Assembly (NCBI GenBank): GCA_023663655.1
Contig: JAMPGZ010000017.1
Span: 1 to 59,218 of the forward strand
Direction: 5' to 3'
DNA length: 59,218 bases
Source of the DNA: Lachnospiraceae bacterium
GTDB taxonomy: Bacteria > Bacteroidota > Bacteroidia > Bacteroidales > Muribaculaceae
The notes beneath the pieces were generated by a model. The model was not told the origin of the DNA and did not search any database. It was given only the letters and a program-made list of their open reading frames with translations. Below, in pieces: positions 1 through 59,218 of the stretch (position 1 is its first letter; every line of letters starts with the position of its first letter). A program made the translations under genes and the position numbers.

Positions 1-254
1 TCGGTCGGGTTCTGCGGGCGAGGTGCCTGTCGGAGTACTCCAACGGATCCGTGCATTCGCGGCGTGGCTCTCGGGGCTGACTGTAGCCGGCTGATGTCAG
101 CGTCCTTCGGGCGTGTTGCCGTGATTGTGGCGGAACCGTGACGGGCTTCCCTTCCCGCAGATTGATACCGTTATGTTTGGCAAAGATAGTGAGGGTTTGA
201 GAGGGATTTACCCACTTTTTATCCCACCGGGTGAAATTTTTTTCAACGGGCTCG
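1..254. repeat. Mosaic intergenic repeat R1, copy A (cut by window edge)
   Basis: This stretch is nearly identical to 52119-52378 and partly matches 54033-54184. It begins at the window edge, so the left end is unknown. Blocks shared by all three include the run around TGTTGCCGTGATTGTG, a Cys-free G/C-rich block ending CCCGCAGATTGAT, and an A/T-rich tail with ATTTACCCACTTTTT and TTTTTTTCAACG. Both strands give only short, unrelated reading frames, so I treat it as non-coding. Its origin is unknown to me. Confidence 0.8.
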
Positions 255-301
255 TGGAATGCCGTGGTAAAAATGTAGTTTGCAGTACTGCAAGAGGTTC
301 C

Positions 302-449
302 CGGCATGTAGCGCCAGCAGAATGCCGAGGCATGGATAATTCCCCAAATATTATGGAGTTCCGGAGGAACGATACAATTGTGTCGCTCTTACAGAGCTTA
401 ATTAAATTTCGGATCCATTTACCCGGCATTTCGCTGACGCTACATGCCG
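302..449. repeat. Inverted-repeat arms flanking a 96-bp spacer
   Basis: The 26-nt arm at 302-327 and the 26-nt arm at 424-449 are reverse complements with about three mismatches (outer ends CGGCATGTAGCG and CGCTACATGCCG). Together they could form a large cruciform or RNA hairpin. A related arm occurs near 54583-54610 in the second accessory island. No gene is visible in 255-577. Confidence 0.6.
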
Positions 450-497
450 GGCTAAACTCTTACGGTCCTACAGACCGATTTTGTATTGGCTGTTTTG
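378..497. repeat. Mosaic repeat R4, copy A
   Basis: This matches 54538-54660 with scattered differences. Both copies start at TGTGTCGCTCTTACAG and run through a GGCATTNCGCT-type arm to a TTGGCTGTT end. It is part of the same mosaic family as R1 and R3, in the same left-to-right orientation relative to R1 at both loci. Confidence 0.6.
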
Positions 498-580
498 TAG
501 TTCCGATTGTAGGACGTCTTTGACGTCCGTTTCATGGTGGTGCCTTTCTCCGCGCCTCGGCTACGATTATAAGGTAAGTG

Positions 581-609
581 CCCCCACACGAGCAACGCGA
601 GTGTGGGGG
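581..609. repeat. CCCCCACAC hairpin, copy 1 (inverted loop)
   Basis: A perfect 9-bp stem (CCCCCACAC / GTGTGGGGG) encloses an 11-nt loop that is the exact reverse complement of the loop in copy 3 (5475-5503). The right flank (TTGAACAGGATGGA) matches the right flank of the other copies in the same orientation. It lies about 40 bp past the stop codon of the 868-aa DUF262 gene and could also act as its transcription terminator. Confidence 0.75.
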
Positions 610-650
610 TTGAACAGGATGGAAGACATTTGGTGTTAATGTGGGGCGGA

Positions 651-3257
651 TTAACCTTTCAGGAGTTGTTGGAGTTTGGTGAAGAGGTGGGGCAAGTAGG
701 ATTTGAGTTGGGTGCTGTCGGTGATGTATTTGATGCGGGTATTGTCGTCGCTTTGCTTGAAGCCTTCCGCAATGAGGATGTCATTGAGGCGGTCAAGCAA
801 CTCGGATTTCTTGGGCGAGCCTTCTTGGGTGAACTCCAGCCTAAATCTTTTCAGACTCCAATCTTTTTCAGGATCGGTTTCGGCATAAATGTCAATGAAA
901 TGGTTGCGGCGGTCTACTCTGTAGCCGTAAAAGTACATATAGGGAAGCTCATCATTTACTTTCTGCTCGTAATAACCGATTTCGTCGAAGGGCTCGGTCG
1001 GGGTATTTTTCAGTTCGCAGTACAATCCCCAAGTGTACAGCTCGCAATGGTAGCCTGACAGGCGGGAGGAGCGCATAGGCAAGATTCCTTCGCAACCTTC
1101 GCGACCCTCGATTCCCCAGAAGAAAGAGATGAAGCCCTGCTCACAGTAATCGATTGCCGAAGGATGTTTAATCAGACAATCACGCCACTGCGATCCGGTA
1201 GATTTACCCGCGAAAACGGCTTTCAGGGATTCATTAGGCAAAGAAGCATCGAAAGCGGGATCGTCAAAAACGGCTTTCACGAAACCACGCCGTTCTGTTG
1301 CCTCCTCATCCTTGTCAAGCCTGAGATGACGCTTCCATGAGAAATCACGTTTGACGTTATTCCGGGATGTTGCGGTGGAGAGCAGATTGTAATGCTGATT
1401 ATTTGACGGAAGATAGTCGCCCTTAAACAGCACCGCTCGTTCAAACCGATATCCCGCGTCATTGACTCTATCCTCATAGCTATTGGCAAACACAGCCTGA
1501 GCATCTTTTGAATATTTCACAAATTTGGCAAAATAGTCCACGTCAGCATCGTCGGTCCAGTCTACCCCATTTTCTTTTTTATAGAATTCCCAGATACCGG
1601 AAAATTCAAGTAAGAACCCGATCTGTCCGTTAAAGTATCCGTGGCACTCTGCCTCAAGAATCTCTTTCAGCCATTTATCGCCATTATCGCGCAGGATTAT
1701 CGACGCTTTAATACGCTCCTCTTCCACAAGCCATGTGGGGAACCCTTCCATGGGCTTACCCTCGGCAAGATGTTGCAGAATCGACGGCGCTTGATCGAGC
1801 AGCCGGTGAATATTCTTGATCGCCGATGAGACTTCAGAAGCGCTGTCAATACGGTTGTTATCGGCATTTGCCAAATTATAAACAACACGCATCCATTGAT
1901 TTATTCCATCATCATCGCCATATTTCAGGAGATACCCGAGATAGGCATACAGCATCACACGGTCATTGTAATTCAATTCCCTCGGAGAGAACAGGATTTT
2001 CTCCATCAACGAATTGAGCAGGAAACAGTGTCGGAAATCGGGGGAAAGGGATGATTGAGGCTTTCCGCCTGAGGCTGCGAGCCTATCCATAGCATCGATC
2101 AAGAACTCAGTGCTGTCGAGCGACAACGCATCGCCGTCACGTAAAGTGATGAATGAAAGCATCTCCCTGCCTGACTGATTGACAAGGAGCACAAACGCGG
2201 GATCGGTCTCCCCTTTTACCTGCGGATGACGTTCGATGTATTTCAGCGATAACAGGGCGCTGATAAGATTTGCCATGCGATAGTCACACATCTGTCCGCA
2301 GTCAAGCGATGAGTCAGCATCCTCGTCATTACGGTATGCCCATATCATATTGATCCATGCCGAGTCTATGCGCTCGGCAAAATACTTGTCGAGCGGCAAG
2401 GATAGAGATGAGCCATCGTTCAGGAGGCGTTTGCGATATACCGATCTGCCTGACTTCCGAAGCTCCTCTCCGATATATTCCGAATATCGTGCCTTGAAAT
2501 TTTCAAAATCGGTGAGCGGTTTGCCGCGAGAGTTCATCTTGATATACAATTCATCAGACAGATGATAGCGATCCAATTCCATAAACATGAATGTGATGAC
2601 CGGCGACTCCAGGTCAAGGAGCTTGGGCAAGAAGTCGGCTCTGTCGTGAAACAGGCTGTGTATCGCGTCAAGCATATTGAGCATTGACATAATCGTAGGA
2701 TCACGTTTCCATGAGAGATGAAACCAATTTTTGTCAGCGATGATTTCGCTTGGGGAATGGAGAATTGAGAATGGAGAATGGAAAATTGAGAATGGAGAAT
2801 TGGGGAATTGAGAATTGATGTTGTGGAGCATGAGGGCGTCGCAGAATTCGCCGGAGCTGGCACGTGTTTTATAGGTAAACCGGCAGTGTTGCCGTGACTC
2901 ATCCAATAAAGCCTCGTCAAATCGCTGCCTTAGAGAGCTGTCGGGGGTGATGCGGCTGAGATACCAGTGCAGCAGGAACAATGTGGTGAGTCTCTGCTGA
3001 CCATCCAAGGGGATAAAGGCATTGTCAGACACATTGCCGTAGATGAAATCGAGATCTCTCCCGGGCACACCTTCATCAAGATAATTATACAACGCCTTAA
3101 GGAACTCAATCCTGACCTCCTTTACAGCTTCACGTCCTTGAGCATATTCGCGTTGCAACATGGGGATGACAATCTTGAAATCATTCTCCACGAATAGCTT
3201 GAAAAATGAGGTTCTGTCGCCTTCTCCTGATATATTGTTCTTCTTCATGTCATTCAT
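651..3257 (-). CDS. DUF262 domain protein (GmrS-like, 868 aa)
   Basis: The N-terminal DUF262 domain is clear: QREYAQGR at residues 35-42 and DGQQRLTT at 85-92, the ParB/GmrS-like nucleotide-hydrolysis motif, followed by YIKMNSRGKPLTDFE near 240. DUF262 proteins occur in type IV restriction (GmrSD) and other anti-phage systems. I see no DUF1524 HNH motif in the long C-terminal part, whose function I do not recognise. The start overlaps the stop of the upstream DUF262 gene by 4 bp (ATGA), implying translational coupling; a second Met at residue 4 is possible. Residues about 147-169 are a period-7 repeat (SPFSILH type) encoded by a heptanucleotide array and look like an insertion. A partner role to the 604-aa nuclease-bearing protein is inferred. 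Confidence 0.8.
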   Translation of the reverse strand: MNDMKKNNISGEGDRTSFFKLFVENDFKIVIPMLQREYAQGREAVKEVRIEFLKALYNYLDEGVPGRDLDFIYGNVSDNAFIPLDGQQRLTTLFLLHWYLSRITPDSSLRQRFDEALLDESRQHCRFTYKTRASSGEFCDALMLHNINSQFPNSPFSIFHSPFSILHSPSEIIADKNWFHLSWKRDPTIMSMLNMLDAIHSLFHDRADFLPKLLDLESPVITFMFMELDRYHLSDELYIKMNSRGKPLTDFENFKARYSEYIGEELRKSGRSVYRKRLLNDGSSLSLPLDKYFAERIDSAWINMIWAYRNDEDADSSLDCGQMCDYRMANLISALLSLKYIERHPQVKGETDPAFVLLVNQSGREMLSFITLRDGDALSLDSTEFLIDAMDRLAASGGKPQSSLSPDFRHCFLLNSLMEKILFSPRELNYNDRVMLYAYLGYLLKYGDDDGINQWMRVVYNLANADNNRIDSASEVSSAIKNIHRLLDQAPSILQHLAEGKPMEGFPTWLVEEERIKASIILRDNGDKWLKEILEAECHGYFNGQIGFLLEFSGIWEFYKKENGVDWTDDADVDYFAKFVKYSKDAQAVFANSYEDRVNDAGYRFERAVLFKGDYLPSNNQHYNLLSTATSRNNVKRDFSWKRHLRLDKDEEATERRGFVKAVFDDPAFDASLPNESLKAVFAGKSTGSQWRDCLIKHPSAIDYCEQGFISFFWGIEGREGCEGILPMRSSRLSGYHCELYTWGLYCELKNTPTEPFDEIGYYEQKVNDELPYMYFYGYRVDRRNHFIDIYAETDPEKDWSLKRFRLEFTQEGSPKKSELLDRLNDILIAEGFKQSDDNTRIKYITDSTQLKSYLPHLFTKLQQLLKG
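2752..2816. repeat. Heptanucleotide tandem repeat inside the DUF262 gene
   Basis: About nine head-to-tail units of GAGAATT/GAGAATG on the plus strand, two of them expanded to 8 bp (GGGGAATG, GGGGAATT), sit inside the coding region. Three 7-bp units equal seven codons, so the encoded protein shows a 7-residue period. Gain or loss of a single unit would shift the frame. Similar GAGAATG-type repeats are, from memory, scattered through Bacteroidetes genomes. Confidence 0.8.
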
Positions 3258-5068
3258 GATTTTTCCGGTATAATGTAATCATTGATAGTTTTCTCGATGG
3301 CATCACGATAATGATTGCCATCCTCCTCGGTCCAGTTCTCAAGGCTGTTCACTCTCGGAGAATAGTATTTAAGAAATAGATTTTTTGTTGCGATAGGCAC
3401 GAAGACACCATTGCTGTCATTCTCGATTATGCGTTTTCGTTTAATGGGGAAAAACGCATTGCCATAGCTGCGGTTGGTGGCATAATCCAGCAGAGCCAAG
3501 TTGGAGATGTTGTCTTTGTCAGGAATTGAGGCATCCTCCTCGTTGAAACGCTTCTGGAATTTTGAAAACAGATCAGAAGCAACATCCTTATCGGGTTTAT
3601 CGTTTTTATAAAGAGAGGCTACCGCAAGCAAATCATTCTCCAATCCGGTATCGTAACCGGCATCTCGGACAGTCTCTTCAAGCGCGTCAGGTGTAAAAGC
3701 GCTTAAATAAAATTCCAAGATATCCTTACACCACATTGAAATTCCGGATTTTTCCAATGTGCGGTCGGTCTGCGAGCACACGTGCTCAATGTCCCATTTT
3801 TCAGTTTTAAAGCGATTGAACGGGAAGCGCATATCGGAATTGTCTTTCTGCAACACGGTCAATATATTGAACAATAACAGCACCTTCTTCACATCGGAAC
3901 GTGAATCGTAGGACAATTCGGAAATCTTAATGCCGCTTACAGTTTTGCTGACTTTCGACCGCAGATACTGATGGCGAAACTGCGACTTGTCGCACCGACT
4001 CCACTCAGCCATCAATTCCTCAATCTTCACACCTTGTTCCAGCAGGTACCCTATTATATGGTATAGTTCCCGATCCATGTACCACTCATTCAAGAGGTTG
4101 TAATACTGCTTGACTTTGAGCCAAACTTTTTCAGCGCCATCCGAAGCGATGAGTTCCTGAAATATGTCAAAGGTGTGGTATTTGCGGCTTTTTTGAGTGC
4201 GACCGCTTATTATGTCAAATATGAATTCTATACGGCTTGAATATTTCAGAGGGTTGTTGCTGCGATTCAGGAAATGCCAGAAACTTTCGTCATGAAGATG
4301 TTGCTCAATCAAGTTCCACTCAGTCGAGAGATTTATTTTCCTTAATTCCGCATCGGAATCGCCGAAGTTTCCCCTGCTTAAAAACAGAGCTTTAACGAGT
4401 TCGGCATCGGTAAGCGGTATTTTACCGATGTTCAGGCGGGTAAATATATCGACTGAAGATGATGTTTCATCCTCAGCGACCTCATACCATATCACTCTTA
4501 TATTGTTGGCTTTGTCGATTGTGACACCGTTGCTCTCAATTCTCTTCATTTTAAGCAACGCGTCGAGCATATCCCTCCGCAAAGAGTCATCAGCCTTACT
4601 TTCAAACCATGAGACAATCGTCAGATAAGCCTCATTCATGAAATGGAAATCGATATAAACGTCGGGGCTTACTTTGGGGCTCTTTATATTTGCCAGAAAT
4701 TCACGGGATTCCGGTCTTGTCTCATACTCGATGCCATACAGCCGGAAACTCGGATAATTATATTTTACACCATCACCAAAGTATTGCAGCAGGAGATTGA
4801 GGGTGGTGAGACGTTGCTGTCCGTCAATGACCTCATATCGGTCACCTTCGATTTTACGCACCACTACGGGCTGCAAGCAATAAAACTCGCCGTCCTTTTT
4901 GTCTCTCTTTATGAATTCGGCAAAGTCATCGAGCAATCGCTCGACCTCAACAGGCGACCAACGGTAGCCGCGTTGGTAGTCCTTTATGATGAAATCCATG
5001 CTTGATAGCTCAGAGAGTGTTTTCAGCTCCAGCCGGTTTGTGCCTGTCAATTGTTTATGTTCCGTCAT
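3254..5068 (-). CDS. DUF262-DUF1524 protein (GmrSD-like fusion, 604 aa)
   Basis: The N-terminal DUF262 domain shows KDYQRGYRWS at about 29-38 and IDGQQRLTTL at 81-90. The C-terminal region fits DUF1524, an HNH-type nuclease: WDIEHVCSQT at 425-434 holds the expected catalytic His (H429), followed by NISNLALLDYATNRSYGN and a basic KRKR stretch near 520-547. The usual Pro of the HxxP motif is not present (HVCS), a variant I believe occurs in this family. GmrSD enzymes cut modified (glucosylated) phage DNA. It is the first gene of a coupled pair with the 868-aa DUF262 gene (4-bp overlap). No TAnnTTTG box is evident in the repeat-rich upstream stretch. Confidence 0.82.
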   Translation of the reverse strand: MTEHKQLTGTNRLELKTLSELSSMDFIIKDYQRGYRWSPVEVERLLDDFAEFIKRDKKDGEFYCLQPVVVRKIEGDRYEVIDGQQRLTTLNLLLQYFGDGVKYNYPSFRLYGIEYETRPESREFLANIKSPKVSPDVYIDFHFMNEAYLTIVSWFESKADDSLRRDMLDALLKMKRIESNGVTIDKANNIRVIWYEVAEDETSSSVDIFTRLNIGKIPLTDAELVKALFLSRGNFGDSDAELRKINLSTEWNLIEQHLHDESFWHFLNRSNNPLKYSSRIEFIFDIISGRTQKSRKYHTFDIFQELIASDGAEKVWLKVKQYYNLLNEWYMDRELYHIIGYLLEQGVKIEELMAEWSRCDKSQFRHQYLRSKVSKTVSGIKISELSYDSRSDVKKVLLLFNILTVLQKDNSDMRFPFNRFKTEKWDIEHVCSQTDRTLEKSGISMWCKDILEFYLSAFTPDALEETVRDAGYDTGLENDLLAVASLYKNDKPDKDVASDLFSKFQKRFNEEDASIPDKDNISNLALLDYATNRSYGNAFFPIKRKRIIENDSNGVFVPIATKNLFLKYYSPRVNSLENWTEEDGNHYRDAIEKTINDYIIPEKS

Positions 5069-5085
5069 TTTGTTATGTTTTTATG

Positions 5086-5187
5086 TGTATCGCTTCTTCG
5101 AAGCTCAGGTTGTTGTGGTTTCTATAGCCCCCACACTCGCGGCGCTCGTGTGGGGGTTGGGCAGGATGGAACACCTCCGGTGTTCGC
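5086..5187. repeat. Duplicated hairpin unit, left copy
   Basis: This roughly 100-bp unit recurs at 5433-5540 in the same orientation. Both run from a CGAAGCTCAGGT block through the CCCCCACAC hairpin to a second small hairpin. Here hairpin 1 is 5128-5156 (9-bp stem, 11-nt loop) and hairpin 2 is 5169-5185 (GAACACC-TCC-GGTGTTC). It lies just upstream of the 604-aa DUF262 gene, in or near its leader. Confidence 0.75.
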
Positions 5188-5221
5188 CTCACGAGCGACC
5201 TCCTTTTCGGGGATGGTCAGG

Positions 5222-5323
5222 GGCACTCCTTGCAGAGTGCATTCCGGGGTGCAAGTCTCCGGGCACAGGTCGCCTGCGGCTCCCTATACCCGGCTAACCG
5301 TAAACATTGCCTTTCAGGCGGTT
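5222..5323. repeat. Mosaic repeat R3, copy D
   Basis: This is homologous to 54232-54334 and, for its core, to 21589-21644. The common core is CGGGCACAGGTCGCC followed by CGGCTCCCTRTAC and a CCTTTCAGG end. It sits between the two copies of the 100-bp hairpin unit. No coding potential beyond overlapping short frames is evident in 5069-5573. Confidence 0.7.
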
Positions 5324-5432
5324 ATGAGCACATCCGGAGAGATGATTCTCTGCAAGCAGAGCGGCTAAAACCGATAACGCTTCGCTCGGTGCCCGAATAG
5401 CGATGGATTTACCTTTCTGGTTTTTATCATCA

Positions 5433-5540
5433 ACATATCGCATCTCCGAAGCTCAGGTGCGTACTGTTTCTTAGCCCCCACACTCGCGTTGCTCGTGTGG
5501 GGGTTAGGCATGATGGAACACCGTAGGTGTTCGCCGCTAT
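5433..5540. repeat. Duplicated hairpin unit, right copy
   Basis: This is the second copy of the unit at 5086-5187. Hairpin 1 is 5475-5503 (stem CCCCCACAC, loop TCGCGTTGCTC). Hairpin 2 is 5516-5532 (GAACACC-GTA-GGTGTTC). The loop of hairpin 2 differs between copies while its stem is kept. It ends about 35 bp beyond the KAP NTPase stop codon, so it may terminate that transcript. Confidence 0.75.
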
Positions 5541-5573
5541 TTCGGGTTTATGCGGACGCGATGTATCGCGTCC

Positions 5574-7529
5574 CTACTGCCAGTCTTTCATTGACTTGCG
5601 GAAGTCGTAATTGGCGATGAGGAGGTTGGCGATGGTATCGATTACTTTGTGTTCTTCAAAGTGAGATGGCTTTTTCAGTTCAATCCAGTACTCGGGATTG
5701 TTTGTGATGTCGCCTGACATCCATCCCATTTTGTGGATGTAACGCAATTCATCGGTAAACGATGTAAAGTAGGAAGAATATCCATCGTAGGTGCGTCCTT
5801 TAAGGTAATATTCTGATTCAAGGAGAGGAGTAAGCACTGAATCAAAGCCAGCCAAAGAAGACGCCAACCGCTCATCGGTCATGATTTCATCGAATGACAT
5901 ATTCGTCATCCTTTCCGGTCTTGCGATGTGGAAATCCATCCACAGCTTCAACGATATTTCATTATTTGAATTTATCGACGGAGTAAAGGTGATGTCAAAG
6001 CTTGTGTCATCATCAATCCACATATATATGCCTCCATTGCCGGTGTTTCGCTTCAACTTATATAGTGTGATATCGGGACGCAGGGCATTGAGGCGCTTAA
6101 TCATATTGTCATACAATTTATAGATAAGATCCTTCTGGTCAAAATCCTCTGCCTTAAAAGAGGCATTGACACCGGTCACTGATGATTTGTCGAGCACTTG
6201 CTTAAGTTTTAATCCTATTGTCTCAGGATTTGATTCATTAGATTGTCCCATAATTTTTATAATCATTAAAAATAACGACATTATGTCGGGCATGTGCTGA
6301 GTGAGATACTTGTCGGTGGCACACGCCGCCTCAAGAACGTCGTCCCACTCCTTGAATTCAGGATTGTCGGCGTTGACGCTGATTCCTTCTTTATGCGCGA
6401 ATGCCTTATCCCACAGCATGAATGCAGGTCGGTGCACAAGCAATCGGTATATCTGAGGATAGCATATCTGAATTGCGACCACGATGAAGTTCAAGAGTTT
6501 TTCGTCAATCGTCGGCACCTCTTTTTGAGAAGCTCCGCACTGAGCGATGCAATCAAGCAATGAAAGCGTGTTGATCAATCGCTTTATAGATCGCGGATTT
6601 TTACCGACAGATGATTCCACCACCGCCGAAAAACGGGTTATTACATTGGGGTCGGACGCGTCAAAATCATTCAGATAACCGATATCAACCAACGCTTTCA
6701 GGACAAAGTCCATAGGACGATAACTGCTCACCGGCAAAGAGAAGGGAACCTGGATGATTTTATCGAAAAATGATCGGAATTCCCTTTCGTTTTTATCGGT
6801 GAGTTTGCCAAATTTAGGTTCAAGTCCCTTGACCACCACATCATAGTCAATGGCAAGAACAAATATGCAATTGTCAAGAGTAAACACATTTTTAAGCAGC
6901 TCAAGAATCTCCACAGCAACAGGCGGATTAAGTCGGTCAAGATCGTCGACAAACACTATCACGCCTCGCTTTCCATCAGCTTCAATACGCCGCTGTATGG
7001 CTCGTTCAAGCTCGATTTTGAGTTCCGACAAGGATGCGGTATCGTTTTCGTCAGATCCAAATGGAAAACCCGGCTGAATATTCATAACATCACCTCCCAT
7101 ACCAACAAAATCAAAACCTGTAAGATTCTTCGCAGCAAACTGCGCACCACGATATAACGCATTTCCGGCACCTCGCATAAACTTTTTGAACGTCTTTTTA
7201 GTGTCAGAATCATCTTTCGTCAATTTTTGCACAAGCCTGGCAAGAATTCTATAGACTGTAAATTCGGGCGTAGACATCATAGAATATTCCCATGTGTTTA
7301 TGCTGACACCGATAAACGGTGCGTTATCTCCGATACAAAGACTACGCTCCAAGCGGGTCATCATGGAGGTTTTTCCACTACCCCACTCCCCTTGCAGGGC
7401 AATTGTGATCGGGGCTGATGAGTTTTCTATGAATTTAATAAGTCCGTTGACATAGCGTTCGGTGCCGAAGTCATTTTCCATCTCCTTGAAAGGCATATCG
7501 GACAAGGAGGTTTTTCCAGTCTGTTTCAT
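5574..7529 (-). CDS. KAP-family P-loop NTPase (about 651 aa)
   Basis: The protein has a KAP P-loop domain: Walker A GEWGSGKTS at residues 47-55 and Walker B VFVDDLDRL at 192-200, followed by NPPVAVEILELLK, the usual KAP continuation. KAP NTPases of bacteria are often encoded in phage-defence and mobile loci; some are membrane-linked, but I see no strong hydrophobic pair inserted here. The C-terminal 300 residues are unrecognised. I chose the ATG at 7529 because family homology begins right after it; an in-frame ATG at 7652 would add 41 residues of unlikely sequence. A TATCTTTG box on the minus strand at 7842-7849 is a plausible promoter. The gene is separated from the DUF262 pair by 505 bp of repeats. 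Confidence 0.82.
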   Translation of the reverse strand: MKQTGKTSLSDMPFKEMENDFGTERYVNGLIKFIENSSAPITIALQGEWGSGKTSMMTRLERSLCIGDNAPFIGVSINTWEYSMMSTPEFTVYRILARLVQKLTKDDSDTKKTFKKFMRGAGNALYRGAQFAAKNLTGFDFVGMGGDVMNIQPGFPFGSDENDTASLSELKIELERAIQRRIEADGKRGVIVFVDDLDRLNPPVAVEILELLKNVFTLDNCIFVLAIDYDVVVKGLEPKFGKLTDKNEREFRSFFDKIIQVPFSLPVSSYRPMDFVLKALVDIGYLNDFDASDPNVITRFSAVVESSVGKNPRSIKRLINTLSLLDCIAQCGASQKEVPTIDEKLLNFIVVAIQICYPQIYRLLVHRPAFMLWDKAFAHKEGISVNADNPEFKEWDDVLEAACATDKYLTQHMPDIMSLFLMIIKIMGQSNESNPETIGLKLKQVLDKSSVTGVNASFKAEDFDQKDLIYKLYDNMIKRLNALRPDITLYKLKRNTGNGGIYMWIDDDTSFDITFTPSINSNNEISLKLWMDFHIARPERMTNMSFDEIMTDERLASSLAGFDSVLTPLLESEYYLKGRTYDGYSSYFTSFTDELRYIHKMGWMSGDITNNPEYWIELKKPSHFEEHKVIDTIANLLIANYDFRKSMKDWQ

Positions 7530-7841
7530 ATAGCAGGTATTATTTGGTAGTGTATTATTGGTGTTTTTATTCTCCGGCTGTATCAAAAAAGAGGACACAG
7601 CACTCTTTATCAGCATCTTTTCGGTCGGGCTCTGGTAAAGCCATTGGGTCAAGAATTAGAAAAAGCAGCCTGTGCCCCCCGTTGGGAGGACGCACCAAGC
7701 AAGCTTTGACCTCATCATTCGACCCATTGTTAGATTTACCAGATTTAACCGAATCAAAATTTGGTCATTGCGCGTTAATGCAAATCGTTATGTATATCTT
7801 TCGTATGTCTGTTTCGTAATTACATATTATGGTTATTTCTG

Positions 7842-7849
7842 CAAAGATA
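7842..7849 (-). promoter_or_regulatory. -7 box for the KAP NTPase gene
   Basis: CAAAGATA on plus reads TATCTTTG on minus, an exact TAnnTTTG box. Transcription would begin near 7837, giving a leader of about 300 nt to the ATG at 7529. The rest of the 7653-8080 gap shows no convincing gene. Confidence 0.5.
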
Positions 7850-8088
7850 CGATTTTTTTCCATACTCGAAATATGCTACACAACATATATACCACGGGGG
7901 CGCGCAGGCTGCCATTGCAAAGTTATAGCGGAGATGTATCAAAAAACAGCGCAAGATCGGGCAAGATGGCGTATGGTTAAAAAAATTATATAAATTGTGG
8001 ATGGTTTAAACTTTTTTTCCTCGGATGTTGTTCTTAGAGTATAAAATGACAAACGAACATTTAAAAACTCAACTATTACTTAATGTTT

Positions 8089-15898: not shown

Positions 15899-18892
15899 AT
15901 GGAGCCGTTCTTAAGCAGAATAGCAAAAGCCTACATCGAATCCGAGCGGAAAGAGCTTCTCGACTACTGTTTCGTGTTTCCCAACAAACGAAGTGTCACC
16001 TTCTTCCGCCACTATCTTGAGCTGCACAACCGCAGCGGAATCCCGCTCATAGAGCCCAAAGCGACTACCATCAGCGACTTTATCTCTGAATTTTCGGATT
16101 ACACGGAAGCTCCGCGCTATGACGTGCTGTTCACCATGTATGACGAGTACCGCAAGATATTCCAAGGACTTAGCTCAGAATCGACAATGGAGGATTTTGA
16201 CCGCTTTGTCTTTTGGGGAGATATGCTCATCAGCGACTTCAACGATGTCGACAGATACCTTGTGGAGCCTGCCGAACTGTTCCGCAATGTAAAGGATCTG
16301 CGCGAAATCTCGTCAGATTTCCTTACCGATGAACAGAAAGATATAATCAAAAAATACTGGGACATAGACTTAGGCGAGTCCGATCCTGAATCATTCTGGA
16401 AGCATCTCACCAAGAAAGAAGAGATGGGTGTAACACGCAACACCTTCATAAAATTGTGGGAGATACTTCTGCCTCTGTTCAACGCCACAAAAAACAGTCT
16501 TGCCTGCCGAGGACTCATCATGCAAGGAGCGCAGTACCGTGAAGTAGCCGACAAATTAAAAAAGTTATCGGCAGAGGATATTCTCTACAGCCGAATCATA
16601 TTTGTGGGATTCAACGTATTGTCAAGTTCCGAATTGTGCATATTCGAACGCCTCAACAATTTAGGCATAGCCGACTTTTATTGGGACTTCGACTTTCCGG
16701 AACCGCTGCGGAAACTTTCATCCCCGGCACGCTTTCTGAAAAACTACGTAAAGCGTTTCCCTTCGATCTATGACATAAAACCGGCTTCGGTGCCGACTCC
16801 TGAAATCGAGATTATAGGCGTGCCGTCAAATATCGGACAGGTGAAACTCATAGGCAGAATGCTGAAACAGAAAAGCCGCATCAAGTCCTATTCTTCAGTC
16901 GACACAGCAATAGTGCTTCCATCGGAAAGCCTTTTCATCGACCTGCTCCACTCAGTTCCTCCGGAAATAGGCCCCGTCAATATCACCATGGGCTATCCGC
17001 TAAAAATGACATCTATAGCCTCCCTGATGAGAAACGTGATGTCGATGCACCTTAGAGCTAAAAAAGTGCGCGACCGCTGGTGCTATTTCCACGAAGACGT
17101 GACGGCTATACTGAACCATCATCTCGTAAAGCAATTTGCCGAGGAAGAGTGCCGAGAGATATGCGACAATATCTCCCGCCGCAGGCTCTTCACAATTCCT
17201 GCCGACGATATAAGGGAAAAATATCCGTCGCTGCAATCAATATTCTTTCCGGTCGATGATCTGAAGAAAGGGATGCAGGTGTTTGATTACGCGCTTAATC
17301 TCGCTGATGACCTACAGCAAAAATTGAGCGGCATCGCTGAGCAAGGAGGAGAAATGGAGATCGAGAGTGGATTCCTCACCCGCTACAGGCTGTCAATAGA
17401 ACAACTTCGCAACGCAGTGGTGAAATATGGCATAATCATGCACGAGAACACATTCTTCCACATGATCGAACGCGCCGTGTCGGGTGAAAGCGTGAATTTC
17501 GTAGGCGAGCCGCTGTCGGGATTGCAGATCATGGGAGTGCTTGAAACTCGTGCCCTTGATTTCAACAACATCATCATGCCGTCGATGAACGAACGAGTCT
17601 TTCCCCGCAAGCATTACAGCCGTTCATTCATACCCAATGTGTTGCGCCGCAGCTTCGGATTATCGACCACTGAATTTCAGGAGTCAATCTTCGCCTACTA
17701 CTTTTACCGCCTCATCTCAAAGGCTAAGAAAGTGACACTGCTGTATGACGCGCGCACTTCCGGTCTTAAAGGCGGCGAAATGTCACGCTACCTCTATCAG
17801 CTCGTGTATCTCTATCCGGCAGATAAACTTCGCGTGAGACAAGCGTTCTATGACGTTCCTCCGGTGGGCGACAGCAAGTTCTTTGAGATAAAAAAGACAC
17901 CCGAAATACTGTCAAAAATAAACTGCTTCCTATCCGACGCGCCACAGAAACGCTACCTTTCACCATCGGCTATCAACCAATATCTCAGTTGCCCGATGCA
18001 ATTCTATTTCTCACGCGTGGAACGCATAGCCACCAAAGAGGAGATGAATGACTACATGGATGAGAGCATATTCGGAAGCATAGTCCACAAAGTCGCTGAG
18101 CTGTGCTACAAGCAGCTACGCGGCAAGGAAAAAGAGATTTATATCGATGCCGAAGCCCTCGACCGGATAAAGAAGGAACACACGACGCTTGAACGCACAG
18201 TGACCTCGACCATCAACCAGCTTTATAACAATCTACGCTCAGAGGGTGCCGAAAACGAGCCATACATAAATCTGACAGAACTTCAAGGGGAAGCCCACGT
18301 GCTCGGACAAATCATTATCGATTTCATTCTGAAACTGTTTGACCGCGAAAAGGAGCAGCCTTTCTATTTCATCGAAGGCGAGAAAGAGTTCAGGACACAA
18401 CTGCCATTGGGCGACGGAAGATATTTCAACATCATGGGATCAATAGACCGTGTGGACCGCATCATCAACGCTGAAACCGGAGAAAGCCTCACACGCATCA
18501 TCGACTATAAGACCGGAAGCGACTCCATCAACGTCAAGAAGATCGACGATCTTTTCAGCGCCCCTACCTCTTCCGACGGTCATAACAAGGCTGTGCTGCA
18601 ATTATTTCTGTACTGTTTCGCCTACAACCACGACAGCCACAGCAATGAAGCGATAATGCCGATGATATATCTCTTCCGGAAATTATACACCGAGTCAATA
18701 TCTCCTGTCACCATTGAAGGCTCTCCGCTCATGGACTACAGAGAGTATGCCGAAAAAGTCAACGAAGAATTGCTCTGCCGCCTGAGAGGATTGTTTGACT
18801 CCAATGTTCCGTTCTCGCCACAGCCTCACAGCAGCCATTGTAAATATTGCGAATTCAAGTCGGTGTGCGGATTAGCTATTGAACAACGATGA
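15899..18892 (+). CDS. AddB-like PD-(D/E)XK helicase/nuclease-family protein
   Basis: This 997-aa protein resembles the AddB/RexB subunit used in double-strand-break end processing. The C-terminal PD-(D/E)XK nuclease region shows LSPSAINQYLSCPMQFYFSRV near 690, IIDYKTGSD near 865 and a closing iron-sulfur-type CKYCEFKSVCG. The N-terminal helicase-like part (FPNKRSVTFFRHYLE) lacks a clear Walker A. It starts 6 bp after holB and its stop overlaps hemW by 4 bp. I see no addA in the window. Confidence 0.88.
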   Translation: MEPFLSRIAKAYIESERKELLDYCFVFPNKRSVTFFRHYLELHNRSGIPLIEPKATTISDFISEFSDYTEAPRYDVLFTMYDEYRKIFQGLSSESTMEDFDRFVFWGDMLISDFNDVDRYLVEPAELFRNVKDLREISSDFLTDEQKDIIKKYWDIDLGESDPESFWKHLTKKEEMGVTRNTFIKLWEILLPLFNATKNSLACRGLIMQGAQYREVADKLKKLSAEDILYSRIIFVGFNVLSSSELCIFERLNNLGIADFYWDFDFPEPLRKLSSPARFLKNYVKRFPSIYDIKPASVPTPEIEIIGVPSNIGQVKLIGRMLKQKSRIKSYSSVDTAIVLPSESLFIDLLHSVPPEIGPVNITMGYPLKMTSIASLMRNVMSMHLRAKKVRDRWCYFHEDVTAILNHHLVKQFAEEECREICDNISRRRLFTIPADDIREKYPSLQSIFFPVDDLKKGMQVFDYALNLADDLQQKLSGIAEQGGEMEIESGFLTRYRLSIEQLRNAVVKYGIIMHENTFFHMIERAVSGESVNFVGEPLSGLQIMGVLETRALDFNNIIMPSMNERVFPRKHYSRSFIPNVLRRSFGLSTTEFQESIFAYYFYRLISKAKKVTLLYDARTSGLKGGEMSRYLYQLVYLYPADKLRVRQAFYDVPPVGDSKFFEIKKTPEILSKINCFLSDAPQKRYLSPSAINQYLSCPMQFYFSRVERIATKEEMNDYMDESIFGSIVHKVAELCYKQLRGKEKEIYIDAEALDRIKKEHTTLERTVTSTINQLYNNLRSEGAENEPYINLTELQGEAHVLGQIIIDFILKLFDREKEQPFYFIEGEKEFRTQLPLGDGRYFNIMGSIDRVDRIINAETGESLTRIIDYKTGSDSINVKKIDDLFSAPTSSDGHNKAVLQLFLYCFAYNHDSHSNEAIMPMIYLFRKLYTESISPVTIEGSPLMDYREYAEKVNEELLCRLRGLFDSNVPFSPQPHSSHCKYCEFKSVCGLAIEQR

Positions 18893-20019
18893 GCGGACTA
18901 TACATACACATCCCATTCTGTGCCTCAAAATGCAGCTATTGCGACTTCTATTCGATGCCGCTCAAAAGCCCTTCCATTGCCGAAGAGTATGTAAATGCCG
19001 TCATCAATGAATTCCGCATGAGAAATCAAGAACTCACCGACAGTATCAGCACAGTCTATATAGGTGGCGGCACACCGTCGCAACTCCCTGCCGAAGCAAT
19101 CACCTCGTTGATCGACCGGCTTACGGAACAAGGGTTGGATATGTCGACCGTAACCGAATTTACCATCGAAGCAAATCCAGAGGATATAACTCCACAATGG
19201 GCACAAGCCATATCGGCAACCGGAGCCAACAGAGTGAGCATAGGCATCCAATCGTTTGACGACACGGAGTTGCGTACCGTAGGGCGGCGGCATGACGCTC
19301 AGCGTGCCATCGACGCAATCGACACATTGAGAGAAGCCGGAATAACCGAGATAAGCGGCGATCTCATTTATGGTTTGCCGGGACAAACTGCCGTGAGCTG
19401 GGAAAAGTCGCTTGACAAGATTTTGGAACTTAATCTGCCTCACATCTCCGCCTATTCCCTCTCCTACGAGCCAGGAACCCGACTTTCGGCAATGCTCAAT
19501 TCCGGCAAAGTAAAGGCTGTTGACGAGGAAACATCGGTGACAATGTACAAAAGCCTCATAACCCGCATGAAGGAGAGCGGATACGTCCACTATGAAATTT
19601 CCAATTTCTCACTTCCCGGTCATGAAGCGATACACAACAGCGGATATTGGAAATTCACCCCCTATCTCGGGCTCGGACCCGGAGCACACAGCTTCGATGG
19701 CAAAATACGCCGCAGCAATCCTTGGAATCTGAAAAAATATATACGGGAGCTTAACTCGATGAGAATCATTGCCGAGGAGGAAGAAGAGGGTGAATGTGAC
19801 CTTGTGAATGACTACATAATCACAGCTCTGCGCCAATCATGCGGAATCAGCTTCGACGATATGTCACGCCGCGTAGGGTCATCGCCGGTGGAAATTCTCC
19901 GAAAAGCGGCAAAGCCATTTGTCAATGCCGGAACACTCATTGATGATGGCTGCAGATTGAAATTTCCGGAAGAGGCGTGGCTCATATCCGACATGGTGCT
20001 TCGCGATCTGCTCCAGTGA
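18889..20019 (+). CDS. hemW: Radical SAM heme chaperone HemW
   Basis: HemW is a radical-SAM-fold heme carrier related to HemN. It has the CxxxCxxC cluster motif in IPFCASKCSYCDFYS (residues 8-22), YIGGGTPSQLP (glycine-rich SAM site), and the HemW-type C-terminus. At 376 aa it lacks the HemN-specific extra N-terminal domain. It is last in the tsaB operon. Confidence 0.93.
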   Translation: MSGLYIHIPFCASKCSYCDFYSMPLKSPSIAEEYVNAVINEFRMRNQELTDSISTVYIGGGTPSQLPAEAITSLIDRLTEQGLDMSTVTEFTIEANPEDITPQWAQAISATGANRVSIGIQSFDDTELRTVGRRHDAQRAIDAIDTLREAGITEISGDLIYGLPGQTAVSWEKSLDKILELNLPHISAYSLSYEPGTRLSAMLNSGKVKAVDEETSVTMYKSLITRMKESGYVHYEISNFSLPGHEAIHNSGYWKFTPYLGLGPGAHSFDGKIRRSNPWNLKKYIRELNSMRIIAEEEEEGECDLVNDYIITALRQSCGISFDDMSRRVGSSPVEILRKAAKPFVNAGTLIDDGCRLKFPEEAWLISDMVLRDLLQ

Positions 20020-20065
20020 GCCGGTCAAAACAGCTGACGGTGTTGGCTCTTCGGTCAATTTTTAT

Positions 20066-20073
20066 TAATTTTG
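20066..20073 (+). promoter_or_regulatory. -7 box of rmuC
   Basis: TAATTTTG lies 42 nt before the ATG at 20116, with a TTGG 19 bp upstream as a weak -33 box. The potential TTG start at 20071 overlaps this box and so would not be transcribed. Confidence 0.65.
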
Positions 20074-20115
20074 TATGAAACATACATCAACAGAAAAAAT
20101 CATTTAAGCTTGCTT

Positions 20116-21537
20116 ATGGAAATAGCTATAGGAATAATATTGGGAATAATATTAGGAGCTGCATTTGTCAAAATCACATCTCGTGGAAAGCAATCCGAGA
20201 TTGACTCTATCGCAAAAGAAAATATAGCGCTTGCCGAAAAATTGGCAGAAAAGGAGAACGAGGTTTCCGCACTGAATGAGGTGAGGGTAAATCTCATATC
20301 CCGCAACAGCGGATTGCAATCGAAAATAGAGACTCAGGAGAGCCTCGCCAATGAATTGAAATCGCAGATTCTCAACGAAAGAGAGTATGCCAACAAAATA
20401 ATAGAAACATCCAACGAACGCATCAAAAAGGAGCAAGAACATTCATTGCAGATGCGACAGGAGAGCGACCGGCAGTGGGCACTGAAGTTTGAAGCCCTGA
20501 AAAAAGAGATGCAAGCACAGGCTTCTGAGCAACTTGCAGCCAGACAGGACTCTCTTCAAGAAGCCAACAAAACACAGCTCGATCAACTGCTACAGCCTAT
20601 CAAGGAGCAATTTGAGGCGTTCAAACGGTCGGTGGAAGAGAACAAAACACGCAACGAAGTAAACAAAAAAGAGCTTCAGGACACATTTGAGTCGACAATG
20701 AAGCTGTTTCAGCAGCATCAAGAAAATGCCATCAGGACATTAAAGGAACAAACAGAACGGATAGGCAGCGACGCGGCTAATCTCACACGCGCCCTCAAAT
20801 CAGAGACCAAGACTCAGGGCAACTGGGGGGAAATGGTGTTGGAGACAATACTCGAAAACAGCGGTTTACATAAAAACGAAGAATACTTTGTGCAGGAAAA
20901 TGTAAAGGACGAGGAGGGCAACAATCTGCGTCCCGATGTCGTGGTGCGGTTCCCTGAAGGACGCTCGGTGGTCATTGACTCAAAAGTATCGCTCACGGCG
21001 TATGCCGATGCCGTATCAGCCGAAGATGACGATTCACGCGAGCGGGCACTGAAAGAGCACGTGAGGAGCCTTAGAAAACACGTCGACGAGCTCGCCGACA
21101 AGAAATATGACCGTCTTGTCAATGACGCTATAGGTTTCGTGCTTATGTTTGTCCCTAACGAAAGCAGCTATATCGCAGCAATGAAACAACAGCCCGACCT
21201 CAGCCGATATGCCTATCAGAAACGTGTCATCATCATCTCGCCGAGCAATCTGCTCATGGCTCTGCAACTCGCATATAATCTGTGGCAATATGACCGTCAG
21301 GGAAAAAATGTAGAGAAAATAGTGAAAACAGCAGCCGATCTCTATGACAAACTTGTGCTATTTGAGGACAGCTTCATGGACATCGACACACAGATAACAC
21401 GTCTGCGCAACACATTCTCTGAGGCACGCAACCGCCTGTACATAGGCAAAGGAAATGTCATGACCCGCATGGAATCGCTCATGGAGCTCGGGGTGACACC
21501 TAAAAAACGCCTCAAAGGCACCGATGCTGCCGAATAA
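20116..21537 (+). CDS. rmuC: DNA recombination protein RmuC
   Basis: RmuC limits inversions between short inverted repeats. The 473-aa protein has one N-terminal membrane segment (IAIGIILGIILGAAFV), a long coiled coil (about 25-215) and the RmuC domain with QGNWGEMVLETILENSGL, PDVVVRFPEGRSVVIDSKVSLTAYADA and LMFVPNESSYIAAM. I start at ATG 20116 because the promoter -7 box covers any earlier start. Confidence 0.93.
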   Translation: MEIAIGIILGIILGAAFVKITSRGKQSEIDSIAKENIALAEKLAEKENEVSALNEVRVNLISRNSGLQSKIETQESLANELKSQILNEREYANKIIETSNERIKKEQEHSLQMRQESDRQWALKFEALKKEMQAQASEQLAARQDSLQEANKTQLDQLLQPIKEQFEAFKRSVEENKTRNEVNKKELQDTFESTMKLFQQHQENAIRTLKEQTERIGSDAANLTRALKSETKTQGNWGEMVLETILENSGLHKNEEYFVQENVKDEEGNNLRPDVVVRFPEGRSVVIDSKVSLTAYADAVSAEDDDSRERALKEHVRSLRKHVDELADKKYDRLVNDAIGFVLMFVPNESSYIAAMKQQPDLSRYAYQKRVIIISPSNLLMALQLAYNLWQYDRQGKNVEKIVKTAADLYDKLVLFEDSFMDIDTQITRLRNTFSEARNRLYIGKGNVMTRMESLMELGVTPKKRLKGTDAAE

Positions 21538-21588
21538 CGCATACTAAAATACGAAAAAACAGTATCCCCGCCAACAACGATAATCTTA

Positions 21589-21644
21589 CCGGGCACAGGT
21601 CACCTGCGGCTCCCTGTACTGCTATCCGTAAGAATTGTCTTTCC
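21589..21644. repeat. Mosaic repeat R3, copy E (core only)
   Basis: The CGGGCACAGGTCACCTG core and CGGCTCCCTGTACT block match 5250-5323 and 54270-54334. Just left, ATCCCCGCC-N4-AACGAT also occurs near 51986-52000. It is a lone fragment between rmuC and the DUF488 gene. Confidence 0.65.
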
Positions 21645-21721
21645 TTATATGCCGCCGCGATGCGGATTGTGTCAGATTTGATTTCGTTTCAATTTTCCGG
21701 CATAATTTAAGAGGGTATTAG

Positions 21722-22084
21722 TCAATGATTATTCGATAAAAGCAAATCGCACAGGACGACGGCATTGTTATGTGCCTCGTCATGTGACGAGTAGAGCAGG
21801 GTCACTCTTGGCTTATCACCAATTGCCTTTTTCAAATTTGCAAATGCCGAGTTTGACAGCAACTCTTGTCGGTATCGCTCCTCAAATTCATTCCACTTCG
21901 CCGTCGGATTGGCGTGAAACCATTCCCGTAATTCGGTTGAAGGGGCAATCTCCTTGTCCCACCAATCATAGTGGAATGTCTCATGCGATAGCCCTCTCGG
22001 CCACAACCGGTCGATGTATATTCTGAACCCGTCATCGGGAGATGCAGAGTCGTACGCACGTTTTATGCTTATAATCTGTTCCAT
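21722..22084 (-). CDS. DUF488 family protein
   Basis: The 120-aa protein carries the DUF488 hallmarks: DGFRIYIDRLWPRGLS (about 19-34), WFHANPTAKWNEFEERYRQEL and VTLLYSSHDEAHNNAVVL. The biochemical role is unknown. It is monocistronic and stands next to a repeat fragment. Confidence 0.88.
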   Translation of the reverse strand: MEQIISIKRAYDSASPDDGFRIYIDRLWPRGLSHETFHYDWWDKEIAPSTELREWFHANPTAKWNEFEERYRQELLSNSAFANLKKAIGDKPRVTLLYSSHDEAHNNAVVLCDLLLSNNH

Positions 22085-22223
22085 AATAAGTGTAACAACT
22101 CAGGCAAGAATAAGTTGTCGCGATTCGGATTAGGTGTGCTTCTAAATAATAAGAGATAAGAATTACGTGAGTCCGAAATAAGAATTCACATTATTAAGTA
22201 TCAAAAATTACACCAACCTAACA

Positions 22224-23012
22224 TCAAATGACATTATAACGGGCTAATGCATTGTACACGCCATTATTATCAATATCATCGGTAATGTAGTCAGCTACTG
22301 TTTTCAGGATTTCGTTGGCGTTTCCCATCGCAACGCCAATACCGGATTGTTTAATAATCGACAAGTCATTTCCTCCGTCTCCAAATGCCATAGTCTCTGA
22401 AATGTCTAAGCCGCGATATGCCGCAATCTCTTCAAGACCTTTTGCCTTGCTTACTCCTCTGGCTGTGAAATCGGCAAAATCAGGACACCATCGTCCCGAC
22501 TCAATTCCCGGGAGAATTGCCAGCAGCTCCGATTCCTGTTCTTGGCTGATGAACGGAGTCAACTGAAGTATTCTCTGAGCTAACACATCATCAATGGGCA
22601 ATTCTGACACAATATCCGGCACATTTAATAATTCACTGACATGCAAGACTTTCTCAGGATCGGATGCGGTGTTGTACATTGTAAGGCTTTTTTCACCGAC
22701 GACCATACACGGGAATCCCCATTCCCGTGATTTGTCTATGACATACATGACTTCATCTTTTGGAATAGGATCGCACGAAATCACGTTATTGCCCATAAAG
22801 CAGTATGCCCCATTGGTAGTGATATAGCCGTTAATCAGATGCTTTATCTGTCCAAGATTATTAATCAGAGGATATGGTCTTCCGGTAGAAATATATATTT
22901 CCACGCCTTTGGCTTTAGCTGCCTTTAAAGCCTCAACGGTTGAATCGGGGATGGAATGCGTCTTGAAGCTGACGAGAGTGCCGTCTATATCGAAAAATAA
23001 TGCTTTAACCAT
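22224..23012 (-). CDS. Cof-type HAD-IIB hydrolase
   Basis: The HAD core shows FFDIDGTLVSF (Asp nucleophile, about 6-16), ISTGRPYPLI and GDGGNDLSIIKQSGIGVAMGNA near the C-terminus, with a C2 cap as in Cof-type sugar or nucleotide phosphatases. Length 262 aa is typical; the substrate cannot be told from sequence. Confidence 0.92.
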   Translation of the reverse strand: MVKALFFDIDGTLVSFKTHSIPDSTVEALKAAKAKGVEIYISTGRPYPLINNLGQIKHLINGYITTNGAYCFMGNNVISCDPIPKDEVMYVIDKSREWGFPCMVVGEKSLTMYNTASDPEKVLHVSELLNVPDIVSELPIDDVLAQRILQLTPFISQEQESELLAILPGIESGRWCPDFADFTARGVSKAKGLEEIAAYRGLDISETMAFGDGGNDLSIIKQSGIGVAMGNANEILKTVADYITDDIDNNGVYNALARYNVI

Positions 23013-23118
23013 GATAATCCATTTTTTGATGACCTGAATGGCATATCTTGCCGGGGTTTTATATCAAGTCTGTATTTTTATATGTATTAATATAACAAAG
23101 GCGATCAACTATGGTTGA

Positions 23119-23478
23119 TTACTTTTTTCCGCCATATTTCTTCTCGAAAATAGAGAGATGTTCTTCACCCCACCTGAGCATGGAGTCGATTATGGGGAGG
23201 AGTGATTTTCCTAACTCGGTAATATTATATTCTGAGCGAGGAGGCAATTCGGGAAATATGGTTTTGTCGACAAGTCCATCCTCAACCAGCTCTTTGAGCT
23301 GTATGTCAAGAACACGAGGAGCCGCCTCAGGAAGGCACTTATGGAGTTCACTGGGACGCATGGGCTCACCGCTGCGCAGTTCATCGAGGATGCACGACTT
23401 CCATTTCGACTCAATAAGGCTCATTGTCAGCCTCAAAGGACAATCCAAGTCCACAGGTATTTTCTTTTCGTATGCCAT
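23119..23478 (-). CDS. HxlR-family winged-helix regulator
   Basis: The 119-aa protein shows the HxlR pattern: CPLRLTMSLIESKWKSCILDELRSGEPMRPSELHKCLPEAAPRVLDIQLKELVEDGLV. Cys19 occupies the position of the redox- or electrophile-sensing Cys of HypR/YodB-type members. It is divergent from the SnoaL-like pair, and a 24-bp palindrome lies between them. A TAACTTTG -7 box on minus is at 23508-23515. Confidence 0.9.
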   Translation of the reverse strand: MAYEKKIPVDLDCPLRLTMSLIESKWKSCILDELRSGEPMRPSELHKCLPEAAPRVLDIQLKELVEDGLVDKTIFPELPPRSEYNITELGKSLLPIIDSMLRWGEEHLSIFEKKYGGKK

Positions 23479-23507
23479 ATATTACTTTTTTTGTCAGATT
23501 CCGGATG

Positions 23508-23515
23508 CAAAGTTA
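23508..23515 (-). promoter_or_regulatory. -7 box of the HxlR gene
   Basis: CAAAGTTA on plus reads TAACTTTG on minus, 29 nt before the ATG. The predicted -33 region falls at the near arm of the palindrome 23537-23560. Confidence 0.65.
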
Positions 23516-23536
23516 GTCAATATGTCTGATAATCAA

Positions 23537-23560
23537 TATACCGAAAAAATTTTCGGTATA
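23537..23560. promoter_or_regulatory. 24-bp palindromic operator, candidate HxlR site
   Basis: TATACCGAAAA (23537-23547), a 2-bp centre, then TTTTCGGTATA (23550-23560) are exact reverse complements. A third half-site TTTTTCGGTA follows at 23568-23577. It lies upstream of the -7 boxes of both divergent genes, as expected for an autorepressed HxlR regulator. Confidence 0.75.
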
Positions 23561-23577
23561 TGAATAATTTTTCGGTA

Positions 23578-23609
23578 CTTGATTGAAATGTAATACCATT
23601 ATAACTTTG
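23578..23609 (+). promoter_or_regulatory. Promoter of the SnoaL-like pair
   Basis: CTTG at 23578-23581, 20 bp, then TAACTTTG at 23602-23609. The third half-site abuts the -33 box. Confidence 0.65.
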
Positions 23610-23641
23610 CATCCGTAAACAACACTTAAAATCAACAAAAT

Positions 23642-24025
23642 ATGAGAAACGAGATCAAGGAATACGAAGCAGTGGCTAAAGCAGCAGAAAAATTTGTGAA
23701 GAGTGTAGCCGAGGGCAACAGCTCATACGCAAAACAACTTTTCACTGATGATGCAGTTCTGTTTGGCATGCTTGACGGCGTGCTTGAACATGGTTCCATT
23801 GAGCAATTCTATCACAATGTCGACTCAGTGGGCGCCGGTGAAAACTTCAAGGCACGTATCGATGTTCTTGCCGTAGAAGAGACAGTAGCTGTGGTACGCG
23901 TGCTTGAAGAGGGCTGGGGAGGACGCATCGACTTTACCGACTTCCTGCTTCTGCTTAAACTCAACGGTGAGTGGAAATGCGTGGCTAAAGCCTATAACCA
24001 GAACTCCAACACAATAAAGAAATGA
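23642..24025 (+). CDS. SnoaL/NTF2-like (lumazine-binding-type) protein
   Basis: The 127-aa protein has the NTF2-fold pattern of the Bacteroidetes putative lumazine-binding family: N-terminal helix, FTDDAVLFGMLDGVL, then beta-strand pairs ending FLLLLKLNGEWKCVAKAYN. It has no signal peptide, so it is cytosolic. Function is unknown. The stop overlaps the start of the related lipoprotein gene by 4 bp, and the pair is probably controlled by the divergent HxlR regulator. Confidence 0.8.
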   Translation: MRNEIKEYEAVAKAAEKFVKSVAEGNSSYAKQLFTDDAVLFGMLDGVLEHGSIEQFYHNVDSVGAGENFKARIDVLAVEETVAVVRVLEEGWGGRIDFTDFLLLLKLNGEWKCVAKAYNQNSNTIKK

Positions 24026-24489
24026 AAAGAGGCATAATCTACTTTATAATTTCAGTTACCATGTCAGCCTGCTGTAATGATAACAACAATGGTGCGTGCA
24101 GCGACAACTGCAACGCTGAAACCGAAACTACCGTTGTAGCAAAACCTGAAACTCCGGAGGGAGTTGTAAAGGCAATCGAATACTACATGGAGGGTGGACG
24201 CAAAGCATCATCAGAAGTGGCTAAAAAAGGATTTGCCGAAACCGCCACTATGTCATGGAACGAAAACGGAAAACTACAGAGCGTGCCCATTCAAACACTT
24301 TTCGACGGATTTGACTCGTGGCAACCTACCGATGCAACCTACGAGATAATATCATGTGAGGTGGCTGACGATGTGGCAATGGTGGCAATCGACTCACAGT
24401 TTGGCGACGCCAAATACACCGATATGTTCACTCTCGTGAAAGATGGAGAGGACTGGAAAATCGTGAGCAAAGTATATCATACAAAATAA
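24022..24489 (+). CDS. SnoaL/NTF2-like lipoprotein
   Basis: A lipoprotein signal (MKRGIIYFIISVTMSAC, lipobox SAC) precedes a low-complexity Cys/Asn linker and an NTF2-like domain ending FTLVKDGEDWKIVSKVYH, related to the preceding gene. It therefore seems to be a membrane-anchored paralogue expressed together with the cytosolic one (ATGA overlap). The extra Cys residues (CCNDNNNGACSDNC) are unusual. A strong terminator follows. Confidence 0.8.
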   Translation: MKRGIIYFIISVTMSACCNDNNNGACSDNCNAETETTVVAKPETPEGVVKAIEYYMEGGRKASSEVAKKGFAETATMSWNENGKLQSVPIQTLFDGFDSWQPTDATYEIISCEVADDVAMVAIDSQFGDAKYTDMFTLVKDGEDWKIVSKVYHTK

Positions 24490-24527
24490 CACGCCTGACA
24501 ACATCGGACTCAGAATTTTAGCATCAG

Positions 24528-24566
24528 AGGCAGTGCAATATTTAGGTAATATTGCACTGCCTTTTT
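24528..24566 (+). terminator. Terminator after the SnoaL-like pair
   Basis: A perfect 15-bp stem (24528-24542 with 24548-24562), a 5-nt loop and a T-rich tail. Confidence 0.9.
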
Positions 24567-24630
24567 ATTTGTTTTTATCATAGGCAATAATAAATATAGG
24601 TGTAATTGCGGAATTGTTGAGTAATTTTAT

Positions 24631-24638
24631 TAAATTTG
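24631..24638 (+). promoter_or_regulatory. -7 box of nhaD
   Basis: TAAATTTG fits TAnnTTTG and lies 77 nt before the ATG at 24716. Confidence 0.55.
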
Positions 24639-24715
24639 CACGATTTTTGACAATTCAACTATTGCCGGAAAAACTAAAACAGTAATTTATTAACCATCTA
24701 AAACCATAACAGCTT

Positions 24716-26125
24716 ATGTTAGTAACATTAGTGATTTTGTTCGTGGTCGGCTATATGGCGATAGCCCTTGAGCACCCGATCAAAGTCGACAAAACAGCAT
24801 CCGCCCTGTTGCTCGGTATGCTCATGTGGGTTGTTTATGCCCTTAATGCTGAAAAAATTGTGCCGATAGTGAGCGGCGCTGAACTTCAAGAGTACATCGA
24901 ATCAGCCAAAATAGGCGGCGAGTCGTTGGCTCATCAATGTCTTCAGTACGTGCTCAACGTAGAGATCATCGAACATCTCGGCGACATCACCCAGACACTG
25001 TTCTTCCTCATCGGAGCCATGACTATCGTGGAGCTCGTGGATGTTCACGGAGGTTTCTCGGTGATTACCAACAAAATCACAACACGCAAGAAACGCCGCT
25101 TGTTGTGGATCATCTGCTTTGTGACCTTCATTCTTTCAGCCGTTCTTGACAACCTCACCACCACTATCGTCATGGTGATGCTTCTGCGTAAGCTCATCAG
25201 CGATCAGAAAGAGCGCTGGCTATACGCCGGCATGGTTGTGATCGCAGCCAACACCGGTGGCGCGTGGTCACCTATCGGCGACGTAACCACCATCATGCTG
25301 TGGGTGAAAGGCAACGTAACCAGCGGAGCTCTTATCAGCTTCGTGCTTCTGCCCAGTATCGTGGCTGTCATCCTTCCGCTTCTCATCGTCTCGGCAAAGT
25401 TGAAAGGTTCAATGAGCGATGATATCGCTTCGGCAATACCCAATGACGGAGTGGTCACTCCCCGTGAGCGTAAACTGATATTCTATCTTGGAGTTGGTGG
25501 TCTGCTATTCGTTCCGGTGTTCAAGTCAATCACACACCTTCCTCCGTTTGTGGGCATTCTTCTCGTGCTGGGAGCATTGTGGGTGTTCACTGAATTGTTC
25601 TACAACCGCAAGGGTCTTTCCAAAGATCAGGAACATAGATTGCCGAGCATCATCTCGCGCATCGATATGTCGTCAATTCTTTTCTTCCTCGGCATCCTTA
25701 TGGCGGTAGCCGTGCTTCAGGCAACCGGCATTCTTGCTTCAGCAGCTTCTTGGCTCGACGCAAAAGTACACAATGTGTATATCATCAACATTCTTCTCGG
25801 TATTCTTTCTTCCATTGTCGACAATGTGCCCCTTGTTGCCGCAGCTATGGGTATGTATCCCGTTGAAGCTGCCGGTGCCACAGGCTATGCAGCCAATTTC
25901 GTGGTCGACGGCACATTCTGGGAATTCCTCTCCTATTGCGCCGGCGTGGGTGGCAGTATGCTCATCATCGGTTCAGCAGCCGGTGTGATCGCCATGGGAC
26001 TCGAGAAGATCAGCTTCGGTTGGTACTTGAAACGCTTCACTCTGCTGGCTCTCGTAGGCTATCTTGCCGGTGCCGCAGTCTATATACTTGAAGCGGAAGT
26101 GCTGAAACCAATGTTTGGACTATAG
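24716..26125 (+). CDS. nhaD: NhaD-type Na+/H+ antiporter
   Basis: NhaD antiporters (ion transporter superfamily) exchange sodium for protons across the inner membrane. The 469-aa protein is highly hydrophobic with about a dozen membrane segments. It has family motifs such as DNLTTTIVMVMLLRKLI (about 146-162), NTGGAWSPIGDVTTIMLW (about 180-197) and, in the second half, SSIVDNVPLVAAAMGMY. It is monocistronic, with terminators on both sides. Confidence 0.92.
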   Translation: MLVTLVILFVVGYMAIALEHPIKVDKTASALLLGMLMWVVYALNAEKIVPIVSGAELQEYIESAKIGGESLAHQCLQYVLNVEIIEHLGDITQTLFFLIGAMTIVELVDVHGGFSVITNKITTRKKRRLLWIICFVTFILSAVLDNLTTTIVMVMLLRKLISDQKERWLYAGMVVIAANTGGAWSPIGDVTTIMLWVKGNVTSGALISFVLLPSIVAVILPLLIVSAKLKGSMSDDIASAIPNDGVVTPRERKLIFYLGVGGLLFVPVFKSITHLPPFVGILLVLGALWVFTELFYNRKGLSKDQEHRLPSIISRIDMSSILFFLGILMAVAVLQATGILASAASWLDAKVHNVYIINILLGILSSIVDNVPLVAAAMGMYPVEAAGATGYAANFVVDGTFWEFLSYCAGVGGSMLIIGSAAGVIAMGLEKISFGWYLKRFTLLALVGYLAGAAVYILEAEVLKPMFGL

Positions 26126-26186
26126 ATTTATTTAATGCATTTTTCCTTAAATAAATAATATTTACAACTCTCATTATAGTAATTTA

Positions 26187-26225
26187 GGGAGCCGGCATTC
26201 GTGATGAATGCCGGCTCCCGCTTTA
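26187..26225. terminator. Shared terminator of nhaD and the sigma-factor operon
   Basis: A perfect 14-bp GC-rich stem (26187-26200 with 26206-26219) with a GTGAT loop lies between convergent stop codons at 26125 and 26249. Confidence 0.85.
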
Positions 26226-26248
26226 TCTATCTTTTGCCTCTGACCAAG

Positions 26249-26578
26249 TCAGTCTTCGCTTATCCACTGCCTTACCAATGGCAGGAAGAATCCCACCGAT
26301 ACTACCAGCATCACGCTTCCTATGGACAGCAGATACATGACATCGCCCATCGTCACCTCAGCAGCCCGTGTCATGACATAGCCGTGGTGAGCGGCAAATG
26401 CCCCCAACAGCACTATCGCAGCAATATATGCCGCATATTCAATCCACGAGTATGTGCCTGTGGAACGCTTTTCGGGAAGACGGTTCATCACTTTCTTCAC
26501 AAACCAGGGATTGCCCGGAGCCTGCGGAAGAGATTCCTTGAATAGCGCTTTCAGTTGCTCATCTTTCATATCCGTCAT
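26249..26578 (-). CDS. Small two- to three-TM protein, candidate anti-sigma partner
   Basis: The 109-aa protein has a short cytosolic N-terminus (MKDEQLKALFKESLPQAPGNPWFVKKVMNRLPEK) followed by three hydrophobic segments. It overlaps the sigma-factor gene by 20 bp. This architecture (soluble stub then membrane) and its place after an ECF sigma gene suggest a membrane anti-sigma or signalling partner, but no ZAS motif (HxxxCxxC) is present, so the role is inferred. Confidence 0.7.
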   Translation of the reverse strand: MTDMKDEQLKALFKESLPQAPGNPWFVKKVMNRLPEKRSTGTYSWIEYAAYIAAIVLLGAFAAHHGYVMTRAAEVTMGDVMYLLSIGSVMLVVSVGFFLPLVRQWISED

Positions 26579-27104
26579 TTTTTAATTCAGTTTCCAATTT
26601 CTTTTTTGCTCTTGACAGCAGAGACTTCACTGTGCCCTCAGGGATGCCCGTGATCTCGACAATCTTCTTCAACGGGTAGTCCTGCATATAGAATAACAAC
26701 AGCACGCTGCGCTCCTTTTCGTTAAGGGATGCGAGCACCGCCTGCAAATCCATTTTCGCATCGGCACCGTCATGAGGCAGCTCGCAATCGTCCTGCACCA
26801 CATAGGAGGGTTCGAGCCTCAGCTCCTTCCGGTGCCGGATGTGGGCATAGTATTCATTGCAGGCGATGCGGAACAGCCATGTCTTAAATCTCGACAATCC
26901 CTTGAAGGATTTAATCGAGAGATAGGCTTTCAAAAATGTATCCTGCGCCAAGTCGTCGGTCAACGCGGCGTCGCCGAGAGTCAGGTTGAGAATAAAACGA
27001 CGCAAGTCGTCGTTATATTCCACAACGAGCCTCTCGAATGCGCGCCGGTCATCGCCGGCAACGCACTGAGCTATCAACTTTAATTCATCCCACTTAGTCA
27101 ACAT
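26559..27104 (-). CDS. ECF RNA polymerase sigma factor
   Basis: The 181-aa sigma-70-family protein has region 2 (AFERLVVEYNDDLRRFILNLTLGDAALTDDLAQDTFLKAYLSI.. WLFRIACNEYYAHIRHR) and region 4 (ERSVLLLFYMQDYPLKKIVEITGIPEGTVKSLLSRAKKKLE). I start at ATG 27104 (MLTKWDELKLIAQCVAGDD) because the earlier in-frame ATG adds residues unlike the family. The start overlaps the stop of the upstream lipoprotein gene by 11 bp, and the stop overlaps the next gene. Confidence 0.92.
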   Translation of the reverse strand: MLTKWDELKLIAQCVAGDDRRAFERLVVEYNDDLRRFILNLTLGDAALTDDLAQDTFLKAYLSIKSFKGLSRFKTWLFRIACNEYYAHIRHRKELRLEPSYVVQDDCELPHDGADAKMDLQAVLASLNEKERSVLLLFYMQDYPLKKIVEITGIPEGTVKSLLSRAKKKLETELKNDGYER

Positions 27105-27711
27105 TATCCTTCTTGTAATCATACATGAAGAATGCAGCCATCTTTCCGGCACCGATGATAAATGGTATCAGCATCAACGGAGCCAGCTCCTCGCGACCTA
27201 CAATCATGAAGAAAGCAAATAGCCCTATGCTCCATGCCAACCATGCGACAGCCGATTGAAAGCGTATCTTGCGCGGACGTGACTTGTAGAATTCTGCCGG
27301 AAGCTGGTGTCCCGACACGACCGACTCATATATCACGCGGTTGCGGTCTCTCTTGGTGCGGTATATGAAATAGCATATAAAGAACACCATCAGCACCGGA
27401 GCGATAAACACTCCTATCACGGAAATCAGAGCTACCGGCGCCACAAATGAGGGCACGCCATCATCATAATCATCCTCAGGAATGTTGATATTGACGATTA
27501 TATTTCCTGTTGAATCAGCTTTCACATCGGACAACACACGGCGTTCACCGTCGTTATCATTAATGACAATCTTACGGAATGAGGAATCATTCAATTGGTC
27601 CATAACCTCTTCAATGCGTTCAACCACTTCATCTCTCACGTCGGAACGATGCCTGCCTGCACATGACATAAGTAAAAATGCCATCACTACAAAAAAAGTC
27701 AATTTTTTCAT
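27094..27711 (-). CDS. Lipoprotein with C-terminal membrane segments (DUF6249-like)
   Basis: The protein starts MKKLTFFVVMAFLLMSC (lipobox LMSC). A polar region of about 80 residues is followed by a membrane segment (FVAPVALISVIGVFIAPVLMVFFICYFIY), a basic loop and two more hydrophobic segments. This layout recalls DUF6249 proteins found next to ECF sigma genes in Bacteroidetes (from memory). It is the first gene of the sigma operon. The in-frame upstream ATG at 27780 is less likely because it would bury the signal. Confidence 0.7.
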   Translation of the reverse strand: MKKLTFFVVMAFLLMSCAGRHRSDVRDEVVERIEEVMDQLNDSSFRKIVINDNDGERRVLSDVKADSTGNIIVNINIPEDDYDDGVPSFVAPVALISVIGVFIAPVLMVFFICYFIYRTKRDRNRVIYESVVSGHQLPAEFYKSRPRKIRFQSAVAWLAWSIGLFAFFMIVGREELAPLMLIPFIIGAGKMAAFFMYDYKKDNVD

Positions 27712-27897
27712 ATCTGTTTTTTCGTTTTTTATTTTCTGTTTATCTCTTAGATGCACGGCGATGCCCGAAGGTTGCATCAACTAAACTTTTTCATCTCAAC
27801 TATCGTTATTTTTTAACAAATTTAATTGTTTTATGCAGGAAATCGTCCAAATTTCACTCAATTTCAGATGATAAGGCAACGCAAAATGAAAATAATG

Positions 27898-28002
27898 TTT
27901 CGTTTGCTCTCGACTTATTCGTATCTTTGACTTCGTCTTAGATACTTTCGCTCGGCAAACTGAATTTATTTTTCGTTTGCTCTCGACTTATTCGTATCTT
28001 TG
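27898..28002 (+). promoter_or_regulatory. Two identical 32-bp promoter modules upstream of the Wzi gene
   Basis: 27898-27929 and 27971-28002 are identical over 32 bp. Each starts TTTCGTTTGC and ends in a TATCTTTG -7 box (27922-27929 and 27995-28002), with TTTC 20 bp before the box as a weak -33 element. Between them GTTTGC/GCAAAC and GTATCT/AGATAC could form nested stems. The ATG at 28038 is 35 nt past the second box. Confidence 0.7.
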
Positions 28003-28037
28003 CACAAAATTTTTTATAATGCACATTTTGTCTTTTT

Positions 28038-29498
28038 ATGAAATTTAATCTACGTACGAAAGCTCTCTCCATTTGCGCCGCCATGGCATTGGGGCTAACA
28101 GCCGGAGAGCTCGACAGCCTTTACTACAAGGTCGAGGGGCAAGTAAGCTTCAGTGGAGGGAAACACACTCCGTTTTGGCTCGTCAATAACCGTCAGGGAC
28201 TGTCGTCCATAAAAAAGAACAACGGATATCTCCGTGCCGGCTTGTTTCGTCACATTGACGAGGAAAAGCGTTTCTCATGGGGAGCCGGAGTAGACTTGGC
28301 TTGCGCCTACAACTTCACTTCGTCGTTCATCATCCAGCAGCTTTATGGCGAGGTGAAATACCGCTCGCTCAAGCTCATGGTGGGAAGCAAGGAGATTCAG
28401 GGCGAATTCAACAACCCACGTCTAAGCAGCGGAAATCTTCTTTATAGCGGAAACGCACGCCCCATACCGCAAATAAGAGTCGGTATGCCAAAATATACAA
28501 TTGTGCCGTGGACCAAAAACTGGCTGTCGGTAAAGGGATATATAGCGTATGGAATGTTCACCGACGACAATTGGCAGAAAGATTTCATCTCTCCCGGTGC
28601 CAAACACACCAAGCACGTGCTATATCACAGCAAGGGACTCTTCCTGAAAGTGGCTAATTTCGACAAATTCCCCGCATGGGTGGAAGGCGGACTGGAAATG
28701 GCGGCACAATTCGGCGGACAGTCAATCTCAGGTTCAAATGTGATTGATATGCCCAACAAACTAAAGGACTTCTTCAAAGTATTCTTCCCCACCAGCGGCG
28801 ACTCAAACACTCCATTCGGCGAGCAAGCCAACGTGTATGGCAACCATGTGGGAAGCTGGAACATAAAAGCAGGATGGAACATCAAGCCTGATCTCACCGC
28901 AAGCATTTATTACCAACACTATTTCGAGGATCATTCAATGATGTTCTTCGACTATCAGTGGAAAGACGGATTGTGGGGCGTGGAAGTAGCTTTGCCTAAA
29001 AATCCATTTGTGTCGACAGTGGTCTATGAATACCTTTACACCAAGGACCAGAGCGGTCCGGTGTACTGGGACCACACCGACAAAATTCCGGAGCAGATAA
29101 GCGGTCGTGACGACTACTACAACCATTACATTTACTCCGGCTGGCAGCACTGGGGTATGGGAATCGGAAATCCGCTCATCATTTCGCCCATCTACAACGC
29201 CGACGGCACCATCATGTTCAAGAACAATCGCGTCATAAGCCATCATCTCGGCTTCTTGGGCAATCCGCTCAGCGAACTTGAGTACCGCGTGCTGGTAAGC
29301 TATACCCGCAGTTGGGGCACATACAGCCAACCGCTTGACGATGTGATGAAAAATGTGAACGGACTTCTTGAAGTGACTTACTCGCCCAAGAAACTTCCCG
29401 GAGCTTCGGGAACTCTCTCATTCGGAATGGACGGAGGCGGATTGCTCGGCAGAAGCAACGGCGTGATGCTCACACTGAGAAAAACAGGATGGTTCTAA
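28038..29498 (+). CDS. Wzi-family capsule assembly outer-membrane protein
   Basis: The 486-aa protein has an N-terminal signal-like stretch (MKFNLRTKALSICAAMALGLTAG) and beta-barrel composition, with alternating aromatic strands. The region YYKVEGQVSFSGGKHTPFWLVNNRQG followed by GYLRAGLFRHID matches Wzi/CapK-type capsule assembly proteins of Bacteroidetes. Wzi helps attach capsular polysaccharide to the outer surface. It is followed 25 bp later by a lipoprotein gene. Confidence 0.85.
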   Translation: MKFNLRTKALSICAAMALGLTAGELDSLYYKVEGQVSFSGGKHTPFWLVNNRQGLSSIKKNNGYLRAGLFRHIDEEKRFSWGAGVDLACAYNFTSSFIIQQLYGEVKYRSLKLMVGSKEIQGEFNNPRLSSGNLLYSGNARPIPQIRVGMPKYTIVPWTKNWLSVKGYIAYGMFTDDNWQKDFISPGAKHTKHVLYHSKGLFLKVANFDKFPAWVEGGLEMAAQFGGQSISGSNVIDMPNKLKDFFKVFFPTSGDSNTPFGEQANVYGNHVGSWNIKAGWNIKPDLTASIYYQHYFEDHSMMFFDYQWKDGLWGVEVALPKNPFVSTVVYEYLYTKDQSGPVYWDHTDKIPEQISGRDDYYNHYIYSGWQHWGMGIGNPLIISPIYNADGTIMFKNNRVISHHLGFLGNPLSELEYRVLVSYTRSWGTYSQPLDDVMKNVNGLLEVTYSPKKLPGASGTLSFGMDGGGLLGRSNGVMLTLRKTGWF

Positions 29499-29523
29499 GT
29501 AACAATCTCAAAAAAAGAAACAA

Positions 29524-29925
29524 ATGAAGAATATCAAGAAAATATGGCTCATAATCCTGGTGTGCATCATAGCATCAGCGTCGACTTCGTGCAGAAAAAT
29601 GTCGGAAAACGGAGATCTTGACGGACAGTGGCAAATACTCAGCATCGAATATTTGGGCGACGGAACCGTCACTAACCCGAAAGGCTACTATTATTGCCTT
29701 TTCCGGTCGGTGGTGAACCTTACCTCACGCACCAATCCGCTTCAGGCAGGCAATCTGATCTACAAAGAACGCAAGCTCACACTATCCATGCCCTACTCCA
29801 CTGTTGAGCAATTGGCACCATGGGGCATGAACGCCACCGAGACAACTTTTGATGTGAAGCAACTGTCAAAGGACAAAATGACTTTACAATCAGATTATGC
29901 ATTAATAGAATTCCGGAAATTTTAA
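29524..29925 (+). CDS. Lipocalin-like small lipoprotein
   Basis: The 133-aa protein has a lipoprotein signal (lipobox STSC at about residues 20-23) and then LDGQWQILSIEYLGDG, the opening of many Bacteroidetes lipocalin-like domains, ending ALIEFRKF. It probably sits in the outer membrane and is co-transcribed with the Wzi gene. Ligand unknown. Confidence 0.75.
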   Translation: MKNIKKIWLIILVCIIASASTSCRKMSENGDLDGQWQILSIEYLGDGTVTNPKGYYYCLFRSVVNLTSRTNPLQAGNLIYKERKLTLSMPYSTVEQLAPWGMNATETTFDVKQLSKDKMTLQSDYALIEFRKF

Positions 29926-29926
29926 T

Positions 29927-29934
29927 TAACTTTG
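29927..29934 (+). promoter_or_regulatory. -7 box of the threonine operon
   Basis: TAACTTTG begins 2 bp after the lipoprotein stop codon and 45 nt before the thrA ATG. No leader peptide or attenuator is visible. Confidence 0.6.
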
Positions 29935-29978
29935 TAAATTAAAAAACTGTCTCTTATTAAACTATATAAATAACTGAA

Positions 29979-32414
29979 ATGAAGGTACTGAAATTTGGTG
30001 GCACTTCAGTAGGAACCGTTGAAAGCCTGCGCAATGTCAAGTCGATTGTTGAGTCGCAGACTGAACCGGTGATTGTTGTAGTGTCAGCACTTGGGGGAAT
30101 CACCGATCAGCTTATAAATACAGCCAAACTGGCAGCTAAAGGCGATATCTCACACCTTGAAAGCTATGCGCGCATAGTGGAACGGCATAGGGAGGTGATA
30201 AAAGGCATCGTGCCCGAAGCGCTTCAAATGGACGTGTTGTCTATTGTAAATCCCATTCTGGAAGAATTGGGAAATATATATCGCGGAGTAAGCCTTATAA
30301 AAGACTTGAGCGACCGCACGCTTGACATCATTGTAAGCTATGGCGAACGCTTGTCGTCGGTGATTATCTCACGCATCATAAATGGAGCTATGCACTTTGA
30401 CAGCCGCAATTTCATCAAAACCGAAAAGCGGTGGGACAAGCACGTGCTCGACAATGAGACAACCCAAAAATTGATCCACGAGGTCTTTGACACCATCGAC
30501 TTCAAGGTGGCTCTTGTACCCGGCTTCATCTCAAGCGACGCCGACGGCAATGTAACCAACCTCGGCAGAGGCGGATCGGACTATACAGCCGCAATTCTCG
30601 CCGCATCGCTCAACGCCAACACGCTTGAGATATGGACCGATGTTGACGGATTCATGACCGCCGACCCAAGAGTTATAAACGGCGCTCTTGTCATCGACCA
30701 TCTATCGTTTACCGAAGCGATGGAGCTTTGCAACTTCGGAGCCAAAGTGATCTATCCGCCCACAATCTACCCGGTATTTCACAAGAACATCCCCATCCTC
30801 ATCAAAAACACCTTCAATCCCGACGCGCCGGGCACCCGCATCAGCGACCGCCATCCATCGCCGGAAGGGAAAGCGATCAAAGGCGTATCGTCGATCAACG
30901 ACACTTGCCTCATCACGATTCAGGGTGTAGGTATGGTAGGAGTCATCGGTATAAACTCACGCATCTTCAACACACTTGCCCGCAACGGCATCTCAGTGTT
31001 CCTCGTGAGCCAGGGCGCGAGTGAGAACAACACCTCATTCGCCGTAAGAAACGCCGATGCCGACCGTGCCATCGCTGTGCTTAAAGAGCAGTTTGCTCCC
31101 GAACTTCAAGACGGCACATTGAGCGAAATCTCAGCCGAGTCCAATCTTGCCACCGTGGCAATCGTGGGTGAAAATATGAAGCATACCCCCGGTATAGCCG
31201 GAAAGCTCTTCAACACCCTCGGCAGAAACGGTATCAGCGTTGTCGCCTGTGCGCAAGGAGCCTCGGAGACCAACATATCATTTGTCATCGATCACAAAGA
31301 CCTTCGCAAGGCTCTGAATGTGATCCATGACAGTTTTTTCTTGTCTGACACGCAGATCTTAAACCTGTTTGTTGTCGGAATAGGAAATGTGGGGCGACAC
31401 TTGCTGTCGCAAATCCACGCTCAGGAAAAGAATCTTCTTGAGAACAAATCATTGCGCCTGCGACTTGTAGGGCTTGCCAATTCAAAAAAGTGCATTTTTG
31501 ACCGTGACGGAATCGATACCGAGAACTATCTCGAACGCCTTAACGCATCGGATATAGAGGCTACTACCGACAATATCCGCAACGGAGTCATCGGAATGAA
31601 CATATTCAACTCCGTGTTTGTCGACTGCACTTCAAGCAAGGATATCGCGGGATTATATTTCGATATGCTCTCGCACAACGTCAACGTCGTAGCCGCCAAC
31701 AAAATCGCGGCTTCATCGAAATATGACTCCTACGCCAAGCTGAAGAAAATAGCCCGCAAGAAAGATGTGAAATTCCTGTTTGAGACAAATGTCGGCGCAG
31801 GATTGCCCATCATCAACACCATAAACAACCTCATCAACTCAGGCGACCGTATACTGAAAATCGAAGCTGTGGTGAGCGGCACGCTCAACTACATATTCAA
31901 CGTCATCAGCAGCGACATACCCTTGAGCCGAGCCATTGCAATGGCTCAGGAAGCCGGATATACCGAGCCTGATCCACGCATAGACCTGAGCGGAATAGAT
32001 GTCATCAGAAAACTTGTGATTCTTGCCCGTGAGGCGGGATATGTGGTGGAACAGGACAATGTGGTGAGAAATCTCTTTATCCCGGACGAATGTTTTGAAG
32101 GCGAGGCTAAAGATTTCATCTCAAACGTGACTAAAATCGACCGCGACTTCGAGCAGAAGAGAGCCGAGACCGAGAAAGAGGGCAAAAACTTGCGGTTTGT
32201 CGCTTCGCTCAACAAAGGGAATGTGAGCGTAGGACTGCAAGCCGTTGCATCAGATCACCCGTTCTTCAATCTCGCAGGGAGCAATAACGTGGTGCTGATT
32301 ACCACCGAGCGCTATAACGAATATCCCATGGCTATCAAAGGTTATGGCGCAGGCGCCGTGGTCACAGCCGCAGGAGTGTTCTCTGATATAATCGGAATCG
32401 CCAATATACGATAA
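29979..32414 (+). CDS. thrA: Bifunctional aspartate kinase / homoserine dehydrogenase
   Basis: ThrA catalyses the first and third steps from aspartate to homoserine. The kinase domain starts KVLKFGGTSVGTVESL, two ACT regions follow (VSSINDTCLITIQGVGMVG and SNLATVAIVGENMKHTPG, about 310-450), then the NAD(P)-binding LFVVGIGNVGRHLLSQI (about 463) and homoserine dehydrogenase motifs such as NVVAANKIAAS and EAVVSGTLNYIFN. The 811 aa are full length. First gene of thrA-apgM-thrC. Confidence 0.96.
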   Translation: MKVLKFGGTSVGTVESLRNVKSIVESQTEPVIVVVSALGGITDQLINTAKLAAKGDISHLESYARIVERHREVIKGIVPEALQMDVLSIVNPILEELGNIYRGVSLIKDLSDRTLDIIVSYGERLSSVIISRIINGAMHFDSRNFIKTEKRWDKHVLDNETTQKLIHEVFDTIDFKVALVPGFISSDADGNVTNLGRGGSDYTAAILAASLNANTLEIWTDVDGFMTADPRVINGALVIDHLSFTEAMELCNFGAKVIYPPTIYPVFHKNIPILIKNTFNPDAPGTRISDRHPSPEGKAIKGVSSINDTCLITIQGVGMVGVIGINSRIFNTLARNGISVFLVSQGASENNTSFAVRNADADRAIAVLKEQFAPELQDGTLSEISAESNLATVAIVGENMKHTPGIAGKLFNTLGRNGISVVACAQGASETNISFVIDHKDLRKALNVIHDSFFLSDTQILNLFVVGIGNVGRHLLSQIHAQEKNLLENKSLRLRLVGLANSKKCIFDRDGIDTENYLERLNASDIEATTDNIRNGVIGMNIFNSVFVDCTSSKDIAGLYFDMLSHNVNVVAANKIAASSKYDSYAKLKKIARKKDVKFLFETNVGAGLPIINTINNLINSGDRILKIEAVVSGTLNYIFNVISSDIPLSRAIAMAQEAGYTEPDPRIDLSGIDVIRKLVILAREAGYVVEQDNVVRNLFIPDECFEGEAKDFISNVTKIDRDFEQKRAETEKEGKNLRFVASLNKGNVSVGLQAVASDHPFFNLAGSNNVVLITTERYNEYPMAIKGYGAGAVVTAAGVFSDIIGIANIR

Positions 32415-32415
32415 T

Positions 32416-33624
32416 ATGAAATACATTATTGTCTTAGGCGACGGAATGGCTGATGAGCCCGTCATGGAGCTTGGCGGCAAGACCCCGTTGCAAGCCGCCG
32501 ATACTCCGGTCATGGATATGCTCGCACGAGAAGGCAGATGCGGGTTGGTGAAGACTGTGCCCGAAGGAATGCATCCGGGCAGCGAAGTAGCCAACATGGC
32601 TGTTTTAGGATATGACGTGGCTAATATCTTTGAAGGTCGCGGAGTGCTCGAAGCTGCCAGCATTGGCATCGATGTTCCGGAAGGATATATGGCTATGCGA
32701 TGCAATCTGATCAACATCACCGATGGCAAGATCAAGAATCATTCAGCCGGACATATCTCCACCGAAGAAGCCACCGAACTCATCAAGGCTCTCAATGAAG
32801 AGCTTGGCGATGATGTCGTGAAATTCTATCCCGGCGTATCCTATCGCCATCTGCTTCTGATAAAAGGCGGAGATAAACGCATCAGTTGCACTCCTCCCCA
32901 CGATGTGCCGGGAGCGACAGCAGCCGAGGTTATGGTGAAAGCCGATTGCCCGGAAGCTGAAGCTACAGCCATGCTCATAAACAGCCTCATCATGAAATCG
33001 CAGGATATACTTAAGAATCATCCTGTGAATCAGAAACGCCGTCAGGAGGGTAAAGACGCGGCAAACAGCATCTGGCCTTGGTCACCCGGCTATCGCCCCG
33101 CCATGCTCCCACTTTCACAAAAATATCCGGTCAATAACGGAGCTGTCATCTCGGCAGTCGACCTTATATTCGGCATAGGAGCATACGCAGGACTGAAAGC
33201 CATAACCGTAGATGGCGCCACCGGATTATATGACACCAATTACGAAGGGAAGGCACAAGCCGCGATCGAAGCGCTGCGAGGCGACACCGATTTCGTGTTT
33301 CTTCACGTAGAAGCGAGCGACGAAGCCGGTCATGAAGGTGATGCGGCACTTAAAAAGCTGACGATAGAATATCTTGACCAAAGGATACTCAAGCCTGTCA
33401 TGGAAGCGGCGACGACATTAAGCGAGCCGCTCACTATCGCCGTTCTACCCGACCACCCTACCCCATGCCGTCTTAAAACCCACACTTCCGATCCGGTCCC
33501 GTTTCTCATCTACAAGCCCGGAACTACCGCCGACAGCGTAGAATCATTCAGCGAAGCCACCGCCTCGCAAGGAAGCTACGGACTTATTGACGCATCTCAG
33601 TTTATGGGTCTTTTATTTTCTTAA
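32416..33624 (+). CDS. apgM: ApgM-type phosphoglycerate mutase homologue, likely homoserine kinase
   Basis: The 402-aa alkaline-phosphatase-superfamily protein shows YIIVLGDGMAD at the start (metal-binding Asp), GSEVANMAVLGYD (catalytic Ser) and VLPDHPTPCRLKTHTSDPVPF at the C-terminus. By sequence it is a cofactor-independent phosphoglycerate mutase. It lies 1 bp after thrA and 10 bp before thrC, exactly where thrB would be, and no thrB is present. From memory, comparative and fitness work in Bacteroides assigns this family homoserine kinase activity. I infer the same here. Confidence 0.88.
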   Translation: MKYIIVLGDGMADEPVMELGGKTPLQAADTPVMDMLAREGRCGLVKTVPEGMHPGSEVANMAVLGYDVANIFEGRGVLEAASIGIDVPEGYMAMRCNLINITDGKIKNHSAGHISTEEATELIKALNEELGDDVVKFYPGVSYRHLLLIKGGDKRISCTPPHDVPGATAAEVMVKADCPEAEATAMLINSLIMKSQDILKNHPVNQKRRQEGKDAANSIWPWSPGYRPAMLPLSQKYPVNNGAVISAVDLIFGIGAYAGLKAITVDGATGLYDTNYEGKAQAAIEALRGDTDFVFLHVEASDEAGHEGDAALKKLTIEYLDQRILKPVMEAATTLSEPLTIAVLPDHPTPCRLKTHTSDPVPFLIYKPGTTADSVESFSEATASQGSYGLIDASQFMGLLFS

Positions 33625-33634
33625 ACACCGACTT

Positions 33635-34951
33635 ATGAAATATTATAGCACCAACCACCAGTCTGACAAGGTTTCATTATCTGAAGCCGTGGTACGCGGA
33701 CTCGCTCCTGACCGGGGGCTGTATATGCCTGAAAAAATCCCCACCATTCCGGCTGCGTTCTTCAAGCACATAGGAGAAATGACGCTGGAAGAGATAAGCT
33801 ATGTTGTAGCCAACACACTGTTTGGGGAAGATATAGACTCTTCGATACTCAAAAAGATCGTGTCAGAGACTCTCAACTTCAACATCCCGCTGAAGAAAGT
33901 GGATGACAACAAATATTCGCTTGAGCTGTTCCACGGACCTACACTTGCGTTTAAGGATGTGGGAGCAAGATTCATGGCACGATTGCTCGGACACTTCAAT
34001 TCGCTGGAAGGAACGGAAGAAGTGAATGTGCTTGTCGCCACATCAGGTGACACCGGCAGCGCCGTGGCAAACGGATTTCTCAATGTTCCCGGCGTAAATG
34101 TGTATGTGCTCTATCCCCATGGTAAAGTGAGCCGCATCCAGGAAGCCCAGTTCACTACTCTTGGCGCCAATATCACGGCAATTGAAGTCGACGGCACATT
34201 TGATGATTGCCAGGCTTTGGTGAAATCGGCGTTCATGGATGCCGAGCTTAACGAAGCGATGAAGCTCACCTCGGCAAACTCAATCAACGTGGCTCGCTTC
34301 CTCCCACAGATGTTCTACTATTTCCATGCCTATGCCCAGTTGGTAGCGTCAGGCGTGAAAGGCGACGAGGTAGTTGTGGCGGTTCCGAGCGGTAACTTCG
34401 GAAATATATGCTCGGCACTCATAGGAAAACGCATGGGACTCCCCATCAAACGCTTCATTGCCGCCAACAACCGCAATGACGTATTCTATGAATACCTGCA
34501 AACCGGGAACTACAATCCGCGCAAGTCGGTGGCAACTATCGCCAACGCCATGGATGTAGGCGATCCGTCCAACTTTGCCCGCATTCTGGACCTGTATGGA
34601 AACTCACATGCCAATATATGCTCCGACATAAGCGGATGCACATATACCGACGAGCAAATAGCAGAAACAATCAACACCACTCTGGAAAATAACGGCTATC
34701 TTCTTGACCCGCACGGAGCGGTTGCCTATAGAGCGCTTTGCGAGCATCTGGCACCGGGCGAAACCGGAATATTCCTTGAGACAGCCCATCCGGCAAAATT
34801 CAAGGATACCGTCGAAAAAATCACCGGCACCGATGTCAGTATTCCTGACAAGCTTTCCGCATTCATGAAAGGCGAAAAGCACTCGGTGAAAATGAGCTCG
34901 CAGTTCCCGGCATTCAAGAAATACTTGCTGTCGCGGCAGGTGAAAGCATGA
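33635..34951 (+). CDS. thrC: Threonine synthase
   Basis: ThrC converts O-phosphohomoserine to threonine with PLP. The protein starts MKYYSTNHQSDKVSLSEAVVRGLAPDRGLYMPE, has the PLP-lysine motif FHGPTLAFKDVGARF (about 97-111) and VATSGDTGSAVANGF. The start at 33635 fits the family; an in-frame ATG at 33587 would overlap apgM. Length 438 aa is normal. A hairpin follows at 34983. Confidence 0.95.
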   Translation: MKYYSTNHQSDKVSLSEAVVRGLAPDRGLYMPEKIPTIPAAFFKHIGEMTLEEISYVVANTLFGEDIDSSILKKIVSETLNFNIPLKKVDDNKYSLELFHGPTLAFKDVGARFMARLLGHFNSLEGTEEVNVLVATSGDTGSAVANGFLNVPGVNVYVLYPHGKVSRIQEAQFTTLGANITAIEVDGTFDDCQALVKSAFMDAELNEAMKLTSANSINVARFLPQMFYYFHAYAQLVASGVKGDEVVVAVPSGNFGNICSALIGKRMGLPIKRFIAANNRNDVFYEYLQTGNYNPRKSVATIANAMDVGDPSNFARILDLYGNSHANICSDISGCTYTDEQIAETINTTLENNGYLLDPHGAVAYRALCEHLAPGETGIFLETAHPAKFKDTVEKITGTDVSIPDKLSAFMKGEKHSVKMSSQFPAFKKYLLSRQVKA

Positions 34952-34982
34952 CACTGACCGGCAGAACCGATTCCGGTCACAT

Positions 34983-35010
34983 TTGCGTGCCAATCAATTT
35001 TGGCACGCAA
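34983..35010 (+). terminator. Hairpin after thrC
   Basis: TTGCGTGCCAA (34983-34993) and TTGGCACGCAA (35000-35010) are exact reverse complements with a 6-nt loop. The tail is only weakly T-rich, so it may be a terminator or processing site. Confidence 0.55.
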
Positions 35011-35056
35011 TTTGCTATGTGAATTTCGTTCAATGACATTATCATACCATTAGTAG

Positions 35057-37474
35057 ATGAATCATACTGAAGACGACCAACCGCGATTTATCGCACTCAA
35101 TCAGATTGAAATAAACCTCAACGGCGAGATGACCAAGCCCGATTATGACGCGCTTCCCATTCTCGCCACCCATAATCTTGTGCTCTTTCCCGGAGTCACA
35201 ACTCCGCTCATTTTAGTCAGAGCCTCTTCGCTTAAACTCGCTAAAATGGCGGCTGATACCCAGACTCCTATAGGTGTCATTTGCCAACGCAGCGCCGACA
35301 TTGAGAATCCGGGGATAGACGACCTGTATCCCTACGGTGTGGTTGCCGACGTAATCAAAGTTTTTGAACTCCCCGACGGACAGAACACAGCACTCGTGAG
35401 GGGAAGGGAGAAAATAATGATTGACGCGTTGCAACCCGAACAGGTTGACAGCAACGACTTCCTGCGACTGAAAGTCATCAGAGTCAAGGATCAGAAGCCA
35501 CGTTCAGGCGACAAGACATTTGCCGCTCTTTTCGATGCCATAAAAGATCTTTCCCTCAAGTTGATCGCCGAAATGGACGGTCCCGACGAATTTGTACACA
35601 ATATCAAGAATCATCCCGACAAGATAGGGCTGATAAATATGCTGTGCAGCCAGTCGCCGTTCAGTTCCGAACAAAAAATCATGTTCCTTGAAGAAGAAAG
35701 CATAAAGGAACGTGCCAAAAAATTGCTTGCCGCCCTCACCGAGCAGGAAAGTATGTTTCGCGTCACTCACAAAATCCAGTCTGACGCTCGTGCCCATTTT
35801 GACCAAAACCAGCGACAGGCATTCCTCCAGCAGCAGATGGAAGCTATCAGGCAGGAACTCTACGGCGACAGTGACGATGATCAGGACGCATTGAGAAAAC
35901 GTGCCGAAAATGTAAAGTTCAGCGAAGCCGCAGCCAAAGCCTTTGCCAAAGAGCTTGACAAACTTGGCAGACTGAATCCGCAAAGCCCCGATTATGCGGT
36001 ACAGTACTCATATCTGGAGACACTGCTCGATCTGCCGTGGGAAAAATATTCAATTCTCAACGAGGATATAGCAATCGCTACTGAACAGCTCGACAAAGAC
36101 CATTTCGGGCTTCCGAAGGTGAAAGAGCGCATTCTTGAACAGATTGCCGTGCTTCTCAACAACCCCGGCGGAAAGGCACCGATCCTATGCTTCGTAGGAC
36201 CTCCCGGAGTGGGAAAAACATCATTGGGACAATCCATCGCAGCCGCTTTGGGTCGTTCCTATCAGCGAGTGTCACTCGGAGGCTTGCATGACGAAGCGGA
36301 GATACGCGGACATCGCCGCACTTATATCGGAGCGATGCCGGGGCGCATCATCGATGCCATAAAGCGTGCCGGCGACTCCAATCCCGTGCTTCTGCTTGAC
36401 GAGATTGATAAAATCGGCGCCGACTTCAAGGGCGATCCTTCAGCGGCGCTTCTTGAAGTGCTCGATCCGGAACAGAACTGTCACTTCCATGACAACTATG
36501 TCGACGTGGACTATGACTTGTCGAAAGTGCTCTTCATAGCCACCGCCAATACCCTGTCCACACTGTCACAACCGCTGCTCGACCGCATGGAGATCATCGA
36601 CCTCTCAGGTTACCTGCTTGAAGAGAAAGTGGAGATAGCCAAGCGTCACCTGCTTCCGCGTGTCATAAAAGAGCACAACCTCAAGCCTAAGGATGTCAAT
36701 ATCACCGATGAAGCCTTAGTGGACATTGTTGAAAAATACACTTCCGAAAGCGGAGTACGCCAATTGGAAAAGACCATTTCCAAGATAGTGCGTAAAGTGA
36801 TTCTTGCACGTATGCAAGGTAAAAAGGTGCCGGCTAAAATCCAGCCCAAGCATCTTCACGATCTTTTAGGCGTGGAAAAATACAACAAGGACCGTTACGA
36901 AGGCAATCAATTTGCCGGTGTGGTGACAGGACTTGCATGGACTGCCGTGGGCGGCGAAATTCTGTTCATCGAATCATCATTGGCTAAAACCAAAGGTGAA
37001 AAACTGACTCTCACCGGAAATCTCGGCAATGTGATGAAAGAGTCGGCGACAATCGCCCTCCAATACATCAAAAGCCATTCGGCTGAGATAGGAATTGACG
37101 ACGAACTGTTTGAGAAATATCAGTTGCACATCCATGTTCCGGAGGGAGCCATTCCCAAAGATGGTCCGTCTGCCGGAATCACTATGGCTACCTCAATCGC
37201 ATCGGCATTCACACGACGCAAAATACGTCCGTGTCTCGCCATGACGGGTGAAATCACTCTCCGTGGGAAAGTCCTGCCGGTAGGTGGTATAAAAGAAAAG
37301 ATTCTTGCCGCAAAACGTGCCGGCATCACCGACATAGTTTTGTCAGGCGACAATAGAAAAGATATCGCCGAAATCGATGCAATCTATGTTCAGGGATTGA
37401 CCTTCCACTATGTCACCACAGTGATGGAAGTGCTCAACATAGCCCTTCTTGACGAAACCGAAGGAACACTATAA
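35057..37474 (+). CDS. lon: ATP-dependent protease Lon
   Basis: Lon degrades damaged and regulatory proteins. The 805-aa protein has the N-terminal LON substrate domain ([19 protein letters not shown]), AAA+ Walker [10 protein letters not shown] (near 382) and Walker [13 protein letters not shown], and the C-terminal serine-lysine peptidase domain with [11 protein letters not shown] (catalytic Ser) and [17 protein letters not shown] (catalytic Lys). It is monocistronic, with hairpins on both sides. Confidence 0.97.
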
Positions 37475-37492
37475 CAATTCTGAAACAAACAT

Positions 37493-37530
37493 AATATAGG
37501 CTGCCCGACAATCGTCAGGCAGCCTATATT
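37493..37530 (+). terminator. Terminator of lon
   Basis: A 13-bp arm (37493-37505) pairs with 37518-37530 through a short GAC-AATC-GTC inner stem. It ends in an A/T-rich tail and could also serve the convergent gene at 37580. Confidence 0.75.
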
Positions 37531-37579
37531 CGTTGTGTCATTACCGACTTTACAAGCCGTTATATTGATAAAGAGTATA

Positions 37580-38098
37580 CTACAGATTAATTTTCACACC
37601 TACCTGAAGGAGTCCCTGTGCTCCGAAACCGGCTTCACCGAAGAGAGCGATCTGCGGAGTAATTCCTACATAAGCTCCGATTGGTGAAATCTGGAATGCA
37701 AAATAACCCTTGTTCTTAGAATCACCTTCGTAAGTTTGATGAGTGATCACCGAACCGATACCAACGTGTCCGTATAATGTCACGATGCTGTTGCGATAGT
37801 AGTTATACTTACCATTCAGCATAAGCACGTGGTAATAGAACTTATTCTCGGAAAAATGTTTGCGTGACGAACTTGAGAATGAATATGACGGACCGATAGT
37901 GAATCCTGGAGCCACATTGAAGTTAGCGCCAAAGTTGACGGCACCCCATGCAGTGTTGACATCACCACCGCCATCGTGGCAGTCCATAGCGTCCATCTGT
38001 GTGTATCCACCGTAACTTGCAGTCAAATCAAATGCGTGAGCCTGTGATGCTGAGAACAATCCAACAGCAGTCAGCAATCCTACTAAAAATTTTTTCAT
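37580..38098 (-). CDS. Small outer-membrane beta-barrel protein
   Basis: The 172-aa protein has a clean signal peptide (MKKFLVGLLTAVGLFSASQAHA). Alternating amphipathic strands follow, with glycine-rich turns such as FTIGPSYSFSSSSR and IALFGEAGFGAQGLLQVGVKINL, and there is no final aromatic residue. The size fits an 8-strand barrel (OmpX/OMP_b-brl type). It lies downstream of the histidine kinase gene, but an 84-bp gap suggests its own promoter. Confidence 0.8.
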   Translation of the reverse strand: MKKFLVGLLTAVGLFSASQAHAFDLTASYGGYTQMDAMDCHDGGGDVNTAWGAVNFGANFNVAPGFTIGPSYSFSSSSRKHFSENKFYYHVLMLNGKYNYYRNSIVTLYGHVGIGSVITHQTYEGDSKNKGYFAFQISPIGAYVGITPQIALFGEAGFGAQGLLQVGVKINL

Positions 38099-38182
38099 TT
38101 TAATTCTTTTTTTAATGTTGAAAATATCTTACAATATGCTTAACAACATTAAATGCATAATGGTTGAAATAACCCTGAATTT

Positions 38183-39481
38183 TTACTTAAAAAATATGGA
38201 AAAACGGGTGATTCCGTCATCACAGGTTTCCAATGAAAAGCGGCATCCGTGCTTGTGAAGCACCTCGCTGATAAACATCAAGCCTATCCCCTGACCGTTG
38301 CTCTTGGTTGAGAAGAACGGACTGAACAATTTTTCAGCCGCTTCGGCTGAAATACCGGGACCATTGTCAGCAATCACCACCGACGGTGGCAAGGCACAGG
38401 TAGTCACCGACACCTCTCCGTCGGCGCCCACACTCTCCACTGCATTCTTCACAATGTTTATAAGCACCTGCTCAAACAGCACTGAATCGACATCTACATA
38501 AATAGGCATCTCGGATAGCTCCATCGAGAATCGTATGTCATGCTTGACACACATACTTTCCAAAAGCACTCGGCATGACGATACTACATTGTTAAGGTCG
38601 GCATGGCTGAGATTGGCATCGGGAATCTTCACGACATTAGCAAAATTGGTTATGAAGCCGCTGAGCGACGCACAGCGCTGCCGGCACACATCAAGCGCCT
38701 CGGTCATTGCCGGATCGACACCCTCATCCTCCATCACATCGCCCACAGTGTCGATCACAGAGCGTATGCCGCCCATCGTGTTGTTCACTTCATGAGCTAT
38801 CACCCTTATCACTTTCTCATAGGATTTCTTTTCAGCTTTCATCACCTCTTCGGTGAGACGTTCAATCAACATGAACGGGTGCCGATAGCCCTTGTCCATG
38901 AATGACAGTCGTGAGCATCGGTATATCATTGATGTGTTCAACCTCACGGTCTCTGTCTCGTCATTTTCAAGCCGTGACAGAACTCCACCCAACTGCGACC
39001 GGCAATCGCCCAATCGCATTCCGTTGATGTTGTATGTTGAGTCATATCCCAGAAAATTGACGGCAGCATTATTGGCGGTCGCTATCGTTCCATCATCTCC
39101 AAGGATGAGAATACCCATAGGCGACTCCCCGATCAACAGGTCAAGAAAATGGTTCTGCTCCCTCACGTGCAAGCGTTCCTCCTTGAGGGCGCTCATCATG
39201 CCGTTGAACATATCCACAATCCTGTCGGCTTCATATTGTCCAACCCGTGAGAGGCGGCTGCTGAAATCCTGTCCGCGCAACAAGTCCACGCCATTGGCGA
39301 GCGATCTCATAGGCTTCACGGTCATTCTATAAAGCGGAATAAGCAACAGAATATTCACGCCCAACGCTCCGGCAAGCAGATAAAAACTCCAGTCATATCC
39401 CGGAATGTCAAGATAGCATACGGCAACCGCTGCAGCCAAAATACATACCGTCATCAACAGAAAGACCCACAACACTCTCAT
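38183..39481 (-). CDS. Membrane sensor histidine kinase (NtrB/AtoS-like)
   Basis: The 432-aa protein has two N-terminal membrane segments (about 4-22 and 33-51), a HAMP region, a PAS domain (about 110-160) and the kinase core: H-box VIRVIAHEVNN (His230), N-box NIVKNAVESVG, G1 IADNGPGIS and G2 GQGIGLMFISEVL. Very little periplasmic sequence lies between the TMs, so it probably senses an intramembrane or cytosolic cue. It is 14 bp from the NtrC-type regulator gene, its likely cognate. Confidence 0.9.
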   Translation of the reverse strand: MRVLWVFLLMTVCILAAAVAVCYLDIPGYDWSFYLLAGALGVNILLLIPLYRMTVKPMRSLANGVDLLRGQDFSSRLSRVGQYEADRIVDMFNGMMSALKEERLHVREQNHFLDLLIGESPMGILILGDDGTIATANNAAVNFLGYDSTYNINGMRLGDCRSQLGGVLSRLENDETETVRLNTSMIYRCSRLSFMDKGYRHPFMLIERLTEEVMKAEKKSYEKVIRVIAHEVNNTMGGIRSVIDTVGDVMEDEGVDPAMTEALDVCRQRCASLSGFITNFANVVKIPDANLSHADLNNVVSSCRVLLESMCVKHDIRFSMELSEMPIYVDVDSVLFEQVLINIVKNAVESVGADGEVSVTTCALPPSVVIADNGPGISAEAAEKLFSPFFSTKSNGQGIGLMFISEVLHKHGCRFSLETCDDGITRFSIFFK

Positions 39482-39495
39482 GACCCGGGCTACTT

Positions 39496-40824
39496 TTATA
39501 AGGTTATCCCATATTTTTCCATCCGCCTATAAAGCGACTGACGGCTTATGCCAAGCAATGCCGCGGCTCTCGACACATTGCCTCCCGACTTGCTCAATGC
39601 CGACTCAATAGAGGAACGCTCGACATCATTCAGCTTTTTGTCGCTTGAAATGATATTCCCCGAAGTGGGTGTCTCTACATACTGGCTTTTGAAATCAATG
39701 TCGGTGAGACGCGGCTTGTCGGTGACAAGCAGTGTGCGGGATACAAGGTTTTTCAGCTCCCTTATATTTCCCGGATAAGGCAGCGTTTTCAGATACTCCA
39801 TAGCCTCATCCGACACCTCGGGCTTCATCCTGTCCTGATTCGTGCAAAATTGCGATATAAGATGGTCAACAAGGAGAGGAATATCCTCCACGCGCTCACG
39901 AAGCGGCGGGAGCACCACCGTGATGAGATTAATGCGGTAGAACAGATCCTCGCGGAATGTGCGTTCCGCCACCATCTTGGCAAGGTTGGCATTGGTAGCA
40001 CAGATGACTCTCACGTCAACTTTGCGCGGAGTGCTGTCGCCAAGCATCTCAAATGTCTGCTCCTGAAGCACCCTGAGCAACTTGACCTGACTGTTAAGAT
40101 CCAGCTCACCGATTTCATCAAGGAAAATGGTTCCCTTGTCGGCAACGGCAAACCGCCCCTCGCGGTCAGCCACAGCTCCGGTAAAAGCACCCTTCTTGTG
40201 TCCGAACATCTCGCTCTCAAACAACGACCTTGATATACCGCCGAGATTGACCTTCACCATCTGATGAGCGCGCCGGCGACTATTGCGGTGAATCGCTTCA
40301 GCTATAAGTTCCTTGCCGGTGCCATTCTCACCCATAATCAATACCGAAGCATCGGTTTTGGCTATACGCTCGATAGTGTCAAGCACATTGAGCAATGCCG
40401 GCGACTTGCCTATTATGAACGAGCGGTCGAAACCGGATTCAGCCGCCACACTCTCCTGATTCAATTCAAGAGCTGTAGAGATGCGGTGAAGCAGCATCTT
40501 ATTGTCCCACGGCTTAGTGATGAAATCAAATGCTCCGGCATGGATGCCTTTCACAGCGAGAGGGATACTGCCCCATGCTGTCATCAATATCACAGGCACA
40601 TCGGGGTGGAAGATCTTGATCTGCTTAAGAAGCGTCAAACCCTCATCGCCCGACGTGGCTCTTGAAAAATTCATGTCGAGCAACACCAGATCGGGACGCG
40701 TGCCACGCACAATCTCCATCGCCTCATCAGGACATGAAGCCAAAGCGGCTTCATATCCGTTTCTGCCAAGCAGAAGTTTCAGCGACAGCCTCACGGCATT
40801 ATCATCATCTACAACAAGTATCAT
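39496..40824 (-). CDS. NtrC-family sigma-54-dependent response regulator
   Basis: The 442-aa protein has a receiver domain with phosphoacceptor Asp50 (LVLLDMNF), an AAA+ domain with Walker A GENGTGKE (165-172), the sigma-54-contacting loop GAFTGA (212-217) and Walker B GTIFLDEIGEL, and a Fis-type HTH (VSRAAALLGISRQSLYRRMEKYGI). It needs sigma-54 and an upstream enhancer. A sigma-54 promoter with paired palindromes sits ahead of the operon at 49571-49679. It also has its own TAAATTTG box ending 5 nt before its ATG. Confidence 0.95.
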   Translation of the reverse strand: MILVVDDDNAVRLSLKLLLGRNGYEAALASCPDEAMEIVRGTRPDLVLLDMNFSRATSGDEGLTLLKQIKIFHPDVPVILMTAWGSIPLAVKGIHAGAFDFITKPWDNKMLLHRISTALELNQESVAAESGFDRSFIIGKSPALLNVLDTIERIAKTDASVLIMGENGTGKELIAEAIHRNSRRRAHQMVKVNLGGISRSLFESEMFGHKKGAFTGAVADREGRFAVADKGTIFLDEIGELDLNSQVKLLRVLQEQTFEMLGDSTPRKVDVRVICATNANLAKMVAERTFREDLFYRINLITVVLPPLRERVEDIPLLVDHLISQFCTNQDRMKPEVSDEAMEYLKTLPYPGNIRELKNLVSRTLLVTDKPRLTDIDFKSQYVETPTSGNIISSDKKLNDVERSSIESALSKSGGNVSRAAALLGISRQSLYRRMEKYGITL

Positions 40825-40829
40825 AAGCG

Positions 40830-40837
40830 CAAATTTA
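40830..40837 (-). promoter_or_regulatory. -7 box of the response-regulator gene
   Basis: CAAATTTA on plus reads TAAATTTG on minus. It ends 5 nt before the ATG, so the transcript would be leaderless. This would let the two-component pair be expressed from sigma-ABfr before the sigma-54 promoter is active. Confidence 0.55.
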
Positions 40838-40851
40838 ATAAAAATGAAGAT

Positions 40852-42339
40852 TTAACGCATCACAATCTTCTCAATATCCGCTTCTATTCCGGTATTGCGG
40901 CTAAAATCCCACAATGTGAGGCTACGAAGCTGATAATAATAGTACCAGTATCGGTAAAGCTGATTGATATAAGCCTGACGCGACTCATCCTTGCTCACCT
41001 GCGAGTCATTGAGATCGAGAGTCGAGATTTTGCCTATCATGAATGTCTCCACATTGGTGTCGTAGCGTTTCTGCGCGATGGTGTCGGCACGAAGCGATAT
41101 TTCAAGTTGGCGCTGCTGGTTGTTGAAGCGCTCGACAAGCACAAACAGATCCTGGTCAAAGTCCATCTGTTCCTTTCTCAAACGGCTTTTCACAACATCG
41201 CGGTTGCTCTCTGCGACCTTCACGGCTCCACGGCGCTTACCCCAGTCAAGAATGGGAATTTTGAAGCCTATTTCCAGAACTTGATTATCTTTCAGCTTAT
41301 CGTAAGCCGAACGGAATTCATCGGCGGTTCCGGTATAACCTATCTGTGCAAACATGGTTATCTCTCGACGGTTGCCTTTAGCCTTTGCCACCGAATATTC
41401 AGCCTCAAGCTGGCGGCGGCGTATGTTCTTAGTGAAATAGTTGTTGGCGTGGGCTTTCTCGATCACATCGCCATAAGTGATCAGAGCCTCGGGAATATCC
41501 TCGGGCACCACCGGCTCAAGATTCACCGACTCGTCAAGATCAAGGAATGAACGCAGCTTGAACATTGCCGCCTGATAATCGCTCTCGCAATTGGTCATAG
41601 ATGACTGGGCGTTGAGCTTGTTCAGTTCAAGTTGCAGAAGGTCGTTCTCGCTTATCTGTCCCATCGCGCGCTTAGCTTTCGCCACCTCATATAGCTTGGT
41701 GGCATTATCGAGATTCTGACGCGCTATGCTCACATTCTCCTTGGCAAGCAAAAGATTGAAGAAATTGTCGATTGTGGAGATCGCCACATCCTCGGTAGCG
41801 CTCAGGAATCGGGCTTTAGCCTCTTCGTAACGCACCGGTTCGATCTTGCGGTCCCATTTTATCTTGTTCACTCCAAATATAGGCTGACTCAGCGTAAGCG
41901 CCACCGGCACCGACATGAACCGGTTGTACTTATGCCCGTCAAGCTGACGCAGGAAGTCTATCGACGTGTTCAACGAAAGTTTACCTCCGGTGAGCCATAT
42001 ATTCTGATCGATCGACACCTCGCCGCTCATCTGCAAGTTGTTGTTGCGCACAAATGTGTAGGATCCATCCTCCTGCTGATAGGCACTGTAGCTTTTGCGA
42101 TAACTTGGAAGTGTGGCGTTAAAGTTCATCTCAGGGAGAAGATCGGCGCGGTAGGTGCGATAGCTCCAATAGGATGTCTTCAACTCATTAAGCGCCACTG
42201 CGGCATCCACGCTCTGCACCCTCGCCGTGATTATCGCTTCTTCCAGAGTTATGCGGCGAGTGGTTGTCTCCTGAGCATTCGCCGAAAAACCGGCGAATGC
42301 AAGGAGAACCGCTAAAATTGCTTTATAATTCATCATCAT
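40852..42339 (-). CDS. TolC-family outer-membrane efflux protein
   Basis: The 495-aa protein has a signal peptide (cleavage about FSANA-Q) and two OEP repeats, with the typical helices ITLEEAIITARVQSVDAAVALNELKTSYWSYR and LEAEYSVAKAKGNRREI. It would form the outer-membrane duct for the HlyD-ABC system encoded upstream. The 23-bp gap to the preceding permease gene supports one operon. Confidence 0.92.
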   Translation of the reverse strand: MMMNYKAILAVLLAFAGFSANAQETTTRRITLEEAIITARVQSVDAAVALNELKTSYWSYRTYRADLLPEMNFNATLPSYRKSYSAYQQEDGSYTFVRNNNLQMSGEVSIDQNIWLTGGKLSLNTSIDFLRQLDGHKYNRFMSVPVALTLSQPIFGVNKIKWDRKIEPVRYEEAKARFLSATEDVAISTIDNFFNLLLAKENVSIARQNLDNATKLYEVAKAKRAMGQISENDLLQLELNKLNAQSSMTNCESDYQAAMFKLRSFLDLDESVNLEPVVPEDIPEALITYGDVIEKAHANNYFTKNIRRRQLEAEYSVAKAKGNRREITMFAQIGYTGTADEFRSAYDKLKDNQVLEIGFKIPILDWGKRRGAVKVAESNRDVVKSRLRKEQMDFDQDLFVLVERFNNQQRQLEISLRADTIAQKRYDTNVETFMIGKISTLDLNDSQVSKDESRQAYINQLYRYWYYYYQLRSLTLWDFSRNTGIEADIEKIVMR

Positions 42340-42362
42340 TATCTTCTTCGTTTTAGAGGGTG

Positions 42363-43613
42363 TTATTCTTCTGAAAGAGCCTGTGCCGGCTGAAGCTTCA
42401 TAGCCTTATATGCCGGAATCGCGATGCCGAGCGCCACCATCAACGCCATCAGTCCCCATGAGATGAGTACGCACACAGTGAACCTTACAGGCTCAAAATA
42501 AGCTCCGCCATAATTTGAGTTCAACTCAAAATAGGTCAACGCATAGTCCAGCACTGCGGCAAGCGGCACCACCACCAGCAACAGCAATTCGCCCTCGCCT
42601 ATCATGCGTCGGAACACGTCGCCCGAGGTTGCGCCATTGACTTTGCGAATGGCAATCTCGCTCACACGCTGCTGTGTGCGGAACCAGAATGTGCCAAGCA
42701 ATCCGAGGAATATATTCAAGAGCAGAAATACGATTCCCACGATATTGTTGCGGGTGTCATTGTAATTCGACCGCTGGAACTGGTCACGTATGTCGTCAAA
42801 TGATTTTACCGACGAGATATAATAATTTCCCACCCGAAGGCTTTTCCAGGAGTCAGCCATTATATTTTCGGCGAAATCCTTGTCCATATTATCTTTAACC
42901 CTGACCACAAGCTCATTAAGTTGATAGTAGTATTTTTCCGGATAAGTCCACAACATTGACACCGAGTAGAATCCCTGAGAGAAATCGCTGTATCTCACCA
43001 CTTCAATCGCAGCTCCGAGCTCAAGAGTGTCGCGGCTCGCCGAATTGGAAAACTCCCTGCCCACGAAAGCGTCAAGATGCTCTACGCCTTGATGGCGGAA
43101 CAAATTGTCGGACGCAAGAAACAGATGGGGATTCTTTGAAAGCATATCGGCAAGTTGTTCCGGAGTCTCACCATTAACGCCACGATACTTGAAAACCTTA
43201 ATAAAATCAGGGCTCACATAACGGCGAATGCAGTAGCCCCCGGTGGAAAATGTATCGACTGCCAGAATGGTTCCGCTGTTGCTGCCATTGTAAGGATAGG
43301 CATTCTGTCCCAATCCCACAGCCTCTATTTCCGGACGGGTCTTCAATCGGTCGACAAGAGCCACAAGGTCGTCATTCTGACGTTCAACAGATTCATAGGG
43401 TACATAGTCGGGGCTTTTCTCACTCAACATGTCAAAACCGAGCAGATAGCAGTGTTCGGTATCAAACCCGCGCGGCTCATTGTAGGTGGCTAATCTCGTA
43501 TACCCTTCGTCAGCGATATACCATATAACCACACTGACAATCAACAGTTCTACGGCAAGCCACACATTGCTCTGCCACTCGTTGGATATCTGTTTCAATA
43601 ATTTACGTTTCAT
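42363..43613 (-). CDS. MacB-type ABC permease (fourth in operon)
   Basis: The 416-aa protein has one N-terminal TM segment (about 18-35), a long periplasmic domain and three C-terminal TMs with the FtsX signature (FWFRTQQRVSEIAIRKVNGATSGDVFRRMIGEGELLLL). This is the layout of MacB/FtsX permeases without a fused ATPase. It lies 9 bp after the third permease gene and probably pairs with it. Confidence 0.88.
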   Translation of the reverse strand: MKRKLLKQISNEWQSNVWLAVELLIVSVVIWYIADEGYTRLATYNEPRGFDTEHCYLLGFDMLSEKSPDYVPYESVERQNDDLVALVDRLKTRPEIEAVGLGQNAYPYNGSNSGTILAVDTFSTGGYCIRRYVSPDFIKVFKYRGVNGETPEQLADMLSKNPHLFLASDNLFRHQGVEHLDAFVGREFSNSASRDTLELGAAIEVVRYSDFSQGFYSVSMLWTYPEKYYYQLNELVVRVKDNMDKDFAENIMADSWKSLRVGNYYISSVKSFDDIRDQFQRSNYNDTRNNIVGIVFLLLNIFLGLLGTFWFRTQQRVSEIAIRKVNGATSGDVFRRMIGEGELLLLVVVPLAAVLDYALTYFELNSNYGGAYFEPVRFTVCVLISWGLMALMVALGIAIPAYKAMKLQPAQALSEE

Positions 43614-43622
43614 AGCAGCACA

Positions 43623-44891
43623 TTATTTGACTTTATTATTCAAGGCATTGACCACATTAACCCGCGATGCTTTCCATACCGGCACCCCTGCGCTCAACAG
43701 ATTGAGCAGGAAGCAGAACAACAACGCCCATCCAAATGTGGACCAATGAATCAATATCTCAAGATTCACACGCCCCGATCCGAAAAGCCCCTCTTTCCAG
43801 ATCAATGCGAAAATCACACTCAACGCCAATCCAAGCACACCGGCAATGAGACTTATGATCAGATTCTCAATGAAAATGTCGGTAATGATGGCGCCGCGTT
43901 TCGCACCAAACGCCCTTCTGACTCCAATCTCTTCTCTGCGGCGACGTAGACGGCTGTGAGTCATGTTGCTGAGATTGATTGCCGGGACAATGAGAAGGAT
44001 GGAGAACACAATCAATTTGCCACGCTCCACACTCTCCATGTCGGGATTCAGATTAGCCCACGGCGTATTTGCCGCCACATATTGAGTGTAGGGACGCCCG
44101 CGCTGGATGAAATTCCATCCTCCGAGCTTTATCTCATCGCCGAATTTAGCGAAATTCTCCGTAAGCTCATCCCTTATTTTCCCGAAATCATCGGCATTTT
44201 CGGCAAGAATTATCACGCTTAAGCCTCCCATGTAGTCACACCAGGAGAAATCGCCAACATTGGTGGTGGTAAACGGCACCCACGCCTTGGCGTATGCCTT
44301 ATCGGCAAGCTCCGACACATCTTCAACCACACCGCACACAGTATAGGGAACATGATTGATGAGCAACTGACGTCCCACTACATCAACCGATTTATAGAGC
44401 TTTCGCGCAAGCTCCTCGCTTATGACCACCACCGGAATGCCCGATTCGAAATCGGCTCGCGAAAACGGCTTTCCGGCAATGAACGTAAAGTCCATCACAT
44501 TCCAGAAACGGTCGTCGACATCGCGAAGATCGGCACCGAAACTCCCCTCTCCGGGAAGCGAGAACGCCGCTTCTGAAGGATGAACCACGAAAGCAGTGAC
44601 TGCTTCAGGTGTTTCAAGGGGATAGAACACCTGCCTCACCGTATTGAATCCAAGCGGACCATTGGAACTGTCATCCGTGCCCCAAGTATCGTGGGATATG
44701 CTTCCGAACTTATATACAAGCCACCTGTCACGGTTGCTTTCCGGCGAGAATGACGAGACTTTCACTTCATCCATCATCACGATCACCATGATGAGCAGGA
44801 TAGCAAGCGCCGTTCCGATAATGGAAACGACACTTACCACCGGCTGTTGTCGGATTGAAGCTAAAGCCTGTTTAAAATAATTGTATCTCAT
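43623..44891 (-). CDS. MacB-type ABC permease (third in operon)
   Basis: The 422-aa permease has the same layout as its neighbours: one N-terminal TM, a periplasmic MacB_PCD domain and a C-terminal FtsX region (RRRREEIGVRRAFGAKRGAIITDIFIENLIISLIAG). It starts 6 bp after the ATPase gene. Confidence 0.9.
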   Translation of the reverse strand: MRYNYFKQALASIRQQPVVSVVSIIGTALAILLIMVIVMMDEVKVSSFSPESNRDRWLVYKFGSISHDTWGTDDSSNGPLGFNTVRQVFYPLETPEAVTAFVVHPSEAAFSLPGEGSFGADLRDVDDRFWNVMDFTFIAGKPFSRADFESGIPVVVISEELARKLYKSVDVVGRQLLINHVPYTVCGVVEDVSELADKAYAKAWVPFTTTNVGDFSWCDYMGGLSVIILAENADDFGKIRDELTENFAKFGDEIKLGGWNFIQRGRPYTQYVAANTPWANLNPDMESVERGKLIVFSILLIVPAINLSNMTHSRLRRRREEIGVRRAFGAKRGAIITDIFIENLIISLIAGVLGLALSVIFALIWKEGLFGSGRVNLEILIHWSTFGWALLFCFLLNLLSAGVPVWKASRVNVVNALNNKVK

Positions 44892-44897
44892 AGTAGT

Positions 44898-45569
44898 TTA
44901 TTTTACCTGACGACCGTCAAAGAAACGAATGATGCGGTCGGTCAATTTAGCTTGTTCTTCATTATGTGTCACCATGACGATGGTGCGGTTATCCTCCTTG
45001 TTGAGAGTGTGGAGCAGCTCCATAACTTCCGTACCCATCTTCGAGTCGAGGTTACCGGTAGGTTCGTCGGCGAGAATTATCTCGGGATTTCCCACGATGG
45101 CACGGGCGATAGCCACACGCTGGCACTGTCCGCCCGACAACTGCGACGGCATGTGACGCATACGGTGGCTCAATCCCACACGGTCAAGCACCTCCTTGGC
45201 ACGGCGGTTGCGTTCGGCAGCACTCATCGAACGATAGAGCAACGGCAGCTCAACATTGTCGATCACATTGAGGGAGTTGATGAGATGGAAACTCTGGAAC
45301 ACGAATCCGAGTTTGGCATTTCGGAATGCGGCGAGCTTCTTGTCGCTCATTTTCTGAAGCGTTGTGCCATCGATAGTCACCGTGCCGCTTGTAGGCTCGT
45401 CGAGCAGACCGATAATATTGAGCAGTGTGGACTTTCCGCAACCAGAGGGGCCCATGATGCTCACAAATTCGCCCTTTTCGATATCAATGTTCACATTTTC
45501 AAGAGCGAGAGTTTCAATTTCGTCAGTGCGGTAGATTTTGTTAATACCTTCAAGTTTAATGATTGCCAT
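44898..45569 (-). CDS. MacB/LolD-type ABC ATPase
   Basis: The 223-aa ATPase has Walker A GPSGCGKST (about 40-48), the Q-loop FVFQSFHLI, signature LSGGQCQRVAIARAI (Cys in place of the second Gln) and Walker B IILADEPTGNLD. It is the only ATPase in an operon of four permeases, so it likely energises two permease pairs. Confidence 0.95.
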   Translation of the reverse strand: MAIIKLEGINKIYRTDEIETLALENVNIDIEKGEFVSIMGPSGCGKSTLLNIIGLLDEPTSGTVTIDGTTLQKMSDKKLAAFRNAKLGFVFQSFHLINSLNVIDNVELPLLYRSMSAAERNRRAKEVLDRVGLSHRMRHMPSQLSGGQCQRVAIARAIVGNPEIILADEPTGNLDSKMGTEVMELLHTLNKEDNRTIVMVTHNEEQAKLTDRIIRFFDGRQVK

Positions 45570-45626
45570 AATATTCTGATTTTTTTATTTGTTTTCAAAT
45601 TAAGTTCTATTTCGGAGAGTGAGGAT

Positions 45627-46931
45627 TTATTCATCTTTAAGAGCATCCACCGGATTGGTGCGGCTTATGCGGCGCGCAGGGATATAGATGCCTATCGATA
45701 CCGTGATAATAAGAGCGACATAGATGATTCCGGAAACCACCCAAAAATGTGACCAGAAGAAATCACACCATTGTGGCAACACCGATATTATGGTGTCGGA
45801 ATGCCCCCAGAACACACCCTCGGCTTCATATAGCCCATGCTTCTTAGCATAGATGCAATATAGACCGCATCCTATGATCCAGGCAAGCGTGGTCATGATC
45901 CACCCTTCGCTCATTATCTCCCGAAGCACGTAGCTCGGAGTGGCGCCGAAGGAACGCATGACGCCGGTGTCGCGGCTGCGGGTTCTTGTCTGCAAGTAGA
46001 ATGTTCCGATAATGCCGAGGCACAGATTCACGAAGAAGAAGAGCGCCAACGCCAGCGAAATCACATATTTGTTTCTTACCTCACGAGCGGTTGAATCGCG
46101 ACGGTCCTCAAATGTCATCGGAGAGTGGGCATATACATTTCCGGCTTTAAGCTCGGAGTTAACAACCGGCGAATAGTCGACGATGAACCTGTCGGGACTA
46201 ACACCGGGCTTGAGCCTTATCACAATCATAAGATCGCCTGCATACTTGACCTTTCTCTCCTTGTCATATTTGTAGATGATGGGGCTGCGTCCCATATAGG
46301 AGCGGTAGATAGCTTCATCAGTCACTCCGGCGATAAGCTTATTGCGGTCCCAGTCAAAGCGTTTTGATGTGGAATCAGTGCTTTCATTAAGATAATGTCC
46401 CAACGGATTAATGCCGGGGTGCATGACATCGCCCACGCTACGGCTTATGATTATATCGTTGCCTGACACCGGCGGCTCGTTGAACACATTGCCGTCAAGC
46501 CCTTTTATGCCGAAAGTTTTGAAAAAATCAGTGTTAGGGAAAAACTTCACCACCACATAACATCCGTCGGCAGAATCCTTGGGAAAGCTGCTCACATTCA
46601 GAGAACCGCTCTCAAATACCTGAAAAGAAGCTATGGTCGCCGCCTCCACCTGCTGATTGCTTCTCACCTTGTCGAGCAGACGATGCACGTCGTCCATGCG
46701 GGTTTCGGCGCTCGCCTCGTCATAGCCCCTGCCTCCCTCGGGAATTTCCAACAGGTTCAAAGTCACAAGACGATCCACATCATATCCTGAGTCGAGCGAG
46801 AAATAATAGCCCGAAACGATTGCAGGATCAAGCACAACCCATGCGACTATAGTGATGAGTATAAGCTCGATCAACACCCACGCATTGCGACGGCGGCGAG
46901 CCCAGAGATTCTTAAAAATCAACTTTATCAT
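45627..46931 (-). CDS. MacB-type ABC permease (second in operon)
   Basis: The 434-aa permease starts MIKLIFKNLWARRRRNAWV; the in-frame ATG at 46964 lies inside the preceding gene and is less likely. It has one N-terminal TM, a periplasmic domain and a C-terminal FtsX region (TRTRSRDTGVMRSFGATPSYVLREIMSEGW). It follows the first permease by 4 bp and precedes the ATPase by 57 bp. Confidence 0.88.
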   Translation of the reverse strand: MIKLIFKNLWARRRRNAWVLIELILITIVAWVVLDPAIVSGYYFSLDSGYDVDRLVTLNLLEIPEGGRGYDEASAETRMDDVHRLLDKVRSNQQVEAATIASFQVFESGSLNVSSFPKDSADGCYVVVKFFPNTDFFKTFGIKGLDGNVFNEPPVSGNDIIISRSVGDVMHPGINPLGHYLNESTDSTSKRFDWDRNKLIAGVTDEAIYRSYMGRSPIIYKYDKERKVKYAGDLMIVIRLKPGVSPDRFIVDYSPVVNSELKAGNVYAHSPMTFEDRRDSTAREVRNKYVISLALALFFFVNLCLGIIGTFYLQTRTRSRDTGVMRSFGATPSYVLREIMSEGWIMTTLAWIIGCGLYCIYAKKHGLYEAEGVFWGHSDTIISVLPQWCDFFWSHFWVVSGIIYVALIITVSIGIYIPARRISRTNPVDALKDE

Positions 46932-46935
46932 AATT

Positions 46936-48246
46936 CTATTTCTTAGCATTAATGGATGAAACAATAGGACGGCGCAGAGCGAACTTCACCGGAATGTATG
47001 CCGAGAGAATGTTCAATATTATGCATATCAGCAACGCGCCGAGGAACACCGCGGGAGCAAAAAGCATTTCGCCTGTCACATCAGCCTCAACAATGTCGCC
47101 GAGATAGTTCCAACTGTTGCCTACCAATCCGAGAATCGTTCCCTTGAATGAATATAGCACTATCCATGCCACCACAAGCCCTACAAGTCCGCCGAAAATT
47201 GTGAGAATAAGGTTCTCAAACATCACCTGCCGGCATAATTCCGACTTGCTGCCGCCGAAACTGCGACGCAATCCCATCTCTGCCATGCGTCGATCCATCT
47301 GACCCCCTATCATGCCGCTTATATTTATCGCCGGGATAATCAGAAGCACTAACAGCAATGTGAGATACGGTTTTATATTAGCCATCAAATCGGTCTCCTC
47401 ATTGTCTTTCCTGAACACCATTTCAGTGTTGCTCACCAACTCATTGACTCTCGTGACCCAGCCTGTGGTATCGGCTGCATTGATCTTGCGGAGCATATCG
47501 TCCATCTCTGCCTTAAATGCCTCTTTTTGTGCATCATCTTTCATTTTGAAGGCAAGCATATATCGTCCCAGAAGACGTCTTGCATTATTTTGATTTGACA
47601 TTCTGGTATAACCATCCTCCGCTGTATAAGGGCTGAAGATTTGAGCGAATGAGCTGTCAAACATCGATGTGCCGGGCTTAACAACCCCCACAATCTTACA
47701 GTTTATGTAGCCGAACGTGATATCCTTACCAACCGCCGACTCAGGACTGCCATAAAGACGGTTGGCAACATCCTCGGCAATCACCGCGCATTTTATCCCT
47801 GCATCCATCTCAGCCTCTGAAAACGGACGACCTGCAAGAAACTCATATTCATACAGCTTGAAAAAATTCGGGTCAACGATGTTTCTCAGCACTTTGAAGT
47901 CGCCGCTTCCATCGGCAGGCTGCACAAATGTAGCCATCGTGAACGACATGACCGACATATATTCATAATTGTGCAACTTAGAGATAAATTCATCGACAAA
48001 AGGCAGCCCGAGAGATCCCATCGACTCGCTGCTGGTAGCTTCGTGCCGCACTGATATATTCTTAATGTACATTGTGGTGTCGCGGTTATACTCAGGATAT
48101 ATCGGCGCCAGTCTCACATAATAAAGGATAGCAAAAATCATGGTAAATGCCACCGCAAACGCCACACCGCCCACGTAGAGAGAGGTGAATCCCGGATTGC
48201 TTCGGGCCTCTTCGACAGTTTGCTTAAATGATTGGACTAAATTCAT
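46936..48246 (-). CDS. MacB-type ABC permease (first in operon)
   Basis: The 436-aa permease has an N-terminal TM, a periplasmic MacB_PCD-like domain and three C-terminal TMs, with the motif DRRMAEMGLRRSFGGSKSELCRQVMFENLILTIFGG. It starts 45 bp after the adaptor gene and pairs in the operon with the 434-aa permease. Confidence 0.9.
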   Translation of the reverse strand: MNLVQSFKQTVEEARSNPGFTSLYVGGVAFAVAFTMIFAILYYVRLAPIYPEYNRDTTMYIKNISVRHEATSSESMGSLGLPFVDEFISKLHNYEYMSVMSFTMATFVQPADGSGDFKVLRNIVDPNFFKLYEYEFLAGRPFSEAEMDAGIKCAVIAEDVANRLYGSPESAVGKDITFGYINCKIVGVVKPGTSMFDSSFAQIFSPYTAEDGYTRMSNQNNARRLLGRYMLAFKMKDDAQKEAFKAEMDDMLRKINAADTTGWVTRVNELVSNTEMVFRKDNEETDLMANIKPYLTLLLVLLIIPAINISGMIGGQMDRRMAEMGLRRSFGGSKSELCRQVMFENLILTIFGGLVGLVVAWIVLYSFKGTILGLVGNSWNYLGDIVEADVTGEMLFAPAVFLGALLICIILNILSAYIPVKFALRRPIVSSINAKK

Positions 48247-48291
48247 AATTACACTTTTTATATCATTCTTTTTTATATCATTCTTTCATTT

Positions 48292-49539
48292 TTACTTCAC
48301 TTTCACTTTAGAAGAGTCCTTGAAACGCTTCATGTCGTTAAGAACCACCTTGTCACCCGGCCGGAGCCCGCTGATAACCTCGACATATTCATAATTGCTT
48401 TCACCGAGCCTCACTGTGCGGCGCTCAAGTTCATCGTCGGAAGTCATCACAAACAGCTCGTAGGATCCCGGACCGGTATAGAATGTACCGTTCTTTATGC
48501 GCGTCACATCCTCCATCAAGTCGCATAAGATATACACATCGGTCTTAAGTCCGGAACGCAACCCGCTGTAGTTGTCATCGTCAAGACGCACGGTGAATGA
48601 AATGACACCGTTGCGGGATAGCGGAGTGACATTTGCCACAAATCCCGGAAGCTGCTGTCGACCTAACTTCACCATCGCTTTTGACCCCACTCCTATACGG
48701 TCGCCATAGGAATCGGCAAGCTCGCCATCCACCTTGAAGTGGCTGAGATCGGAAATTATGGCTATCTGCTCCCCTTCCGAAATCTTCTGCCCTATCTGAT
48801 CGTTGACATAAGTGAGAGTAGCTTTTCTTGGAGCACGTATGCGGGCATCGTCAAGAGTGCGGTTCATCTCACCGAGATTCTTTTCGGCTATGTTTATCTC
48901 AAGATTTTTCACTTTAAGATCGGCATCAGTGATGCGGCGCTCGCTCTGAAGTTTCTGACGCATCTGCTCAAGCTCCAATTTTCCGGTGTTGAATTTCAAT
49001 TCAGCCTCTTTTACCTTATCCCCCGTACCCGATCCGAGACTGTCGAGATAGCGTTCATTGCGGAGTTCGACCTCCATGCGGTTCACCGCCATCTCCTTCA
49101 CTTTCACCTGCATCGCGAGATCCTTGATTTTTGTGTCATTATTCACCTGCTGCTGATCGAGCTCATATCGTTTCATCTGAATCTGATCCTTGAGCTTGTT
49201 AAGTTCCGTCTCGGTGCTCTGCAAATCAAGTCTCAACAACGGAGTGCCCACATCCACGCTGTCGCCGGCTTTGCAATACACCTCAACCACGCGAGTGCTG
49301 ATGGGTGAAGTTATGATCTCTTCAAAAGCCGGTACCACTTTTCCCGAACCTGTGATAGAAGTCTGGATTGAACCGGTATCAACCGTGGCAAGCATCAGGT
49401 CACTTCGGCTCACACTTGCACGCATAAGCACCATCAGCACCACTGATAATATCACCACACCGGCACCTCCTATTATGTAAGGAAGCATCTTTTTAATTTT
49501 TGCTCTTCTTTGCTCTTCTTTAGATATCTGTCTGTCCAT
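48292..49539 (-). CDS. HlyD/MacA-type periplasmic adaptor
   Basis: The 415-aa membrane-fusion protein has one N-terminal TM (MLPYIIGGAGVVILSVVLMVLMRA), a lipoyl-like hairpin split by a coiled coil (about 110-225) and a beta-barrel domain ending RPGDKVVLNDMKRFKDSSKVKVK. It bridges the permeases and TolC. It is the first gene behind the sigma-54 promoter, with a leader of about 20 nt. Confidence 0.92.
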   Translation of the reverse strand: MDRQISKEEQRRAKIKKMLPYIIGGAGVVILSVVLMVLMRASVSRSDLMLATVDTGSIQTSITGSGKVVPAFEEIITSPISTRVVEVYCKAGDSVDVGTPLLRLDLQSTETELNKLKDQIQMKRYELDQQQVNNDTKIKDLAMQVKVKEMAVNRMEVELRNERYLDSLGSGTGDKVKEAELKFNTGKLELEQMRQKLQSERRITDADLKVKNLEINIAEKNLGEMNRTLDDARIRAPRKATLTYVNDQIGQKISEGEQIAIISDLSHFKVDGELADSYGDRIGVGSKAMVKLGRQQLPGFVANVTPLSRNGVISFTVRLDDDNYSGLRSGLKTDVYILCDLMEDVTRIKNGTFYTGPGSYELFVMTSDDELERRTVRLGESNYEYVEVISGLRPGDKVVLNDMKRFKDSSKVKVK

Positions 49540-49570
49540 TTATTAAAAATTTTTCTTTATGCCAATTAAT

Positions 49571-49588
49571 ATGCATTTACCGCGCCAA
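49571..49588 (-). promoter_or_regulatory. Sigma-54 (-24/-12) promoter of the efflux operon
   Basis: On minus the sequence is TTGGCGCGGTAAATGCAT. The invariant GG (49586-49585) and GC (49574-49573) are 10 bp apart, as required for sigma-54. It starts about 50 bp upstream of the adaptor ATG. The operon's own regulator has the GAFTGA loop. Confidence 0.8.
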
Positions 49589-49631
49589 AAACACAATTCG
49601 CTAATTATCAGAATTTTAATGTTTCAGCGAC

Positions 49632-49679
49632 TGTCCGAAAGCGGACACTTTTGTAACTGTCCGCTTTATTGTACGGACA
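49632..49679. promoter_or_regulatory. Two enhancer palindromes (TGTCCG / CGGACA) for the NtrC-type regulator
   Basis: Site 1 is TGTCCG-AAAG-CGGACA (49632-49647). Site 2 is TGTCCG-N10-CGGACA (49658-49679). Their centres are 29 bp apart and lie about 55-85 bp upstream of the sigma-54 -24 box, the usual place for enhancer-binding-protein sites. They also lie just upstream of the divergent gene's promoter at 49707. Confidence 0.75.
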
Positions 49680-49706
49680 ATCGGTCAATTTTTTCCCCAC
49701 ATTTCC

Positions 49707-49714
49707 TATCTTTG
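49707..49714 (+). promoter_or_regulatory. -7 box of the divergent membrane-protein gene
   Basis: TATCTTTG ends 5 nt before the ATG at 49720, predicting a leaderless transcript. It is adjacent to the enhancer palindromes, so the regulator could affect both directions. Confidence 0.65.
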
Positions 49715-49719
49715 CAACT

Positions 49720-50217
49720 ATGATTACCACCGAGCCATTTAAAGTTGAAGCATCAACTCTCACCGGAATTATAATGAGGCAATGGATCAAGAAACATATT
49801 CTGATTCTATCGCTTCCCCCTGTCATACTGCTTTTCTTCGGAACTCTTTTTGATTTAAGGCTTGTCATTGTGGCACTCATGTATATATTCGTCATCATCC
49901 CGCCTATAATGATGATAGTGTATTTCTACCATGCCATGTCGCCTGAGGCTCGATACTCACTCCTACCCCACACTGTGTCGTGCGACAGCGAAGGTTTGCA
50001 TATAAATTACCTCCCCATTGATGACACATCACTTCCGCGTGACCCGGAAATTATCTCCTGGCCAAAAATTTCTTCATATAAAATCTCATCAACAGGAATT
50101 ACTATATTTCTCTCATTATCAACCTATTCAATAATCTACATCCCTTACATTGTATTTGACGACAAAAAAAAATTGCATTCCATGTGCAATTTTATCGCCA
50201 AAAATTTGCACAGTTAG
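49720..50217 (+). CDS. YcxB-like membrane protein
   Basis: The 165-aa protein has two membrane segments (about 30-70, LILSLPPVILLFFGTLF and VIVALMYIFVIIPPIMMIVYFY). A cytosolic beta-rich tail follows with SCDSEGLHI and SWPKISSYKISSTGITIFLS, resembling YcxB-like C-terminal domains. Function is unknown. I start at ATG 49720 because an earlier in-frame ATG lies upstream of the -7 box; a Met at about residue 20 is an alternative. Confidence 0.65.
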   Translation: MITTEPFKVEASTLTGIIMRQWIKKHILILSLPPVILLFFGTLFDLRLVIVALMYIFVIIPPIMMIVYFYHAMSPEARYSLLPHTVSCDSEGLHINYLPIDDTSLPRDPEIISWPKISSYKISSTGITIFLSLSTYSIIYIPYIVFDDKKKLHSMCNFIAKNLHS

Positions 50218-50236
50218 AAAAAACTCCATACCTTTG
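50205..50236 (+). promoter_or_regulatory. Consensus promoter of tRNA-Ser(TGA)
   Basis: TTTG (50205-50208), 20 bp, TACCTTTG (50229-50236) match the full consensus. The tRNA begins 16 bp later. Confidence 0.8.
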
Positions 50237-50252
50237 CACCCGTCAACCACAA

Positions 50253-50340
<88 letters not shown>

Positions 50341-50352
50341 ATATGCAAACAA

Positions 50353-50390
50353 AAAAAATCCTGTAAGTGAGCTACTTACAGGATTTTTTC
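50353..50390 (+). terminator. Terminator of tRNA-Ser(TGA)
   Basis: A 16-bp stem (50353-50368 with 50374-50389) with loop GAGCT and a T tract. Confidence 0.92.
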
Positions 50391-50428
50391 TTTTTAGGCA
50401 ATGCCTGAAAATGCCATAAAAAGGGTGC

Positions 50429-50773
50429 ATGGTAACCCACCCGCCATTGCCGACAAAGAAAGACAACACCGCACTCCGCGCATTGGCTGTCAGCAGCAAA
50501 ATCACCAAAGCCGACATTGTTCAGCTTGGCAGAGCCATTCACGCCGCCGCTTATAGTTCTACCGGAGTTACAATCTACGAGGTCATCTCCGGGCTTGCCG
50601 CCCTGTTCGGTATGGAAATCAGCGAGGCATACGCCAATACCTGCTATGCGGATATGAAATACCGGTGCAAAAAGAGCTATACAGACTTTATCGACAATCT
50701 CCGCGACACCTTCCTTGAACGCATAGAAAGAGACCTCGACAAGAAAAAGAAGAAAGAAACAACCACAGCATAA
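50429..50773 (+). pseudogene. RteC C-terminal remnant (114 aa)
   Basis: The frame resembles the C-terminal third of RteC, the protein that controls excision of Bacteroides conjugative transposons: KADIVQLGRAIHAAAYSSTGVTIYEVISGLAALFGMEIS and RCKKSYTDFIDNLRDTFLERIERDL. RteC is normally about 280 aa, and here only this part remains, about 40 bp after the tRNA terminator. It looks like a remnant of an element that integrated at the tRNA, though a stand-alone short RteC-like protein cannot be excluded. A CGTTCCG/CGGAACG hairpin at 50780-50807 follows. Confidence 0.65.
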
Positions 50774-50813
50774 CAACATCGTTCCGGCACTATAAACCGT
50801 CGGAACGTATTTC

Positions 50814-50829
50814 TTCACAAATTTGTGAA
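50814..50829. promoter_or_regulatory. 16-bp palindromic operator of higBA
   Basis: TTCACAAATTTGTGAA is a perfect palindrome that covers the -33 TTTG (50822-50825). The -7 box TAACTTTG is at 50846-50853 after 20 bp. HigA binding here would block the promoter. Confidence 0.78.
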
Positions 50830-50871
50830 TTTGAAAAACTATCATTAACTTTGCATCGTTAAATAACTGAT

Positions 50872-51189
50872 ATGATAGTCACTTTTGAACAGAGCTACCT
50901 CAAGGAGTTATATGAAAACGGCAAGACTTCCGATAAGAAGCATCGTTTTCAGCCGAGTATCGTCAAACGGTATAAGGATAGAATCAGCTATCTGATGAAG
51001 GCGACTTCAAAAGAGGAACTTTATCCCATCAAGTCCTTGCATTTTGAGGCTCTACACGGAGATAAGAAAGGACTATTTTCGGTAAAAGTCAACGATCAAT
51101 ACCGCATTGAGTTTTCTTTGACTGAAAATCGTGAAGAGCCAATCCTGACTATCTGCAATATTGTTGAACTCTCAAACCATTACGACTGA
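50872..51189 (+). CDS. higB: HigB/RelE-family toxin
   Basis: The 105-aa protein fits the RelE-like ribosome-dependent mRNA interferase fold (HigB host-inhibition type): FHALHGDKKGLFSVKVNDQYRIEFSLTE region near 62-90 and a LTICNIVELSNHYD C-terminus. It is the first gene of the operon, the usual toxin-first order for higBA. One base separates its stop from the higA ATG. Consensus promoter and palindromic operator lie upstream. Confidence 0.85.
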   Translation: MIVTFEQSYLKELYENGKTSDKKHRFQPSIVKRYKDRISYLMKATSKEELYPIKSLHFEALHGDKKGLFSVKVNDQYRIEFSLTENREEPILTICNIVELSNHYD

Positions 51190-51190
51190 T

Positions 51191-51535
51191 ATGATAACAC
51201 TTCCGAACATCGACCCGTCAATGATTGCAAACAATCTGACACCCTTTGAGCCGACTCACCCCGGAGAACTTATACGCGATGAGTTGGAAGAACGTCATTT
51301 GACGCAAGCCAAACTTGCCGAACAGATTGGAGTGTCGCCATCGTTGCTGAATGAGGTAGTCAACGGCAAACGTGGCGTAAACACCGAACTGGCTCTTTTG
51401 CTTGAAGCAGCGTTGGGTATATCCGCAAATATGTTCTTGCAACTTCAGGCAGATTACAATATGCAGGTCGCAAAGTCTGACTCAACTTTCATGAGCCGCC
51501 TTGCAAATATCCGCAAGATTGCAGCGGTATTATAA
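51191..51535 (+). CDS. higA: HigA-family antitoxin (XRE HTH)
   Basis: The 114-aa protein has the HigA opening FEPTHPGELIRDELEERHLTQAKLAEQIGVSPSLLNEVVNGKRGVNTELALLLEAALG, an XRE helix-turn-helix. It should neutralise HigB and repress the operon through the 50814 palindrome. The last codons form part of a small hairpin with a T tract, and its 3' end overlaps the truncated pcfK by 6 bp. Confidence 0.88.
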   Translation: MITLPNIDPSMIANNLTPFEPTHPGELIRDELEERHLTQAKLAEQIGVSPSLLNEVVNGKRGVNTELALLLEAALGISANMFLQLQADYNMQVAKSDSTFMSRLANIRKIAAVL

Positions 51536-51706
51536 ACCGCTTTTCTGCACCACGCTGATGATATAGCGAACACAATCATCAACTGATTTTTGAGGATTGG
51601 CGAACTTGACTGCAAATAATGCGTCATTCTCGGCTCTCTTTTCAAGGTATTGCAGAATGGTGTCAGCAAACGCCATAGTGCCTTTGTTTTCATTCTTGTT
51701 TGCCAT
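51530..51706 (-). pseudogene. pcfK-like gene, 3'-truncated (58 aa)
   Basis: MANKNENKGTMAFADTILQYLEKRAEND followed by KSVDDCVRYIISVVQKSG matches the N-terminal half of PcfK-like proteins, carried by Bacteroidetes conjugative elements and usually about 140 aa. The frame stops right where higA ends. I start at ATG 51706; the frame upstream to 52030 is open but not family-like. Confidence 0.6.
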
Positions 51707-51717
51707 AGTCGTAATTT

Positions 51718-51906
51718 TTAGAATGTGGTTAATATCCAATAGATTGTCAGTATCGCTGTGAGTATTGATATTATCCAACTGACACCTCGTAGTATCGGTC
51801 GTATCAGCACCCAATAGATGATTACGCCAACTATCGCAACCACCCAAAAGACGACCCTTTTTATGCGGTTGAGACTGGAGATGGATGCTCTTAGATAACG
51901 GTGCAT
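51718..51906 (-). CDS. Small two-TM protein near pcfK
   Basis: A 62-aa frame (MHRYLRASISSLNRIKRVVFW...) has two hydrophobic segments, about 18-35 and 40-60. It sits 11 bp upstream of the pcfK remnant in the same direction and may be a leftover cargo gene of the same element. I do not recognise the family, and it may not be expressed. Confidence 0.4.
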   Translation of the reverse strand: MHRYLRASISSLNRIKRVVFWVVAIVGVIIYWVLIRPILRGVSWIISILTAILTIYWILTTF

Positions 51907-52118
51907 AGTGGCGGCGTATAGTAAAAAAACTGTGTTTAGGCATATAGATAACATCACACAGGTCTATGTAAATTGAAATACGGAATCCCCGCCGGCAACG
52001 ATGGCGGCTTCGTGTTGGTGGCCTGTGCACTGAGCCAATTTCAAGCAGTCTTCCAGATCATTTTCTGAAACTTAGCGAAATATATTTCGGGCGACTCCAT
52101 CTGCTTCCGCTGTCGTTG

Positions 52119-52378
52119 TCGGTCGGGTTCTGCGGGTGAGGTGCCTGTCGGAGTACTCCAACGGATCCGTGCATTCGCGGCGTGGCTCTCGGGGCTGACT
52201 GTAGCCGGCTGATGTCAGCGTCCTTCGGGCGTGTTGCCGTGATTGTGGCGGAACCGTGACGGGATGCCTCTCCCGCAGATTGATGCCGTTATGTTTGTTG
52301 GGGCAAAAATAGTGAGGGTTTTCTGGGAATTTACCCACTTTTTGTACCCATGTGTGAATTTTTTTCAACGAACTCGCC
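52119..52378. repeat. Mosaic intergenic repeat R1, copy B
   Basis: This is nearly identical to positions 1-254 (same orientation) over the first 170 bp. The tail diverges moderately but keeps ATTTACCCACTTTTT and TTTTTTTCAACG. 52380-52784 then shows no gene. Confidence 0.8.
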
Positions 52379-52784
52379 CTATCAGGGACTCTTTGAGTGT
52401 GTATGTCCCCTCTCCACTTTCCACGGCTTCGCTCGGCTCAGCCGCGAGTTAAAGAGCGGGTCCCTGTCATAAGTCCCAGAGGCAGACCTAAAATACTTGA
52501 AAGTTCCATAGGCAATATGGGTTAAATTTGACAAATCTTGCATTGGGATTGTCTCCCTCTACAAGAGCTGGGAATCGTTCCTCGACAATGCAAAATTACT
52601 ACCCGTTTCGAGTAGAGTCCAAGTGGTAAAAATCAAGAAAATGAAGAAATTTTGATGTTTTTTAATGCTGAATATTAGATTGTTAGGTAGCGAATGATAT
52701 ACGTAGGTAAATCAGTGGCAGCAGAATACCATCCCCCCATTTCTGATTTTGGGTGATTCTTTGTGATTTGGGGCTGCATGACAC

Positions 52785-52810
52785 GAAAAAAGCCCTGCCG
52801 AAGCAGAGCC
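52785..52810 (-). terminator. Terminator of the ORF6N gene
   Basis: On minus GCTCTGC-TTCG-GCAGGGC (one G-U pair, TTCG tetraloop) is followed by a T tract. It lies 43 bp past the stop codon at 52853. Confidence 0.85.
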
Positions 52811-52852
52811 TTTATAGATTTATATCAGTATAACGACGAAATAGAGTTATTT

Positions 52853-53793
52853 CTACCTAATTTTAGATAGGATGTCATCAGGATTCTGATGCATTTGGCT
52901 GAATGCAACGATTTTCTTGCCAAGGTCTTTGATTGAGCCTCCGATGAAATAGATAATATCGTCTATTATAAGAAAACGGTCGTGTACGTTTGAGCAATGA
53001 TGAACAGTGATTGCCGGATACTGGGCATTATGCCTATGCAAATCATTCTCTATATGGGAATGTCTTGGGTCGGTATAAATTGTTGCAGTTACGCCATCGG
53101 CTCTCTTGTCAAGAACTTTTAGAATCCTATCGTCCACATAATTGTCAATAAGAATGATTCTTGTCTTTGCCTTACGCACTAAATCAGAGATCAGAGTATA
53201 TGCATCGAAAATCTGACCGTCAAAGAAGAATCCCTCAATTGGTTCAGCCTCTTTGTTGTCAAGGCGAGTCAGCACCTCGTCAATCTTCTTGTCAGTCTCG
53301 GATATGTGACGGTGCAACAGAAGATGATTATGTTCCAATGTTTCCAACCGTTGAAACACATGCTCATTTGCCTGCAAAAAGCTCCGCATGGCAATAAATG
53401 CCCTCATAATGCGAATATTGATCCCGATAGCTTGCTCAGACCTTAACACACTACTAAGCATGGCAACTCCCTGTTCGGTAAATGCATACGGTTTTAACGG
53501 ATGCCACCATGTCCGTTGCCGGAACTTGAGGTGCAATTTTTGCACCTCAAGTTATCGAGTTCCTCAAGGGAAAGTTCCATCATAAAATCTGCCGGAAAGC
53601 GAGATATATTAGATTTCACGGCTCTTTTGAGGTATTTGGTCTCAACTCCATAAAGGCGAGCTAAGTCGCTGTCGAGCATTACCTGTTGCCCTCTGATGAC
53701 GTATATCAAATTTTCAATTGGCATTAAAGCCGAAGCTACATTTGCATTTCCGTCTGAGGACTTCATTATATCATTGTTTGATTGGCCTTCCAT
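52853..53793 (-). pseudogene. ORF6N / PLD-like protein, broken by a frameshift
   Basis: Frame 1 (53793-53494) gives an ORF6N domain (PIENLIYVIRGQQVMLDSDLARLYGVETKYLKRAVKSN, FPADFMMELSLEEL). Frame 2 (to 52853) continues KPYAFTEQGVAMLSSVLRSEQAI and ends in a PLD-like region (KTRIILIDNYVDDRILKVL, HDRFLIIDDIIYFIGGS). The join lies near 53500, where GGIR meets a stop. Adding one base at the CGTTAAAA run restores GGIRLKPYAFTEQG. Thus one nucleotide is missing relative to an intact 313-aa gene. ORF6N proteins are linked to phage and mobile elements. A TAATTTTG box on minus lies at 53855-53862. Confidence 0.8.
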
Positions 53794-54032
53794 CTGTCAG
53801 TGTTATTGTAATTGCATCCACGAAGTGCTCGTGGCTCCAAAATCACTATCGCCGCAAAATTACGAAAAATAATCGGTATTTCAGTCGATTACACTGCAAT
53901 ACCGATTGTCACGATATTATGATGCCACTCTTAAATCTTCAAACTATTCTTTCAAGTCGTCAAGTTTTTCCAAGAATTTTTCATCCTTCTTGGATGGACG
54001 TCTCCACAGTTCCGTGTATTAGCGAAGTGTAC

Positions 54033-54184
54033 TTCGGGCGTGTTGCCGTGATTGTGACGGAACCGTGACAGGATGTCTCTCCCGCAGATTGATGCCGTTA
54101 TGTTTGGGCAAAGATAGTACATGGTTGAGGGGGATTTACCCACTTTTTATCCCCATGTGATAATTTTTTTCAACGGGCTCGCCC
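54033..54184. repeat. Mosaic intergenic repeat R1, copy C (right part)
   Basis: This corresponds to about 105-254 of copy A: TTCGGGCGTGTTGCCGTGAT at the left, CCCGCAGATTGATGCC in the middle, ATTTACCCACTTTTTAT and CAACGGGCTCGCC at the right. Confidence 0.75.
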
Positions 54185-54231
54185 CATCCGGAATTCGTGG
54201 CGGAGACTGCATTGTGGCGGCTATTATTCAG

Positions 54232-54334
54232 GACTACTCTTTTCAGAGTGCATTTAGGGTGTGTATCTTTCCGGGCACAGGTCGCCTACGGCTCCCTGTA
54301 CCACGGAAATCGTAAGCACTGCCTTTCAGGCTTT
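54232..54334. repeat. Mosaic repeat R3, copy C
   Basis: This matches 5222-5323 (AGAGTGCATT, CGGGCACAGGTCGCC, CGGCTCCCTGTAC, CCTTTCAGG in the same order). Confidence 0.7.
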
Positions 54335-54537
54335 TGTATGCATTTTATCTTGTTTGTAACAGGGGGTTTGTTTAGTGAACGTCATCAACGCCCATTTGGT
54401 TTGTGCCTGCTTTCTCCGCACCTCGGCTGCACCTCGTGGCGGAGCTATTATCGCATAGCCGTTTCACGGCATTGATTGACAACATGGTTCGGCACAATCC
54501 CGGTAATATGTTGCATTGCTCGGGATTGGTCTTGTTT

Positions 54538-54660
54538 CTGTGTCGCTCTTACAGGGCTTGTGGTTAATTTCGTACCATTACCACGGCATTCCGCTAACGC
54601 TACATACCGCTGATATCTTGCGGCACTCCTACTGCCCGATTTCGTCTTGGCTGTTCTTGT
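54538..54660. repeat. Mosaic repeat R4, copy C
   Basis: This matches 378-497 (TGTGTCGCTCTTACAG start, GGCATTCCGCTAACGCTACAT arm, TTGGCTGTT end). A block resembling TTTCTCCGCNCCTCGGCT also occurs at both loci (547-562 and 54411-54427). Confidence 0.6.
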
Positions 54661-54663
54661 CAA

Positions 54664-54695
54664 TTGGGATTAGTGTTGGGAATTGATTAAATTTG
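54664..54695 (+). promoter_or_regulatory. Promoter of the GNAT gene
   Basis: TTGG (54664-54667), 20 bp, TAAATTTG (54688-54695). The box ends 4 nt before the ATG at 54700, so the message is probably leaderless. Confidence 0.7.
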
Positions 54696-54699
54696 CGGT

Positions 54700-55239
54700 A
54701 TGATTTCCCGAAACACTATATACTCAGAGACTGAACGGTTAATATTACGGTCATGGATGGCGGATGATTTGCCTCCGTTTATTGCTATGAACAAGGATTC
54801 GAGGGTGATGAAGTATTTTCCTTCGCAATTGACAGAGGAGGATACCGAGGCGTTTTATAACCGTATTCAGGAGGAATTCAATAGAAATGCCCGGGGACTT
54901 TATGCGATAGAACTGAAAGAGACCGGAGAGTTCATCGGATATGTGGGGCTTCATGAAATTGGATTTGAGGCTGACTTTACTCCCGGCGTTGAGATTGGGT
55001 GGCGATTGGCGGCTGATTTTCACAATCAGGGATATGCGACTGAGGCTGCGAAAGCTGTTTTGCAACTAGCTAAACACAGCGGGATAAAAAAATTGTATTC
55101 TTTTACTGCTGAAATCAATAAGCCGTCAGAGCGAGTGATGCAGAAAATCGGCATGGGAAAGATTGGCGAGTTTGACCACCCTAAACTATCGACAGCCTCT
55201 CCCCTTTGCCGACATGTCTTATACAATATCGATCTTTAA
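54700..55239 (+). CDS. GNAT N-acetyltransferase (RimJ/RimL type)
   Basis: The 179-aa acetyl-CoA-dependent enzyme shows ETERLILRSWMADDLPPF at the start, then FIGYVGLHEI, GVEIGWRLAADFHNQGYATEAAKAVLQLA (the acetyl-CoA motif A region) and NKPSERVMQKIGM near the C-terminus. The substrate is unknown. Only this ATG keeps the first beta-strand intact. It is followed, 11 bp after its stop, by a P-loop kinase gene. Confidence 0.9.
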   Translation: MISRNTIYSETERLILRSWMADDLPPFIAMNKDSRVMKYFPSQLTEEDTEAFYNRIQEEFNRNARGLYAIELKETGEFIGYVGLHEIGFEADFTPGVEIGWRLAADFHNQGYATEAAKAVLQLAKHSGIKKLYSFTAEINKPSERVMQKIGMGKIGEFDHPKLSTASPLCRHVLYNIDL

Positions 55240-55250
55240 CGAATTTGCTG

Positions 55251-55739
55251 ATGGAGATGAAGAAAGTAATAGTAATCGGATGTCCCGGAGCGGGCAAGAG
55301 CACTTTCAGCCGTAAACTTTCGGCAAAAACGGGGTTGCCACTTTATTATCTTGACATGATTTGGCATCGTCCTGACCGCACCGTGATTGGAAGAGAGAAA
55401 TTTGACAATTGTCTGGCTGAAATTATCGCAGAGGAGAAATGGATTCTTGACGGTAATTATGCTCGGACACTCCCATTGAGGCTTGCTCATTGTGACATAG
55501 TGTTTTTCTTTGATCTGCCGTTGGATGAATGTATCGAAGGGGCTAAGTCACGTCTTGGGAAAGAGAGGGTTGATATGCCATGGACTGATGATGAGCTTGA
55601 TCCTGAGTTTTTGCAATGGATTATGGATTTTCCGCGCGATATAGCACCAGAAATCAAAAAATATCTGGAGTGTTTTGATAAATCAGTAATCCGTTTTCGG
55701 TCAAGAACCGAGGCTGATAATTTTATAGATTCATTGTGA
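55251..55739 (+). CDS. FlaR/AAA_17-type P-loop nucleoside-kinase-like protein
   Basis: The 162-aa protein (MEMKKVIVIGCPGAGKSTFSRKLSAKTGLPLYYLDMIWHRP) has a Walker A GCPGAGKST at 10-18 and then WILDGNYARTLPLRLAHCDIVFFFDLP, the pattern of proteins annotated as DNA-topology modulation protein FlaR or adenylate-kinase-like. The in-frame ATG at 55206 would overlap the GNAT gene. Likely co-transcribed with the acetyltransferase. Confidence 0.85.
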   Translation: MEMKKVIVIGCPGAGKSTFSRKLSAKTGLPLYYLDMIWHRPDRTVIGREKFDNCLAEIIAEEKWILDGNYARTLPLRLAHCDIVFFFDLPLDECIEGAKSRLGKERVDMPWTDDELDPEFLQWIMDFPRDIAPEIKKYLECFDKSVIRFRSRTEADNFIDSL

Positions 55740-55930
55740 TGGAATAAAACCGGATAATACCGGCATATTACCAATATCACCTGTCATTATATAAATATAA
55801 GTTGCGACAGAAATCTGAATTAGTCAATCCTATCACATTTACCGTTTCTGAATAGATTTAGAGTGACGGCTGGAAGTGTTAAAATCCTAGACTCTAAACA
55901 TTTGTTGAGAGTTTTTATTTTTAATTGCTA

Positions 55931-55938
55931 TAACTTTG
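55931..55938 (+). promoter_or_regulatory. -7 box of the outer-membrane receptor gene
   Basis: TAACTTTG lies 31 nt before the ATG at 55970. 55740-55930 otherwise contains no gene I can see. Confidence 0.65.
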
Positions 55939-55969
55939 TGCATTTATTCCGCACAAATCAAGATAAACT

Positions 55970-58063
55970 ATGGCGAAGATTATCACATTAATCATATTGT
56001 CGGCTATTGGCTCAATTCCTGTGCATGCGCAGGAACAAGCCGACACGTTAAAGACGCAAGAACTGAATGAGGTGGTGGTGCAAGCACAAATGCAACACAC
56101 TTCGTCGGCAAAGTCAACATATACGCCTACGGGTAAGCAGAAAAACGCGGCGCAGAACGCAGTGGATCTTCTGCGGCAGATGGCGATACCACAAATCAGG
56201 ATAAACCCGATTGATGAGACAGTTACCGACAATGTAGGCGGCAGCGTAGCCATTTACATCAATTTCCTTGAAGCATCCAAAGAGGAAATGGAAGGACTGC
56301 GAACCGCTGATGTAAGACGTGTGGAATATCTTGAATTTCCTACTGACCCTCGTTTCCGTGGAGCTGAGAGAGTGATAAACATTATCGTGCAGGAATACAC
56401 ATACGGAGGCTACACAAAGGTGACTGCTGATGAAAATATCCTTGTCGGCTTGTCAAGCCGAGTCAACATCTTCTCAAAGTTCTCTTACAAGAAGATGACC
56501 TACGACCTGTATGCCGGTGCCAACAACTGGAACAACCACCACATTGGTAGCACGACAGAGGGCATTTACCGTTTGACCGGGGAGGACGGCAAAGAAATTT
56601 CGCTAACCCGTAAGGAAACACTTGAATCGTCACATTATAAGCAGAACCAATATCCTGTAACTTTCCGCGCCACATACAACAGTGCAAAAATCCAGATACG
56701 CAATCTGCTTGCTTTTACAAACTTAGGAATACCCACAAATGAATATTCCGGCAAACTGGAGTATTCGCCCAATTCAGCTCAGGGATATTCTTTTGAGCGG
56801 AAGAATCCGAACCGTTCCAACTCAGTCGCTTATTCTGGTACCTATTTCTTCGTTCTGCCAAAGGGATATTCAGTTGACTTCTCTCCATCGTTCAACTATA
56901 CCCACGGCAACGATTATACTGATTATGCTGCATCAGAGCAGCCAACAATATACCGTCATGCTAAAGAGAACGCCTACAACTATCGTCTGAATCTGTATAT
57001 CCGAAAAAGTTTCGGACAGAAACACTCTATAATGTTAGGTGGAAACTATGGCGACAACATCAACCGTCTTGAATACACCGGAGACAACGGATATAGAGAC
57101 AAATTCCATAACGCTTTTGGCGCAGGTATGGTCGGCTACAATTTCCAGACACAGAAAATATCAATTAACCTTGATGCCGGTCTTGCTTGGGAGAACAGTG
57201 ATATAAACGGAAAGAAAAACAGTGACACTTATCCGTTCACTCATATAAATGTGCGGTATGTTCCAAATCAGAAAAACAGCTTCTCCGCTTATTTCCAGTA
57301 TGCGACTAACAGCCCCGGCATCTCAGAGAAGTCATCTGACCTACTCCGAGAGAATGAACTGATGTATATTACCGGTAATCCATTACTTGAAAATTGCAGA
57401 CACACAACAGTCAATCTTGCATATACTTGGATGCCGTCAAATGCCTTCGGCATGAGCGCATACGGTCGCTATTTCGGTATGTATGACCGTCAGCTGCTTA
57501 CATATTCGCCCTATGATAATGGGAAGGCTCTGTTGCGTTCATATATCAACGATGGCGATTATCTCAATGGGGAGATAGGATTGGCCGCGAACTGGAAACT
57601 GCTCAACGGAAAACTTCAGCTATACGCCAACCCCAGCCAGTCGTTCTATAAATCAACCGGCATCTTCAACGAGAACTGCAATTCATTCCGTGTTACAGCT
57701 CAGGCAAGCTACTATCTCGGCAGCTTCTATTTTCAAGCCTATTACGAAAGTCCACAGAAAAGTATGTTTACATCTTCGCCACGAATAAACAAAGGGCGTA
57801 ATTTCCACAGTGTTACCGTTGGATGGGCAAACGCAAATTGGAATCTGCGTATCATGGCTGCCAATTTCTTCAATAAAGGATGGAACGGCGCGACAAACAC
57901 CACCGTTTCACCATATTATAGCGAGCGACAGACTGTTATCGGCACATCATCGCACCCACGCATAAACTTCACCGCCACTTATACATTCGGCTATGGCAAG
58001 AAAGTACAACGAGGCAATGAAGTCGGCGAACAATCAGGAGCTGCTTCCGCAATCTTAAAGTAA
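55970..58063 (+). CDS. TonB-receptor-like outer-membrane beta-barrel protein
   Basis: The 697-aa protein has a signal peptide (cleavage about VHAQ), a TonB-box-like TQELNEVVVQAQ stretch (about 29-40) and a plug-type domain (RQMAIPQIRINPIDETVTDNVGGSVAIYINFLEASKEEMEGLRTADVRRVEYLEFPTDPRF). The barrel is rich in aromatic-flanked strands. It lacks the N-terminal carboxypeptidase-like domain and the size of SusC, and no SusD follows. It ends in a polar tail. The ligand is unknown. Confidence 0.82.
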   Translation: MAKIITLIILSAIGSIPVHAQEQADTLKTQELNEVVVQAQMQHTSSAKSTYTPTGKQKNAAQNAVDLLRQMAIPQIRINPIDETVTDNVGGSVAIYINFLEASKEEMEGLRTADVRRVEYLEFPTDPRFRGAERVINIIVQEYTYGGYTKVTADENILVGLSSRVNIFSKFSYKKMTYDLYAGANNWNNHHIGSTTEGIYRLTGEDGKEISLTRKETLESSHYKQNQYPVTFRATYNSAKIQIRNLLAFTNLGIPTNEYSGKLEYSPNSAQGYSFERKNPNRSNSVAYSGTYFFVLPKGYSVDFSPSFNYTHGNDYTDYAASEQPTIYRHAKENAYNYRLNLYIRKSFGQKHSIMLGGNYGDNINRLEYTGDNGYRDKFHNAFGAGMVGYNFQTQKISINLDAGLAWENSDINGKKNSDTYPFTHINVRYVPNQKNSFSAYFQYATNSPGISEKSSDLLRENELMYITGNPLLENCRHTTVNLAYTWMPSNAFGMSAYGRYFGMYDRQLLTYSPYDNGKALLRSYINDGDYLNGEIGLAANWKLLNGKLQLYANPSQSFYKSTGIFNENCNSFRVTAQASYYLGSFYFQAYYESPQKSMFTSSPRINKGRNFHSVTVGWANANWNLRIMAANFFNKGWNGATNTTVSPYYSERQTVIGTSSHPRINFTATYTFGYGKKVQRGNEVGEQSGAASAILK

Positions 58064-58220
58064 AGAACAGCTAATCGTACAAATATATTTAGACATCTAT
58101 CATTGATATTGCCGATTTGCATTACAAAATTATTTAAAGACCAAGTTGTCATGAGACTTCCAAGTTTGTGACTACGTGAATTACAATATTTTAAAGGCGA
58201 ATCATATCCCAAAGAATAAT

Positions 58221-58252
58221 TGTGCCCATACTTTCAAAGGAGCATGGGCACA
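58221..58252. terminator. Hairpin between convergent genes
   Basis: TGTGCCCAT (58221-58229) pairs with ATGGGCACA (58244-58252) across a 14-nt loop between the stops at 58063 and 58272. It is A/T-rich on both sides and is a possible bidirectional terminator. Confidence 0.5.
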
Positions 58253-58271
58253 GTTATTATAGTGTATATTT

Positions 58272-59218
58272 TTATGGTTGCAGTCGTGTTTCCTTTCGGA
58301 ATATCTTACGGATTGTGCGCCACTTTGGGAATATTGCAGAAGGGCGTATCGGACCATAACTCACGGCAATTATGACCAATGACAAGATAGCGGCAATAAG
58401 CAGCCAGCCATATATTTCTTTCATCGAAATCACAAGTGCGTGTTGCTGGACTGTTCCGTACATTTGACCGAGGGGGATATGAATGAGGTCGGTATTGAAG
58501 TCTGTAAGACGTGCTGAGATGAGAGAAGCATTTTTAGCCATTGTATGACGCAAAAACTCTCCGATAAGAGCGGGACCAAGAGTCGCACCCATCACAGCAC
58601 CCGTAAAGCCGTTGACTGTCAATGCCTGAGGAAATACAAAGAAATGCAGTCCGCTCTGAACAATCGAGGTCAGGAACACGATGGAGATGACCACCGATGC
58701 GAACCCACGAATGAAGAGCGGGAAGAAAAACATCTCCTTTTCAACACCGTAATCTATCATGAAATAGAACCATCCGAGATACATGGCTGCAAAGGCAAAT
58801 GCGATGGCAGTCATCGTCTTATATCTCCACTTATGAAGGGCGAATGTGAAATAAGTAAATGCACATCCTACGGCAATCCCGGCAAATACATACCAGTTGA
58901 GGTCGATAAGATTGGTTTCATCAAAACCGAGAATTGCGGCTGCATAACTATGTTCAAACACATGTTCGGTAGCCATAAGAGTGAAGAAAACCAGATATAT
59001 CAAGGTTGCCCGTATGACATTTCGGTTTGTCAAAGCCGGAAAAGATATATAGGGATGATGAAGGAATGAAGCACGCCACAGATTGATGGTAAGGCATACC
59101 ACGCCTAAGATTGTCGCTCCGACAATTTCCTCAGCTTCCCACCAATCGTAGAAGTTGCCGTACACACATATAAATGTGAAGCACAACATGAAAACACTCC
59201 ACAGTGCGGCACCTATCC
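58272..59218 (-). CDS. MFS transporter (DHA2/EmrB-like), N-terminus outside the window
   Basis: The reading frame stays open to the window edge; the residues before the internal ATG at 59189 are IGAALWSVF. At least eight membrane segments are present, with an extracytoplasmic stretch and a basic cytosolic tail (WRTIRKIFRKETRLQP). The overall look is that of 14-TM DHA2 drug exporters of Bacteroidetes, usually paired with an HlyD adaptor, which would lie beyond the edge. Substrate unknown. Confidence 0.78.
   Translation of the reverse strand, partial: IGAALWSVFMLCFTFICVYGNFYDWWEAEEIVGATILGVVCLTINLWRASFLHHPYISFPALTNRNVIRATLIYLVFFTLMATEHVFEHSYAAAILGFDETNLIDLNWYVFAGIAVGCAFTYFTFALHKWRYKTMTAIAFAFAAMYLGWFYFMIDYGVEKEMFFFPLFIRGFASVVISIVFLTSIVQSGLHFFVFPQALTVNGFTGAVMGATLGPALIGEFLRHTMAKNASLISARLTDFNTDLIHIPLGQMYGTVQQHALVISMKEIYGWLLIAAILSLVIIAVSYGPIRPSAIFPKWRTIRKIFRKETRLQP

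Follow-up and report, generated by a model that had tools for sequence, protein, structure and literature searches.

A DUF262 domain that binds NTP and gates a His-Me nuclease has been reported for SspE and BrxU. DUF262 genes lying near GmrSD genes were already noted by Machnicka in 2015 (PMC4619093), and two later papers describe systems in which two DUF262 proteins are required. TgvAB of V. cholerae VPI-2 consists of two DUF262 proteins, only one of which carries DUF1524; both genes are needed, its occurrence is described across many bacterial orders, and section 9 of that paper leaves open why the protein with the nuclease is not enough by itself (PMC11411939). GmrS1/GmrSD2 of E. coli ECOR17 is a GmrS doublet, one member of which has an HNH nuclease, and again both are needed; two-gene systems are 3 among 15 enterobacterial groups (PMC12373910). 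In both TgvAB (PMC11411939) and GmrSD-ECOR17 (PMC12373910) the nuclease-less gene comes first and the activity is on T-even phages. The two-component DUF262 idea is therefore already in print, with a gene order opposite to that of the pair described here.

The pair lies in a 59,218-nucleotide stretch of DNA, hereafter the window, with the contig end 650 bp beyond the 868 gene. According to the window ORFs, transcription on the minus strand runs from a KAP NTPase gene through the gene of a 604-aa protein (604) to that of an 868-aa protein (868). The features of the pair are as follows:

3254..5068, minus strand: first gene of the pair, 604-aa protein; DUF262 (GmrSD_N) plus a divergent GmrSD_C/His-Me finger
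651..3257, minus strand: second gene, 868-aa protein; nuclease-less DUF262, helical middle (~298-612) and variable C-terminal alpha/beta part (~640-868)
3254..3257, minus strand: ATGA shared by the 604 stop and the 868 start
2751..2821, no strand: repeat of a short unit within the 868 reading frame (~residues 147-170), which three relatives aligned over this part do not show

As the original prediction held, 604 is a fusion of DUF262 and a nuclease (Pfam GmrSD_N 1e-29; GmrSD_C 6e-4, under the curated PF07510 cutoff), and 868 is a DUF262 core without a nuclease (GmrSD_N only, E 3e-18). The ORF coordinates likewise reproduce the ATGA overlap, through which the two genes are presumably translationally coupled. 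The folds of both proteins are predicted ones. In 604, the residues E428, H429, N523 and N532 are invariant among relatives (34 rows, and again 44 rows), as are the DUF262 motifs Q32 R33, D82GQQR, F209 and N213 (44 rows), and GmrSD_C (PF07510) is matched at E 0.01 by 33 of 44 604-type rows. The H..N..N pattern of the DUF1524 His-Me nuclease of the GmrSD family is present in 604 only; none of the 54 868-type rows matches GmrSD_C at E 0.01. The DUF262 motifs of 868 (Q35 R36, D85GQQR, N242) are invariant in 54 rows; the third motif (FxxxN) is present in part, with Y instead of F at position 238, four residues ahead of N242. The window genome has no second PF03235 locus beyond the pair (E 0.001), and no type I R-M genes were found among the five window proteins scanned.

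The two genes recur together far beyond this locus. A profile of 34 868-type proteins was searched against named genomes and IMG/VR, and the wider set comprises 94 loci, i.e. the best 80 of 100 confirmed in named genomes plus 14 in IMG/VR. In 88 of these 94, a 604-type gene lies directly upstream on the same strand; the gap in the 88 pairs has a median of -4, is <=0 in 62 and <=20 bp in 87, with a maximum of 37 bp. The six other loci comprise one with a 604-type gene missed by the gene caller and found by tblastn (L206), one with a shortened 604-type gene upstream of 868 (L210), one whose contig opens with only the tail of a 604-type gene (L213), two whose contigs begin inside 868 (L161 and L220) and a natural fusion in Victivallis (L221), a single chain with the 604 part at residues 121-632 and the 868 part at 640-1198. 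In the reverse search with a 604 profile, 78 IMG/VR loci stood among the matches listed. An 868-type gene adjoins the 604-type gene in 15 of the 16 strongest, which were examined, the exception being a viral contig without 868 (L263); 14 of the 16 are the same contigs as the IMG/VR loci of the 868 profile and two are new, while the other 62 are weaker, mostly short DUF262 stretches, and stand outside the count. All 16 family loci with a strong 604 match (L141-L156, from 86 genomes with a match) have an adjoining 868, the 604 of L147 being seen by tblastn. Among 72,556 plasmid records searched by tblastn, 868 occurs in 17 and 604 in 16, all of them among the 17. Seven of these plasmid loci were opened, two from Bacillota and one each from Bacteroidota, Spirochaetota, Campylobacterota, Alphaproteobacteria and Actinomycetota. 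In every one of them the 604-type gene precedes the 868-type gene.

The 604/868 pair is a genuine unit and recurs in unrelated phyla. The co-occurrence check that had been proposed for the two DUF262 genes gave an adjacency far above chance: they are not usually found apart, and the 94-locus survey (best 80 of 100 confirmed plus 14 IMG/VR) rules out chance neighbours. A single GmrSD gene split in two was also considered and rejected, as a complete DUF262 domain is present in each gene and both genes are kept across phyla.

Upstream of the pair, the following features were found, together with a related unit beyond its end:

5574..7529, minus strand: KAP-family P-loop NTPase, 651 aa; likely start ATG 7529, frame listed from TTG 7652
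5069..5573, no strand: intergenic stretch between KAP and 604, with two 64-bp units bearing a GC-rich hairpin (5125-5188 and 5472-5535)
578..641, no strand: the 64-bp hairpin unit a third time, just beyond the 868 stop; a possible terminator

The KAP NTPase that had been called upstream on the same strand is real (PF07693, 8e-38), and since its relatives start where ATG 7529 lies, the listed TTG start is probably too early. A gap of 505 bp lies between KAP and 604, so that KAP is uncoupled from the pair. Of 397 family genomes, 21 have KAP relatives (E <=1e-20), 86 have 604 relatives (E <=1e-10) and 10 have both; no KAP match was found in 76 of the 86. All 21 KAP genomes were opened, and in nine of them (the window, G022, G504, G494, G264, G321, G312, G332 and G445) KAP adjoins DUF262 genes, which belong to two pair classes. 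The neighbour in G312 is a DUF7834-class pair, in G332 only the 604-type gene fits beside KAP before the contig end, and in G445 the contig starts at an 868-type gene, which KAP follows. KAP is upstream of the pair in eight genomes and downstream in L130. As G504/G494 and G264/G321 are near copies, there are about seven such arrangements. The other 12 genomes have no DUF262 gene beside KAP, four of them (G335, G266, G183 and G251) having KAP or its downstream side cut by contig ends; a pair in G251, ~6.5 kb from the KAP piece and on the other strand, was left out of the count. The loci L127 and L128 have in common one block of 6507 bp (90.9%), which begins ~650 bp ahead of KAP and runs to the 868 stop, and no other piece >150 bp; L125 and L126 have in common 6672 bp (89.8%) plus 517 bp of one flank. 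These blocks indicate that KAP and the pair can move together. The 94 wider loci (best 80 of 100 confirmed plus 14 IMG/VR), with flanks of <=10 kb and often less, yielded no KAP relative. Of the joint function proposed in the original prediction for the three genes, what stands is a coupled nuclease-bearing and nuclease-less DUF262 pair acting as a unit in several phyla; KAP does co-occur with such genes, only as a facultative, lineage-limited partner.

The DNA preceding KAP carries a further conserved element:

7571..7892, minus strand: conserved stretch upstream of KAP, kept at 77-86% identity in eight further KAP loci (229-325 bp aligned)
7616..7755, minus strand: long-hairpin core with covarying pairs, a candidate structured RNA without an Rfam match
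7842..7849, minus strand: TATCTTTG, which fits the Bacteroidota -7 consensus TAnnTTTG

A common long ORF was not seen in this stretch. The KAP proteins of the eight loci are 45-73% identical to that of the window, and between the window and L117 the KAP genes are 71.6% and the upstream stretches 86.2% identical at the DNA level. The 244-nt piece 7568-7811 has a folding z of -2.75, with 2 of 200 shuffles equally good. A covariance model built from nine sequences found, in 49 KAP and pair loci, those nine and four weak reverse-strand matches, and at E 0.01 it has matches in 70 of 277 family genomes, the eight best all upstream of KAP. Twelve second-tier copies were opened, with no KAP within ~1.5 kb on either side; their neighbours are short uncharacterised genes, one FtsZ/tubulin-like gene and a WYL regulator, Pfam-supported in one case of three tested. 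In an alignment of 19 sequences, 94.9% of cells pair and changes on both sides occur at 16 of 43 pairs; the covariation score is 0.335, against 0.196 when shuffled and <=0.124 when slid, in an alignment that was fitted to the covariance model and so leans towards it. By one of five measures, the number of further pair types (33) is that of shuffles (34.8, reached in 462 of 500), and the nine close sequences alone gave no covarying pair. The search of 4227 Rfam models (E <=1) returned only a fungal snoRNA, at E 0.35, below the gathering score and on the other strand (7457-7573). A dispersed repeat was rejected, as the element is single-copy in its own genome; a mere DNA palindrome is countered by the G-U pairs and the pairs changed on both sides, which point to an RNA. 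Our guess is that the hairpin is a regulatory or sensing RNA.

For the comparison with TgvAB, TgvAB-like pairs were used as stand-ins for TgvAB itself. Four of these (L077, L078, L079 and L118) encode GmrSD_N plus DUF7834 followed by GmrSD_N plus GmrSD_C. Among five plasmid TgvAB-like loci opened, the nuclease-less gene comes first in four, and L254 is broken by an insertion sequence; three (L251-L253) have type I R-M surroundings and L255 is without them. In the DUF262 tree, 604 (25 rows, support 91), 868 (19 rows, support 99) and the TgvA-like proteins (9 rows, support 92) each form one group, and the TgvB-like proteins (9 rows) nearly do, needing two changes, in the first tree because of L166, labelled single. 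The 868-type row of L125, which is without the motif used for cutting domains, was dropped from the first tree; the second tree omits six rows (a duplicate, four long branches and L050, of unclear pairing), and five rows labelled single were relabelled 604, their loci having been cut short.

Based on these observations, we read the pair, with a probability of about 0.7, as a widespread nuclease-first two-component restriction system of the GmrSD family (type IV-like), ordinary in its parts and new in its build. By analogy with SspE and BrxU, 604 would be the nuclease subunit, whose DUF262 domain binds NTP and gates the C-terminal His-Me finger nuclease. Its obligate partner 868, with a DUF262 site of its own, may license that nuclease inside a hetero-complex. 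The C-terminal part of 868 diverges faster than the nuclease part of the pair, which suggests, from sequence, that 868 is the recognition subunit; this part would most likely recognise the invader, i.e. modified DNA or a phage signal. KAP would be an exchangeable accessory ATPase, repeatedly joined to DUF262 systems in the family and often preceded by the candidate RNA.

It might be argued that 868 is instead a brake or antitoxin of the 604 nuclease. The overlapping two-gene order would suit such a role, as would the toxicity that GmrSD systems can show (PMC12373910, sections 9 and 10); yet in ECOR17 gross toxicity was described on co-inducing both genes and protection was not obtained from either gene by itself (PMC12373910, section 9), and the natural fusion L221 fits a permanent complex better, which makes a brake very improbable. 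Another conceivable origin of the pair is a TgvAB with its genes swapped, in which 868 would be a diverged TgvA and 604 a diverged TgvB. The two-component logic would be identical, and AU tests with the stand-ins gave p 0.641 for 868 with TgvA-like proteins, where the constrained tree has a likelihood above that of the free tree, and p 0.138 for 604 with TgvB-like proteins; the side-by-side position of 604 and 868 has a support of 33 only. Nevertheless, the tree keeps the four groups apart as described, profile comparison aligns the DUF262 part only in both cases, and DUF7834 is present in 4 of 4 TgvA-like proteins scanned and in none of the 54 868-type proteins, a criterion derived from the TgvAB-like pairs of this analysis. 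The plasmid TgvAB-like loci, mostly nuclease-less first and in three cases inside type I R-M loci, also speak against the swap, which we consider somewhat unlikely. The AU tests do not reject a shared origin of the pair with TgvA or TgvB, and the pair probably works like TgvAB, although it cannot be filed as such.

As for KAP, we read it as lying outside the core, an exchangeable and facultative restriction-associated accessory ATPase. An integral third component, with RNA, KAP and pair forming one ATP-driven sensor or translocator, would account for the nine adjacent cases in both orders and for the L127/L128 block, which covers KAP, 604 and 868 and ends at the 868 stop. It is nonetheless unlikely, as KAP is missing from most family genomes with 604 and from all the wider loci surveyed. 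Moreover, the nearest relative of the window pair (L141) has no adjoining KAP, as is the case for the related pairs L154-L156, the nearest relative of the window KAP (L117) has no pair, and KAP also stands beside a DUF7834-class pair (L118), a single GmrSD fusion (L339, copy L340) and HsdR (L346). These differing closest relatives led us to reject a common descent of KAP and the window pair, and they also favour a mere defence-island neighbour, functionally unrelated to the pair, as do the 12 KAP genomes with no adjoining DUF262 gene (4 cut by contig ends) and the more distant KAP loci L138-L140, L334-L337 and L347-L350, in which no DUF262 gene was seen. Such a neighbour is a serious, though not the favoured, possibility: there are about seven separate arrangements, two of them kept as blocks in two genomes each, and random placement predicts ~0.004 adjacent cases in 21, a rough figure that ignores defence-gene clustering. 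More doubtful is a modular restriction platform, in which the ~140-nt RNA controls or senses for KAP and the DUF262 pair, of the window or DUF7834 class, is an exchangeable effector; if this were true, the RNA family, whose weaker members stand beside other small uncharacterised genes and, in one Pfam-supported case, a WYL regulator, would be a general defence-linked RNA, without a description in the literature searched. Alongside the accessory-ATPase reading, the KAP gene and its upstream candidate RNA form a separate lead.

Among known systems, QatA and PifA, KAP NTPases in defence, resemble the window KAP in domain and profile; at 80.9 bits against a QatA equivalog cutoff of 600, it falls outside Qat. 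SspE and DndI, which sense phosphorothioates, are effectors in systems that bring DNA-modification genes of their own, and in BrxU and single-chain GmrSD one gene suffices, in contrast to the two-gene pair here. By its published description, ECOR17 has a DUF262 doublet with the nuclease on one protein, as here, and is set apart by GmrS1 standing first and by a nuclease at E582/H583 instead of E428/H429. TgvAB, as described, also has two DUF262 proteins with the nuclease domain on one only. However, its nuclease-less gene comes first, whereas it is second in the window and in the 88 adjacent pairs (best 80 of 100 confirmed plus IMG/VR), the catalytic histidine of TgvB is H571 and that of 604 H429, and DUF7834 marks the TgvAB-like stand-ins only. 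Work of 2024-2025 established two-component GmrSD systems in V. cholerae and E. coli; the pair described here would represent a second, differently built and widespread class. Its better conserved nuclease subunit, together with a partner that diverges fast and a natural fusion, would make it well suited to testing cleanly whether specificity is set by the partner.

In one locus from Victivallis (L221, 1878-5666), the nuclease-bearing 604-type and the nuclease-less 868-type DUF262 proteins are joined in a single reading frame, a natural fusion, of which about 118 N-terminal residues of the frame as listed look spurious. The sole exception seen to the pairing is the IMG/VR viral contig L263, where a 604-type gene stands without an 868-type neighbour.

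Two kinds of repeat were located at the pair in the window, one within the 868 gene and the other between genes:

2751-2821: short AATTCTC-like repeat, inserted in frame in the 868 gene (residues about 147-170)
578-641, 5125-5188 and 5472-5535: three intergenic copies of a 64-bp repeat unit around the 604/868 pair

Stretches similar to the translated insert occur at two other sites of the same genome and in genome G092, the insert was not seen in three aligned relatives (L141, L157 and L159), and it forms a low-confidence region of the structure model. The 64-bp unit contains a 29-nt GC-rich hairpin.

Upstream of the KAP NTPase gene, covariation points to a candidate structured RNA:

7571-7892 (core 7616-7755), minus strand: candidate RNA

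An Rfam search with this candidate returned 0 matches. Relatives were found at eight KAP loci (L117, L118, L120, L121, L122, L125, L126 and L069), and the wider family is present in 70 of 277 genomes of the window's bacterial family; its second-tier copies (L360-L371) adjoin other small unknown genes.

In several loci, a small protein made up of repeated CKYCG zinc-finger-like units is encoded immediately 5' of KAP:

L117, 5648-6028: CKYCG-unit protein (also in L122, L123, L125, L126 and L069)

In the window, the stretch from KAP to its neighbouring gene has no listed small ORF of this CKYCG type. In L117, L123 and L131, KAP is followed by a 281-295-aa protein, related among these loci (the L117 copy had no match in a Pfam search), and, in L117 and L131, also by a frame of ~300 aa, which in L117 is a WYL protein (Pfam). 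Genome G739 carries KAP with a single GmrSD fusion in two copies (L339 and L340), one of which lies in a cassette-like setting where a 263-aa gene recurs.
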